Source: Priapulus caudatus
Lineage: Eukaryota > Priapulida > Priapulimorpha > Priapulimorphida > Priapulidae
Direction: 5' to 3'
Length of the DNA: 59,884 nt
NCBI RefSeq assembly: GCF_000485595.1
Contig: NW_014577289.1
Coordinates: forward strand, 67,149 to 127,032
Under the pieces are notes generated by a model. The model had not been told where the DNA came from. It saw only the letters and a list, made by a program, of their open reading frames with translations, and searched no databases. The translations under genes were made by a program, and so were the position numbers. Positions 1 through 59,884 of the stretch are shown here, one piece after another. Positions within the stretch are counted from its first letter, which is position 1. The number at the start of each line of letters is the position of its first letter.

Positions 1-60
1 TGGACGGACGATCATGCGATTCTACAAGCTGCATCTGACTATGTCAGATGAGCTAAAAAC
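1..60 (+). repeat. Dispersed repeat end, also at 58418-58485
   Basis: The first 60 bases (GGACGGAC tract, then ATGCGATTCTACAAGCTG and a GTCAGATGAGCTAA-like end) closely match 58418-58485. It is the 3' end of a longer dispersed repeat that is more complete at 58037-58490; the rest lies outside the window. Seen directly; family unknown. Confidence 0.7.
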
Positions 61-76
61 TATAACAACCCACCTA

Positions 77-816
77 CAGTGGCGGCACCAGGATTGTAAA
101 AGTGGGGGGCAAAATGTTTTATTCGCGTAGTGCCAATTTGAGCACGTAGCACGAGAACTAATGGGTGCATGGGGTCCAGGGACAAAGCCCCGGTGGGGGT
201 CCAGGCGGCGAAGCCCCCGAAAGCTCTGAGCTTTTAGCATTTTTGAGGTGAAAAATCAAGTACAGTGAATCTCTGTACAGTATGAAATAAACATGCTTGT
301 AGAGCACTTCTGATCCATATCCAAACTTCTAATTTTACTGTAGTGCACTAGTGTTGTAAATAAAGGCTATCCACGGAAATTATTGTTTCGCGAAAAAATA
401 AAGGGGAAAATCATAGTGGCGGAAATGGAATAAGAAAGCGGAATTTCCACCAAAAATCGGAAGGGTTAGGAGGTCTGCCACTCAGTAAGAATTCAAATTA
501 CATAGACTAGCTAGCTGTGTAACATAACCGCGTCGGACGCGATTTTGAAAATCCCAATGTTTGTATATATAGCACTTCTCTGGCTCAATGAGAACATTTC
601 GTGATGTTTGCACATTGCAAGTATGCTCACAGTAGGCTTTTTGTTGCGAGGTTTATCCATTTGAAACCCCAAAGATTGAAAGGCAACATTTTGGGTCTAT
701 GGAGTAAAATTTATATTGGCATTGCTCCTGTGAACTGTGTCTTTAAAACCTTTGTCTTGTTGACTGGGGGGGGGGGCAAATCATGCCCCCCATGCCCCCA
801 CTTGGTGCCGCCACTG
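77..816. mobile_element. hAT-type non-autonomous element (MITE)
   Basis: The ends are inverted repeats: CAGTGGCGGCACC on the left and GGTGCCGCCACTG on the right. They are flanked by a perfect 8-bp target duplication CCCACCTA (69-76 and 817-824). A CAG start and 8-bp duplication are the hAT signature. Poly-G/C runs follow both ends. There is no transposase-like reading frame, so it is non-autonomous. It lies downstream (left, on the minus strand) of the last TEX14-like exon seen, probably in that gene's next intron. Confidence 0.85.
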
Positions 817-947
817 CCCACCTACATATATACCTTACATTAATACATTCTGTTATGTACAGCTGAGGATGTGGATATAGACAGATTACACCTGGTTTTT
901 GTCTCGTTTCAAGTTTCAATATGCACGCTTATAGTCTAGATATACTG

Positions 948-1320
948 CAGGGTGCGAAATTGACGGGAGTCCGGAGTCAAATACTCCCTGATTTACTGTC
1001 GGACTCCCTGATTTGACATATGCAGGAGTCCGTGTGACTCCCTGAAAATTCTGCCATATACTAACTAGTTCGTTCCGGAGCATGACCTCGTGGAATTACT
1101 GTATTTTTTCAGCTAATTTCCAAATAAAATTTGGCAGACGTGCAACCGCATGCATCTTAAAAATAAGCACATGCGTTATTGTTAATATCTTTAATTTTGA
1201 ACCTCAGACTGCGGACTCCCTCATTTTGCTGCGGACTCCCTCATTTTGCTGCAGACTCCCACTTTTTGAGGGTAGGGAGCCCGTTTGACTCCCGTGTTCA
1301 AAAGTTAATTTCTACCCCTG
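948..1320 (+). mobile_element. Introner-family element, copy 1
   Basis: It begins CAGGGTGCGAAATT and ends AATTTCTACCCCTG, giving imperfect terminal inverted repeats (CAGGG...GAAATT). The flanks share TACTG (943-947, 1321-1325). The interior carries repeated GGACTCCCT motifs, three tandem units near 1205-1260. It is the same family as 34517-34857, which forms an intron. Here it sits in a TEX14-like intron, antisense to the gene, starting 10 bases inside the donor (GTATGT at 1331-1326 on the minus strand). Size is 373 bp against about 341 for the other copy, partly because of one more GGACTCCCT unit. Confidence 0.85.
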
Positions 1321-1331
1321 TACTGACATAC

Positions 1332-1433
1332 CCCATGTATTCAGACTCTGTGATAAGGAGGTCAACGACACCACCAGATGGCGTATCATCACGTAGCTGC
1401 TTCACTGTCACCATTGTCTTCTTCCACATCATT
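1332..1433 (-). CDS. TEX14-like exon: kinase-like strand TVKQL
   Basis: Acceptor CCAAACAG|AATGATG, donor ATGGG|GTATGT; 102 bases, phase 2 in and out. It encodes MMWKKTMVTVKQL and DLLITESEYM, matching VTVKEL and DLLIAEQE of TEX14. Ten bases beyond the donor the introner-family element (948-1320) begins. The following exon was not found in 1-947. Confidence 0.85.
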
Positions 1434-4400
1434 CTGTTTGGAAGACAAATGGCACACGTTGTGAATCTAAGCCTGTGTATGTCAAGGATCCCATTTTACT
1501 GGAGATCTATAAAACTTTGGAGAGTACACATACAAAATTCAATGCAATACTAGTAATTACATATTTTTGCTTATATATGCATGAGCTGCTGCTAATTTAT
1601 GCAAAACCACTATGATCAAACCATCGCTCTTCTATATACTAAATTTTTACCCTTGCATCTGTGTGAAGGGTCCATTGAAGTAGGTGCACCTGTCGATGTG
1701 TCTCAATGTGCTTCGCAGCACATGTGGGATGGATGCCATTACTCCAGGTTTGTCACCACCTAGGTACATCTGGGGGTGCAATTACAGACTATCATCAACT
1801 ACAAATGTAGATGCTCTGCCACAAGATTGGCATTATTTTGCAATTCCTGGACTGTGTGTGACACGCACATGCCAGTGTGCCTTTTTCTCATTTTCCATTA
1901 TAGGGAAATCAATTAATACTTGCATCTTTATAATGGTGAGAGCTTTTACAATACAAGGAGTGATACAATGAATTCCTTAAATAGGATGCACATCATACAC
2001 ATAGGGTGATGATCATTTTCATATGATATAATCAGGAGTAAGATAATATAGGTATAATATAAGTATATCCTATATTATCTTACTCCTGATATAATCATGA
2101 TGACAAGAGTATACTATGTTGCTATGTACATTAAATCACACAGAACACACACACCAGGAATCAGGTAATATAGTGTTCTTATATCATTGGACAAATGAAC
2201 AGGGGAGATTGTCTAGATCTCATTTAAGCAGACAGGGTGCAACTTTACTGTAACTAAAAAAATTTCACTAACACTAAATTTTTCTCATTAATTTTCAGTA
2301 ACAGCTTGATTGACTATCCAGAGATGCCCCAGAGACTCATAAGCGAACAGGGTGAAACTTTACTGTAACTAAACAACATTTCAGTAATAGCTCGACTGAC
2401 TATCCAGAGACTCACCTTACCGAACCCCATACTGTAGGACGTCTTCAGCTCCAGTCCACTACTACCTGTCACCAAGTTAACGAGAGAGGTGCCAAGGTTG
2501 TGATAGGAGGTGGGCTGCCTCTCCAGTAACAGGTCTCTTCCAGAGTTTGTCATCGCATACATTCTGCAGACGGACACAGTAGGACGTCCGGTTAGCTAAC
2601 AATGACATTGGTATCTGTAGCTATGTCAGCTATATACCAACTAGATGGAGTTCTGGTGAGTGGTGGTGTGAGGTCTTTAAGTCTAAGATGATCAGCCTCA
2701 CATCTCATAAGAAGACGTAGAGAGAGACAAGTGATTTGGGCCAGATAATTGCCCACTAGCTTAATTGGATATTAATTGTCTCTATCATCAGTCAGGATCA
2801 ACCAGTTTGTATGTGTGCATCCAAGTTTGTTGCGAAAATATCAACTTGGTGACACTTCCTAAGTTTAATTTTTAGAATGTCATATAGCAACACTGATTAG
2901 CTAGAGCTACCTGTCAATCATGTAAGATGAACAGGTCAATTAATTACTAGCATTACCACATGATTGGACGATGGTCTGAACGATTTTACTGGTCTGGATC
3001 AGTCAGACAGTTCAATCCCGATATAGCATAATCACATACATATATATATATATATTATATCAAGAGCAGATAAAGAATATATATATATAGATATATTATA
3101 TCAAGAGCAGATAAAGAAGATACCTTCTTTATCTGCTCCTGATTATATATATATAGCCTTACAAAGAAGCACACATTTATGATTTTTTCATTTTGCACTT
3201 TTATAGTTGCCGTTAATTCCCTATAATTAAACGAAAATTGAAAAAAAATTCATGTATACTATTGTACATTGGATTATGACATTTTCATTAAAATTTGTTA
3301 AGATTGCATAAACAACAACTAATGCATTGCCATATAAAATTTCCTGACCTGCATGTATGGATAAACTCTATCATTTTGCGCCGCTTCTGCGGGTCATGCT
3401 GCAATAATGCCCAGTCCCTCGGTGTGCGCTGTTGCTTGTCATGGAGACGCAGATCACCACCCATGGAGATAAGCTGCTGCAGTATGTGGATACTGCCTTG
3501 CCAGCAGCTAGCGTGCACAGCAGTCGAACCATCATGGCTTCTCCTGCAAGACAATAAGGAAGTGCATGCATGTTCAGATTCACTATTTCATCCAAAAAAG
3601 AATCCAAGAACTTCACAAAAATCGCCATAACTTCAGATAATGACACGTTCAGAGCATTCTCAGGGACTAATCGAGCTGCTTAAATTGACGCGAATTAGAT
3701 TGAGTTGCGAATTTTCTATGGTAAAATTTGTAAAAATTTTGTTGCCATTTTTTTACATTAAAAGTAAGGAACTACGGGACTACACGTTATCGTCAAATTC
3801 ATTTACCTGATAAGATTGTTTCTCAACTAGTTAAAAATCCTAAAAACCTGGACGATTTGATATTATGTTCCTGACATTAATTGCTTGCTATGTATGAGTC
3901 ACGAGTGTATGTTCACATCAAACAATATAGTAAAACAGGAAGTATAATGCAGCAATTTAACCATAAAAAGTGAACAGAATTACTTATATTTTGTGAAAAA
4001 GTGGAAATATTGTTTTTATTTTTAATATTATGGTAATGTAATCACTTTAATATGGGCACCCATGGTGAGCTAAATATATTTTGCCCCCCCCCCCCCCCGT
4101 TGGACCAATAAAAACCTGTTGGACCGTTGGGGGCCGGGGTTTGCGCTCGCCGAAAATATTTTTTAGGTATAGGTAGATGTGGTATAAGGTGTGGTAAGTA
4201 TGGTGTAGACGTACATATAATAACATTTAAAAATAATAATTTTTGGCGTTTTATGAATTTTGTAATTTGGGCGTTTTCCTAGGGGTCGTAATTTGGGCGC
4301 AGGTATTCGGTATGAAAAATGGCTTGGATTAGGCCCTGCATGATTCTGCTTGACAGTCTGCAGCCCGGATCCGCGCGAAGCGCGAACAGCGCCACCTCGT

Positions 4401-5646
4401 GGCGCCTTTTCATCCAATTCGCTTGCTCCTGTCAATATCAATTGTCACGGTTTGTCAGATCGGCCTCTTATCGGTCAATTGAGGAGTTGTGGCGCTTGCA
4501 GAAGCTTTTCGACTATGCACGATAGGGCCGAGAATAAATGCAATGCTCAGTAATTGTAACTTGCTGGTTGGCGCGTTTAGGTGTTCGTCTAGAAAACGCG
4601 TTTCGAATTTATTTAATTATTTTATTTAATAACCTGAAGTTATTCTCGTACATATGGCGTCCATAGATGGCGCGACGAGGCTCTCTTCCGAGCGAATTTT
4701 CCACAGAATTTTCCACACCAGCCATCTTAGTTCCCCGCAGGGCCTGACTGAGTCTATGGTTGTTAGACTGAGAATTGCCTTCGAGTTCGGATGAGTAAGA
4801 TGCGCAGCGATATGGCAATATGCCAATTTGATATGTCCTTCTTGACCCCGCGCTGCCGCGTGGCGACGCACGTCGTGCGAGCACGTGCTGGCGTGGCGCT
4901 GGCAGTTTTACATGTGGGGCAACATTCCAGCCTCCCTCCTCCCCCGCCGCTCACGTTGGAGCTGGCTCGGGGGAGTTTTTGCCGCCGCCGTGACTTGTAT
5001 TGTATTTAGCTTGACATTTTATTGAAACGCTGCAAGTACAGTGCAGTGTAGGCCTGCCCGCTATACGCATTCTTGCGCGCCGCTCTTTCACTTCGGCGCT
5101 GCGAATCGTTCGTATAGCGGCGGTAATCCCCGCGTCGCGTGCCGCACCAAGATCGCCGCGGAACACGGCGCGGCTTAACGCTTTCGCGCGGTCGGGGAAC
5201 AACGCATCTTTTGCGCAAGGCAATCTTGTATCCGGATGCTCTCTGGATTCATACTGAAATCACGAGTGAGGAGGCTCGAAAACTCACAAAATTCCTCCCT
5301 TGCGCTGAACTATTCTTACCACTGTACATGTATGCACATGCATGCAATACTATTGTATCTGATTATCATTATGTCAAATATATTTACTTATACTAGTTAT
5401 ACATATATATTGTTCATCATCATGATCATATAAAAAAATAGTTTAGATTAGTCACAAATAAAGAGGCAATATAAATATCAATCTGCAACACATTACTGTG
5501 AGAAACATGGAAATGTAACATGGAAACGTACTCATTTGGGTTAGCTCCATGTCTCAAGAGGACGTCCACGGAAGATTCTCTTCCTTGAAGACAGATGCAG
5601 TAGAGCGCAGTTTGGCCCCTACTGTTTTTATGATCAATGCTTGATC
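1332..5646 (-). CDS. TEX14-like ankyrin/pseudokinase gene (five internal exons)
   Basis: Five minus-strand exons join in frame: 5646-5532, 3543-3349, 2563-2416, 1769-1651 and 1433-1332. The product has ankyrin repeats (GQTALYCICLQG..., DGSTAVHASCWQG..., GGDLRLHD), then a conserved linker ending GFGK, then the start of a kinase-like fold (TVTVKQL, the strand that carries the ATP-binding Lys in true kinases). Order and motifs follow vertebrate TEX14: human has DGSTPVHAAAFSG, GGDLRLHD, FGFGK and VTVKEL at matching places. TEX14 is an inactive kinase of germ-cell intercellular bridges and mitosis. The N-terminal exon (right of 5646) and most of the kinase domain and C-terminus (left of base 1) were not found. 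All five junctions have GT/AG and compatible phases, so the gene looks intact. The role in this organism is inferred from the family. Confidence 0.85.
1651..1769 (-). CDS. TEX14-like exon: start of kinase-like region
   Basis: Acceptor ATTGCACCCCCAG|ATGTACC, donor CAAGG|GTAAAA; 119 bases. It encodes MYLGGDKPGVMASIP through CTYFNGPFTQMQ. It aligns with TEX14 immediately after GFGK (YLTGG..GFVASLP, FSGP). Confidence 0.8.
2024..2096. repeat. Short hairpin element, TATCAGGAG type
   Basis: A near-perfect palindrome with stem TCAGGAGTAAGATAATATAGG and a short AT loop, in a TEX14-like intron. The outer stem shares its TATCARGAGY terminus with hairpins at 3053, 12379 and 39081, although the inner stems differ. 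Probably a miniature transposon. Confidence 0.6.
2416..2563 (-). CDS. TEX14-like exon: linker ending GFGK
   Basis: Acceptor GTCTGCAG|AATGTATG, donor GGTAAG|GTGAGT (near-consensus); 148 bases, leaving phase 0. It encodes MYAMTNSGRDLLLERQ to TSYSMGFGK. The SxGFGK end matches the YSFGFGK motif of TEX14. Confidence 0.85.
3053..3147. repeat. Short hairpin element with duplicated stem
   Basis: TATCAAGAGCAGATAAAGAA occurs twice in direct orientation (from 3057 and 3099) and once inverted (3124-3144), forming a hairpin embedded in AT repeats. Very similar to 39081-39182. Confidence 0.65.
3349..3543 (-). CDS. TEX14-like exon: second and third ankyrin repeats
   Basis: Acceptor TCTTGCAG|GAGAAG, donor TGCAG|GTCAGG; 195 bases. 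Spliced to the preceding exon it reads NPNERSHDGSTAVHASC, continuing through GGDLRLHD, TPRDWA and MIEFIHTC. The GGDLRLHD octamer is identical to the one I recall in vertebrate TEX14. Confidence 0.9.
3550..5525. other. Large TEX14-like intron, no recognised gene
   Basis: About 2 kb between two ankyrin exons. It holds a poly-C run (4085-4098), AT-rich DNA and a GC-rich segment (about 4840-5230) that is open in several frames but matches no family I recognise. The GC island may be an old retrocopy or repeat. Confidence 0.5.
5532..5646 (-). CDS. TEX14-like exon: first ankyrin repeat
   Basis: The acceptor is TTGCAG followed by GATCAAGC; the donor is ATGA|GTACGT. The exon is 115 bases, enters after one base of a Gly codon and leaves after two bases of a Glu codon. 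It encodes SSIDHKNSRGQTALYC through VDVLLRHGANPN, a textbook ankyrin repeat. Confidence 0.85.
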
Positions 5647-5649
5647 CTG

Positions 5650-6267
5650 CAAGAACAGCACGAAACAAACATGAAACATAGTTAGCATAACGCGCAAATA
5701 AACATAATAAATTTATATATATATATATATATTATATATAATAACAAATTATTCAAACTCATGTAAACACTTATGTAAACGCACAGAACTGTGATACATA
5801 CGCTCGTAACGTGACGACAACGATGACGCTTACGGCGCTGATGATAATGCAAAAAATATCGATAGTCTAATGCAGAAACTTTGGCAGGGCATTCAGATTT
5901 TATATTAAAGAGCGAGTGAGTTAAGAGCTAAAATATGGTCTTTGTTATTAATAAAATAATAAAAAGAAAAAACTAGTTTGGTTTGATTTTGGCACGTCAA
6001 TAAACAAGAGAACATTATGTTTATGTACAGTGAAAATGTAACTGCGTAAACGCGTGTGACGTTTATAGACAACAGTCAACACGGAAAAATTAATTATGTG
6101 TTTTACACTGTAAATTACAGGGCAACATAAAGGTCGAGTTTCCATATGTATGTGCTATCCGTTGATTTGTTCCCTGTACCCGTAGTTTATATACTGACTC
6201 TGTAATGCACGTATCTTTACAATATTACAACCAAACAGACACAACAGAGTGAGCCAACACAGTCACT
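5650..6267. other. AT-rich region, no gene seen
   Basis: Contains an AT microsatellite (about 5717-5738) and otherwise unremarkable sequence. The upstream exons of the TEX14-like gene should lie here or further right, but I could not identify one with a compatible phase. Confidence 0.5.
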
Positions 6268-6365
6268 ACTCACTCTAGACCGACCAGGCTCTCCGACTAG
6301 TTACACGGCGGCACGCGCCACGTAGTGTTAAGCGAGATGGGAACTTGTGGCTAGACTCACTCTAG
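6268..6365 (+). repeat. CCGACCAGGCT-type repeat, copy R1
   Basis: Contains CCGACCAGGCTCTCCGACT, GTTACACGGCGG and GGGAACTTGTGGCTAG. It is bounded by two copies of ACTCACTCTAG (6268-6278 and 6355-6365). Related copies are 6601-6690 and, inverted, 8757-8826. Confidence 0.65.
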
Positions 6366-6466
6366 ACCAATAAATTGTGCCCTAAGAATTTTTATATGCT
6401 GATGTTATTTTAGGACAAAAAACAACATCAGAATATACAAATTTTTAGGGCACAATTTATTGGTCT
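6364..6466. repeat. Long hairpin, 43-bp arms
   Basis: Arms 6364-6406 and 6424-6466 are inverted copies with three mismatches, starting AGACCAATAAATTGTGCCC, around a 17-base loop. The hairpin is flanked by ACTCACTCTAG (6355-6365 and 6469-6479). Confidence 0.85.
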
Positions 6467-6491
6467 ATACTCACTCTAGTACTAGTACTAG

Positions 6492-6575
6492 TAGCTCCAA
6501 GAAACGGTATTGCTAGGGTTAGAAAATATAGACAAGAAAGTATAGACAATCCGTCGCACAGCCTGGTCGGGCTAT
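6492..6575 (+). repeat. Short repeat TAGCTCCAAGAAACGGT...CAGCCTGGTCGGG
   Basis: Inverted relatives occur at 42333-42396, and more diverged ones at 54094-54170 and 54340-54410. Ends are conserved and middles vary. The copy here and at 42333 include TTGCTAGGGTTAG. Nature unknown. Confidence 0.55.
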
Positions 6576-6600
6576 AGTACTAGTAGTAGTAGGGCTGAGA

Positions 6601-6690
6601 GTAAACCGACCAGGCTCTCCGACTGTTACACGGCGGAGGAACGTGTAGTTCAAGCGTAGTGTTAGGCGAGAAGGGGACTTGCCGCTAGGC
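6601..6690 (+). repeat. CCGACCAGGCT-type repeat, copy R2
   Basis: Direct copy of R1 starting GTAAACCGACCAGGCTC. With the inverted copy at 8757-8826 it could form the ends of a composite element of about 2.2 kb. Confidence 0.6.
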
Positions 6691-6711
6691 TGAGAGGGTC
6701 TATTAGTATTA

Positions 6712-7219
6712 CCGCGTTCACACGGTCATGGTTTGGCTCGTCCCGGTTTGAGTCGGAGCGTTCAGACGTACGCAAGTGAATACTGTCTGTCAAATTCAAA
6801 TTCAAATTCAAATAAATTTTATTGCACAAATATCTCACAGATACTTTGGCAGTATGTCGCGAGATGGCGCTGTGTATGATTCAGAGTGTTTACTTCCGTT
6901 CCGAGTTCCATTATCAATCTTGAAAACGTGCATCCTGATCAAATTTTTCGAATTTTTATACCGTTTTGGACTTTATTTCGTCGAAGTACACGTTCGACAC
7001 TCGCGGCATCTACCGCTCAACCGATTTAGCTGCTATATTTTGCTTTTTGCTTTGCTGCTCAAATTTGGCTCGGGCCTGGTCCGACGTTTTCGATGGGACC
7101 AAATTGGCTCGTGCCAAATTGGCACGGCCCGAAAAACCGTACGTGTGAACGCTCGGCTCGAGCCAAATTTGGCACGGGTCTAATTGGGCTCGGGCTAAAA
7201 ACGTTCGTGTGAACGCACC
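6712..7219. mobile_element. MITE with GCGTTCACACG ends
   Basis: The left end has GCGTTCACACGG and the right end CGTGTGAACGC, subterminal sequences being rich in GGCTCG/GGCACGG words on both sides. About 508 bases with no transposase. It abuts the next element at 7221. The target duplication is unclear. Confidence 0.6.
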
Positions 7220-7220
7220 T

Positions 7221-8720
7221 TATGTCCCCCAGGGTACTGCCGGAACGTACCCCGGGTACGGTCCGGTATACCGGAACGTACCCTGGTACTATCTAATATG
7301 CTGGAACGTACCCTGATACTATCCAATATGCCGGAACGTACCCTGGTACTATCTAATATGCCGGAACGTACCCTGGTACTATCTAATATGCTGGAACGTA
7401 CCCTGGTACTAATCTAAGTTGCGGAACGTACCTGTACTATCTAATATGCCGGACCGTACCTCGCCTACTCCAGCTAACCGCGATCTAGGAGTCGCCTACT
7501 GCTACCCCTAGCTAACATATCAAGATAAGTTAGCCGAAAGGAGTGACGTTCCGGTATAGTTGCTGAAGCCAACGGCTTTCAGATTTGATAAAGCTACAGG
7601 AGACTACTAAATCGACCTCCCCTATGGACACCATAGGGGTCTTTTCACCGCTCCATAATCACACCCTTAAGAGGCATGATGGAGAGCTCGCACTAAAAAT
7701 CACACCCTTAAGAGAAGCATGCATGGAGAGCTCCCCACTAAAAATGCACACCTTTAAAACAGGGGATTGTGATGGAGAAGGCTCCTTGAGCTTGTCGCAT
7801 GCAGTGCTCTTGGTGTGATGAATGAATCATGGACAAGATCCTCAGTCTAGAGGCCACCCACCCCACTCCCAAGAAACACGAAAATTGGGGATGTCATGTC
7901 TAATGCAGCTACTGATTATCATTCATGACTTCACCTCTCATCTCATCGTCAATGGCGTACGCTCAGGAATTTGAGACATGGGTCTTTTCATGCCAACGCA
8001 TCACAGCAGAAACTAGGCATTTACAGATTAATAAGTCACGAGTATTGAAAGTGCATCGCACTGTAAACAAATAAACTTGTTATTTATTTGGCCTGATTGT
8101 CATGCTAAGATTTTAATCCAATGGCTACCTGCATATCCTCAGTGACACAAAACGATCATCACAATCCATCAAGCAAACTAGGCCAAATTACTTGTACGTA
8201 GTAAGCCACGTATGTAGCGCTTCCTAGCCTACGAGTCGTGTTCAGGTCGGCAGAAAACCACTTCTGCGGCCAACGTATAGTAGAAAACGAGCCAGGTGAA
8301 GCTTGTGGCTTACCGTATAGGTACGCTGTATTCTGGATGCGTGTTGTTTCTTAGTTGTATTTTATGTATATTATCATACTAAAGCCAAGGAGTAAGCCAA
8401 GACTCGTACCGCTCTGGCATACGTGTCAGTTACTTACACACCGAACAAATTGTTGTGGTGTTCTACGACCTTTTTGTACCCCCCTAACATTTGAGATCTC
8501 CTATGGAGGCGCTATTTCACCGATAATAGACATACTTTTGGTGGGCGGCGATTCTCAACCTACCTTTATGGGAGGCGCGAGTGATGCGCGCACGCGATGG
8601 CCCAATTTCGGGCGTGCGCGTGAGAGTGCGGGCGAGCGAGCAGCGCATCCGCATGCGCTTAAAATGAAGCGCTGCGAGCCGTCTACCAGGTTACGTTCCG
8701 GCATTACCCTGGGGGACATA
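7221..8720. mobile_element. 1.5-kb inverted-repeat element
   Basis: Left end TATGTCCCCCAGGGTACTGC and right end (reverse complement) TATGTCCCCCAGGGTAATGC match over about 30 bases, continuing into GGAACGTA. A TA duplication is possible. Internally it holds a 30-base tandem array (7242-7465) and short direct repeats around AATCACACCCTTAAGAG. No transposase recognised. Confidence 0.7.
7242..7465 (+). repeat. 30-bp minisatellite, about seven units
   Basis: Unit GGAACGTACCCTGGTACTAT followed by CTAATATGCC, repeated about seven times with small changes. The array grows directly out of the left terminal repeat of 7221-8720, whose inner part is CCGGAACGTACC. Confidence 0.9.
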
Positions 8721-8756
8721 GACCCTATGAGCGTCACTAGGCACTACACTCGGGCC

Positions 8757-8826
8757 TAGCCACAAGTTCCCTTCTTGCTTGACACTACATTGGCCGTGTC
8801 ACAGTCGGAGAGCCTGGTCGGTTTAC
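8757..8826 (-). repeat. CCGACCAGGCT-type repeat, copy R3 (inverted)
   Basis: Reverse complement contains GTAAACCGACCAGGCTC, CTCCGACTGTGACACGGCC and GGGAACTTGTGGCTAG, matching R1 and R2. Flanked on both sides by CACTCGGGCCTAG. Confidence 0.65.
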
Positions 8827-8835
8827 ACTCGGGCC

Positions 8836-10175
8836 TAGAAATAGACTACCGTCAGATTGTTATACATGCGAGGCGGTTCAAATGCTCCTCTTTAACACAA
8901 AATCCTGCTGCACGTACGTCACTGACACAAACTCACAAAATATATAGCACTTTTTTAGCAGGTAGGTCGTATTCATTAATGCAAAATTCGCTCACCGCTC
9001 ACTTTGTTACACACAATCACTGAATCGGTACAAATAGTACACTACCATACCAGTGTTACCACTCCATTTTGGTATCTGTGCGACGTGCATATCCAAGTGT
9101 TTACTTGCTCGAATTATAACCATTGCACTTGGTTAAAACTTAGTCTACCTAGTGAGATGTTAAAAACCTGCAGAAAACTTGCCCTCTGTTTTTTTAACGA
9201 GAGGAACTGGCTGTTTATTGTCCGAAAATTCCTATCAGTGCTACTATATTCTTTGGCCAATAAACGTAGTCAAGATTGTGACATCATTATTGTACAAATA
9301 ATTTAATCCTAGTTTGGATCTGATTTGTAGGCCTAAACCCAGAATGTAATACACCCCCATTATTCATGTCTAAGCACGCAGTTGCTCCCATTTACAAACC
9401 CACGGAGAGCAAGTTTTCTGCAGGATTTTACAAGATTTCCCTAGATAAATTGGTTTCCATTTTCATTGATCCTGATTCGAGTCAATGCAAGCAAGGTGAC
9501 GAGTGAGCATGAGGTGTGATTATTACCACAAGCGCTACTTATACTAGGAGGGTTGGCACCTGTAATTGCCCGACACAGGGTCAAGGTCTCCGACAGGGTG
9601 GGTGCACTGAGTGGGTTAAACTCACATTGCGAGGATGGGACCAAAGGCTGCAAACAACGGGAATTCTTTTTTCTAAATTTGAATGTTTAAAATGGCACCT
9701 TTAGCATTATTAGCAGGAAATAGGTCTATTGGTATTGTAGTATATCAAATTTACAGATAAATGAGCCCTACATCTTCCCGATTGCTCTCATAAGTTAGTG
9801 CAACTAGCACAGTGCTAAAAAGGTAAAGACCCACAGTACATTTTTGTCACGGGTAATTCTCTGACATAGAGGTTGAGAGGTGAGCTGTAGCGTACCTGCC
9901 CCCTGACTAGCACCACCTCTGTCTACCAGTTCTACAGCCTCCAGCGCTCAGCATTACAATTTACATGTTGCTATAGCGATGGAGGGTGTAGCGCTAATTT
10001 GTTACCCTTCCATTAGGATATTGCAGCATAACCCAGCATTAACAGAATTGTACTCCGATGCGGCTGTATTTAGCAACTGACAATACACGTCGTGTAATAC
10101 ATGACAGTTTCTTGGAGGTACTCAAAGTTATACTTGCTATAGATCCGTATCTAAACCAATTCTCTTCTCTTTTTT
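8836..10175. other. Region upstream of JKAMP, no coding gene seen
   Basis: No recognised coding exon. It probably contains the JKAMP promoter and a non-coding first exon, because a strong acceptor (TTCTCTTCTCTTTTTTTAG) ends at about 10178, before the coding exon. Confidence 0.5.
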
Positions 10176-10178
10176 TAG
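10160..10178 (+). promoter_or_regulatory. Probable 3' splice site in JKAMP 5' UTR
   Basis: A long pyrimidine tract (TTCTCTTCTCTTTTTTTAG) immediately upstream of the coding exon suggests a 5'-UTR intron. The matching non-coding exon was not located. Confidence 0.5.
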
Positions 10179-10252
10179 CGCACTTTGTGCACCGGTTTTC
10201 AGTCGTACTACATGCAAGCTTGGTAGTGCGACCACTCCCCTCGTGGACGGAA

Positions 10253-11185
10253 ATGTCTTTCAGGATGACTATAAGTCAGGTGGAGCACTGTCCCGGCCTC
10301 TACTGCGCGCGCATGCCGCCGCCCGCGAGCCCGGGAAACTGCACGGCGTGTCCGCGCGGCTGGCGCGCCATCGACGACCTATGTCACAAGTGCGAGGAGT
10401 CGCCGAGCTTCTACGACTGGCTGTACCTCGGGTTCATGGCGCTGCTCTGCTTCTCGCTGCACTGCTTCTTCATCGACTTTACGTCGAAGCGCAAGAGCTT
10501 CGCGCGCGCCATCCTCGCGACGCACGTCAGCGCGTTCGTCGAGTGCGCCGGTGCCGCCATCGTTACCGTGCTCGTGGCGCCTCCTCGCGGCCACCTCGCC
10601 CTGCACTCGTGCGGCGTCGTGCGGCTGTCGGACTGGTACACGCTGTTCCACAACCCGAAGCCATGGTACGCGGGTGCGCTCGGCACCGTGCACTGCACGA
10701 ACGAGGCCGTCTACCCGCTCTACACGCTCGTCTTCATCTACAACGCGCTCTGCCTGCTGCTGCTGCTGCTCCTGCGGCCGGCTGTGGTGCGCGTCTTCTC
10801 CGGCACGCAGGCCAGCTCGAGCGCCATCTACGCCGCGTTGTACTTCATCCCGATCCTCACCGTCATCCACGCTGTCTTCTGCGGCCTGCTCTACTACTCG
10901 TTTCCGTACATCGTCGTCGTCGTGTCCGTCGTGACGATCGCGACGCACTTTGCGATCCAGCTCGACCAGTCGATGCAGTCGCTGCTGTGGTCGTGCGTCA
11001 CGGACAAACGCAACATGGCCGTCATCCTCGGACACTGGCTGCTGCACGCCTACGGGATAATCGCCATCACGGAGCTGACGAACCCCGCGTTTCACTGCGG
11101 GCTCATTGCGCTCGTGCCGCTTCCGGCGATCTTCTACATCGTTACCGTCAATTTCACGGACCCCGAGAAACTACTGATGACGTAA
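10253..11185 (+). CDS. JKAMP: JNK1/MAPK8-associated membrane protein (JKAMP/JAMP)
   Basis: The 310-aa product (human is about 311) is a multipass ER membrane protein that binds JNK and helps recruit proteasomes and the ubiquitin machinery for ER-associated degradation. Visible features are an N-terminal Cys-rich segment (C13, C18, C30, C33, C44, C47), then YDWLYLGFMALL, the hallmark SDWYTLFHNP, TVHCTNEAVYPLYTLVFIY, IYAALYFIPILTV, the near-invariant GHWLLHAYGII, and a hydrophobic C-terminus ending NFTDPEKLL. About seven membrane segments can be drawn. Start: ATG 10253 (MSFRMTIS) or 10265 (MTIS); both lie just before the conserved CPGLYC. The frame stays open further upstream but crosses a pyrimidine-rich acceptor at 10178, so those residues are probably not translated. 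The whole CDS is one GC-rich exon, unlike the several-exon vertebrate gene. Confidence 0.95.
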   Translation: MSFRMTISQVEHCPGLYCARMPPPASPGNCTACPRGWRAIDDLCHKCEESPSFYDWLYLGFMALLCFSLHCFFIDFTSKRKSFARAILATHVSAFVECAGAAIVTVLVAPPRGHLALHSCGVVRLSDWYTLFHNPKPWYAGALGTVHCTNEAVYPLYTLVFIYNALCLLLLLLLRPAVVRVFSGTQASSSAIYAALYFIPILTVIHAVFCGLLYYSFPYIVVVVSVVTIATHFAIQLDQSMQSLLWSCVTDKRNMAVILGHWLLHAYGIIAITELTNPAFHCGLIALVPLPAIFYIVTVNFTDPEKLLMT

Positions 11186-11260
11186 CGCACGCGTGTCGCA
11201 TTGCCATAGAGCTACGCTGCTGCAGCAGCCAGTGTAAGAGACCTGGATAAACCGCTGATC

Positions 11261-11266
11261 AATAAA
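11261..11266 (+). terminator. Candidate JKAMP poly(A) signal
   Basis: AATAAA 76 bases after the JKAMP stop codon. A short 3' UTR fits; further AATAAA-like sites near 12195 are alternatives. Confidence 0.5.
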
Positions 11267-11269
11267 AAA

Positions 11270-12378
11270 CACGGGTTGCATCTGCTAGAGACTTTCACAT
11301 TGTTGCTGTAAATTTGACGCATGGAAAAATCTGATGATAAGCACAATAACTGGAGCCACTAATGAAGATTTTCTTCATTGGTTATAACCAAATGATAATA
11401 TATACACCTATAAATAGATGTTTTCATGTTAGCCTAAATAGATTTGCCAAGTTGTTGGGCAAGCATGCTTCCTAAGTGGCACTGCACAACAAATGTAAAA
11501 ATTTCAAAGATTTGCTGTGTACCACGATCATTTATATGGCTGAAGCTTTTGCAAAGATGATTGTGTCTCCGTTATAACATCTATTTTGTGCAAGGTATTG
11601 AATGACAGTGGAGATGACGCTACACTGTTTCTTGCACCTCTGTGTGCAATCACAGTAGTGACTGTACTACTTATTTTTGTACAATCAATTTCAAGGAAGT
11701 TCATGGTACATACCCGTCAAAACTACTGGTGGCATAGCTAGCATGGCTATCTCCTCTACAATTTAATTTATTACTGTCAATTTACATAGCCATAGAAAGT
11801 ACAGATAACATAGAGGTTACCTTTGCTTATAGCATGATTTTCTTGCATTTTGCAGTAACTCTTGTAATTATATTGGTAATAAGTGTATTTGTAAGTATGT
11901 ATAATTGTTAAGTTATAAGTGAAGTTGAAGTGAATGAAACCCAATAGAAATTTGCCGAAGAAAATTAGTGTTCCGAAATTCGTGTGGCATTTGCTCGTCT
12001 AACATCGGCACCTTTTCGTGTATAAAATACGAAAATGTAGAAATGCAAATGGTTTAGTAGATTTATTCACAGACGATTAATATCATTCGTAGGGTATGTT
12101 GAGTTGTATTTAATCTGTTTTAATTGCTATTAAGAATTATCTGTAATTGCTGTTGGAATTGTGAAGTATGGAATATTTATGCTAAATAACAATAATAAAA
12201 TATTTGATGTTACATTTTCAATGTTTGCCTTGTATTATTTGCTTTTAGATGGCAAATCTTGATTGTAAAAGAAGTCTTTGCATGAAAACTTGAAATTTAA
12301 TTAATTTAATACCAGTAACTTATACCAAGTACCTCTATAGTGTGTGAATTTTTGCATGTCCATGAAATCATGTGATAC
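11270..12378. other. AT-rich DNA downstream of JKAMP
   Basis: No coding or repeat structure recognised; may include an alternative longer 3' UTR of JKAMP. Confidence 0.4.
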
Positions 12379-12440
12379 AATATTATCAGAAGTGAATAAT
12401 AATAAATAATAATCTATTATTATTCACTCCTGATATTATC
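12379..12440. repeat. Short hairpin element, TATCAG type
   Basis: ATTATCAGAAGTGAATAATA pairs with TATTATTCACTCCTGATA. It shares its terminus with the hairpins at 2024, 3053 and 39081. Confidence 0.6.
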
Positions 12441-13733
12441 TATGCTCTTATGAAACATGACCACTGTTCACACGGTGACTAGGTGGCAAGTGTCGAAAAC
12501 ATTGTAGCTCTATTTTCAATACTGTGAAATATCATCGGAAAAGCAAAAAAAATATTCCTCGAAGAAGCTGTAACTAAATCTAATATTACAACTGTTTTTT
12601 AGAAATGTTTCTGACAATGACCCATAGGCATTTACCTATGCTGGAAAAGAATTGACATGTGAAAATGGCAGCGCGTCACACAGTCTCAATGGCATAAGGT
12701 GTAACTTCTCCTATGACCAGTAGTTGGTCACGTAAGCATCAAGCTACACCTAATGGGGGGATTACATGATGTAAGAAAAAATATTGCTGCAACAATATCA
12801 GACGTATATACGGGGCAATTGGAAAAGAGACAGGAGGAAGAGAAAAACAGAGCCGGAAAAGAAGCAAAAATCAGAGAGGTAAATTTTGATTTAAGTTAGG
12901 TATACAGGGAATGGGAGAGGCTCTCTCTTAAGGGGGGGGGGAGATGCTTTACAGAGTGCCAGTACTCCCCCCCCCCAGTAGGTGTTTAGGAAGAGTATGC
13001 TGGTGGCAATAAGGCCATAAACGTGTCGGGAATGAATAGCGGAGGAAGTGGAGATCTCCTTCCCCACTTCTTCTACTCGCCCAATTAGGCTAGCTTTCCC
13101 GTTTCTCATCGCCCTTACTTTTTCTACACGTACTTCCTCTGCGCCCCCTCGATCTCTGCGCATTGCCTACACGTCTGCCTTCTATTCTTTCTACAACTCA
13201 CATACCCCAAAGTCCAAGGAAACGCTACTCATATAATACGTTCTAATATTCAAGGATCAATGGCTTCATTTTCAAAAAATTTGCAGTGCGTGAGAATATA
13301 GAGAATTAAAAAAAAAACATCGAACATTGTAAATACAGTAGTGCACTTCCTGGCCGTTAATTTGAAGGATAGTTATTTTGCAAACAAACTGAATAGCTAA
13401 TTATTTCGGCAGGGTGTGTTTAAATAAATATATCTTAGGAAAAGAAAGTTCGTGGCTTAACTATATATATACTGGAAGATATACAGATATAGTTCTTCAA
13501 AATAAACATTTTGATTATAGAATTCTTAATTTTATGGCACATTTTGAAAATTCTTTTTAGAATTCTACCCTTTTGATAAATTCATTATTGGATTAATGGG
13601 GGGGGGGGCAAATTCGTTCAGAATATACCCTTGAATACGGGGTGTCTATAAAAGGGTCTCACGTGGATGCAAACCAATTTTTTCCCGGAAGTGCCCACAG
13701 CGGGATCATATATATCACCATAGCTATATACAA

Positions 13734-13740
13734 ACATATA

Positions 13741-13776
<36 letters not shown>

Positions 13777-13790
13777 CATATATATAATAT
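13734..13790. repeat. (AT)n/(AC) microsatellite
   Basis: Almost pure TA repeats broken by two CATA steps. Confidence 0.9.
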
Positions 13791-14028
13791 CACATCCACG
13801 TGCTCTACTCGATCGTGTTCCACGGCACCGCGTATGATCTCAAAGTAATACAGACCTTTACAGCAAACCATTGAATATTAACGATTCCATCCAAGTGATA
13901 TATGCTTCTCCCCACCCCCTCATTCACATAGCACGCATAAAACACAGTTCTCTCAACACTATTGCATCTATCACATTTTTTCTGTCTTCAGTACATGTAT
14001 TTGTATTTGAATTACATGCATTAAAGAT

Positions 14029-14030
<2 letters not shown>

Positions 14031-14059
<29 letters not shown>
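14031..14059 (+). repeat. (AAT)n microsatellite
   Basis: Nine to ten AAT units. Confidence 0.9.
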
Positions 14060-16371
14060 GCGCCGGCACGTTATTTTACTTGCACAAACACGCGCGCACG
14101 CACGCCACTCTGACGCGTGCGTGTACGCGCGGCGCGCGAGTACAAAATTATTGACACGTACACTTGTTTGCCTGCTATACATAATTTTGGCAAGCGATTG
14201 CGGTTATATGCGTAATTACTAATTACACGCAGTTCGCATCTAGTGTGGATATTGAGATTACTTTATAATAGCACAAACTATAATTATTTGCAATAAAACT
14301 CAAATGCTTCTGAGTTGAATTTGTTATCCCTCTTTCACGCATTGTGGATGGGGTGTTTTTTGTTGTGATTCAACATATTAAGGATGTATTATTCAACTCA
14401 TGCAGGTTTATTTGATCAAAATACACTCGTGCACTCTATTTTCATCTTTTGAAGTCAGATGTCCATAAATCTTAAGCACGGTGACGGTCAATATTTCTCT
14501 TTCATACTGCGCACGCAGCAGACGCCGCGCCTGCTAAAATTGAAAATCCTCAATCCCCTTAGTATAGTCTATACGCGTTTGGCCCTTCACCCAGCAATAA
14601 GGCGCGCTCTGGAAGAGCAAATGGTTCCAGGAGAAGAGCTAAATCCGCGACTGATATATGGTCGGTATAGTAATGCATTCCGGTTTTATTCACAGTGCTC
14701 GTGTGGTCCATCAGGCCAGTTCTCCAGCTTCGTTACTATCAGGCTGCGCATTTCAGCCACCACACTCGCCATACAGCTGTACACTTGTTTTCGTGTCTAC
14801 CTGCCACGAATAATGAGGTCAGCACGCCAATCCGCTAGGCTGTGGCGTGTACAAGTTGCCACACAACAAAGAACGGCGAGTTGAACCTTGGAAGTAGATT
14901 GAATAGACCAAACCGGATATGAATAGAAGCAACATAGGACCCGTACACTCAGCTTCTCTCTCGATTTGTGGCTAGACTGGTGCTCGGGTAAGTAAATCGT
15001 ACTGTGGAATTTTACTTTTCAAGTTAGTTTGTGACGTAGTTTTAAGCAAGTGGTTCAACGGCAAGCACTTTCACATAAACAAACGAAATGATGAGCGCGG
15101 GTTCGAGAGAGCTTCACGAACGAGACTTCCCAATATGTCCGCGGCTTGAGGAGGAAATTACCAGAAACTAACCGCCGCCGTATGAGCGAGATTCAGAAAG
15201 ATATATAGTTCTTAGAAGTACTAGGTATACTATAGTTTAATATCGTTGGGATAGACCACTTTTTATTTGCTTTGGTGAGAAATCTATCTGAAATACGTTG
15301 ATAACCACCTGTATGCGTGCAAGAGCTAATCAATTCGTTACATGCACTGTACATGCGTGCCGATGCGTACGTTCGTCACTGTCCATTGTTAGATTAGCCC
15401 ATGTTCTTTCTCTTCATTCCGCGATTGTGGTAGTATTTCGACTGAATTATAGCTTTGCTAACGATGTTCAGTTTGTACCACAGGTGAATCCCTTTTAGAT
15501 GAAAGAAATGTGTATTTAATACAGTTCCATTCATTTATTTGACAAAACTAGAAGATAGGCCTACAGGCTACAGATCACAGGGGTTGTTTTTTTGAAAATA
15601 CTAAAATTATAATGTAAATATTAGCATAAATATAACAATATAAATTACACTAATAAGACAATCGACCTATTTACACTACTGACTGTCCTGATATCGGCTG
15701 AAATTAGCCATTGATATTATAGTAATTAGTAATAGTAGTAGAAATTAGAATGTGAGCTAGACATACATAGTTATCACACCTGTGTATATATATATATACA
15801 TGGTTCGACACTAACGCTAGTATGTTGGTCCGAGACTAATAAAAAATAAGGATTAGTAAATGCCCCATAGCCGTTAGTCCTGCGGAGTAGTTATTTTCCC
15901 CGTCCTTCACCATCCCAATTTACCATCCTCCCATCGATTTTACTATAGTGACATTAGTCCCCGGCGGCAGCTTCTTTCAACCAAGATCCAAAGAGCTATA
16001 TATAACTCATTGCCATCAACAAGTTTTCCCTGTTAGACGCACTAGTACAAGTAGACGCTAGCACGCTCTGCATGCTAGACCCTATGACAGTACAAAACAT
16101 TGTTAAACAATGCGGCCAAGAACCAGTCTACCGATCCATCGCTTGATAATAGCTGTTGACATAGAACAAACGGTCTGGTCATATAAATGACACAACTAAT
16201 CAGTTATAAATACGCTCTCATAGCGAGGTATTTACATCGCAACCACATCGCATGCGTGTTTTACTTGAAGCAGTCGATACAAATAGTTATCTATAGTAGT
16301 GAATCTAGTGATACAAGTAGTGAAGCATAGTAGTAGGTACATCCTTATCCAATACTAACATCAAGGTTATT

Positions 16372-17139
16372 ATGTGGAAGTATTTGGACGGAGCTCGTCC
16401 TCCACCTCCCAAACGTAAGTCGCAGGAGGAGAAATTAGATGGCCAGCGTGTATATGATAAGACCAAAAGGATGCGTACGTTCCAGCTAGCGTGGAAATCG
16501 TCATACTCGTGGCTAGAGTATGACCCGGCCAAGGGTATGACCTGTGGTGCAGGCTGTATGTCTGGTAGTTTTTTCACGGGTACTACAAACTATCGTTTGG
16601 AAACTGTTAAAGCGCATGATGCTTCCGAGGGGCACATAAAGATCATAGCAAAAAGAAATGCAAGGACCATGCCTGTTCACGAAACAGTGGGGGCAAAAAC
16701 ACTAACTTTAATGAACAAGGCCATAATAGCAAAACTGAATATCCTAATTAGAAATGCACATGTTATTGGAAAAAACGGGCTCTACACCAATTACGTCAAG
16801 CTGTGCCAGCTTGACAAGACCAAGGGGTTAGATGTCGGCAGCACTTACCTCACCGACAAGGCTTGCCAGAGGTTCATTACGGCGATAGCCGATACAAGGC
16901 GCCGGGAACAACATTTGTTTTCTTATGATCCATATCAAAGTTACATATATTTTATACAATTGAATGTTTTTTACAAAACCTTTCTTGGGGAGACCCCTTG
17001 TACCCTGGGGAATACCCCCTCTGTACCCCCTAGCAGGAGGGGGGCTCCACCCTCCTCGCCCTCAGCAAATCACAATGCTCGTCACTTTGTGCCTAGTAAG
17101 AGTCCTTCGGCAGGACTAGTAGAATCTTGGAAGGACTAG
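16372..17139 (+). pseudogene. ZNF862/hAT-transposase-like N-terminal fragment
   Basis: Open frame of 255 codons. Residues about 30-100 (RTFQLAWKSSYSWLEYD, GMTCGAGCMSG, FTGTTNYRLETVKAH, H-x5-H) resemble the TTF/BED-type zinc-binding region of hAT-derived ZNF862-like proteins, and about 115-180 (IAKLNILIRNAHVIGKNG, CQLDKTKGLDVGSTY) resemble the following conserved segment. After about residue 183 the frame enters unrelated sequence (C-rich repeat near 17010-17060). The catalytic RNase-H-like and C-terminal dimerisation regions are missing, so it is either a truncated hAT copy or the first exon of a domesticated gene whose next exon I could not find. Family call is from motif memory. Confidence 0.6.
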
Positions 17140-18166
17140 TACATTTGTTCTTTTACTAGTCCTGTGGAGTGTGGACTAATGAACTAAAATGGTTAGTATC
17201 TAACCCTGATATAGAGAGAGAGAAAGATAGATAATATCGTTTATATATAGATGAAATAGAAGAATGGTATTATCAAATTACGAATAATGATCATTAACCA
17301 TTTTACACTCAGTAAGGGTAGCAGTCAGAATTCAGTTATCAATTACTTGTCAATTGTCCATTGCTTAGTTTGGGGTTTTCGGTATGCCCCAGTAACCAAA
17401 ACAACTTGTTGTTAGCACTGACGCAGATAGTATACCTAAGCACAACTGAAGATCCACCTTGAAATTGATATGCACACAATAGGCTAATGGGAGCTTTTTG
17501 TGTCAGCTTGACCATGAAAATGCTGTGAAGACGAAATTGTTTGCAGAGCCACTATATATGCATGTCACAATGACACCCAAGAGCATGCTCACTTGTGTGT
17601 GTCTTAGTTTATTGAAATGGATGCATGTAAGTTTACACATTATTGGTTGCCTGTGGTGCAGTTAGTTGGTAGCAATGGGTGATAGTAGGTTTATAAAAAA
17701 TAAATTCCCCATCTGGCTGTGAGGTTTATTGGAGCACAGTTATTGCCTAAGATGTGGTTAATCTCAAACAGGAAGAGTGTTATAAGTGGGGTTATTGACA
17801 GGCATCTAATGTATATATTCAATAATGCAGCTAGTGAAGTGTTAGTGAAGCGTTTAGCAAATTACATTCACGTCGTGGTTCCTGTGTGAAATTAATTAAT
17901 TTCATGTGCTTACGTTACAAATTAATTCACAGTTTTGGGCGCTTTCCTAAAGTTTTTATGTCTGTAATTGTAGTCAGTAGTGTATTAGTTATTTTGTTCC
18001 TGACTCAACCTCGTTTGTCTAAAGTAACAAATATTTGATCAGTTCTGTTTTTCTGAATTATAACAATATTGTTCTCATCATTCGTGCGTGATGTGTGACT
18101 GTTTGTTTAGATATTAAAAATGTGATCAGTATTTTTCTCATTTACAATATAAATTTTTTGTGACCA
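17140..18166. other. Region upstream of the first zinc-finger gene
   Basis: AT-rich, no coding exon recognised. Likely promoter or 5'-UTR intron of the zinc-finger gene; an acceptor-like TTTTTTGTGACCAG ends at 18167. Confidence 0.4.
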
Positions 18167-18174
18167 GATTACCC

Positions 18175-18186
18175 ATGCTGTGCTGA
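18175..18186 (+). promoter_or_regulatory. Three-codon upstream ORF (ATGCTGTGCTGA)
   Basis: Start-to-stop mini-ORF ending 8 bases before the main ATG at 18195. If transcribed it would be read before the main frame and could lower or condition translation. Confidence 0.5.
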
Positions 18187-18194
18187 CAACGACC

Positions 18195-20147
18195 ATGGCA
18201 ACCGACGACGTGAAGAACAACGGCGCGATCGGATCAGATGGCGGCAGCGTGACGACTAGCGACTCTGAGATTAGCGACAAAGATGCCAACAAACTCGTGA
18301 TGGATCTAAAAGAAGACGACGGCGAGGAGGAGGAGGAGGAGCGGGACTCCGCTGCCAGCACGACGACCACCGACACCGACGGCGGCCCGATGGACGTCGA
18401 AGACGACGTCAACGTCGAACTGACGGCGTCGCCAAAGCCGTTCCCGGCGGCGACGAACAACAACAACGAGGAGACGCTGTTCATGTGCGACGTGTGCAAC
18501 GCGTCGTTCGCGGAGCCGGGCGGGCTCACGAAGCACGCGCAGACGCACACGCCGATCGTCGCCGAGAGCGTGTGCAACGTGTGCAGCGCCGGCTTCGTGA
18601 CGGCGCCGCTGCTCATGCGGCACATGCTGAAGCGGCACAGCTTCGGCGGCCTGAGCAAGTACCGCTGCCACATCTGCGCGAATGCGTACGTGTCGGCGTC
18701 GAGTCTGCGCAGCCACATGCGCGTGCACACGGGCGACCGGCCGTACCGCTGCGACGTCTGCGGCGAGGTGTTCTCGCACGCGGGCGCGCTCAAGCAGCAC
18801 ATGATCGTCATCCACACGAATGACAAGCCGCACGGCTGCGAGATCTGCGGCGAGGCGTTCAACAAGTTGAGCAACCTGACGCAGCACCGCAAGATGCACT
18901 GCGATGACGGGCCGTACTCATGCGACATGTGCAAGACGTTCTTCCACGAGCCGGACAGCTTCCTCGCGCACATCTGCTTCTGCGAGGCGCTCAAGTCGCA
19001 CACGTGCGCGCTGTGCAAGGTCGGCTTCTACCAGGCGTCGAGCCTCAAGTCTCACATGACGACACACCTCGACGGCACGCCGTATGCGTGCGAGATATGC
19101 AACGAGTCGTTCGCGCACTCGAGCGCGCTCATCCAGCACGCGAAGAGCCACGTCGACCGCGGCCCGTACGGCTGCGACCTCTGCGAGGCGTCCTTCACGG
19201 AGGCGAGCATCTTCGTGCGCCACGCGATCCTACACCGCGGCGAGCGGCGCTACAAGTGCGGCAGCTGCCCGGCGGCGTTCATCCAGCCGAGCACGCTCGA
19301 GGCGCACACGCCCGTCTGCACGCTGCGCAAGAAGGCGTTCGTCTGCACGACGTGCGACGCGACGTTCGTCGAGGCGGAGGCGCTGAAGAAGCACCGGCGC
19401 AACCACAGTCAGCGCTGCTTCGTCTGCGGCGAGACGTTCAGCTCGGCGCGCAGCCTCAAGCTGCACATGAAGATCCACACGTCGGACAAGCCGTTCAAGT
19501 GCAACGTGTGCGCGGCGTCGTTCACGTCGTCCGGCAGCCTGACGACGCACCACCGGACTCACACGGGCGAGCGGCCCTACAAGTGCGACATGTGCGCGGG
19601 CGCGTTCATCGACAAGAGCACGCTGACGAAGCACCGGCGCATCCACACAGGAGAGCGGCCATACAAGTGCGACCACTGCAGCGCCGCGTTCACGCAGTCG
19701 GGAAACCTGCTGCGCCACATCAAGCTGCGCCACCTCGTGAAAAAGTTGTCGCCGAAGGGCGGCGGCAGCATCCTCGCGAGTCAGCTGATGGCGAGCGAGA
19801 CGCCGACGAAAAAGGTCGTGCTCGGCCAGTCGCTCGACTGCAGCGTGTGCTACGCGACGTTCGCCTCGAAGGGCGGCCTCGCCAATCACTTCAAGACCCA
19901 CCTGTCCGGCGTCAAGCGGCACCAGTGCGAGGGCTGCGAGGAGTCGTTTAGCGACAAGAGCACGCTCATCAAGCACCGGAGGACGCATACGGGCGAGCGG
20001 CCGTTTAAGTGCAACCTGTGCCCCATGTCCTTCACTCAATCGGGCAACCTCCTCCGTCATATCAAAGCAAAGCACGACGGCTTGAAGATGCCAAAGAACG
20101 GTGCTCTGCTTCCGTCCTCGCCAGAGAGCCAGACGTCGGATGTCTAA
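18195..20147 (+). CDS. C2H2 zinc-finger protein, 18 fingers (ZNF-A)
   Basis: A 650-aa nuclear, probably DNA-binding protein in one GC-rich exon. ATG 18195 sits in GACCATGG, a good Kozak match; no earlier in-frame ATG exists. Residues 1-95 are acidic and low-complexity, with a run of six Glu near 44-49. From residue about 97 there are 18 C2H2 units; units 6 (FLAHICFC) and 10 (LEAHTPVC) end in Cys, i.e. C2HC. TGERPY/F-type linkers join units 13-15 and 17-18. A 33-residue spacer separates unit 15 from unit 16. Units 13-15 and 16-18 are a duplicated triad (helices SGSLTTH or KGGLANH, DKSTLTKH or DKSTLIKH, QSGNLLRH). The same last triad ends the protein at 33166-35467, so the two are paralogues. 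Orthologue and target unknown; no KRAB, BTB or SET domain is visible. Confidence 0.93.
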   Translation: MATDDVKNNGAIGSDGGSVTTSDSEISDKDANKLVMDLKEDDGEEEEEERDSAASTTTTDTDGGPMDVEDDVNVELTASPKPFPAATNNNNEETLFMCDVCNASFAEPGGLTKHAQTHTPIVAESVCNVCSAGFVTAPLLMRHMLKRHSFGGLSKYRCHICANAYVSASSLRSHMRVHTGDRPYRCDVCGEVFSHAGALKQHMIVIHTNDKPHGCEICGEAFNKLSNLTQHRKMHCDDGPYSCDMCKTFFHEPDSFLAHICFCEALKSHTCALCKVGFYQASSLKSHMTTHLDGTPYACEICNESFAHSSALIQHAKSHVDRGPYGCDLCEASFTEASIFVRHAILHRGERRYKCGSCPAAFIQPSTLEAHTPVCTLRKKAFVCTTCDATFVEAEALKKHRRNHSQRCFVCGETFSSARSLKLHMKIHTSDKPFKCNVCAASFTSSGSLTTHHRTHTGERPYKCDMCAGAFIDKSTLTKHRRIHTGERPYKCDHCSAAFTQSGNLLRHIKLRHLVKKLSPKGGGSILASQLMASETPTKKVVLGQSLDCSVCYATFASKGGLANHFKTHLSGVKRHQCEGCEESFSDKSTLIKHRRTHTGERPFKCNLCPMSFTQSGNLLRHIKAKHDGLKMPKNGALLPSSPESQTSDV

Positions 20148-22261
20148 AGGTGATGCTTGCCGTCAAGCAATTTCATCGAAAAGACGCCAAATGTTCACGT
20201 TGTGCCTGGCCAGTACTGCCTTTTATTAGTAACAAACCTGCTCAGTCGTTGTGTCGTTGTAGTGTGCAGCGCAGTTTCTCACGAGCCAGTCTCGTGAGTC
20301 TACGTGAGATTTTATGTGAGAGAAAATACCTCAAGGTCTCCGTTGCAATTTAGCAAAACCGAAGAGTTTTGCGTTTTAGGAATTTACATCGAGTCTATCA
20401 TATCATGAACTATACATCTGTATATAGAAATGTACGCGTTTAATCATTGCTCATTTTAATATGTAAGACATTGCCACCCTGCAAACAGATGTATGGGATC
20501 GGCTTTCATGTCTGTTGTTACAACTTCAACCTAACAGTTGATGTGACGCGTGTAAGCATGACAACAATGCATAAAACATTCCTTTCATAGATGGGTTGAT
20601 GTAGTGCCTAATATTTTTTATATTCAGAGAGATGTTTTGCTAGATTGCACATTATTTTTATCTTCAACATATCGGCATGGTTTCTCAATCCATGTGCAAC
20701 ATTTGTGACCCTAGGAATGTTACACCGTGGGGTTTCGATTATGCCGTTCGCAATCATGTCTTTGTTTAACGTTTTTTGTATTTGGACCAAGCAGGCTTGC
20801 ACTAGGGTTGCACCTATATATTGCAGATATATAAATTTATCATGTTCTCACCTCTGATTGGAGATGTTGCAGTGGGTGGTATGGGCACTCACCCACTGTG
20901 ATGCTCAATGTGTATTTAAAACTTTCCTCCGGCAGAGGTTAGGGTTGAAGTTCACCTAAAAGGTCCCACTTGTCATCCTACTTGTGATAGATAAGGGCAC
21001 AATGCACAGTCAGATGTGTGTCTATGTGGCAAACCAATGCCTTTGAGTGCGCCCTTACTACAGATGTAGTTATAGCAGTAGGATACACATATTTTTAAAT
21101 CGTTACATTTATAGACTGCATGGGTGTGTGTGTGTGGCATGTATGCCTACGGGACACACTAGTTTTTGTACGGCGGCAGGCTCAGGGGATCTCCTTGTAC
21201 AGCAATAAGCTTGAGATCTATGTTATGTAAGCAGTGAAGGAGCGGTTCGTAATGGATTTGACCTTGATTTTATGGCAGTTGCGGTGTGCGTCACTGGCCA
21301 TAATTCCTGCTCCCTTAGCCAAAAATCCACAGTGTATCTTCCTAACAAATTGTTGGGCCAGACCCGAATCGGTATATTTTTGATGAAATCAACTCAGGAT
21401 AAGTATACATGTATATAAGCCTGGCCAAAATATTTGTTAAAGCCACGTACGCAGTCCAGTCTATGTGAATAATACTGGGGCATTTATAGTATGATTAATG
21501 ATATAAAGAAGCCTTCATTTTGCTGGCCGTGATTGCTCACTGGCATTGATATATCCATTCCCATTTTGATATGGTTCTTTACATGTATGAGCCTTTTCCA
21601 TTCATTTTGCCATAACATCATTGTTTTATTTTGGTAATATTGTATGTATTAGTTTTTAGTTTGTTACTTGACGATGCTTAGGCAAATAGGGACACGCCTA
21701 GTGGTGGAAGTGTAGTTTAGAAAGGAAGAAAATTATGTAAACAAATGAGCTTCAACTATATATTTACATAATACTTGTAGAGTCCATTCAGGTAGAAATC
21801 ATTATAGGTTGCCCTATACTTGTAGTTGTACCTGTAAATTATGCATAACCAGCAGTACCTCAAGCCAGTTTAGAGTATTGATGCCAGCATAATATATAAT
21901 GGTGACAAACTACAGGGTGGAATAGAAAATTTAATGCATTCCACATACATGTTTTATAATCCATTAAATAATTGACATTCCTAATAGATTCAATAGTGCA
22001 TTACCTAGAATATTGGAAACTTGTGATAAGTTTGTACATGATATGGTGTGATTTATGTACGAATGAAATAGAAGTGACTGGAAATTTGTGCCTTACTTTT
22101 TAAAGACCTACATACATAACATTTTAAGCTTTTATAGTTTTAGTTCTGTGGACCAAGAAAGTGCCAATGCAAGACATTTTAGTGCACATTGTTTTAGTAT
22201 GTGATACACTGTCTATTCCAGTGTTGTTTTCTTGTTTCATGCACTGTTTTGGCGTAATAAA
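20148..22261 (+). other. Probable 3' UTR / downstream flank of ZNF-A
   Basis: No coding potential. The first obvious AATAAA followed by GT-rich sequence is at 22256-22261, which would make a 2.1-kb 3' UTR. The part from about 20459 is also the left arm of the inverted duplication. A (GT)n run lies near 21123. Confidence 0.35.
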
Positions 22262-22617
22262 AATCCTTATCTAACTTTCTCTGTTCAGTGGTTGCCCTGT
22301 AAATCGGCCACATACATTAATATTCCTATAGCTCGAATTGCTTGTTATCTGGACTTAGACTAGACTGATCATTCTTTAGGTTTTGACCAGAGTTGGGGCT
22401 AACACTGCAGGACTTTTATTTGAATGTTTACCCCTCGAGCTATGTTATTTGTCTCTAAGGAAAATGTTTGCAGCCAGGTGTTTTGAAAAGTGACTGAGTA
22501 TCTTGTTTTCTTGAAATGTTTTGTTAACCATGGCAAGCTCTTGGGATATGCAGTACTTAGTAACATCAGTGGGTGGGAAACTATTAATTAGTAGTATGGT
22601 GAACAGCAGTATACCAG

Positions 22618-22720
22618 CAGCAGCAGTAGTAGCAACAACAACAACATCAACATCACAACACAACCACCAACGCCAGCCGCAGCAACAGTAGCAGCAGCAG
22701 ATGTATCACCACCACAATTA
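22618..22720 (+). repeat. CAG/CAA trinucleotide-rich tract
   Basis: Imperfect runs of CAGCAG, AACAACAAC and GCAGCAGCAG in the left arm; the complementary tract is at 28400-28495 in the right arm. Not part of any credible gene. Confidence 0.7.
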
Positions 22721-23110
22721 GCAGTAGCTGACCGCAGCACTAACACTACAGGGCTGGTCCAGGAAACCAGAACCCCCATGTGACAGTTGTTTCACTGTCA
22801 ATATTTGAAAGAACTTTTAAAATCCGTGTGCTATTGAATTTCTGTCGCATTTCTCTGTAGAAAAAAATCACTGCATGGGGTACACTCCAACTCCGATCAA
22901 TCCCCTCAACTAGCTCAATTCAACTAGCCACCTTCCCAAATTCTTGGAATCGTCTATTTAGTTGCGCAAGCCAGCCAAATGCGAGCAAACGGCAGGCAGC
23001 TGAGCAAACGGAATCTCTAGCAATCCCCAAGTCACACACGCACGCACTAACACACTCATGCCATATTACTTACTACTTACTGTATTCTACGCGGCGCTAC
23101 AAGAGCGCTA

Positions 23111-24110
23111 TAGTCAGGTCCCTTAATTAGCTTCATGATCGTTACAGAGCTGAAAAAAGCATCAAACTTGGCACAGTTGTAGCATATGGCAGTACTATAA
23201 ATATTAGAGGGGGTGACCAATGTAGATAATCCTTAGAAGTGAATTACAGATGATTAAATGTTCGAACCGCGCCCGCCTGTACGTTATAGCCGCATACGTT
23301 ATTGCGCTATAGGCAGCATGAAAGTGTATTAACTCTCATACTTCGCGAACTAATTTAGTTACATTTCTAGAAATCTAGATACATATAAACACATGTATTA
23401 GCTATAATCCCCGTAAATTTTGAGTTTATTGAATCACGAATAGTTTAATTAATTACCAAAAATATACGCACCGCACGGTATCGCTCATAGGCTAATATAT
23501 TATAACGCGCGGCTATGGCCCGTAGGATAGTGTACTAACTCTAATCCCTCGCGAAGGATTTGAGTTACATTTTCTAAAATTCTAGATACCTATAGACACA
23601 TGTCTTAGCTATGGTCTCTGTGAATTTTGAGTATATTGAAGCACGAATAGTTTAATTAATTACCAAAAATATACGCACGGTATCGTCATAGGATAATATA
23701 TACGCGCGGCTATGGCCCGTAGGATAGTGTAAATAGCTCTAATATCTCGCGAACGATTTGAGTTACATTTTCTAAAATTATAGATACCTATAGACACATG
23801 TCTTAGCTATAATCTCTGTGAATATTGAGTTTATTGACGCACGATTAGTCAATATATTAGCAAATATTTTCGCGCGGAAGTGCATTACAGGATTACAGAT
23901 GATTAAATGTTCGAACCACCCGACTCCGTCCCCCCTCCCGCGCCCGCTTGTACTGTGTGTACTGGCGCATTGGGCACGTACGGAATATCTGCATTGGGCA
24001 CCCCCTCTAATCATTATAGTACTGCCATAAGCTACAACTGTGCCAAGTTTGAGACTTTTGTCACTCCTGTAACGATTCGGCCCATATTTTGCACTTAAGG
24101 GACCTGACTA
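23111..24110. mobile_element. 1-kb inverted-repeat element with internal tandem units
   Basis: Begins TAGTCAGGTCCCTTAA and ends TTAAGGGACCTGACTA, with inverted homology extending about 120 bases inward, interrupted by indels. A possible CTA duplication flanks it (23108-23110, 24111-24113). Inside are about three diverged units of about 185 bases, each with AGACACATGTCTTAGCTAT-like and TTTAATTAATTACCAAAAAT words. No transposase. Confidence 0.8.
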
Positions 24111-24155
24111 CTATGACTTTTAGATTATGTTATCTATCGCCGCATGACGTCGCAT

Positions 24156-24305
24156 GCACTTGGAACGCTTCAATAATAACGTGATGGTAGATAATCACGA
24201 AATATATTTGCTACCAAAGACCTATCGTAATTACTTTCTGTAAATGCCATACAAATGCTAATCTGCAACACACACGGGCACATCGCACGAACGCCCGCTG
24301 TACAT
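24156..24305 (-). mobile_element. Relic of GGCACTTGAAACG-type MITE
   Basis: Starts GCACTTGGAACGCTTCAATAA; its complement carries TTGCAGATTAGCATTTG and ATTTACAGAAAGTAATTA, matching 51718-51947 and 43950-44190. Mirrored at 26810-26945 in the other arm. Confidence 0.55.
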
Positions 24306-24309
24306 GCAC

Positions 24310-24756
24310 CAGGCCCGTAGCCAGGGGGGGTTCGGGGGGTTCGAACGAACCCCCCCCCCCAAAAAAAAAAAAATTTTTTGAAAATTTGCAAGAATTTCAC
24401 CTCAGGTCGCTCCATTTTAGTGTAATAATTGCAAAATCTCCATCGTGCGGGAGGGTGAACAGTGAACCCCCCCCTCCCACACCCTCCCCCCGCTCGGTCG
24501 CTTGGCTCCCTCGCCTGGTCGCTTCGCGCCCGAGAAGGGGCGTGTACATGGGGTCCAGGGAGTCCGGACCCCCCCTTGCTCGCACAGAAAACGCATCTGA
24601 GGGGGTCTAATTTAAAAAAAATTTGCTTGCTCGCAACTTTGGGTTACGGTTAGACCCCCCCCCCCCGGCACAAATCCTGTACACGCCCCTGCCGAGCAAA
24701 TTGCCAACATTGAAAAACGAACCCCCCCCCCAATATAAAGCTGGCTACGGGCCTGC
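24310..24756. mobile_element. MITE with AGGCCCGTAGCCAG ends (left copy)
   Basis: AGGCCCGTAGCCAGG on the left and CTGGCTACGGGCCTG on the right, with poly-C/G next to each end (GGGTTCGGGGGGTTCG, AACCCCCCCC). Non-autonomous. Its inverted twin is 26306-26787. Confidence 0.85.
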
Positions 24757-26305
24757 ATATAAGCTGCATACAACACGCTCGTCATGCAGGTTACGTAGCA
24801 ACTGAATACTTGTAATTATTATAATAATTATTATAATTATTATAATTATTATTATTATTATTATAATAACTATTATTATTACAGTATAGGTCAGGCTTCT
24901 ACATCTGTGTCTCTCAGCTGTTTCAGCACGGCACGACAAGTGCCGTGCGGCTATGAAACGACGCGATGCCGCTCAAATTTCAACTCACGCTTCGCACCTC
25001 TTCAGCAATCATCCGTCGTAAGAATTACTATAGGACGCTGATCACGACATTCGAAAGAATCAAGGACACACTTCTATTCAGTCTGCTTCAATGCTCACTC
25101 TGATTATGAGCAGCGATCAAGTGAGCACACCTGTGCCGCAGAAACGTCTAGGGTAACAAATAAAACCTTTGCAGAATGCAACGGGAAAACAACAGCAACT
25201 GGTGATGCGCATGGCAGTGCGACAGCGAAACAACAATTTTTGGTGTAAATACTATCCAAATTACAAGAAAGCCATTTAGACGTCAAGCCACTTTTAAAAT
25301 ATCAAACCACTATCCATAGTTCTCTATAGATGTCACAACCCCATTGTTCATTCACTAACAATAAATGTTAGACGTCTATATTAAACTATCTCTCTGCCTT
25401 CGGCGTAGTTTACTATAGTATGTCGCCCTAATAATTCCACGCAAATTAACTTCACGCAAGCTACTGCACAGAAATTTTTTGTTGCAGAGGAGTATAAATA
25501 TATCAACACGAAATATAATTCGCCCATGTGTATCTGACTAAAGAGCATATCGAGCAGCATATGCATGCAGATCCTCCGTTTACAGCTAGGTTAATGTAAC
25601 CATAGATGTATACTATAATGATGTATATAGCAACTATCATCGATCAGGGGTGTATCCAGGATTTTTCTGGCGTGGGTCGTGTTTCATAATTTTTGTGACC
25701 TTATCAATCAATGAAATAACAGCAAAGATGTGCATTAAAAATGTCAATTACAATTTAATTGAAACACAAAAAAATTTCCAAAACAAAATTTGTCAGTTTT
25801 TTAAAACAAAAATTTTGAATGTTTTTTGATACAAGTTTTTTTAAACAAGTTTCTGCTGCAGTTGAAGAACAGTCTTTTGAACTGTTCTATGGCTGTCTTT
25901 GTTTGATCTTGTCTTGTCTTTGTCTTTGTCTTTGTCAGAGTCTTTGTCTCTCTTTTGTGAACCTCAAGTTTTTTAAACAAAAAATTGTGTTTAAAAAAAG
26001 GCTCAGTTTCAGAATTGCTGAATTGGGATTAATTTGCGTCCGCAATTGGCAAGGTCTTTGGACTCAATTGTACTGGTACCTGATCAATTATGCTTTTTTC
26101 ATTTATGTCAATCGTGAAAAGCGCTGCCTCGAAAAAAAAGTGTCTTGGAAAAAATGTGACCCTTTTGAAATTTTGGGGGGTTCGTTACGACCCTGCACGA
26201 CCCCCCTTTTGCAAAATACACGCCATGATGATATGCTAACAGAGAATACTGTATACATCATTGTATACAGTATATAGGGACTCTAACTTTTGTGGTATGT
26301 GCATG
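24757..26305. other. Spacer of the giant inverted repeat
   Basis: Unique 1.5 kb between the arms. It holds an ATT-rich microsatellite (24812-24890), a segment at 25400-25475 that recurs inverted after the assembly gap, and a MITE (25645-26230). No gene recognised. Confidence 0.7.
25645..26230. mobile_element. MITE-like element, CAGGGGTGTATCCAGG end
   Basis: Left end CAGGGGTGTATCCAGGATTT with GGGTCGTG inside; right end complement reads CATGGCGTGTATTTTGCAAA then GGGGGGTCGTGCAGG. Inverted similarity is weaker than in neighbouring elements; internal sequence is AT-rich with a TTTGTC run. Confidence 0.5.
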
Positions 26306-26787
26306 CAGGCCCGTAGCCAGCTTTATATTAGGGGGGGGGGGTTCGTTTTCAATGTTTGGCAATTTGCTCGCGCAGGGGCGTGTACAGAATTACTACCAGG
26401 TCGGTCAACCGTAACCAAAGTTGCGAGCACGCGAAGGGCGGCGGGGGGGTCTGGGAAGTCCTGTCCCCCAGAAATTTTTAAATTAGACCCCTCGAATGCG
26501 TTTTCTGCGCGAGCAAGGGGGGTCCAGGACTGCCCTGGACCCCCCTGTACACGCCCCTGCTCGGGCGCGAAGCGACCAGCAAGGGAGCCAAGCGACCGAG
26601 CAGGGGAGGGTGTGGGAGGGGCGGTGTTCACTGTTCACCTCCCGCACGATGGAGATTTTGCAATTATTACACTAAAATAGAGGTGAAATTCTTGCAAATT
26701 AAAAAAAAAAAAATTTTTGGCTTCGGGGGGGCTCGGGGGGGGGGGCGGTCGTTCGAACCCCCCGAACCCCCCCTGGCTGCGGGCCTG
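26306..26787. mobile_element. MITE with AGGCCCGTAGCCAG ends (right copy)
   Basis: Inverted copy of 24310-24756; CAGGCCCGTAGCCAGC to CTGGCTGCGGGCCTG. Somewhat longer because of homopolymer and internal indels. Confidence 0.85.
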
Positions 26788-26990
26788 TGGCATGTACAAG
26801 CGGGCGTCTCGTGCGTATGTGCGCGTCGTGTGTTGCAGATTAGCATTTGTATGGCATTTACAGAAAGTAATTACGATAGGCTCTTGGGAGCAAATATATT
26901 TCGTTGATTATCTACCATCACGTTATTAATGAACGTTCCAAGTGCATGCGACGTCATGAGGCCATAGATAACATAATCTAAAAGTCATAG

Positions 26991-28001
26991 TAGTCAGGTC
27001 CCTTAAGTGCAAAATATGGGCCGAATCGTACAGGAGTGACAAAAGTCTCAAACTTCGACAGTTGTAGCTTATGGCAGTACTATAATGTTAGAGGGGGTGC
27101 CCAATGCACGATATTCCGTACGTCGCCAATGCGCCAGTACACACAGTACAAGCGGGCGGGAGGGGGGTTCGGAGTCGGGTGGTTCTCGAACATTTAATCA
27201 TCTGTAATCCTGTAATGCACTTCCGCGCGAGAAATATTTGCTAATATATTGACTAATCGTGCTCGTCAATAATACTCAATATTCACAGAGATTATAGCTA
27301 AGATATGTGTCTATAGGTATCTATAATTTTAGAAAATGTAACTCAAATCGTTCGCGAGATATTAGAGCTATTTACACTATCCTAGGGGCCGATAGCCGCG
27401 CGTAGGTATATTATTATCTATGACGATACCGTGCGTATATTTATTGGTAATTAATTAAACTATTCGCTGCTTCAATATACTCAAAATTTCACAGAGACCA
27501 TTTAGCTAAGACATGTGTCTTATAAGTATTCTAGAATTTTAGAAAATGTAACTCAATCCTTCGCGAGTTTTAGAGTTAGTACACTATCCTACGGGCCATA
27601 GCCGCGCGTTATAATATATTAGCCTATGAGCGATACCGTGCCGTGCGTATATTTTTGGTAATTAATTAAACTATTCGTGATCAATAAACTCAAAATTTAA
27701 CCGGGATTATAGCTAATACATGTGTTTATATGTATCTAGATTCTAGAAATGTAACTAAATTAGTTCGCGAAGTATGAGAGTTAATACACTTTCATGCTGC
27801 CTATAGCCGCAAACGTCATGGGCTATAACGTACAGGCCGGCGCGGTCCAAACATTTAATCATCTGTAATTCACTTCTAAGGATTATCTACATTGGTCACC
27901 CCTCTAATATTTATAGTACTGCCATATGCTACAACTGTGCCAAGTTTGATGTTGCTTTTCAGCTCTGTAACGATCATGAAGCTAATTAAGGGACCTGACT
28001 A
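26991..28001. mobile_element. 1-kb inverted-repeat element, mirror copy
   Basis: Counterpart of 23111-24110 in the right arm, ends TAGTCAGGTCCCTTAA and TTAAGGGACCTGACTA, flanked by TAG (26988-26990, 28002-28004). The flank is part of the arm homology, so it was duplicated with the arm and did not jump independently. Confidence 0.8.
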
Positions 28002-30666
28002 TAGCGCTCTTGTAGCGCCGCCGTAGAATACAGTAAGTAGTAATGTAATATGGCATGAGTGTGTTAGCGTGCGTGCTGCGACTTGGGATTGCTAGAGATT
28101 CCGTTTCCTCAGCTGCCTCCGTTTGCTCGCATTTGGCTGGCTTGCGCAACTAAATAGACGATTCCAAGAATTTGGGAGAGTGGCTGTTGAATTGAGCTAG
28201 TTGAGGGGATGAATCGGAGTGGAGTGTACCCCATGCAGTGATTTTTTCTACAGAGAAATGCGACAGAAATTCAATAGCACACGGATTTTAAAAGTTCTTT
28301 CAAAATATGACAGTGAAACAAACTGTCACATGGGGGTTCTGGTTTCCTGCGACCAGCCCTGTAGTGTTAGTGCTGCGGTCAGCTACTGCCTAATTGTGTG
28401 GTGATACATCTGCTGCTGCTACTGTTGCTGCGCTGGCTATTGGTGGTTGTGTTGTGATGTTGATGTTGTTGTTGTTGCTACTACTGCTGTTCACCATACT
28501 ACTATTAATAGTTTCCCACCCACTGATGTTACTAAGTACTGCAATATCCCAGAAGCTTGCCATGGTTAACAAAACATTTCAAGAAAACAAGATACTCAGT
28601 CACTTTTCAAAACACCTGGCTGCAAACATTTTCCTTAGAGACAAATAAAATATAGCCTCGAGGGGTAAACATTCAAATAAAAGTCCTGCCACTGTTAGCC
28701 CAACTCTGGTCAAAACTAAAGAATGATCAGTCTAGTCTAAGTCCAGATAACAAGCAATTCCAGCTATAGAATATTAATGTATCGTTGGCCGATTTTACAG
28801 GGCAACCACTGAACAGAGAAAGTTAGATAAAGGCATTTTTATTACGCCCAAAACAGTGCATGAAACAAGAAAACAACACATGAATAGACAGTGTATCACA
28901 TACTAAAACAATGTGCACTAAAAATGTCTTGCATCAAATAATGCACTTTCTTGGTCCACAGAACTAAAAACTATAAAAGCTTAAAATGTTATGTACTGTA
29001 GTCGTCTTAAAAAGTAAGGCCACAATTTCCAGTCACTTCTATTTTCATTCGTACATAAAATCACACCATATCATGTACAAACTTATCACAAGTTTCCAAT
29101 ATTCCTAGGTAATGCACTATTGAATCTATTAGAATGTCAATTATTTTAATGGATTATAAAACATGTATGTGGAATGACATTAAATTTTCTATTCCACCCT
29201 GTAGTTTGTCACCATTATAATATATGCTTGCATCAATACTCTAAACTGGCGGAAGTACTGCCTGGTTATGCATAATTTACAGGTACAACTACAAGTATAG
29301 GGCAACCTATAATGATTTCTACCTGAATGGACTCTACAAGTATTATGTAAATATATAGTTGAAGCTCATTTGTTTACATAATTTTCTTCCTTTCTAAAAC
29401 TACACTTCCACCACTAGGTCGATGTCCTATTTGCCTAAGCATCGTCAAGTAACAAACTAAAAACTAATCATACAATATTACCAAAATAAAAACAATGAGT
29501 CTTATGGCAAAATGAATGGAAAAGGCTCATACATGTAAAGAACCATATCAAAATGGGAATGGATATATCAATGCAGTGAGCAATCACGGTAGCAATGAAG
29601 GCTTCTTTATATCATTTACATCATATAAAGCGCCCAGTATTATTCACATAGACTGGACTGCGTACGTGGCTCTTTAACAAATATTTTGGCCAGGCTTATA
29701 TACATGTATACTTATCCTGAGTTGATTTCACAAAAATATACGATTCGGGTCTGGCCCCAACAATTTGTTAAGGAGAATACACTGTGGATTTTTGGCTAAG
29801 GGAGCAGGAATTATGGCCAGTGACGCACACCGCAACTGCCATAAAATCAAGGTCAAATCCATTACGAACCGCTCTCCTTCACTGCTTACAATAACATAGA
29901 TCCAAGCTTATTGCTGTTTACAAGGAGATCCCCTGAAAGCCTGCGCCGCTACAAAAACTAGTGTGTCCGTTAGGCTTACATGCCCACACACACACACACA
30001 TGCAGTCTATAACTGTAACGATTTAAAATATGCTGTAATCCTACTGCTATAACTACATCTGTAGTAAGGGCGCACTCAAAGGCATTGGTTTGCCACATAG
30101 ACACACATCTGACTGTGCATTGTGCCCTTATCTATCACAAGTAGGATGACAAGTGGACCTTTTAGAGTGAACTTCAACCCTAACCTCTGCCGGAGGAAAG
30201 TTTTAAATACACATGAGCATCACAGTGGTGAGTGCCCATACCACCCACTGCAACATCTCAATCAGAGGTGAGAACATGATATAATTTATATCTGCCAATA
30301 TATAGGTGCAACCTAGTGCAAGCCTGCTTGGTCCAAATACAAAAAACGTAAACAAAGACGATGATTGGCGAACGGCATAATCGAAACCCCCACCGGTGTA
30401 ACATTCCTAGGGTCACAAATTGTTGCACATGGATTGAGAAACCATGCCGATATGTTGAAGATAAAAATAATGTGCAATCTAGCAAAACATCTCTCTGAAT
30501 ATAAAAAATATTAGGCACTACATCAACCCATCTATGAAGAGGAATGTTTTATGCATTGTTGTCATGCTTACACGCGTCACATCAACTGTTAGCGTTGAAG
30601 TTGTAACAACAGACATGAAAGCCGATCCCATACATCTGTTTGGCAGGGTGGCAATGTCTTACATTT

Positions 30667-31294
30667 NNNNNNNNNNNNNNNNNNNNNNNNNNNNNNNNNN
30701 NNNNNNNNNNNNNNNNNNNNNNNNNNNNNNNNNNNNNNNNNNNNNNNNNNNNNNNNNNNNNNNNNNNNNNNNNNNNNNNNNNNNNNNNNNNNNNNNNNNN
30801 NNNNNNNNNNNNNNNNNNNNNNNNNNNNNNNNNNNNNNNNNNNNNNNNNNNNNNNNNNNNNNNNNNNNNNNNNNNNNNNNNNNNNNNNNNNNNNNNNNNN
30901 NNNNNNNNNNNNNNNNNNNNNNNNNNNNNNNNNNNNNNNNNNNNNNNNNNNNNNNNNNNNNNNNNNNNNNNNNNNNNNNNNNNNNNNNNNNNNNNNNNNN
31001 NNNNNNNNNNNNNNNNNNNNNNNNNNNNNNNNNNNNNNNNNNNNNNNNNNNNNNNNNNNNNNNNNNNNNNNNNNNNNNNNNNNNNNNNNNNNNNNNNNNN
31101 NNNNNNNNNNNNNNNNNNNNNNNNNNNNNNNNNNNNNNNNNNNNNNNNNNNNNNNNNNNNNNNNNNNNNNNNNNNNNNNNNNNNNNNNNNNNNNNNNNNN
31201 NNNNNNNNNNNNNNNNNNNNNNNNNNNNNNNNNNNNNNNNNNNNNNNNNNNNNNNNNNNNNNNNNNNNNNNNNNNNNNNNNNNNNNNNNNNNNN
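30667..31294. other. Assembly gap (628 N)
   Basis: Run of N. Frames drawn across it are meaningless. Confidence 1.
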
Positions 31295-31366
31295 ATTTCT
31301 GTGCAGTAGCTTGCGTGAAGTTAATTTGCGTGGAATAATTAGGCGACATACTATAGTAAACTACGC
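31295..31366 (-). repeat. Inverted copy of spacer segment 25400-25475
   Basis: ATTTCTGTGCAGTAGCTTGC... matches the complement of 25400-25475 with a few indels, then diverges. It begins exactly at the gap edge. Confidence 0.75.
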
Positions 31367-33127
31367 GAACAGTGTTGATTAGTAAATGTAACCCGTGTCT
31401 ATTTACTATCGAAACGTTTTCGATAGAAACTATTTATTATTGAAACGTTCAACTTCGACGACTGGGGTTGATATAACGGCCCCTGACGCCAATCTTGAGT
31501 GACATATACACATCGGGAACATCGTATCTGTTTGTGTAACTGTGACTCCTGATAAATTCCGTGGTTGTAATATTTTAGCCATATATTTTGTGTGTAGCCT
31601 AAACATAATCTTATATGTATCCCAAATGCAATTTACGTATACATGCTTGTGAAGCTTCAATAAAACTACGCTGCCCTTTACAGTCTCTGTATAATAGCGT
31701 TTTACTTTTTACTTTTAGATGAAAGAGGGCGCTGCATATTTACCACCTGTCTACTTTACGAAGTTTTATATTGTTGCGAACTAAACATCTAACTGTGATT
31801 GCTGGGTTAATAGAGTAGCTCAGTGGTTTCGAAATGATTCAGGTAAGATTTTGCAATAATTAAATCGCGAGTTAGTAACTGTGCCTGATTTCGTTTCAGT
31901 GGAGACGTCTCGGAATCCGAAAAGTTATGTACACGTCTGTGTAGCTTGTCTGGATCTGGCATTGAATTTGCATTAGCCGTTGTGCACCCATTCAATCAAT
32001 GTACAGTAGACTGAGTAGTAATACTAATAGTATGTCTATTTCCTGTTGTTTGTTCACGCGGAGTGACGTATTCCAACTATAGATTAGGTGATTTAGGTAA
32101 GATCAGTGGTTGGCAGGATCAGAAGGCGCCCAAACGGGTTAAGTTACTTGTCCATGCCACTCGGGAATGTGACCAGGAACTGGTTTTCTGTTATCACACT
32201 GACTGCGTAATGAATGAGCTGCCGAAAAAGTATAAACAATACAACTTGCTAATCTTGGACACACACACGGATCACTGCCATAACTATCACACTGTCACAT
32301 AGCCCATACGTCCACAAATATCCAGTTCAAAGCTTACAACTTACAAGTCCTGTAGTGAGGGGATAGGCTTTTTCCAACACTGAATCTTGCATAGTTACAA
32401 GAAAAACATTCGAGTTTTGTGGGCTGAGAAAATGTGTGTTCCCCTGGACGGTAGTAATAGTATTCTAGATCCAAAAATTTCCATGTTGCCTAAACAACGA
32501 GACAGTAATTGTATTAAATATTCTGTATAAAATCAGCAGGAAATAATTCTACTGGTAATGTTGACAGTGAGCGACGTCACCTCCCGACGTGCCACGTCGC
32601 AAAGAGAACAAGGGCAATTCCACATACTAACATTAATGAATTTGCATAACTCAGTAAACTATAACGATCTATAGATTCTATACAACTATAACTAATCAGT
32701 AATGAACTAAAACGTTACTTTGACCAGTCAATAAACCTCATCTCAAATTCTTTTCCCGATACACAATCACAACTCAGAGAGACTGTAATGCCACAGTCAC
32801 GCAATCGTGGTGCACAATGTGTCATTAACGAATTGTAGTGACATTTCTTGGGGGAGGTTTGGCAGGAAATTACATAGTACAGTGCCAGGTGTTTTGATCA
32901 CATTCTAACTGTTTTACTATCATTACGTTTGGCCAGATATGATATACTACATGTTCTTGTCTATTTATTCAAACCTTTTGCCTCACACCATAGTTGGCAT
33001 TATTACATTTTTAGGTTCACTTGAGCAATATTGGTTTTTATTTAATGGCATGTAAATGCTCTTCACCAATTACAATTCAGTATTTTCTGCAGCCATATAT
33101 ATAACAGTGCTTTTGTTTTTTGCTTAG
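31367..33127. other. Upstream region of ZNF-B
   Basis: No recognised coding exon. A palindromic CGAAACGTTTTCGATAG-like stretch lies near 31410. The region ends with a strong acceptor TTTTGTTTTTTGCTTAG (to 33127) that begins the ZNF-B exon. Confidence 0.5.
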
Positions 33128-33157
33128 ACTGAAAGCTTTGGACTATAGTTCTTCACT

Positions 33158-33169
33158 ATGGTCACATGA
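33158..33169 (+). promoter_or_regulatory. Three-codon upstream ORF overlapping the ZNF-B start
   Basis: ATGGTCACATGA: its stop TGA (33167-33169) overlaps the main ATG at 33166 and the next ATG at 33169. Such an overlap favours termination-reinitiation or start-site competition. Confidence 0.5.
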
Positions 33170-34511
33170 TGGCTCCTGGCGTGAACACAAAAGAGCAGCA
33201 AGAACCCGCTTTGGTATACGGGTCGTCTCGAGAGGATTCATCATTTGCTAACATTAGACCGTTTCTGAATGTAGTGACGAGTAATTCTGAAAAATACACT
33301 GCCCATCAAAAAGGCGAGAACAGCAATGTCTCGCCTGGCCAACGAGAGGACAGTGAAAGTGACGAAGACCAGCTAGTCATCGACGTTGCTCGTGATGACA
33401 AAGATGATGGTAATACGTGCATCAGTACCACCAATGCCAATGGCAATGCATGTGATAAGACGTCAGTTCCGACTGGACTTAATCGAAAATCCGATCTCTG
33501 TGATTCAAACTCGGGCAGGATCGCCTCGACAACAGACATGGAAACGGAAGACAGCGTGCAGCCTGTTGCTCCCCAGAGTGAAGCCCTGCCAAAAAGGCCA
33601 ACTCCCACATTGCAGAAAGGGTTCATCTGCGGGCTGTGCAGGGGAGCGCACGCCACGTTCAATGACCTAGCCGCGCACATGGAAGTCCACAAGCAGACTC
33701 CGCACTCTACGGTGTACACGTGCGCCAACTGTAAGCGCGTGTTCTGCGACAGCGTCATCTATCAAAACCACATGACTCTGTCGTCTTGCTGCAACGTCTG
33801 CCAGTCGGTATTCGGCAGCTCGACGAAGCTGCATCAGCACAAGCTGCAGCAGCACAAGCAGCAGCAGCCCAAGCCGCAGCAGCCCAAGCCGCAGCAGCAC
33901 AAGCAGCAGCAGCACAAGCCGCAGCAGCACAAGCAGCAGCAGCACAAGCAGTGCGCGCACGCGGTCCGCTCGCCGCAGACACCGCTGCTGCGTTGCCACT
34001 TCAAGTTCAGCTGCTCGCTGACGTTCACGTCGCGCGCCGCGCTGCGGCAGCACCTGTGGTCGCGGCACGCGGAGATTCGCGAGGCGCGGGGCTGCGAGAT
34101 CTGCGGCGAGGCGTGCGAACGCGCCAGCTGCCTCGCGCAGCACAAACTCTCGCACCGCGCCGACGGGCCGTACGCGTGCGACGTGTGCAGCGAGCCGTTC
34201 GCCGACATGTTCAACTTCTTCCAGCACATGAACACGCACCGCGGCGGGGAGCACCTGCACGTCTGCCCCGTCTGCACGGTGGCCTTCATCCAGGAGAGTG
34301 CGCTGCTGCTGCACATGACCTCGCACAACCGCGAGAAGCCGTACGGCTGCAAGATATGCGGCGCCATCTACGCGAGCGCGCTCGACCTTGCCGACCACGA
34401 GGCGACGCACTCGGGCCACGGTTCCTTCGTCATGGAAGTGTTCCGACTGGCGTTCGACGAGAACGCGCGCGGGCCGGTGAAGCGAGCGCAGCTCGAGAGG
34501 GTTGACCACAG
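33166..34511 (+). CDS. ZNF-B exon with start codon
   Basis: Ends GTTGACCACAG|GTACAG. Reading on past the donor meets a stop at 34528-34530 inside the inserted element, so an unspliced transcript would lose the last five finger-like units. Confidence 0.9.
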
Positions 34512-35467
34512 GTACAGGATGCGAAATTAATGCGAGTCCGGAGTCGAATACTCCCTGATTTACTGTCGGACTCCCTGATTTGACATGTGTAGGAGTCCGT
34601 GCGACTCCCTGAAAATTCTGTTATACTAACTAGTTCGTTCCAGAGCACGGCCTCGCGGAAATACCGTATTTTTTTAGCAAATGTCCAAAGAAAATTTGGC
34701 AGACGTGCAACCGCATTAATCTTCAAAATAAGCACATTTTTATATTTTTAGTTTTGAACTTCAGACTGCGGACTCCCTTGTTTTGCTGCGGACTCCCTCT
34801 TTTTGAGGGCAGGGAGTCCATCGGACTCTCTTGTTCACAAATTAATTTCTACCTCTGCAGGTACATGTGTGACATCTGCTTCGTGTCGTTCGAGAGCCCC
34901 AAGGCGATCGCGAATCACGTGGTCTCGCACGAGAACGACTCGTTCAAGAGGAAGGTTCTGCCGAGCCACCCGCGCACGCAACGCCTGCCCAGCGTGCTGA
35001 AGCCGGTCGCTCCCAAGCCGACATCTCTCCGCTACAAGTGTTCCTGCTGCGATCTGATTTACAACGATCGAAATCAGATGCTCAATCACACCTGCATGAA
35101 GAGATACAAGACTCTGCTGCGGGTTGCCGACCAAGACAACATCAGGAAGAAGAAATCGGTGTCCTCGACGAATCTTCCCGAACCCCTGCGACCGTACAAA
35201 TGTGATCTTTGCCCGGCCGCCTTCACAACGTCGGGTAGCCTGACGACGCACACGCGAACACACACGGGCGAGCGACCCTTCACCTGTGCGCTCTGCAAGA
35301 GTTCGTTCATCGACCGCAGCACGCTGACTAAGCACACGCGCGTGCATACGGGCGAGCGGCCGTACAAGTGCGACGTGTGTGACGCCGCCTTCACACAGTC
35401 TGGAAACCTTCTCCGACACATACGCCTGCTGCATCTAGAGAAGAAAGGCAGGGCAGGTTTGACATGA
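33166..35467 (+). CDS. C2H2 zinc-finger protein with introner intron (ZNF-B)
   Basis: Two coding exons, 33166-34511 and 34861-35467, total 1953 bases = 650 aa, exactly as long as ZNF-A. Residues 1-145 are acidic/low-complexity (SESDEDQLVIDV). Then come degenerate fingers (FICGLCRGAHATF..., YTCANCKRVF..., NVCQSVFGSS...), a Gln/His/Lys/Pro repeat, five more fingers (GCEICGEAC..., YACDVCSEPF..., HVCPVCTVAF..., YGCKICGAIY... and an atypical one before), one finger right after the intron (YMCDICFVSFESPKAIANH), a partial finger (YKCSCCDLIYNDRNQMLNH), and a terminal triad (SGSLTTH, DRSTLTKH, QSGNLLRH) nearly identical to ZNF-A. Either ATG 33166 or 33169 may start it (MM). The intron is phase 2 and cuts codon AGG of Arg in HRYMCD. 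Nuclear DNA-binding role inferred; targets unknown. Confidence 0.92.
33828..33954 (+). repeat. Coding minisatellite (Gln/His/Lys/Pro)
   Basis: 15/30-base units CAGCAGCACAAGCAG and CAGCAGCCCAAGCCG, encoding QQHKQ and QQPKP alternations inside the zinc-finger protein. It separates the degenerate N-terminal fingers from the main array. Confidence 0.9.
34512..34860 (+). mobile_element. Introner: transposable element acting as a spliceosomal intron
   Basis: Element 34517-34857 (GGATGCGAAATTAAT ... ATTAATTTCTACCTCTG) is flanked by identical 8-mers CAGGTACA at 34509-34516 and 34858-34865. The donor (CAG|GTACA) lies in the left duplication and the acceptor (CTCTGCAG|GTACA) is completed by the right one. 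Net insertion (element plus one duplication) is 349 bases, exactly the intron length, so splicing recreates the empty site. If the element is taken to start at CAGGATG (34515), as hAT-like ends suggest, the duplication is CAGGTA, 6 bp. The second copy at 948-1320 proves it is a repeat. Pyrimidine-rich ATTTCTACCTCTGCAG acts as the 3' splice tract. Confidence 0.9.
34861..35467 (+). CDS. ZNF-B final exon
   Basis: Starts |GTACATGTGTGAC, completing the Arg codon, and encodes the post-intron finger, a partial finger and the terminal triad with TGERPF/Y linkers. Stop TGA 35465-35467. Confidence 0.9.
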
Positions 35468-35509
35468 TTGTCATTGTAACTGCCTGCACACTCCCAGCTG
35501 CTCTACCTA

Positions 35510-35698
35510 GAGTAAGGGTTCTTAACCTGTGCTCCATGCACCCCATTGGGGTTCGTGGATGGGCTTCAGTGGGTCCATGAACCAGGCACATGAAAATATT
35601 GTGTTCATGTTCTTATGTGCATTTTTCTGGGGAGGGGTCCGTAGCTTTCACCTGATTCTCAAAGGGGTCCATGACTCAAAAAAGGTTAAGAACCACTG
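35510..35698. mobile_element. hAT MITE with GGTTCTTAACC ends, in ZNF-B 3' flank
   Basis: Left GGGTTCTTAACCTGTGCTCC; right complement CAGTGGTTCTTAACC. CAGTGGTTCT(C/T)AACC is the known terminus of Charlie-type hAT elements. The flanks share ACCTA (35505-35509, 35699-35703), or 7 of 8 if shifted (ACCTAGAG/ACCTACAG). Probably within the 3' UTR. Confidence 0.8.
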
Positions 35699-35703
35699 AC
35701 CTA

Positions 35704-37168
35704 CAGAGAAGCAGGGCAATTTCATTCCCTGCCATCCAGTTGAGGACTGATAATTATAGTATTGCTCAGGATATTTTAAGCCGGTACATTTTTTTAATCA
35801 CGGGGTGAAGAATGTGATTTTAGGCAGAAACTGTTAACGATGTCTTCCCCTGTAACACATAATTGCGTACAACTGTGGAACAAATCACAGTAAATTCTCC
35901 ATGTGAATAAGATGTTGAACCAAGAATGCGTAACACCACATTATGAAGTTGGAATGATGATTTGTTCCTGGAATTCACGTTTTGGGAAAATTGTTTTTTA
36001 AAGTAGGGAACGCATCTGTATGTGATACTAGCTCACAGTGTGTATCATTAGTTAGCATATTTTCTTAATTTTAACCTTGCATTAGCTTTTTAAAAACACT
36101 ATTGTGACTTGTAGATTTTCAATTTTAGTGTACAAATTCATTATTTTAGGACTTCTAGTACATCAACAGAATTGTTGTCCACGAGTTTTCTCTGGCAGAT
36201 ATATTATTAATGCTGAACTTGTGTATAGTGAATGTAGACTAAGGTACATCCATATTCATTTGTGGTCCACAGTTGTAGTTGTTTTTTAAGTGACCAGATG
36301 ACTGAGAGTAAGATTGTGATAAAAGTTGAGATGTTAGTAATCACCTATATTTTTTGTTAGAGAACAAAAGAAATAACTGGTGAAGGGAATCTTCTCTAAT
36401 TTTATTTATAAAAAGTTAGGTGCAGGCTGTAATTCAAACGTCACAAAAGCACGTATACTATAGAATAGCATACACATGTGATAGTTGCTACTTGTATGAA
36501 CTCATTTTAAATGCCCTTCATGTTAGTCTTCAGAATAACTGTATTTTTATTGGTCTGTGGTGTGTATGATAGAGAGAGGGGGAGGGAGGGAGGGAGGAAG
36601 AGAACGAAAGGGAGAGCTGTGTGAGTCGTTTATTTAAAGGAATAATAGGTCCATTAATTATGCAATGTTGACAAATGCTAGAGTAACTGGCACCTTGTGT
36701 AGTTAATAAGTACATTACCTTATATAGCCAAACGCGTATTAGTTTGTCCAATATCGCTGCTGGTTACTAAGAAATGTCTAATTGAAATCCGCAGTCCAAA
36801 AATCAGTTGTTTACAGTTTCAAACCGCTGCCGGCGAAGCGGGTGTGATACAGATTTATAGTGCACCGGATATTTTCGCACGCATGCTCGGCCGTACGCAA
36901 TGCAATCATCAGTGAATTCGTAAACATAGACGCTCGTGAAAAGGAACTTTTTGTCAGGGCTGTCCACGTGCATCCGTGATTAGTCCGTGGACGTGGTTAC
37001 ACCGCTGAAACCTCCGTTTCATCTGGCGTCCAAAACATACGGGCCGCACAAATGTTTACGTTATCGCTTGACTCCTGGATGACATTTACGGCACGTAAAT
37101 GATACGTTGATACATATCAACAACCGATTTCAAGTTTTGTTTGTAATTTAACCAGCAGTGATATTGGT
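35704..37168. other. Downstream of ZNF-B, no gene seen
   Basis: AT-rich; a GA/GGGA tract at 36568-36605. No coding exon recognised. Confidence 0.45.
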
Positions 37169-37262
37169 AGTGATGTCCCGATGATCGATTATAATCGAAA
37201 ATCGATCGATTATAGTCTCAAATTCGATAATCGATTATGAAAACAAATAATCGATTATCGGA
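37169..37262 (+). mobile_element. Fragment of hAT-like MITE (ATCGATTAT-rich)
   Basis: AGTGATGTCCCGATGATCG followed by repeated ATCGATTATNATCGA words, a combination common at hAT MITE ends. Only one end is recognisable. Confidence 0.5.
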
Positions 37263-37385
37263 AATACCAAAACAAACAAACAAGGAACTGTACTCACGAT
37301 GTGTGAATTGATATGACAAGTAGAGCACAAGTCCTGCAGGTATCTGATCTCAATATGGCGGCGGGAAATTTTCCGATATCACTTA

Positions 37386-39385
37386 TTGAGTGAGGTCTAC
37401 TGATGAAACGTTATCATATAAATCTATGCTAGGATATCTCCTCTTCATTTTGAATGCATATTTTTTGCAAAATATGCTTCTCGTGAAATATTGCGCATGC
37501 TCGAGCAGTACCGGCCACTAATTCAGGCGTGGGGTACGGACTGAAGAAAACTGCACAATATAGCTTGCTGAGGGGGAGAAGAGTGAGAGACTAAGGAAAG
37601 GCGGCAGGGAAGACAGCTGAGAGGAAATACAAAAAGAAGGAGACTGGTTGAAAGACAATGGAGGCCAGGGGAAAGGACAAGGCCGGATGAAGTAGAAGTT
37701 TTGCACTCTATATTCTAGGGCGCTCTCCCAATTATAAACACAGGAATACTGATAATAGTAAAACACTGATATCTATGCTGAGATACCCCCTAGCCTAATT
37801 AAATGCTTATTCCTTACAAAATATAACTCCTCTGGTGAGATATTGCGCCTGCGCTAACATACTAACTTAAGCAGTTTGTGTACTGACTGGCATATGCAAC
37901 GGATACCTTACGTAGAGCTCTTCTTCTTATTTCTCAAGTGATGTCTACTGATGAAATGTTATCATATAAATCTATGCTAGGATTACTCCTCTACATTTTA
38001 AATGCATAGTTTTTGCAAAATATTCTTCTTCTGTGGAGATATTACACATGCGCCCCCACCACCTCATGCGTGCGGTAAGGACTGAAGAAAACTGCACAAT
38101 ATAGCTTGCTGAGGGAGAGAGGAGTGAGAGACTAAGGAAAGGCGGCAGGGAAGACAGCTGAGGCGGAATTGAATAAGAAGGAGACTGGTTGAAAGACAAT
38201 GGAGGCCAGGGGGAAGGCCGAGACCGGATGAAGTAGCAGTTTTGCACTCTATAGGCTAGGGCGCTCTAGCTCCCAATTATAAACACAGGAATACTGATAA
38301 TAGTAAAACACAGAAATCTATGCTGAGATACACCCTAACTAGATTAAATGTATATTCGACACAAAATATAATTCCTCTGGTGATATATTGCGCATGCGAT
38401 AACACACTAACGTAGGCAGTTTGAGTATTGACTAGTGTATGCAGCGGCGACCTTACATAAAGCTCTTCTTCTTCTTTCTTAAGTGAGATCTAATCATGGA
38501 ATGTTATCATATAAATCTATGCTAGAATATTTCCTCTTAATTTTAAATGCATAATTTTCGCAAAATATTATTCTTCTCGTGAGATATTGCGCATGCGCGA
38601 GCACCACCTCAGGCGTGCGGTACGAACTGAGGAGAACTGCATAATATAGCTTGCTCAGGGAGAAATGGGTGGGAGACTGAGGAAAGGCGGCAGGGAAGAC
38701 AGCTGAGGAGCAGTCAAAAAAGAAGGAGACTGGTCGAAGGACAATGAAGGCCATACCAGGAATACCAGATATGCGTATGTATCTCAGCATAGATATCAGT
38801 GTTTTACTATTATCAGTATTCCTGTGTTTATAATTAGGAGAGCGCCCTAGCATATAGAGTGCAAAACTTCTACTTCATCCGGCCTTGTCCTTCCCCCTGG
38901 CCTCCATTGTCTTTCAACCAGTCTCCTTCTTTTTGTATTTTCTCTCAGCTGTCTTCCCTGCCGCCTTTCCTTAGTCTCTCACTCCTCTCCCCCTCAGCAA
39001 ACTATATTGTGCAGTTTTCTTCAGTCCGTACCGCACGTCTGAGGAGGTGCTGGCGCATGCGTAATATCTCCCCAGAAGAATAATATCAAGAGCAGATAAA
39101 GAAGGCAGAGCAGATAAAGAAAAAGAGCAGATAAAGAAGAAGAGCAGATAGATAAGATTCTTTATCTGCTCTTGATAATATTTTGCATTTAAAATGAAGA
39201 AGAGTAATCCTAGCATAGATTTATATAATAACATTTCATCAGTATACATGGATACCAGGGGAAAAGACAATAGCGGATGAATCAGCGGTTTTGCACTCTA
39301 TAGGCTAAGGCGCTCTCCCAATTATAAACACAGGAATACTGATAATAGTAAAACACAGAAATCTATTCAGTTGAGCGCTGTCGCT
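37386..39385. repeat. Tandem array of about 545-bp dimeric repeat, with inverted unit
   Basis: Units start near 37388, 37935 and 38480 (GTCTACTGATGAAATG-like, then ATCTATGCTAGGATTACTCC). Each unit has two related halves: both carry ATCTATGCT(A/G), TAAATGCATA, CAAAATAT and GATATTGCGCATGCGC. The third unit is broken at about 38757 and followed head-to-head by an inverted unit (to 39080); a partial unit follows at 39180-39370. Open frames on either strand (SLSLLSPSASYIVQFSS) are by-products of the repeat. Confidence 0.9.
39081..39182. mobile_element. Hairpin element inserted into a satellite unit
   Basis: ATATCAAGAGCAGATAAAGAA ... TTCTTTATCTGCTCTTGAT, with two to three extra internal GAGCAGATAAAGAA copies. 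It interrupts the inverted satellite unit at CAGAAGAATATTTTGC; other units (e.g. 51066-51082 complement) give the empty site, implying AATA duplication. Confidence 0.75.
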
Positions 39386-39400
39386 CTGCGGCACTTGTTT
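39368..39400 (-). repeat. 33-bp element shared with 57575-57607
   Basis: CAGTTGAGCGCTGTCGCTCT then GCGGCACTTGTT; the complement occurs at 57575-57607 with one mismatch. Nothing else around the two sites matches. Confidence 0.65.
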
Positions 39401-40550
39401 ATAAAACGTGGGCATTCCATAAATGTATATATATATATATTCATGAATCGTATCCATATCGTGTTTAAGTGAAATGAAATATCATCCGAAATGAAATGTT
39501 GTTTTTTCACTAATAGAATTATTAGTTACTACCGTTCTGCTGTTTAAATTGCATTACGATCTCATATCTTTTATACTTTACATTTACATTATTAGCCTAT
39601 TAGTATTATCTAATAATTATTATAAATATACGTTCATATTATTAAAACATTGTCTATCAGTGGATGCTGTTTCAATGTCACTTCACCCATCCACGAAGTT
39701 TGACTGGTGTTTGACTTTTATTTGGCTTGTGTTTATACTATGTACCAATTGGCAAGTACCACTAGAGTATACTCTGTGATACATCTGGCTTCATTTGAGC
39801 TGGTGCCTGGTGGCAAGGCATCAGTGCATAGAGTAATCCACTAGCAATAGTGCAAAAATTACCACAGGTAGCAACTGTAGCATACTGTAATGAATGAGAG
39901 TGATAAACAGGTCAGGGTTTCTTATACATAAAGAGGCACAGTGGCGCACCGCCCTTTTTCAAATTTAACATTGCCGTTGTGAAAGGAGTTCGCCCTCTCC
40001 CTCTCCCCCCCCCACTTCCACCTGAAGTGTCTGCATGCGTGCCGTTCCCCCCCCCACTTCCACCTGAAGTGTCTGCATGCGTGCCGTTGAATCCATAATG
40101 CGCTTTTCCCCAAACTGGCCAATACCTCCTTTGTCTAATTTCCCGTAGAACTAATTTCTTTGTACGTAAATCATGTTAGATCAGCAATCCCTCACCACCC
40201 GTTAAAAGGCTCGGATTGTGAAGCTCTTTGTATACGGTAACCTCAGGTCATTCAGCTCTAAACTTTTAATCTTTGGACTAGGTATGTTGAACTTGAAGGT
40301 CTAGTTCACGAAATATATTCCATCGCTTCACATAGCCCGTGCTGATTAATGCAGTTGACGAACGTATGTACATAGTACTGAGTGCTACATGTCTATTTTA
40401 GTTGCATCTTGATACCCACGTGTTAATTGTAAAATTACAAATCACATGCAATATATTATGAACATGCATAATACATTTTAATTTGGCTTTGGCTTAAGTA
40501 ACAATCGTACATGCAAAAATTCAGAGTTCTGATTCTAATATTTTCCTTAC
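39401..40550. other. Intergenic or intron, no gene seen
   Basis: AT-rich, TATA microsatellite near 39426, and a direct repeat of about 43 bases (40004-40087). If the exon at 40551-40698 is real, this is the start of its downstream intron. Confidence 0.4.
40004..40087 (+). repeat. 43-bp direct duplication
   Basis: CCCCCCCCCACTTCCACCTG then AAGTGTCTGCATGCGTGCCGTT, present twice in tandem. Confidence 0.9.
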
Positions 40551-40710
40551 CTTGATTGCGCTCAAGGAGTTTTGATATCTTTTTAGATTTCACATGGGGT
40601 CGATTTGCTGCCATAAAGAGCTCCTTTCCAAAGGTATCAGCCGTTGGTATATGCCCTAAAGGCACTGGTGCTGTGTCTACATCTGTCGTGTCTTTCATGT
40701 CACCCTATTG
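40551..40710 (-). CDS. Orphan first coding exon, unknown protein
   Basis: On the minus strand, acceptor TTTTTATTAG precedes 40710; ATG at 40698 (a stop lies in frame just upstream); exon ends AATCAAG|GTAAGG at 40551, a near-consensus donor. It would encode MKDTTDVDTAPVPLGHIP to SKKISKLLERNQ, about 49 residues, basic toward the end. No further exon was found to the left and I do not recognise the family. Supported by splice sites and ordinary amino-acid composition only. Confidence 0.45.
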
Positions 40711-41162
40711 CTAATAAAAAGGCTCCATAAACATTTTTCAGTAATTTAATAACATCACAACCACCATAGCGGCTTGGTTTCTGCATATATATATAAGAAC
40801 ATATAGTAAGTATATATATAACTCTACACTTGTAATATTTTTTGGTATATGATGCTCGTAACAATGATATCAACCTATTGCTCATCTAGAGTTTGGATAA
40901 AATCATCTTATGCATAGGGTTCACATGCAAGTTCACAATGTTAAACATTCCTAATAAATTAGGCTACTTCTATCTTTGAATTAGGTGTCATCTATCTTAG
41001 AGGCTTCCCCACATGCTGCAAGATGTGTATTTGAAAAACCACAATGACAGTTCAGATATATATTGTTCTGGCTCAAACTAATTGGCTCCAAGGTTTCCCC
41101 AGAAATTTCAGTATGCATGTTGAGCAATCGGGCAATAAATACCTGATTGTTAATTGAAGGTC
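40711..41162. other. No gene seen
   Basis: AT-rich; could be promoter or 5'-UTR intron of the orphan exon. Confidence 0.35.
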
Positions 41163-41168
41163 AATTAC

Positions 41169-41377
41169 CAGGTTTAGAAATTATGGGCAGTAAGCAACCG
41201 TTTTGCTGCCAACAAAAGTCAGTTTGCTGCCTGTTTTCAACGTCAGGTTGCTGCCATAAAAAATTATAAACCATAGTGAAAGCACCAAAGATTCTGTGCG
41301 GATGAGTAAATTTGCTGGGCACCTGAAGTTCTGAATAAGTACTTGCTGCCTGGCCAAAAAATTAATTTCTAACCCAG
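41169..41377. mobile_element. Short element with introner-like ends
   Basis: Left CAGGTTTAGAAATTAT; right complement CTGGGTTAGAAATTAATTTT. The GAAATTA terminus resembles the introner family (CAGGGGTAGAAATTAA). Flanks share AATTA (41163-41167, 41378-41382). The interior repeats TTGCTGCC in both orientations, just as the introner repeats GGACTCC. About 209 bases, no coding. Confidence 0.6.
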
Positions 41378-41382
41378 AATTA

Positions 41383-42195
41383 TGCATGTCGTAACCAGAG
41401 TCCTGACACACAGGTAATTTCGATCAGTTTGGAGACATACATTATATAACATTAAGCTGTGTAAACACAGCCTTGCTGTGTTGGGATCATCAAAAGGAAA
41501 CAGAGTTGGAAATTAAGGCATGAAAATGTGGAAAATAATGCATGAGGGCTTCCTTTAGATGTTTTAAAGTTTGAGCCAAGACTTGTGCCACCAAAGTTTT
41601 TTTAGCCACGAATGAAAAACTAAAACCACTGTTCACTTTATCGTATGTGCTAAGCAAAGCATAAACCGGTGATGCGAATGAGAAAATCTAGGTGTACGAA
41701 AACATTTTATGACACGACACTGCAATATGACGACTTCATTAGTTAATTGTAATTTTCTAGGCAGTTAAATCATTCGCCAATTATATTCACCACTAAGCAC
41801 TTAGTGTAGTATAATCACGACTGTTATTTATTCATCGCATTTTGCGAAGGTGGAGAACACCAGCGGTAGCCCTGTGCATGTAGGGGCATACATGTTTGAT
41901 GTCATAAATTAGCTTCTGCTTTGCAGGTGGTCAGACACAATGTGTGTCAATTGCCTGGGGATACTCTGGACCCACTTTCCAAAATTATTTTCATGTCAAG
42001 CTTATAAGTTTTTACAAGGAGTCCTGAATCGCATTATTTATCAGTATTGATGCTTGATGGATCCTGGATCCTGGATGATGGATCCTAGTGCACTCATTCA
42101 ACTGATGGCATGCTGATCGATCTCTGCTTTCCGTCCGTCTCACCTTCTAATGATCCGTTCAAAACTAACAAATAACTAACTAACTAACTATGTCG
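41383..42195. other. No gene seen
   Basis: Ordinary AT-rich sequence; short direct repeats GGATCCTGGATCCTGGATGAT (in two pieces) near 42058 and AACTAACTAACTA near 42176. Confidence 0.4.
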
Positions 42196-42507
42196 GTGAC
42201 GCAGATGGGGCGTTGTCGTATCAGGTACTACAGATATGTACCCGAGGTAGTTTTAGGTTGTTTAGTATTATGTTTATATTTTTATATGTCAGGTATGTTT
42301 AGGGTTAGGGTTAGGGCTAGGGTTAGGGTAACCCGACCAGGCTGTGTGACTAACGTCAATTCTAACCCTAGCAATACCGTTTCCTGGAGCTAGGGTTAGG
42401 GTACACTTCTGTAGTACAAGTCTGATACACTTTGTGTATACATATATGTACCTCGGGTACATATCTGTAGTACCTGATACGGCAACGACCCCTTCAGCGT
42501 CAGTGAC
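42196..42507. repeat. Fold-back element enclosing telomere-type repeats
   Basis: About 55-base inverted arms (42196-42249 and 42449-42507; GTATCAGGTACTACAGATAT, GTACCCGAGGTA) flank a core with TTAGGG tracts (42298-42331, 42390-42402) and a CCGACCAGGCTGTGTGAC repeat. Partial arm copies recur at 42525-42550 and 42690-42735, enclosing another tract. Confidence 0.85.
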
Positions 42508-42615
42508 ACCACTGCCACTGAGGCACGAAGGGTCGTTGTCGTATAATGCCATATTAATGGCGTATAATATGTAGGAGGCATTTTACCTACCTGAGGCTGA
42601 GGTAACTATCTGATC

Positions 42616-42645
42616 TGGTTAGGGTTAGGGTGTTAGGGTTAGGGA
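42616..42645 (+). repeat. Interstitial telomeric tract
   Basis: GGTTAGGGTTAGGGTGTTAG and following GGTTAGGG; TTAGGG-type repeats, the usual animal telomere unit outside arthropods and nematodes. Confidence 0.85.
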
Positions 42646-43053
42646 GTAGGCGTAGGCGACATATTCGCCGACACCTCGGGTACTACATGATATATACGAC
42701 ATGATATACGACCCCTTCAGCGTCACTGAGTGATACTGTGATAGTGTCTGACACTGTCCATGTGCGGTGTGGTAGTGACGCTGGTAATTGACACAGATAA
42801 TAAGACAGTAACAGCGCTAAAAATGCGTTTGATTAAAAAAATACCTGTATCACCGCTGTTGCTGTTATGTCAATACTCGAAAATGCTGTTTTATAGACAA
42901 AATAAATATGCACAACATAAATCTGTCGCTGTCTGTTGATCAGCCCGCGTTTCTCACTAGGTCACGTGATACTCAACGACCGCGACAAACTCCACGACAG
43001 GTGGCGCTCTCGCTCTGGCTCAATTCTTCTATTATCCTGAGTGTGGGAAGGGC

Positions 43054-43091
43054 ACTGATCTCTATAATATGATTATATTATAGAGATCAGT
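43054..43091. repeat. Perfect hairpin between direct repeats
   Basis: ACTGATCTCTATAATAT pairs with ATATTATAGAGATCAGT. GGGAAGGGCACTG precedes and GGGAAGGGGCACTG follows it. Confidence 0.8.
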
Positions 43092-43261
43092 GGGGAAGGG
43101 GCACTGCATGCAGTTTGCGACCGCGATTGGCCAGTACGCATAATGTACTGAAGCATATGAGTGGCATATGCATAATAAAATGTATTCTACAGCTATCAGG
43201 CAGCCGCGATGCTGCCGCAGGTTACTTACATGCATTGCAAGCAAGCGTCTTAATCTATTCC

Positions 43262-43470
43262 TCATTTCTTAAATGGACGGTCTACTGATGCGAATGTGTA
43301 TCATAGGAATCGTTGCGGTTAGCGGATAACCACTCTACATATTACAAATGCCATATATTTTTGCCAAAAAATCGGTCTCGGGGAGGATTTTGGCGCTATG
43401 CGCGTGCACAATCTCAGGCGTGCGGGCTGCGGCCACAAAGACTGAGGCAGAAAAACTGCATAATGTGTGG
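43262..43470 (+). repeat. Diverged copy of the 545-bp repeat
   Basis: GGTCTACTGATGCGAATG, TTGCCAAAAAATC, CTCAGGCGTGCGG and AACTGCATAATGTG follow the same order as satellite units at about 37.4 kb. Confidence 0.65.
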
Positions 43471-43949
43471 GCTTTGTTGCACGGTAGACGAGGCGGTGGG
43501 AGCAGCTGAGACCGTAGGATACGCGGGTTGGGATGGGGCGTGGATATCCTCCCCCCCACTATATTGATGTGCGGGTGGGCCCTACAATGCATCTCTCCTA
43601 CTTTCAACAGGAAACTGGGGAAAATTTCCACTATTTTGGCCAGACAATAAATACTGAACATTGATCTACAAATGCGTCATAACTATATCCATAAACTCTC
43701 CTAAATTATTTATTACACAATGGAAAGTGACATACATCTACTGAAAAATGTCTGGCAACTCGTCGTGTCTAATAAATGAACATTATTTTACTGAAAACGC
43801 AGTCGCTTAATTTTGAACGCCATTCCCCGTGGTACGATTTTTTTGTCAAATCCCCGAAATAATTTTTTGTTTAATACTTTGAATAACCTAGAATTTGGAT
43901 TCTATATTTATTCTATTACCTCTAATATTCTAGTTAATTGTTTGTACAC

Positions 43950-44190
43950 ACGCGGCGGCTCGCGGTGCCGTGTTCACCGTACCGTGCACGTGCGGCTGCG
44001 TGGTGTACTTGGTGTTTCAGAGGAGCATTTTCAATTTGAAACGGGCATTTACAGGGAGTTTTTATCGGCCAAATAAGTTACGCTGAAAAGCGAACTAGGA
44101 GAACTCAGTGTAAGTGCTTTTGTTGGTACAGTAAAAACATTTCGTGTTTATTTAACATAATTTTTTTATCGAGACGTTCCAAGTGTCTGG
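43950..44190 (+). mobile_element. GGCACTTGAAACG-type MITE, diverged copy
   Basis: Shares GGTGTACTTG, GAGCATTTT, AACATTTCGTGTTTATTTA and the end ATCGAGACGTTCCAAGTG with 51718-51947. Confidence 0.6.
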
Positions 44191-44855
44191 TCGGCACTCG
44201 CGGTGTGGCTTCGGTGCTACACTGTGCTTGGGCTACCGCGCTCACATATTCTTCGCCTATCTTCCTGCTGCATGGATTCACTAAGTGCACGGGCTGAAAT
44301 CATCCTCGACAGCAGACTCCCCCATACCCCACAAACTTGATGGACCTGTCTGACACAAAGTTTAAACCTATAATTTGCGATCGCGTGCACGAGATAAGTG
44401 CCGTCGGTAGGACTGCAAGTTGTACTTGAGTTGGTATCTTGACCCGTGCGTGCTGTGTGTGTGTAGTGCGTGCGTGTCATTATTTGACTGATAAAAAAAA
44501 AATTAGATAAATATTTAGTATCTTAATATAATTTGTTGTGTAATTACTCATCATATAATTCGATTAGTAGCCATTTAAACGCCAGGAAGCGGGTGACAAA
44601 AGATCGTCTGCTACGAAGAAGCCTATATGCGAACCCCCGACGCCGACACAGGTATTGTGGTGCTTGCTCTACATGTTGTCTACTGCTCTAGAGGAGCGCT
44701 GACGGTGGCCTCGAGCATACGGCGTTTCGCGGATTATGATACAATATTCTAAATTAAATTTCGCTAAAGCACGCCATGTATTCTAACATTTTTGCCAATG
44801 CGGAGTTAGCTCTCGGCATCTACCATTCGTCAACTATTTTGAATTACTGTAAATA
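44191..44855. other. No gene seen
   Basis: No coding or repeat identity recognised. Confidence 0.35.
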
Positions 44856-44859
44856 GTAT

Positions 44860-46220
44860 GTCTAGTGGTGTCGTGTGTAAGTGTTTGTGTTGTCTCGTGC
44901 CATGTTCTCGAGATTGCGTAGATGTGATCGTTCATTAATGAGTGTGTGAGCAGATAGAGAAAGCGTATCAGTAGTGGGGGTAGTAGAGTGTGGTTCGTTA
45001 CGCACGGTGGGGCTCGCTCGTGCGTGCAGTGTGTGTGGTGTGCAGTGTGGTAATTATGGTGTGTCTGTGAAGGACGAAGATAGACGATTCGTTCATGCGA
45101 GTGCAGATGTGATTGTAGATGTAGGTGCGATGATGATGTCATCGATTGTTTGTGGTCTGTCGCTGTGTGTGTGCGATGTGCGTGTTCATTGTGTGTGGTG
45201 TGTGAGAGAGACGATGATTAATTTCAACGGAAGAAGAGACCAGAAGAGAGTAGGTGGGCACTATCAAATAACAGTTACATTAAAAAACCCGTTTTTACAA
45301 ACGTTCGAAATCCGGTTATAAAAATCCCGAGCATCCATTTTACGTTTAAATATAACGTTGTCTATAAAACTGGCCCGATAAACCTTTCTTGCTCATACGT
45401 TATTACAAACGATCCATGTAATTAACGTTTTTTGTGTTTAGCTGGCGTTATCACCCTCTTATCTTGATCTCAACTATGGCGGCGGGCGAAATTTTCCAGC
45501 TATCACCGTGGTGTTGGTGTAGTGTGTGGGGCTCTATGATAGATGTTGAGTGAAGACGGATGAGAGAGAGAGATGAGAGAGTCAGCTAAGTAAAAAGGTT
45601 AGTTGTGTGTGTGTGTGATGGCCGACGTACGTCTGCTGTGTGTGTGTGCTGATAGTGTTGTGGTCGTTGGATGCGATGCTATAGCTTTTTTTTCCAAAAT
45701 GTAATTAGCTGTCGCTCTTTTCGTCGTATGAAGAGTGAAGAGAGTTGCAGCACGGGCTGTGTGTGTGTGCCTCGAGCACCGGCACTATAGTGTCTGAGAG
45801 TGTGTGTGGTGGTGTGTACTCGCTGTGTAGTGTGTGTGAGAGAAGGATAGACTGTGTGTCAGTTGGTGTGCGCCGTGCATGACAGTGTCTTTGGCGCTGA
45901 TCGCGATGGATTGGAGTGTGTGTGAGAGGTGAGAAGAGGAAGAGGGAGTGAGTGTGGTGGAGATAGAGTGTGTCCGCGTGGGCCAGGAAAGACGCGCTGA
46001 TGTGTGTGCGTGTGTGTGCATGCGTCATGATGGTCGTGCAGCCGTGCCTGATTGTCGGCCCAGTCTTAGAAAAATATAGGTAGCGTCGGATCCGAGGACA
46101 AGGCAGAAGCCAGGGGTGCAAAGGGTGCTGATGGTGCGTTGAGCGTATAGCTGTTGGTGGTTGTGTGTGTGTGCTGTGTGTTGTGTTGTGTGTGTGTGAA
46201 CGAGCGTAGCTACACTAGTA
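44860..46220 (+). repeat. GT-rich, strand-skewed low-complexity region
   Basis: Repeated TGTGTGTG runs and G+T-rich sequence on the plus strand for about 1.3 kb, producing spurious His/Thr-rich frames on the minus strand. A segment at 45466-45505 (GATCTCAACTATGGCGGCGG) matches 37346-37376. Confidence 0.75.
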
Positions 46221-46227
46221 TAGGCGA

Positions 46228-46400
46228 GGGCGCATCCTGCCAATTATATCACTCGCGAATACTGATAATAATTAAACACCGAGATATTACGTACATGCAT
46301 CTCGTGCCTCCGATGATGATAAAACCCCCATCAAATATGCGCCGTCATAATACGGACACTTCTCGGTGTCTATACGTGAATTCCTCGTTCAGTCCATAAT
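46228..46400 (+). repeat. Remnant of the 545-bp repeat
   Basis: CCAATTATATCAC, GAATACTGATAATAATTAAACAC and GAGATATTACG echo the satellite half-unit. Confidence 0.45.
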
Positions 46401-49199
46401 TAGAGTACCTATCTCGTGCTCTTGATAGGCCCTTCGTGTGCATATATTGACTCCTTGTGCGCAGCTGTTCTATAGCGGCTGTAACCGTGATTACCAAAAG
46501 TTCGCATCCAGGAAACAATTCGGATCCTCTGTTGCATTCATGCGTACATGTGTTTTTTTGGTATCTACGTGATGTATTGCGTCCGCCAGGACAGCCTTAG
46601 CGGCTCGATTCTTACTGGGGTACTCTTATCTTGCTATAAGTCGATGGTTTCTACACTAGTAATGCGGGGTAATTATTTAAATATAAGTAATACTATATAT
46701 AAATCTTATGACCTAGGGGTCATAAGGCTATCTGCTGCTCTTCATTTTGTACTGTCAATCAGAATTTGTCTGGTCTCAATCTCATTAATTTAAATTACTT
46801 ACATTTACATTGATGCGTGAAGATATTGACAACAACAGGTTATTGACGGCCCACCAGTTGCTTACGATGTGCCGATACCATTGGCCTATAACGGAACGAC
46901 CTCTCTCAGAGAGTGCTTCACTAGCGCCTCGCGCCCGCACGACATATTGCTTGTTCTAATGCTTGCCGCAAAGGGAGAGAGGAGCTGAGAGAGACTGCAG
47001 TGGAAAGGACGCGGCTCATGGAAGTCAGATATATTTCTGTAAGGAGTAGCAAATATAGAGAAAGATAAATCACTGTGACATAGTAGATGTACAATTTTTG
47101 GAATAAATAAGTGAGTGCACTCAAAAGTCTAAAATTCATAATAAGATATCTAAGAGAAATATTAGAATTCGCGCTGTTGACATGCTCACACATGATGAAT
47201 GGAGTGATGGACTCGATCGACAAGAACATAATGAAATATGGAAATGAACTCGGTGATGAATGAATCGCACGCCTATATTATAAAACTATTTTAGAAATGT
47301 GATATAACAAAACTATTTATGTTTTCAGCATGGTGATCTCTCCACATCGTCACCTTATATAATCGTTGTTAAGGCTTCTTGCCTTGGCGCCTACACTCCT
47401 ACTACACCAACGTCTGTTTCTGGTTCATTACACACACAGGCTCTAAGACCCGGATATTGTTATTACTAGCGCAAATACGTAATAAGTGTTCAGTGCTATA
47501 CAAACATCGACGCTTCAATAAATCGTCGATATTACATATAACTGCGCATGTTTAGAAGTAAACCTAATAACATCTACCATCATAACACTCCTTCCAGCTT
47601 TCTAGTCCGCATCTAATCTAGGCGATCTTATATACATTACAGTTCTTTAATAGATTCGCGCACCAGTTTCTCTTCACAGCACATAACCACTTGGCGTGTA
47701 TCTCTTCGCCTTTAGAGCTGGCAGATACTTCGCTGCAATGCCCATGTGCATTATTGTCCAGGATAATTATTAATACATAAACTGTCGCAGTCTTAGTTAC
47801 ATGAGAACTAGCATCACAGGGAGAGATATTAAGAACCTAGCTAGATACTCGCGTCACGGCTAGGTAAGAACAGTTGTCAAAAAGACTGCACTGAGTTTTG
47901 ATGCACTGGCCAGTCTCTCCTCATACGCAACTACAGTTCATTTATTATTCATATCTCTTTCTTGACAAAGATATAGAGGTTGTTTAACTCGTGCATTATA
48001 AGGGGGCAAGCTCGCCGGGTATACATATTTCGACCTCGTCGGAATCTTAGATTTATATCTATCCTCTAAGCTCGTTTAAACATTTTAAATATGAACGACC
48101 ATTAAGTATTTTTTATGCTATGATATCATGATTTTGCTTTTCTTTGATCTGTGTGGGATAATTTAATTAATAGACCTAGTTACTGGTCTTCACAGTACAG
48201 CTTCTCGTTTCATGCGTGATCTCTTATATAGAAGATATGTAAACGCGGCGGGTACGCTCGGCATCACATGTTAACCGCAGATCTACAAATCATGTTTCAC
48301 TGTATAGTATGTAGCACTGTCGGCTGCCTCTTTACAGGATGGATTGAAGTTGTGTAGAATGTAAAGATGCACGGTTGGCGAGAGAGGGTACCGGAGATCT
48401 GCAGACGAGCGTGTATTTCTCAAAAGGCAACGTATGTCGGGCGTCCTAGTCTGCTTAGAACGGGATAGATAGGACCAGAAAGGCAAGGCGAGTGACGGTT
48501 TGTGGAAGATTCTCACGATTCACCGCGCATCTCGAATACCTCAATGTCAATGTAAATCAGCTCAACGCAAAGGAATATTGGTTCTACATGAAAATTGTAC
48601 AAGTTAGAAGGATACCAACATCAGACAACACGCCTGTGAATAATAATTTATTATCGAGTGAAAGCAGCAGCCCACTGTCAATCTTAAGTGTGTCACCCAC
48701 TTCCTCTAACCTACCTACAGCCCCTAATATACACGGGAAAGGGGTGTAGGGGCCGCGCGTCTCTCGTGCCACGCACATATAATCTCTCAAACAGCAAACG
48801 CCAACGCAGATATTATATATTATCTCAGAGATTTTATATGCGCTCCAAATTGAGAGAGGGGTTTCGATATAACACATCAAGTCGTTAAGTGATGCATTGT
48901 AGCAAGATCCTCCAAACTTCAACCTCATACTTTTGCGTCAACGCCATCGTTAAATTCTCCATGTCTCCACTCGTGTGAGAGTTCAAGCCCACACAGACTG
49001 GACGTCTCCCACCATCAATTATCGCTGCGTAGCAACCGGGGACGCGGTCAAGGTTGTCGTAATATGCGCCACTGCAACAGAAGCAGTCAGGCCAACGAAC
49101 GAACGTACAGAGCTTCGCTTTATGCATAGTATTGCGACACTTAGTGTATGCTAGCCGTCAGTCCATACACGAAGCTCCTTCAGTTCCGTCTCTTGTAGA
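46401..49199. other. No gene seen
   Basis: 2.8 kb with no recognisable exon or repeat; an open frame at 48584-48928 (minus) lacks family features. Confidence 0.4.
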
Positions 49200-50210
49200 G
49201 ATATAAGAAGTAGCGGTCTAATAACACTAGAGACTGTCACTATAAATCATTAAACCTATGCCTAGAATATCTTCCTCGTTCTTTTGCATGCATAATTTTA
49301 CGCACGAACAAACATATTACTTTTCGTCTCTGCTTTGTAATTATGTGCGCGCTATCGTGTTCGCCTTTTGGCACGCGAGCCTCTGTTTGCCGGCCGCCAC
49401 AGAATGGACAATTATTTGATCGAATTTTTCGCACATTGATTCGCGCGGTCGCCAGCCCAACTCCATAGGCGTCGCGATGGCCGCCACGACGTCTTCTTAC
49501 CGCGTGTATCTAGCGAAATCCTTTTTCCAGGCGCGCCCGGCCGGGCGCGTGGCCCGGTCTATAGTGCCGGTACGGACTGAGGAGTGAACTGACAATTATA
49601 GGCTTCGCTTCAGGGAGAAAGGGAGTGGCGCCAGGCTAAGGAGCACGCGGATAAGGCTGAGGACGGAAAGAAAGTACGAAGCGAACACCGTGAGGAGCAG
49701 TCACAAGAGAAGGATCATAGAGCAGAGTCGCAAAGGACAAGTGAGAGAGACGAGAGAGAGAGAGAGAGATGAGAGAGAGAGTAGGAGAGAGAGAAAGTAA
49801 CGAGGGAGAGAGAGCGAGAACAACAAAATAGCGGGATATTCAATGAACTTCACAATCAGCGGCGGTTCTCGCAGCTCATTATATGCGGCTAGGGGGCGGT
49901 GCTATCGCTCACAATTTATAAACACTCACTAGGGCAAAATTCAGCTCAGGTATCTTACAGTGCTTTAACTTGGCCATGCCACAGAAATCTATGCTGTAGA
50001 TTTAACCGTCCTAACAGATTTAAATGTGATATACTTCGCCGCGTGTATCAATTACAGGGCTGGATATAGATGTCATCGGTCTCGGTGAGACGATATGGGC
50101 GCACTTGTCTTGAATTGTCAGCAAGAGTAGATGTAGCCTCCTGTTAGGCAGTTGAGTTACTGACTCGTATATGTAAGCGCGTTACCTTACGCTAGAGCTC
50201 TTCTTCTATT
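49200..50210 (+). repeat. Degenerate satellite-related block
   Basis: Scattered pieces of the 545-bp unit (CCTAGAATATCTTCCTCGTT, GGTACGGACTGAGGAG, TCACAATTTATAAACACTCA) interrupted by unrelated sequence, an 18-bp GC palindrome near 49532 and a GA array. Confidence 0.5.
49742..49818 (+). repeat. (GA)n microsatellite
   Basis: GAGAGA runs with GATGAGA and GTAG interruptions. Confidence 0.85.
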
Positions 50211-51600
50211 TCTTAAGTCGAGGTTTACTGGAGAAATGTTCATTATATACAATCTATTGCTAGGCATTACTCTTCTTACATCTTTTGACAGAATGCAAGA
50301 CGGCAGGAAACTTCGATCTTTCTTCCCTGATCCCTCCCAGCGACAAGTAGAGACGAGGAGAGAGTCGCGTACGCTGGACTGCCGGAGACCGTGCAGACGT
50401 GAGCAAGAGAACGCGGGAGCAGAGCAGAGAGTGAGACGAGAGGATGACGCAGGTACTTGAAGAAAAGATGCGGAAGCAAGTAGTAGCGTTGAGCGACCGA
50501 GAGAGTTGGGACAGGGAGAGGAGTGAGAGACTAAGGAAGGCAGGCAGGTGAAGACAAGCCTGGGAGAGGAAATACAAAAAAGCAAGGGAGACTGAGGCAG
50601 ATGAGAGATCGAGCCGACGTAACTCCGGATCCCCACCCCCGGGTCGAGTGAAGATGAGTTACTGAGTGAGAGACGAGAAAGAGAAAGAGAGAGAGAGAAA
50701 CGCAAGAAGGTGAAAGACAATGAGGCCCAGGGGGAAGCGACAAGGCCGGATGGAAGTAGAAGTTTTGCACTCTATAGGCTAAGGCGCTCTCCCAATTATA
50801 AACACAGGAATACTGATAATAGTAAAACACAGAAATCTATGCTGAGATACCCCCCAAACCAGATTAAATGCCTATTCCTTACAAAATATAACTTCTCTGG
50901 TGAGATATTGCGCCTGCGCTAACATACTAACTTATGCAGCGGCATATGCAGCATGGTTACCTTACATGGAGCTCTTCTTTATATTTCTTAAATGAGGTTT
51001 ACTGATGGAATGTTATCATATAAATCTATGCTAGGATTACTCTTCTTCATTTTAAATGCATAGTTTTTGCAAAATATTCTTCTTCTGGGGAGATATTACG
51101 CATGCGCCAGCACCTCCTCAGACGTGCGGTACGGACTAAAGAAAACTGCACAATATAGCTTGCCTGAGGGGGAGAGGAGTGAGAGACTGGGGAAAGGCGG
51201 CAGGAAAGACAGCTGAGTGGCAGTAGAAAAAAAGGAGACTTGTTGAAAGACGATGGAGGCCAGGGGGAAGGACAAGACCTGATGAAGTAGCAGTTTTGCA
51301 CTCTATAGGCTAGGGCGCTCTCCCAATTATAAACACAGGAATACTAATAATAGTAAAACACAGAAATCTATGCTGGGATACCCCCTAACCAGGTTAAATG
51401 CATATACGTCACAAAATATAACTCCCCTGATGAGATATTGCGCACGCGCTAACACACTCACGTATAGCCAGTTTGTGTACTGACTGGTATATGCAGCGGC
51501 GGTCTACATGAAATTCTTCTTCTTATTTCTTAAGTGAGGTCTACTGATGGCATGTTTTCATATATATCTATGCTAGGCTAACTTTTCGCATGTTCAGCTA
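50210..51600 (+). repeat. Second array of the 545-bp repeat
   Basis: Unit starts at about 50213, 50990 and 51532. The first is expanded by purine-rich GAGAGA insertions; the 50990 unit is close to those at 37.9 kb. Confidence 0.85.
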
Positions 51601-51717
51601 TTGTGTATTTGTAAGCGCCGGCTTGGGCATGGAGGGATTGGCCGTCTCCGTGCCCTTTTATACATTTGCAACTACTTTTATTTAAAAAAATCTTGCGCCG
51701 GCCCTGGGGTATACACC

Positions 51718-51947
51718 ACAGGCACTTGGAACGTCTCAATAAGATCTCTTATTCATATTGTTTGTGCACAGGGCGTGCGTGCGGTGTACTTGTGTGTTGC
51801 AAATGAGCATTTGACCGGCATAAATTTACGGGTAATTATCGGCAATAATAGGCGAAATAGAGTAAAGAAACATTAAGACTTTGGTAGTAAATACATTTCG
51901 TGTTTATTTACCATTATTTTTTTATTGAGACGTTTCAAGTGCCTGTA
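51718..51947. mobile_element. MITE with ACAGGCACTTGAAACG ends and 9-bp duplication
   Basis: Left ACAGGCACTTGGAACGTCTC; right complement TACAGGCACTTGAAACGTCT. Flanked by identical GTATACACC (51709-51717, 51948-51956). 230 bases, AT-rich core. A 9-bp duplication is usual for Mutator-like elements (8-9 bp for some others). Confidence 0.85.
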
Positions 51948-51956
51948 GTATACACC

Positions 51957-53250
51957 GGTCCTTTCATTCAGATGGTTGAAATTCTCTCTATATATAATTA
52001 TATTAAATTTAATAGATACGCAAAAAACAGGGTCGCCCTAATTGGCGTTTAACGCGAAGGAAATTTTGTTTTATTATGCTTCTTTTTGCAATGAGACGCC
52101 TCTGTATCAAGTCCGTCTGTTAAGGATTCAGTAAGTATATCGGCGGCGGCTCCTGAATTTCTATATATAGAAGAGGCTTAGTGACGGTGGCAATCTGGTT
52201 GGAAAAGGGGGCTATGAAACCTGTCTCGAAGCTGCGTTTCCAGAGCAGCACGCTGTTTTCATTTATAATAAGTTACACATAAACAAACACAGCAGAATAA
52301 AGGTACGTATTATGTAGAGTGGCTTGAGTGGTATGGATTCTAGGGAGACAGCAGCCCCGCAGCCCATCGCTTGGCGCCGGAACTGAAGAAACGCGCGCGC
52401 ATATAAGCGATTTTCAGTTTGAATCAGAATGCTGAAAGGATAGACGCTTCGATGGACGTACGTGTTAGTAAAATTCACATGTGCAATAAATGAATGAGTG
52501 TAACAATGTGCATTTTTTCGCATCCTGAATATTTATCGTTATTTTGTGAGTTTGGAGTACTAGACGCGTTAGAAAATTGGTAACAGAGATCGTATACACT
52601 TTATGACATAACGCCCAACCAGCACTTAGAAATTAAAATGGGTGGTTATATACACTGGTACCGGCAGATCAGTGAAAGGAACGTTTTGAATAAATTTCTT
52701 TTTAGAAAAAAACCACTTTGTCTCTTTGCTAGCGTTGATATAATTCATTGCAAATATTTGTGCGATTTGAAACGTCATCATTGGCACATAACTATTAACT
52801 ACATAGGCCTAATTTATAACATGTTACGGGATTTATCATGGTCATGTGAACATTGGTATACCCTTATTCATTGTTTTTGATCATCTAGGTCTGCGTAGTG
52901 CTTTGCTTTCGACATGTGCCGTTTTCCAAGGATCCATTCAAGTTTAGCTTTTGTCTGTTTCTGTCATTGAGACTCTTCCATCTTCTTTTGAAACTTGAAG
53001 CTTTTTCTATCGCAATCCACATGAAGGGTTGATTCGGTTGATCTAACAAACTCCTTGGACGTAGGAGATGAATCTGTAAGTGATTATGAGGTTATTGGTT
53101 TAACTTAATACTTAGCTATACATCATTATAAATACGACGAAATAAAGATATTACAGTCATGCAAGCGCCATCCCTTGCCTAGAATATATGCGTTGTTATT
53201 TTTTTACCGTTCATGACTTTTTGACAATGTAGGTGGCGGGAGTAGCATTA
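51957..53250. other. Upstream region of the kinesin-like gene
   Basis: No coding exon recognised; AT-rich. Confidence 0.4.
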
Positions 53251-53254
53251 CACA

Positions 53255-53262
53255 TGACGTCA
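53255..53262. promoter_or_regulatory. Perfect CRE palindrome TGACGTCA
   Basis: Consensus CREB/ATF site about 200 bases upstream of the first donor of the kinesin-like gene, a plausible proximal-promoter position. Confidence 0.45.
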
Positions 53263-53437
53263 CACAGCTGATCGCAGTTTTAAACGAGTGACGGGGACCA
53301 GTCAGTGTTTATTCATTGCCTTGTGAAACAGGTGTTGTCGATTGGAATTTTCTATCCTTTCCACAGTAAAGGAAGACACTGCTTCTATGCGCCGTTTAGT
53401 GATGCACCGAATTCTTGAGGATCTGTGATTGTTGCAA

Positions 53438-53465
53438 ATGCAAGGGTAATGGTTCGCAAAAATTG
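53438..53465 (+). promoter_or_regulatory. Upstream ORFs in non-coding first exon
   Basis: ATGCAAGGGTAA (53438-53449) ends in TAATG, overlapping the next ATG (53449). That second frame runs to the donor TTG|GTGAGT (exon end 53465) and, after splicing to 53693, stops at 53745-53747, giving a 23-residue peptide ending before the main ATG. The exon's 5' end is not defined. Confidence 0.45.
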
Positions 53466-53692
53466 GTGAGTAATTCGATTTCTATCAACTGTAGCCTAGA
53501 CTATAAAGACTGTAGGGCCTAGTTTGGATATTTTGGTGATCGATATTGACGCCTCGATCGTAATTTAATCTCTATGCCTTACACACTTTCACGAATACGG
53601 TAATAACTATATGTAGCGTAAACTACAAGTATTTAATCAGTAGGTAAACTTTGTTACGCATCCTATTAACTATGTAAATTGTGTTATTTCAG

Positions 53693-53801
53693 CCTGATAT
53701 GCAACGCATTCATTCTTGATATGTATGGTGAAAATTACAAAGGCTGATTAATCGCACAAGATGTTTAGTGCAGACGACACAAGCGTGAGGGTAGCTCTAA
53801 G
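53693..53801 (+). CDS. First coding exon of a probable kinesin
   Basis: Acceptor TGTTATTTCAG precedes 53693; donor CTAAG|GTGAGT ends the exon at 53801. From ATG 53761 it encodes MFSADDTSVRVALR (13 codons plus two bases of the Arg). VRVA(V/L)R is the first strand of kinesin motor domains, and KIF4, KIF21 and KIF7/27 proteins start with a short acidic leader before it. The second exon (expected to begin with R-P-L/Q) was not found in the remaining 6 kb, so the first intron would extend beyond the window. Subfamily cannot be set from so short a piece. Confidence 0.55.
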
Positions 53802-54244
53802 GTGAGTGGTTATAATATATTACTATTATTACAGAATGTAATTATAAGTTACTAAAGTATGCTGTGTTACTGTTAGTTACTATCTGTTCTATCTGACTTC
53901 CCTTGTGTGATTTCAAACAGGTTTCCTCCACCATAGGCATAGGTACAGTCAATGTTAACATGAATTGGTAGGGTGCAGACAGAATATAAAGCGGCTGAAC
54001 AGTAAATACACATCACTGCACAGACTAGTAACACTAACAGTTGAGATAATTTTGTTGACCTAAGTCAGATAAGATAGGGCTAGTTCCCAACTAGCTCCAA
54101 GAAACGGTCATATAAAAATAACGAAATATTGGTGTGTTTACCTTAGTCATGTAGCCTGGTCAAGATAGTTCCTTGCTTATTATTGACTGATGTCTGTACT
54201 TTTACAATATCTGCATATAATTACTAGTCGAAGGCAAAGGCTTA
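53802..54244 (+). other. Probable kinesin-like intron 1, first part
   Basis: Includes a diverged TAGCTCCAAGAAACGGTCAT repeat (54094-54170) related to 6492-6575. No exon seen. Confidence 0.4.
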
Positions 54245-54325
54245 CTTAGCTCTAGAACTATAGCCCTTCGCTCCGCCACAGCTAGCGCTTGTGGTGGAGC
54301 GAAGGGCTATAGTTCTCGAGCTAAG
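54245..54325. repeat. 36-bp-arm hairpin between 13-bp direct repeats
   Basis: CTATAGCCCTTCGCTCCGCC pairs with its complement across a nine-base loop (two mismatches in 36). AAGGCTTACTTAG occurs at 54237-54249 and 54323-54335. Confidence 0.88.
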
Positions 54326-54339
54326 GCTTACTTAGACCG

Positions 54340-55930
54340 ACCAGTTGGGCTGTGAGACTGACGTTTACATACATGTGTTTTGTTATATGATCGTCTCTTG
54401 GAGCTACAGGTCAATCAGTATCAATCGTTTGAAGATGCCTTAGAAGTTCTTTAGATTTCTGCAAACACTTTTAGGGCAAAGACACATATTTTGGAGTGTA
54501 AGTAAGTCACGGTACAAATAAACAAGCGTAATTGCAAAGAAATGCACAGGCCACATAAATACACATGAAATCAGCTTTGCATGAAATTGTAATTCAGCTA
54601 CACTAATTTATATGCAGTATGGTTTGTGGATCTTCATAGGAAAATTGCTTTCAGTGGCCGAGTTTGGCATCAAAAGTCATCTTAATAGATAACCACAGGT
54701 TGAAGTAGAGCATCGAGCAGTAGTTTGACTGATAACGATATTTTAAATCATGGGAAAATGCATTCTGGAAGAATAATAAGATGGGAAATATTATATGTAA
54801 CATATGTTTTACAGATGTTTACATAGAGTAGTCAGTGGAGTTAGACTAGGGGTTGTTTTAGTAATAGTCTATCTAGATACAGCATCGCGCATTTTGTGTT
54901 GATGTTACAGAGAATTAAATAAGCGTGTTTTAAGTTAAAAGTGGTGTTGCTATAAAGTGGTGTATAGGTAGGGATAAGTTAGTAAGCAAATCCAGAACGT
55001 GTTTGTAGTAACAAATCTCAAGTTTTGTCTGTCAGATTTCAAATTAAAAAACCTTTTTTTTTTCTTTTTTTGGGAAAAAAGTTTAGGATCTGCCCAAATA
55101 ATATAGGGACGGTCGGGCGACCGGAAACACACCTATTTTTTTGTTTGGCCTTAGGCAGATTCTCGAGTCATTGTGAAATAGGGGTGCAGATCGAGTGTAG
55201 ACATGGCGGGGGTTTTGAGGAGACAGAGATGTAGGAGTGGAGGAGTCTGGTTGTGGTCGGGAGAGTAAGCACACGCGCTTAAAAGCGCGTGTGCGCGTTT
55301 CTTTGTCTCTTTCTGCAAGATGGACACACTGTGTGCAAGCAGATATTAAAGTTTATTCAGGTTACCACACAAGTTTGGATTTATATCATCATTATTTATA
55401 CATATCAAACTTTAATTCAACGTTACATATGTAGTACTATAAATCTACAATGAAGATACAGTTAAACCTTTTTCACACTCCGTATGATCTCATTTATGAT
55501 ATTTGCCTGTTGTAAATTATCTGTAGCACAATATTCTACAATATTTTGATAATGCTAGATAACGGGTGTAGAATCGTGCATATATATAGAAACTTGTCTG
55601 GTGAACGGATCAAAGTGTTTTTATTGGCTGCCTATTAGTTCATTAATCTCCTGCGTCGTAAAATAGTCGTTCACCTATCACTGCCAATGAAAAATTGAAG
55701 ACGTAGGTATGGTACTTGGATTCATCATGATTGCAGTGTCACTGCTCTTTGTTTTGTCAAAGCAAGAGCGTGGAATGCAGTCTGTGTCAAAACGTGCAGA
55801 ACGATTATCACCACATTGCTCCCTTCCAGGACAAGTTAGGTTATTTTTGTCGCAGTCTACATTATATATGACATACCTAGGCTAGTACCCCAGTGAACGA
55901 ACATGAATACAGTATGGAAGAATTGTCCAG
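54340..55930. other. No gene seen
   Basis: Starts with an inverted TAGCTCCAAGAGACG-type repeat (to 54410). Contains a CACACGCGCTTTTAAGCGCG palindrome near 55270. No exon recognised. Confidence 0.4.
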
Positions 55931-55933
55931 TAA

Positions 55934-56188
55934 GGCCATCCTTAAAAAATTATATGTTTGCTGTCCTCCGACCGACCCACGAAAATAGCCGCAACCCAAA
56001 AGTTTTTTTTGACATTTTGGGTTCCATATTAAAAAAAAAATGTATACATTTTTTATAGTTAAGACTGAAACACAAAGCATGTGTAGCAAACATGAGGACA
56101 GACTTAAAATAACTATTATGCCTCACAAAAAAAGACCTACCTACCTACCCATTAAAAAATAATGGTTTTAAATTTTTTGAGGATGGCC
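55934..56188. mobile_element. Harbinger-like MITE
   Basis: GGCCATCCTTAAAAAATT ... AATTTTTTGAGGATGGCC with a TAA duplication (55931-55933, 56189-56191). Three-base T(A/T)A duplications are typical of PIF/Harbinger. 255 bases, no transposase. Confidence 0.75.
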
Positions 56189-56191
56189 TAA

Positions 56192-58036
56192 GGATACATG
56201 TCATGTTATGTTGTGTGTGTGTATCATGCGCGAGGTAGCTACTGTCGCCGGTTTGGCATTACCGTAGTCGCGCACACACAGCCACTTACACAATCTATTC
56301 TTTATCTCTTCAACTTCTTTCTTTGATTTTGCCTGGCTGCTTTTCAGTGCATTTGTTTATCTATATAACGTGACTCTCCGTCTGTCAGGCAGTTAGTTGT
56401 TCGATCCCTAATGTCAAGCTTGCTTGGATTGAGAACGATTCTGCTTGCCCTGCATGCGACGTTGTCTTTGCTGACATTTCATAGGATGTATGACTGTATA
56501 CATAGCCAAAAAATGATCGTTCTATAGTTTGGGGGCATTTTCTGTCGGTTATTACAAAGGCGGAGAAGATGGCGTTTGATATGAATGCTGCAAGACCTGA
56601 GCTGACCTGAGCTGTGGAATAAAGCTTTGTCGTGTATGTGTGTGCGTGCGTGCGTGTGTCGAATTCTTCGTGCCGATCAGACTTACGGCATTTTGATTGT
56701 TTACTGCATGTTGTATTTGACCATGATTGCAACCAGCAGAACTATGATATTATATTATAACATGATTTGAGTAATAACGGGTGATTTCCTCTATTTGAGC
56801 CCACGTGTAACAGGATATGGTCTGCCTACCTGGCCTTGCAGTATTGTGTGTGGTGTGTTGTAAAAGCAGCGAGTGTCTCACAGACCGCCTCAGACCGACA
56901 ATTCATCAGTACTTTAGAACTTGACCCATTTGCTAACTTGAGCGGTTTGAGGTCATTTATGCTAGTTTCCTGTGTTTTTGCGAGCTTATAAGCATTCAAG
57001 ATACGAGAGTATAGGATATGAAATTTCTACCGTAGTATGTATTTGACCAGGGAGCGTAATTGTAAAGGGTTACGTGGATGTAAATTGTCAGCGTGTATAT
57101 ATGTACACGTACTAGAAAGGCAATGAACCACACCAGTGTTTTTGTTATGGTAGCTGCATGTAGTAGGTGTGGATGCTGACCTGAATTATCTGAAGGTTGA
57201 TAACTGTTATATTAATAAATCGTATATATTATATATGTGTAACCTGTGCTCATATTAGTAATGACAGTTTAGTGACCTGCCCTAGCGGCAGGTTAGGGGA
57301 GATGCAAAATTTTTCTTCCGGGCCTACTGAAATCTGGTGAGGGCAATAAAAGCTCGACTGTTTGAATAGGGGGGGGGGGTCCCAGTAGACCTCCACTTAT
57401 TCAGTAGATCATGGCTGTGTTTTGTAGCAGTTGGGGATTTTTTTACACTGAGTGTGACTGCTACAGTTTTAGTCAATTCAGTTGCTATTACTTGCACTTG
57501 GAACTAAACGATAAATTGGGCAAACTTCAACTGATATCTGACTGAAACTGATGGTAACGAGAGAGTATGAAGTATAACAAGTGCCGCAGAGCGACAACGC
57601 TCAACTGACGTGTACTGTAGCTGGGTATTCTTCTGATAAACTCACTGGCAACCGAATCAAGTGCACCCTCCCGCCACCGCGTTCGCGCTCAGAGCATATA
57701 TCTAGGATACTACTAATTATACAGATCTAAAATCTCTGATAGGCTTTGCTATACCAGTAGTACATTAATAAAGATACAGCTGTGTACTTGCTATATATTA
57801 ACATTGTTAACATGTTATCATGGATATGCGTCGAGCGCGAGCGTAATAGTGGTGGGGGAGGGTGGGGGAGGGGGCTCTAATAGCAAAAGCAGTTCAGTCC
57901 TTTGTTAACAGTCAACAAATCCATGTTTAACCCTTCTCTTGAAGGTCAAAAGGTTAACAGACACTTACTCTTCGCACGTCAGCGGAAAGTACATTTCATG
58001 GTCCTTTCAATAAAGTAATAAAATCATTAATGGTAG
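56192..58036. other. No gene seen
   Basis: AT-rich; contains the 33-base repeat at 57575-57607, a poly-G run near 57370 and a GGTGGGGGAGG tract near 57850. Confidence 0.4.
57575..57607 (+). repeat. 33-bp element shared with 39368-39400
   Basis: AACAAGTGCCGCAGAGCGAC then AACGCTCAACTG, inverted relative to the other copy, one mismatch. Confidence 0.65.
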
Positions 58037-58490
58037 GTCAGCGCTGAAACAAAAAAGTTTTGCACTCGGTCCGTTCGACCATGTCCTCAGAAAATGTCTG
58101 ATATCTGACCTTTCCCCCACTGCCCTTTGACCTGTGACCTCCACTTTCGCACTGGTGATGGGTTTCTTTCCCATCACACTATACATCGAATATTACGAGC
58201 GTAGGTCGACTGGTCGAGCCGTTGAGATTTGTGCCGCAATTCCGTATTTCCTCCTATACCTTAAGTTAAGGGGGAAATATTCCCCTCTTGACACATCTTG
58301 ACCACCAAATTCGACATCCCGAGTCCTTTTTGCGATCCCCCCCCCCTCGACGTCACGAATATCAAGACCGTATACGTCGAGCGGTTAAGATTTGTGCCGT
58401 AACTGTTGACAGACGGACGGGCGGACGGACTGACATTCATGCGATTCTACAAGCTGAATCTGACTTCGTCAGCTGAGCTAATAATTATAC
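58037..58490 (+). repeat. Dispersed repeat, larger copy
   Basis: Contains TGACCTGTGACCTCCACTTT, two related GAGATTTGTGCCGCAA/AAGATTTGTGCCGTAA stretches, a GACAGACGGACGGGCGGACG tract and the ATGCGATTCTACAAGCTGAA end that reappears at 1-60. Similar 'gacggacgg' repeats are common in marine invertebrate genomes; class not determined. Confidence 0.65.
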
Positions 58491-59884
58491 ACATCACGTG
58501 GTGATAATCAGACTTGTGGTCACAACTAGATATTTCCTCATGCTGTGCTCTAATTAGACTAGTCAATTTATACTGGAAATCACATGCGTACGATGCAGGT
58601 GATGCTGTACATCATGATCAGCAATGAGTGAAATTGTGTCACCACGTGATAGATTGACACTTCTATATAGTCGGTTTCCCTATAATTTCGCTAATGTTGG
58701 AAAAAGACAGTGATCATTGAAGATTTCGTTATTATATATACAGTTACATTCATGTTTTGATTCGCACAGGTTCTTACATGACAAGTTGTTTTGACAGTCA
58801 GATATATCTGTAAACATTTCCGGTGCAGCTCGAAGTGGTAGTGATCGACGTCTTGATATTATTCATGGGGGGAATAGGCATTCGCGAACAGAAATGCTAA
58901 TAAGCACAGCTCCAAGTCGAGTTTAACAGTCGGATGTAGACATCAGAGACGCTACATATTGGCAGCTGACTGCCGAATGTTTTTTATGACAGTGTAGCAG
59001 CAGTAGCCGGATCTATGGGTGAGCAAAGATCTGCCGATTGCCTCCGCTCACGAAGTAGAAGTAAGGTAGTAGAGATCGGGTAGCCTTGCATCGTTGTACA
59101 AGACTTGTCTGTACCCGAAACCGTTGCCGAACACGAGATTTGGTAAATTGGTATACAAAGCAGCATTGTAGACGGTTGGAACGTTTATGCCAAAAAATGT
59201 AACGCAAGAACGATGATTTTGAAAGCAGCGACCGTTTGCTCCGGTTGCTTTCACTAATGAGCGAGCGCACACCATTCGTTTGTTCGTCATTGTCACGGAA
59301 TGCTTCTACCGGTGTTCCGGGGTGGCAAAAATGGTCTGTAACGCGAAAAGTAGAAATAATTTTACTATTGGTTTTAAATTTCGAAAAGGTGTTTTTCTAT
59401 TGTCTAATACGTGACGTCTGCAGTCTGCTCATCGCGCTGTCTCTTTCACGCTCAAAACTGTCGTAATGACATGTATGTCAGTGTGGTAGAGACACGTAAA
59501 CGTTAGCCTACAGTTTGATAGTATATTACCAGGAGTGGTTAATAGAGAATTATCTCTATTAGGGAATAATTTCTATAGAGATTATCCTAGAGAGATTTTC
59601 GTTAGGCTTCTATAATATAATTAATTACATATATGGAAGAGTATATATATAACAAATTTTGAAAATCAATGCGTGGAATCTGAAAATATGCAAAAACCTG
59701 CAGTAATGTTTACCTTCAACGTCTCTGTGGACGGACAAGTAAACTTTAACTGGCAGTGCAATATAGTTACTGACAGACATATAATACTTGAGCCTCTAAG
59801 GAAATTCACGTAATGAAGCAATAATAGTGGGGCGGATATGTGTCTGAGGTGTGCACTTCTGGAAAGAAGCATGAAAATTTGCTC
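58491..59884. other. No gene seen
   Basis: No recognised exon. A self-complementary stretch of AGAGATAATC/GATTATC-like words lies at 59540-59595. Confidence 0.4.

What the first reader, a model, noticed from the sequence alone, without database searches (positions are those of the whole stretch)
34505..34870. A transposable element that is an exact, functional intron (introner) in a zinc-finger gene
Seen: CAGGTACA flanks a 341-base element with GAAATTAAT inverted ends. Splicing CAG|GT...AG|GTACA removes 349 bases, exactly element plus one target duplication, and restores frame and finger (HRYMCDICFVSF...H). Known: introner elements described in algae and other eukaryotes create introns by duplicating targets that contain AGGT. 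Here the donor comes from the left duplication and the acceptor from the right one. The repeat also exists elsewhere in this window, so it is mobile. This looks like an active or recent intron-generating family in an animal.
Basis: partly seen in the sequence, partly recalled or inferred. Interest (0 to 1): 0.95.

Follow-up and report, generated by a model that had tools for sequence, protein, structure and literature searches.

The report
Jumping DNA spliced out as intron
In the penis worm Priapulus caudatus, a short mobile DNA element that landed in a zinc-finger gene appears to be cut out of the messenger RNA exactly, so that the insertion became a new intron instead of breaking the gene, and the same kind of element seems to have done this in two other genes of this animal.

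Summary
Window 34515-34857 is a 343-bp miniature inverted-repeat transposon (CAGG...CTG ends, 6-bp target duplication CAGGTA) inside a zinc-finger coding sequence that is otherwise one open frame. Splicing CAG|GT...AG|G (34512-34860, 349 bp) removes the element plus one duplication and restores the frame. The genome is Priapulus caudatus: an NCBI protein model is identical across the junction. The family is an ordinary high-copy MITE: 832 exact left ends. Two more copies sit in coding exons at AAG|GT, in purine nucleoside phosphorylase and group XV phospholipase A2. Exact excision restores both frames, and NCBI's P. caudatus models agree. Seven other sense-AGGT copies are not coding introns; one of them sits on an existing donor. 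So this is introner-type intron gain by a hAT-like MITE that takes both splice dinucleotides from its duplicated target. Not shown: spliced reads, present activity (45 copies are 2.6-7.0% from consensus, this one the most diverged), an empty site in another individual, the transposase. The mechanism is in print for other lineages; my searches found no report for Priapulus. New member of a known kind.

The parts
33166..34511 (+). Zinc-finger gene, coding sequence up to the donor
   Evidence: Open frame 33133-34530; protein equals P0001 at the junction
34509..34514 (+). Left target duplication CAGGTA; holds the donor CAG|GT
34512..34860 (+). Intron, 349 bp, GT...AG = element plus one duplication
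   Evidence: Frame restored on removal; NCBI model P0001 identical across it
34515..34857 (+). MITE, 343 bp, ends CAGGATGCGAAATTAAT and ATTAATTTCTACCTCTG
   Evidence: Shared ends with the copy at 948-1320 and with genome copies
34840..34857 (+). Right end of the element: TTAAT and a pyrimidine-rich stretch before the acceptor (branch/tract role inferred)
   Evidence: Sequence
34858..34863 (+). Right target duplication CAGGTA; holds the acceptor AG (34859-34860)
34861..35467 (+). Zinc-finger gene, coding sequence after the acceptor, to the stop
948..1320 (+). Second copy of the element, not in a recognised coding sequence; TSD TACTG at 943-947 and 1321-1325
18153..20144 (+). Zinc-finger paralogue, one open frame through the place homologous to the intron (control)
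   Evidence: 34% identity over 472 aligned columns

Best explanation
A non-autonomous, hAT-like MITE inserted into the exonic sequence CAGGTA of a zinc-finger gene. The 6-bp duplication put one AG|GT on each side; the left copy serves as donor and the right copy as acceptor, so the spliceosome removes the element plus one duplication and the mRNA is unchanged. The element's ends add context: where the duplication ends in GT its first bases CAGG make a donor GTCAGG (A at +4, G at +5); here the donor is GTACAG. Its last bases TTAATTTCTACCYCTG give branch-like and pyrimidine-rich sequence before the AG. The same family did this in a PNP gene and a group XV PLA2 gene. Shown: element, duplications, three exact in-frame excisions, three agreeing gene models, high copy number. 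Inferred: splicing in the cell, mobilisation by a hAT transposase, and selection as the reason why the coding copies seen sit at AGGT.
For: Exact element and TSD; frame restored at three genes; NCBI P. caudatus models P0001, P0123, P0241 continuous across the three junctions; Pfam PNP_UDP_1 and LCAT domains run across two of them; relatives P0002 and P0121 and the window paralogue are continuous; 832 exact left ends.
Against: No reads seen; NCBI models can be drawn without read support. The ZnF donor GTACAG is weak on a generic recalled table (4.2 of 12.6 bits). P0001 is 36 aa shorter than the frame here, in the Q/H-rich part before the junction. 10 of 45 copies have 5-bp and 12 no perfect duplication; both other coding cases have 5 bp. 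No transposase with these ends was found.
Confidence: 0.9

Rival explanations
1. Disruptive insertion: the element is not spliced, the frame ends shortly inside it (...HRYRMRN*), the later fingers are lost, and the frame restoration is chance.
For: Weak generic donor score; no reads seen; zinc-finger genes are often redundant (a paralogue lies 13 kb upstream).
Against: Exact restoration in three genes, three agreeing NCBI models. Only 9 of 1948 sense 6-mers of the ZnF coding sequence and 12 of 964 of PNP contain AGGT; PNP was found without regard to AGGT.
Confidence: 0.06
2. An older intron stood here and the MITE later landed inside it.
For: Copies do lie in introns near exons (L023, L047, L053, L077), and L048 sits on an existing donor.
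Against: Nothing of an older intron remains: the intron is the element plus one 6-bp duplication. The paralogue and relative P0002 are continuous at the place, though P0002 may come from RNA.
Confidence: 0.03
3. A specialised introner that targets AGGT in genes.
For: Of 10 distinct sense-AGGT copies found, 3 are coding introns and 1 sits on a donor.
Against: AGGT next to exact left ends in 4 of 832, against 504 of 59879 6-mers of the window: no preference. In a sample of 42 copies taken without regard to AGGT, 40 showed no coding insertion, by a frame test that misses short exons.
Confidence: 0.05

Closest known systems
Introners of Florenciella sp. (PMC9860276, Results section read, Fig. 2E legend)
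   Same: Introner that carries neither splice site and takes both from the insertion site; exact excision
   Different: A microalga (recalled); family there not compared by sequence. Here most copies seen are not introns
AGGT transposon-insertion model of intron gain (PMC3443670, passages read)
   Same: Insertion into AGGT, duplication gives donor and acceptor, mRNA unchanged; listed for Oryza, Drosophila, Oikopleura, Zea
   Different: General model; not this element or phylum
Maize Ds intron (Giroux et al. 1994; title seen in the reference list of PMC3443670, paper not held)
   Same: hAT-type element (recalled) that acts as a new intron
   Different: Plant; single allele; details recalled only
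Notothenioid slc26a2 introns (PMC12357937, passages read)
   Same: Recently gained introns in an animal made of repeats found elsewhere in the genome
   Different: The terms 'target site duplication' and 'introner' do not occur in its main text

Membership tests
Introner (intron-generating transposable element, PMC9860276) | Several introns with similar sequence, similarity reaching the splice boundaries | tested here: met
   Three coding introns of one family, similarity up to the duplications
Introner (intron-generating transposable element, PMC9860276) | Insertion into exonic sequence creates the intron (no older intron) | tested here: met
   Exact TSDs; continuous paralogue and relatives; genomic empty sites in relatives not seen
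Introner (intron-generating transposable element, PMC9860276) | Intron is spliced in the cell | not testable with these tools
   No reads; NCBI protein models only
Introner (intron-generating transposable element, PMC9860276) | Enriched in genes (seen in 161 of 175 genomes there) | not tested
   Gene map not available; no AGGT preference seen
MITE | Short, non-coding, inverted ends, TSD, many copies | tested here: met
   343 bp here, 832 exact left ends, 42 of 45 copies CAG...CTG, 33 of 45 with perfect 5-6 bp TSD
hAT superfamily | TSD of 8 bp as a rule, 5-6 bp in some subgroups (recalled) | tested here: inconclusive
   TSD 6 bp in 23 and 5 bp in 10 of 45 copies; ends CAGGG...CCCTG fit (recalled)
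hAT superfamily | hAT transposase with the same ends | tested here: inconclusive

The most novel reading that the evidence does not exclude
An unspecialised high-copy MITE whose ends happen to complete splice signals (CAGG for +4/+5 of the donor, TTAATTTCTACCCCTG before the acceptor) has been a standing source of new introns in priapulid worms: exonic landings on AGGT are tolerated, most others are purged, and many more such introns of this and sister families sit in the genome. It would be the first intron-generating transposon family known to me in this phylum.
Probability: 0.45. Interest if true: 0.72.

Novelty: new member of a known kind. Interest (0 to 1): 0.62.

Why it matters
How new introns arise is an old question, and PMC9860276 reports introners in only two groups among animals and land plants, both animals (it names copepods). 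A priapulid family with exactly spliced copies next to hundreds of other copies would let one measure what share of exonic hits survives and whether survival depends on landing on AGGT.

Tried and rejected
Rejected: 8-bp TSD and 341-bp element. Rejected as coding insertions: L023 and L047 (an exon starts after an ordinary acceptor downstream of the element) and L053 (intronic; long frames are simple repeats and N). Not this family by BLAST: L054, L072, L073, L074; L052 keeps only a 35-bp end. Sense-AGGT copies that are not coding introns: L048 (on an existing donor), L050, L071, L076, L078 (no frame), L077 (in an intron), L075 (beside a run of N, cannot be judged). Reverse-oriented AGGT copies L052, L053, L055, L056, L057: none recognised as coding; L052 and L057 judged by eye and a frame listing. 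P0147, a partial P. caudatus PNP model, does not align well at the PNP junction and was not used. P0249 has a one-residue gap just before the PLA2G15 junction. Multiplying AGGT chances over ZnF and PNP was dropped, because the ZnF case was chosen for its AGGT. The frame test (joined stretch of at most 1800 bases) is weak for short exons: the PLA2G15 exon would have passed as unremarkable. Dropped before the count of 45 copies: L050 (split alignment) and partial second hits in L028 and L039. A plasmid search gave no match; a bacterial promoter scan was irrelevant.

Literature: no held paper has 'Priapulus caudatus' with 'introner'; the one with 'Priapulus' and 'intron gain' concerns minor introns; one search gave none on Priapulus. 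The supplements of PMC9860276 could not be read, so Priapulus may be listed there. A DOI that I recalled for a 2025 paper on introner transfer is not held, nor is Giroux 1994.

Full report
What is there. The region reads ...GACCA CAGGTA [CAGGATGCGAAATTAAT ... ATTAATTTCTACCTCTG] CAGGTA CATGTG.... A second copy at 948-1320 is 81.5% identical and stops at the same two ends, so the element is 34515-34857 and the duplication 6 bp. Of 45 copies aligned from the genome, 23 have a perfect 6-bp and 10 a perfect 5-bp duplication, 12 neither; some of these are in TA repeats and say little. 42 of 45 start with CAG and end with CTG.

Genome and family. The window lies in a 385-Mb assembly of 2952 contigs. 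The protein obtained by splicing is identical over query residues 290-600 to an NCBI model of Priapulus caudatus (P0001), which names the animal. P0001 has 614 aa against 650 here; it lacks about 36 residues in and after the Q/H-rich stretch, before the junction. The left end CAGGRTGCGAAATT occurs 832 times, the reversed control 2 times. Copies are 2.6-7.0% from their consensus; the zinc-finger copy is the most diverged, 7.0%, the PNP copy 5.7%. This is an expanded MITE family with no sign of present activity. The genome has 144 matches to the hAT dimerisation domain among 150 scored candidates, but none was tied to these ends, so I call the element hAT-like.

The intron. Excising 34512-34860 leaves 1953 coding bases with C2H2 fingers on both sides and the finger YMCDICFVSFESPKAIANHVVSH directly after the junction. 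Relative P0002 (52% identity; source 'lgn', DNA or RNA unknown) aligns through the junction without a gap. A paralogue 13 kb upstream (18153-20144) is one open frame through the homologous place. A search with the part of the gene after the intron found itself at 100% and otherwise only partial zinc-finger matches at 68-85%, so no second allele is in the assembly.

Two more coding introns. In the sample of best-matching copies, fetched without regard to target site (39 of the 40 full matches, the 40th being this copy), L012 on C1465 lies in a purine nucleoside phosphorylase gene that is otherwise one open frame: TSD AAGGT, and excision at AAG|GT restores a 361-codon stop-to-stop frame. The Pfam domain runs across the junction. 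The P. caudatus NCBI model P0123 (188 aa, ending early further on) and relative P0121 (74%) are continuous there. A search for sense AGGT next to a relaxed left end gave 9 places, control 1: the 4 of the exact search and 5 new, of which 2 are this family (L070, L071). L070 on C83 lies in a group XV phospholipase A2 gene, AAG|GT again, restoring ...NGNHK|VVLLCHSMGN.... The LCAT domain runs across, and the P. caudatus model P0241 is identical across it; of four other animals aligned (4 of the 119 other hits listed), three are ungapped at the place and P0249 has a one-residue gap just before it. This gene has ordinary introns as well. So: three coding insertions, three exact excisions, three agreeing gene models. 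Introns are 349 bp (ZnF), 356 (PNP) and 406 (PLA2G15).

Where AGGT copies lie. Distinct sense-AGGT copies of the family found by left ends or right ends (6 hits, 4 new): 10. Three are the coding introns; L048 sits on the donor of an existing intron, ATGCAG|GT; L050, L071, L076 and L078 show no coding frame; L077 is intronic; L075 lies beside a run of N. Reverse-oriented AGGT: 6 hits, 5 with family sequence (L052 only a remnant), none recognised as coding. AGGT is not favoured as target: 4 of 832 exact left ends against 504 of 59879 6-mers of the window. In the AGGT-blind sample of 42 copies (those fetched, a second copy in L014, and the two window copies), ZnF (given) and PNP are coding, both at AGGT; the other 40 showed no coding insertion by a frame test, nine of them read by eye. 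That test would miss short exons. The reading is a filter on what survives, not targeting; the numbers are small.

How it works. Donor GT and acceptor AG both come from the duplication, so excision is exact by construction. The ends add context: in PNP and PLA2G15 the donor is AAG|GTCAGG; on a generic recalled table PNP scores 7.2 and the ZnF donor CAG|GTACAG 4.2 of 12.6 bits. At L048 the left, element-flanked donor scores 7.4 and the old one 0.3. The right end supplies TTAAT and a pyrimidine-rich stretch before the AG. Splicing in the cell is inferred.

Known or new. The AGGT model is in print (PMC3443670, passages), and introners that take both splice sites from the target are described for Florenciella (PMC9860276, Results section read). 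That paper has introners in two animal groups and names copepods. I found no paper on introners in Priapulus in the library; supplements and most subscription papers were out of reach. Hence: a new member of a known kind, with unusually clean anatomy, in a phylum where I know of none.

Noticed in passing
L048 / L058 (G000:C4, 237632, - strand): A short, internally deleted copy (about 125 bp) sits with a duplicated CAGGT exactly on the donor of an existing intron; the element-flanked donor scores better than the old one on a generic table.
   Followed up: partly
window 18153-20144: A zinc-finger paralogue in one open frame, 13 kb upstream of the intron-bearing gene on the same strand: probably an old tandem duplication.
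   Followed up: partly
window 33840-33955: A tandem Q/H/K/P-rich repeat inside the zinc-finger coding sequence; the NCBI model lacks about 36 residues in and after it.
   Followed up: no
L054, L072, L073, L074: Other repeats share the AGGT-plus-end motif (CAGGGGTAGAAATT or CAGNNTGYRAAATT) but no body with this family: possibly sister families with similar ends.
   Followed up: no
L023, L047, L053, L077: Copies lie in introns close to exons, so the family is frequent near genes.
   Followed up: no
window about 30660-31300: A run of N: a gap in the assembly upstream of the zinc-finger gene.
   Followed up: no
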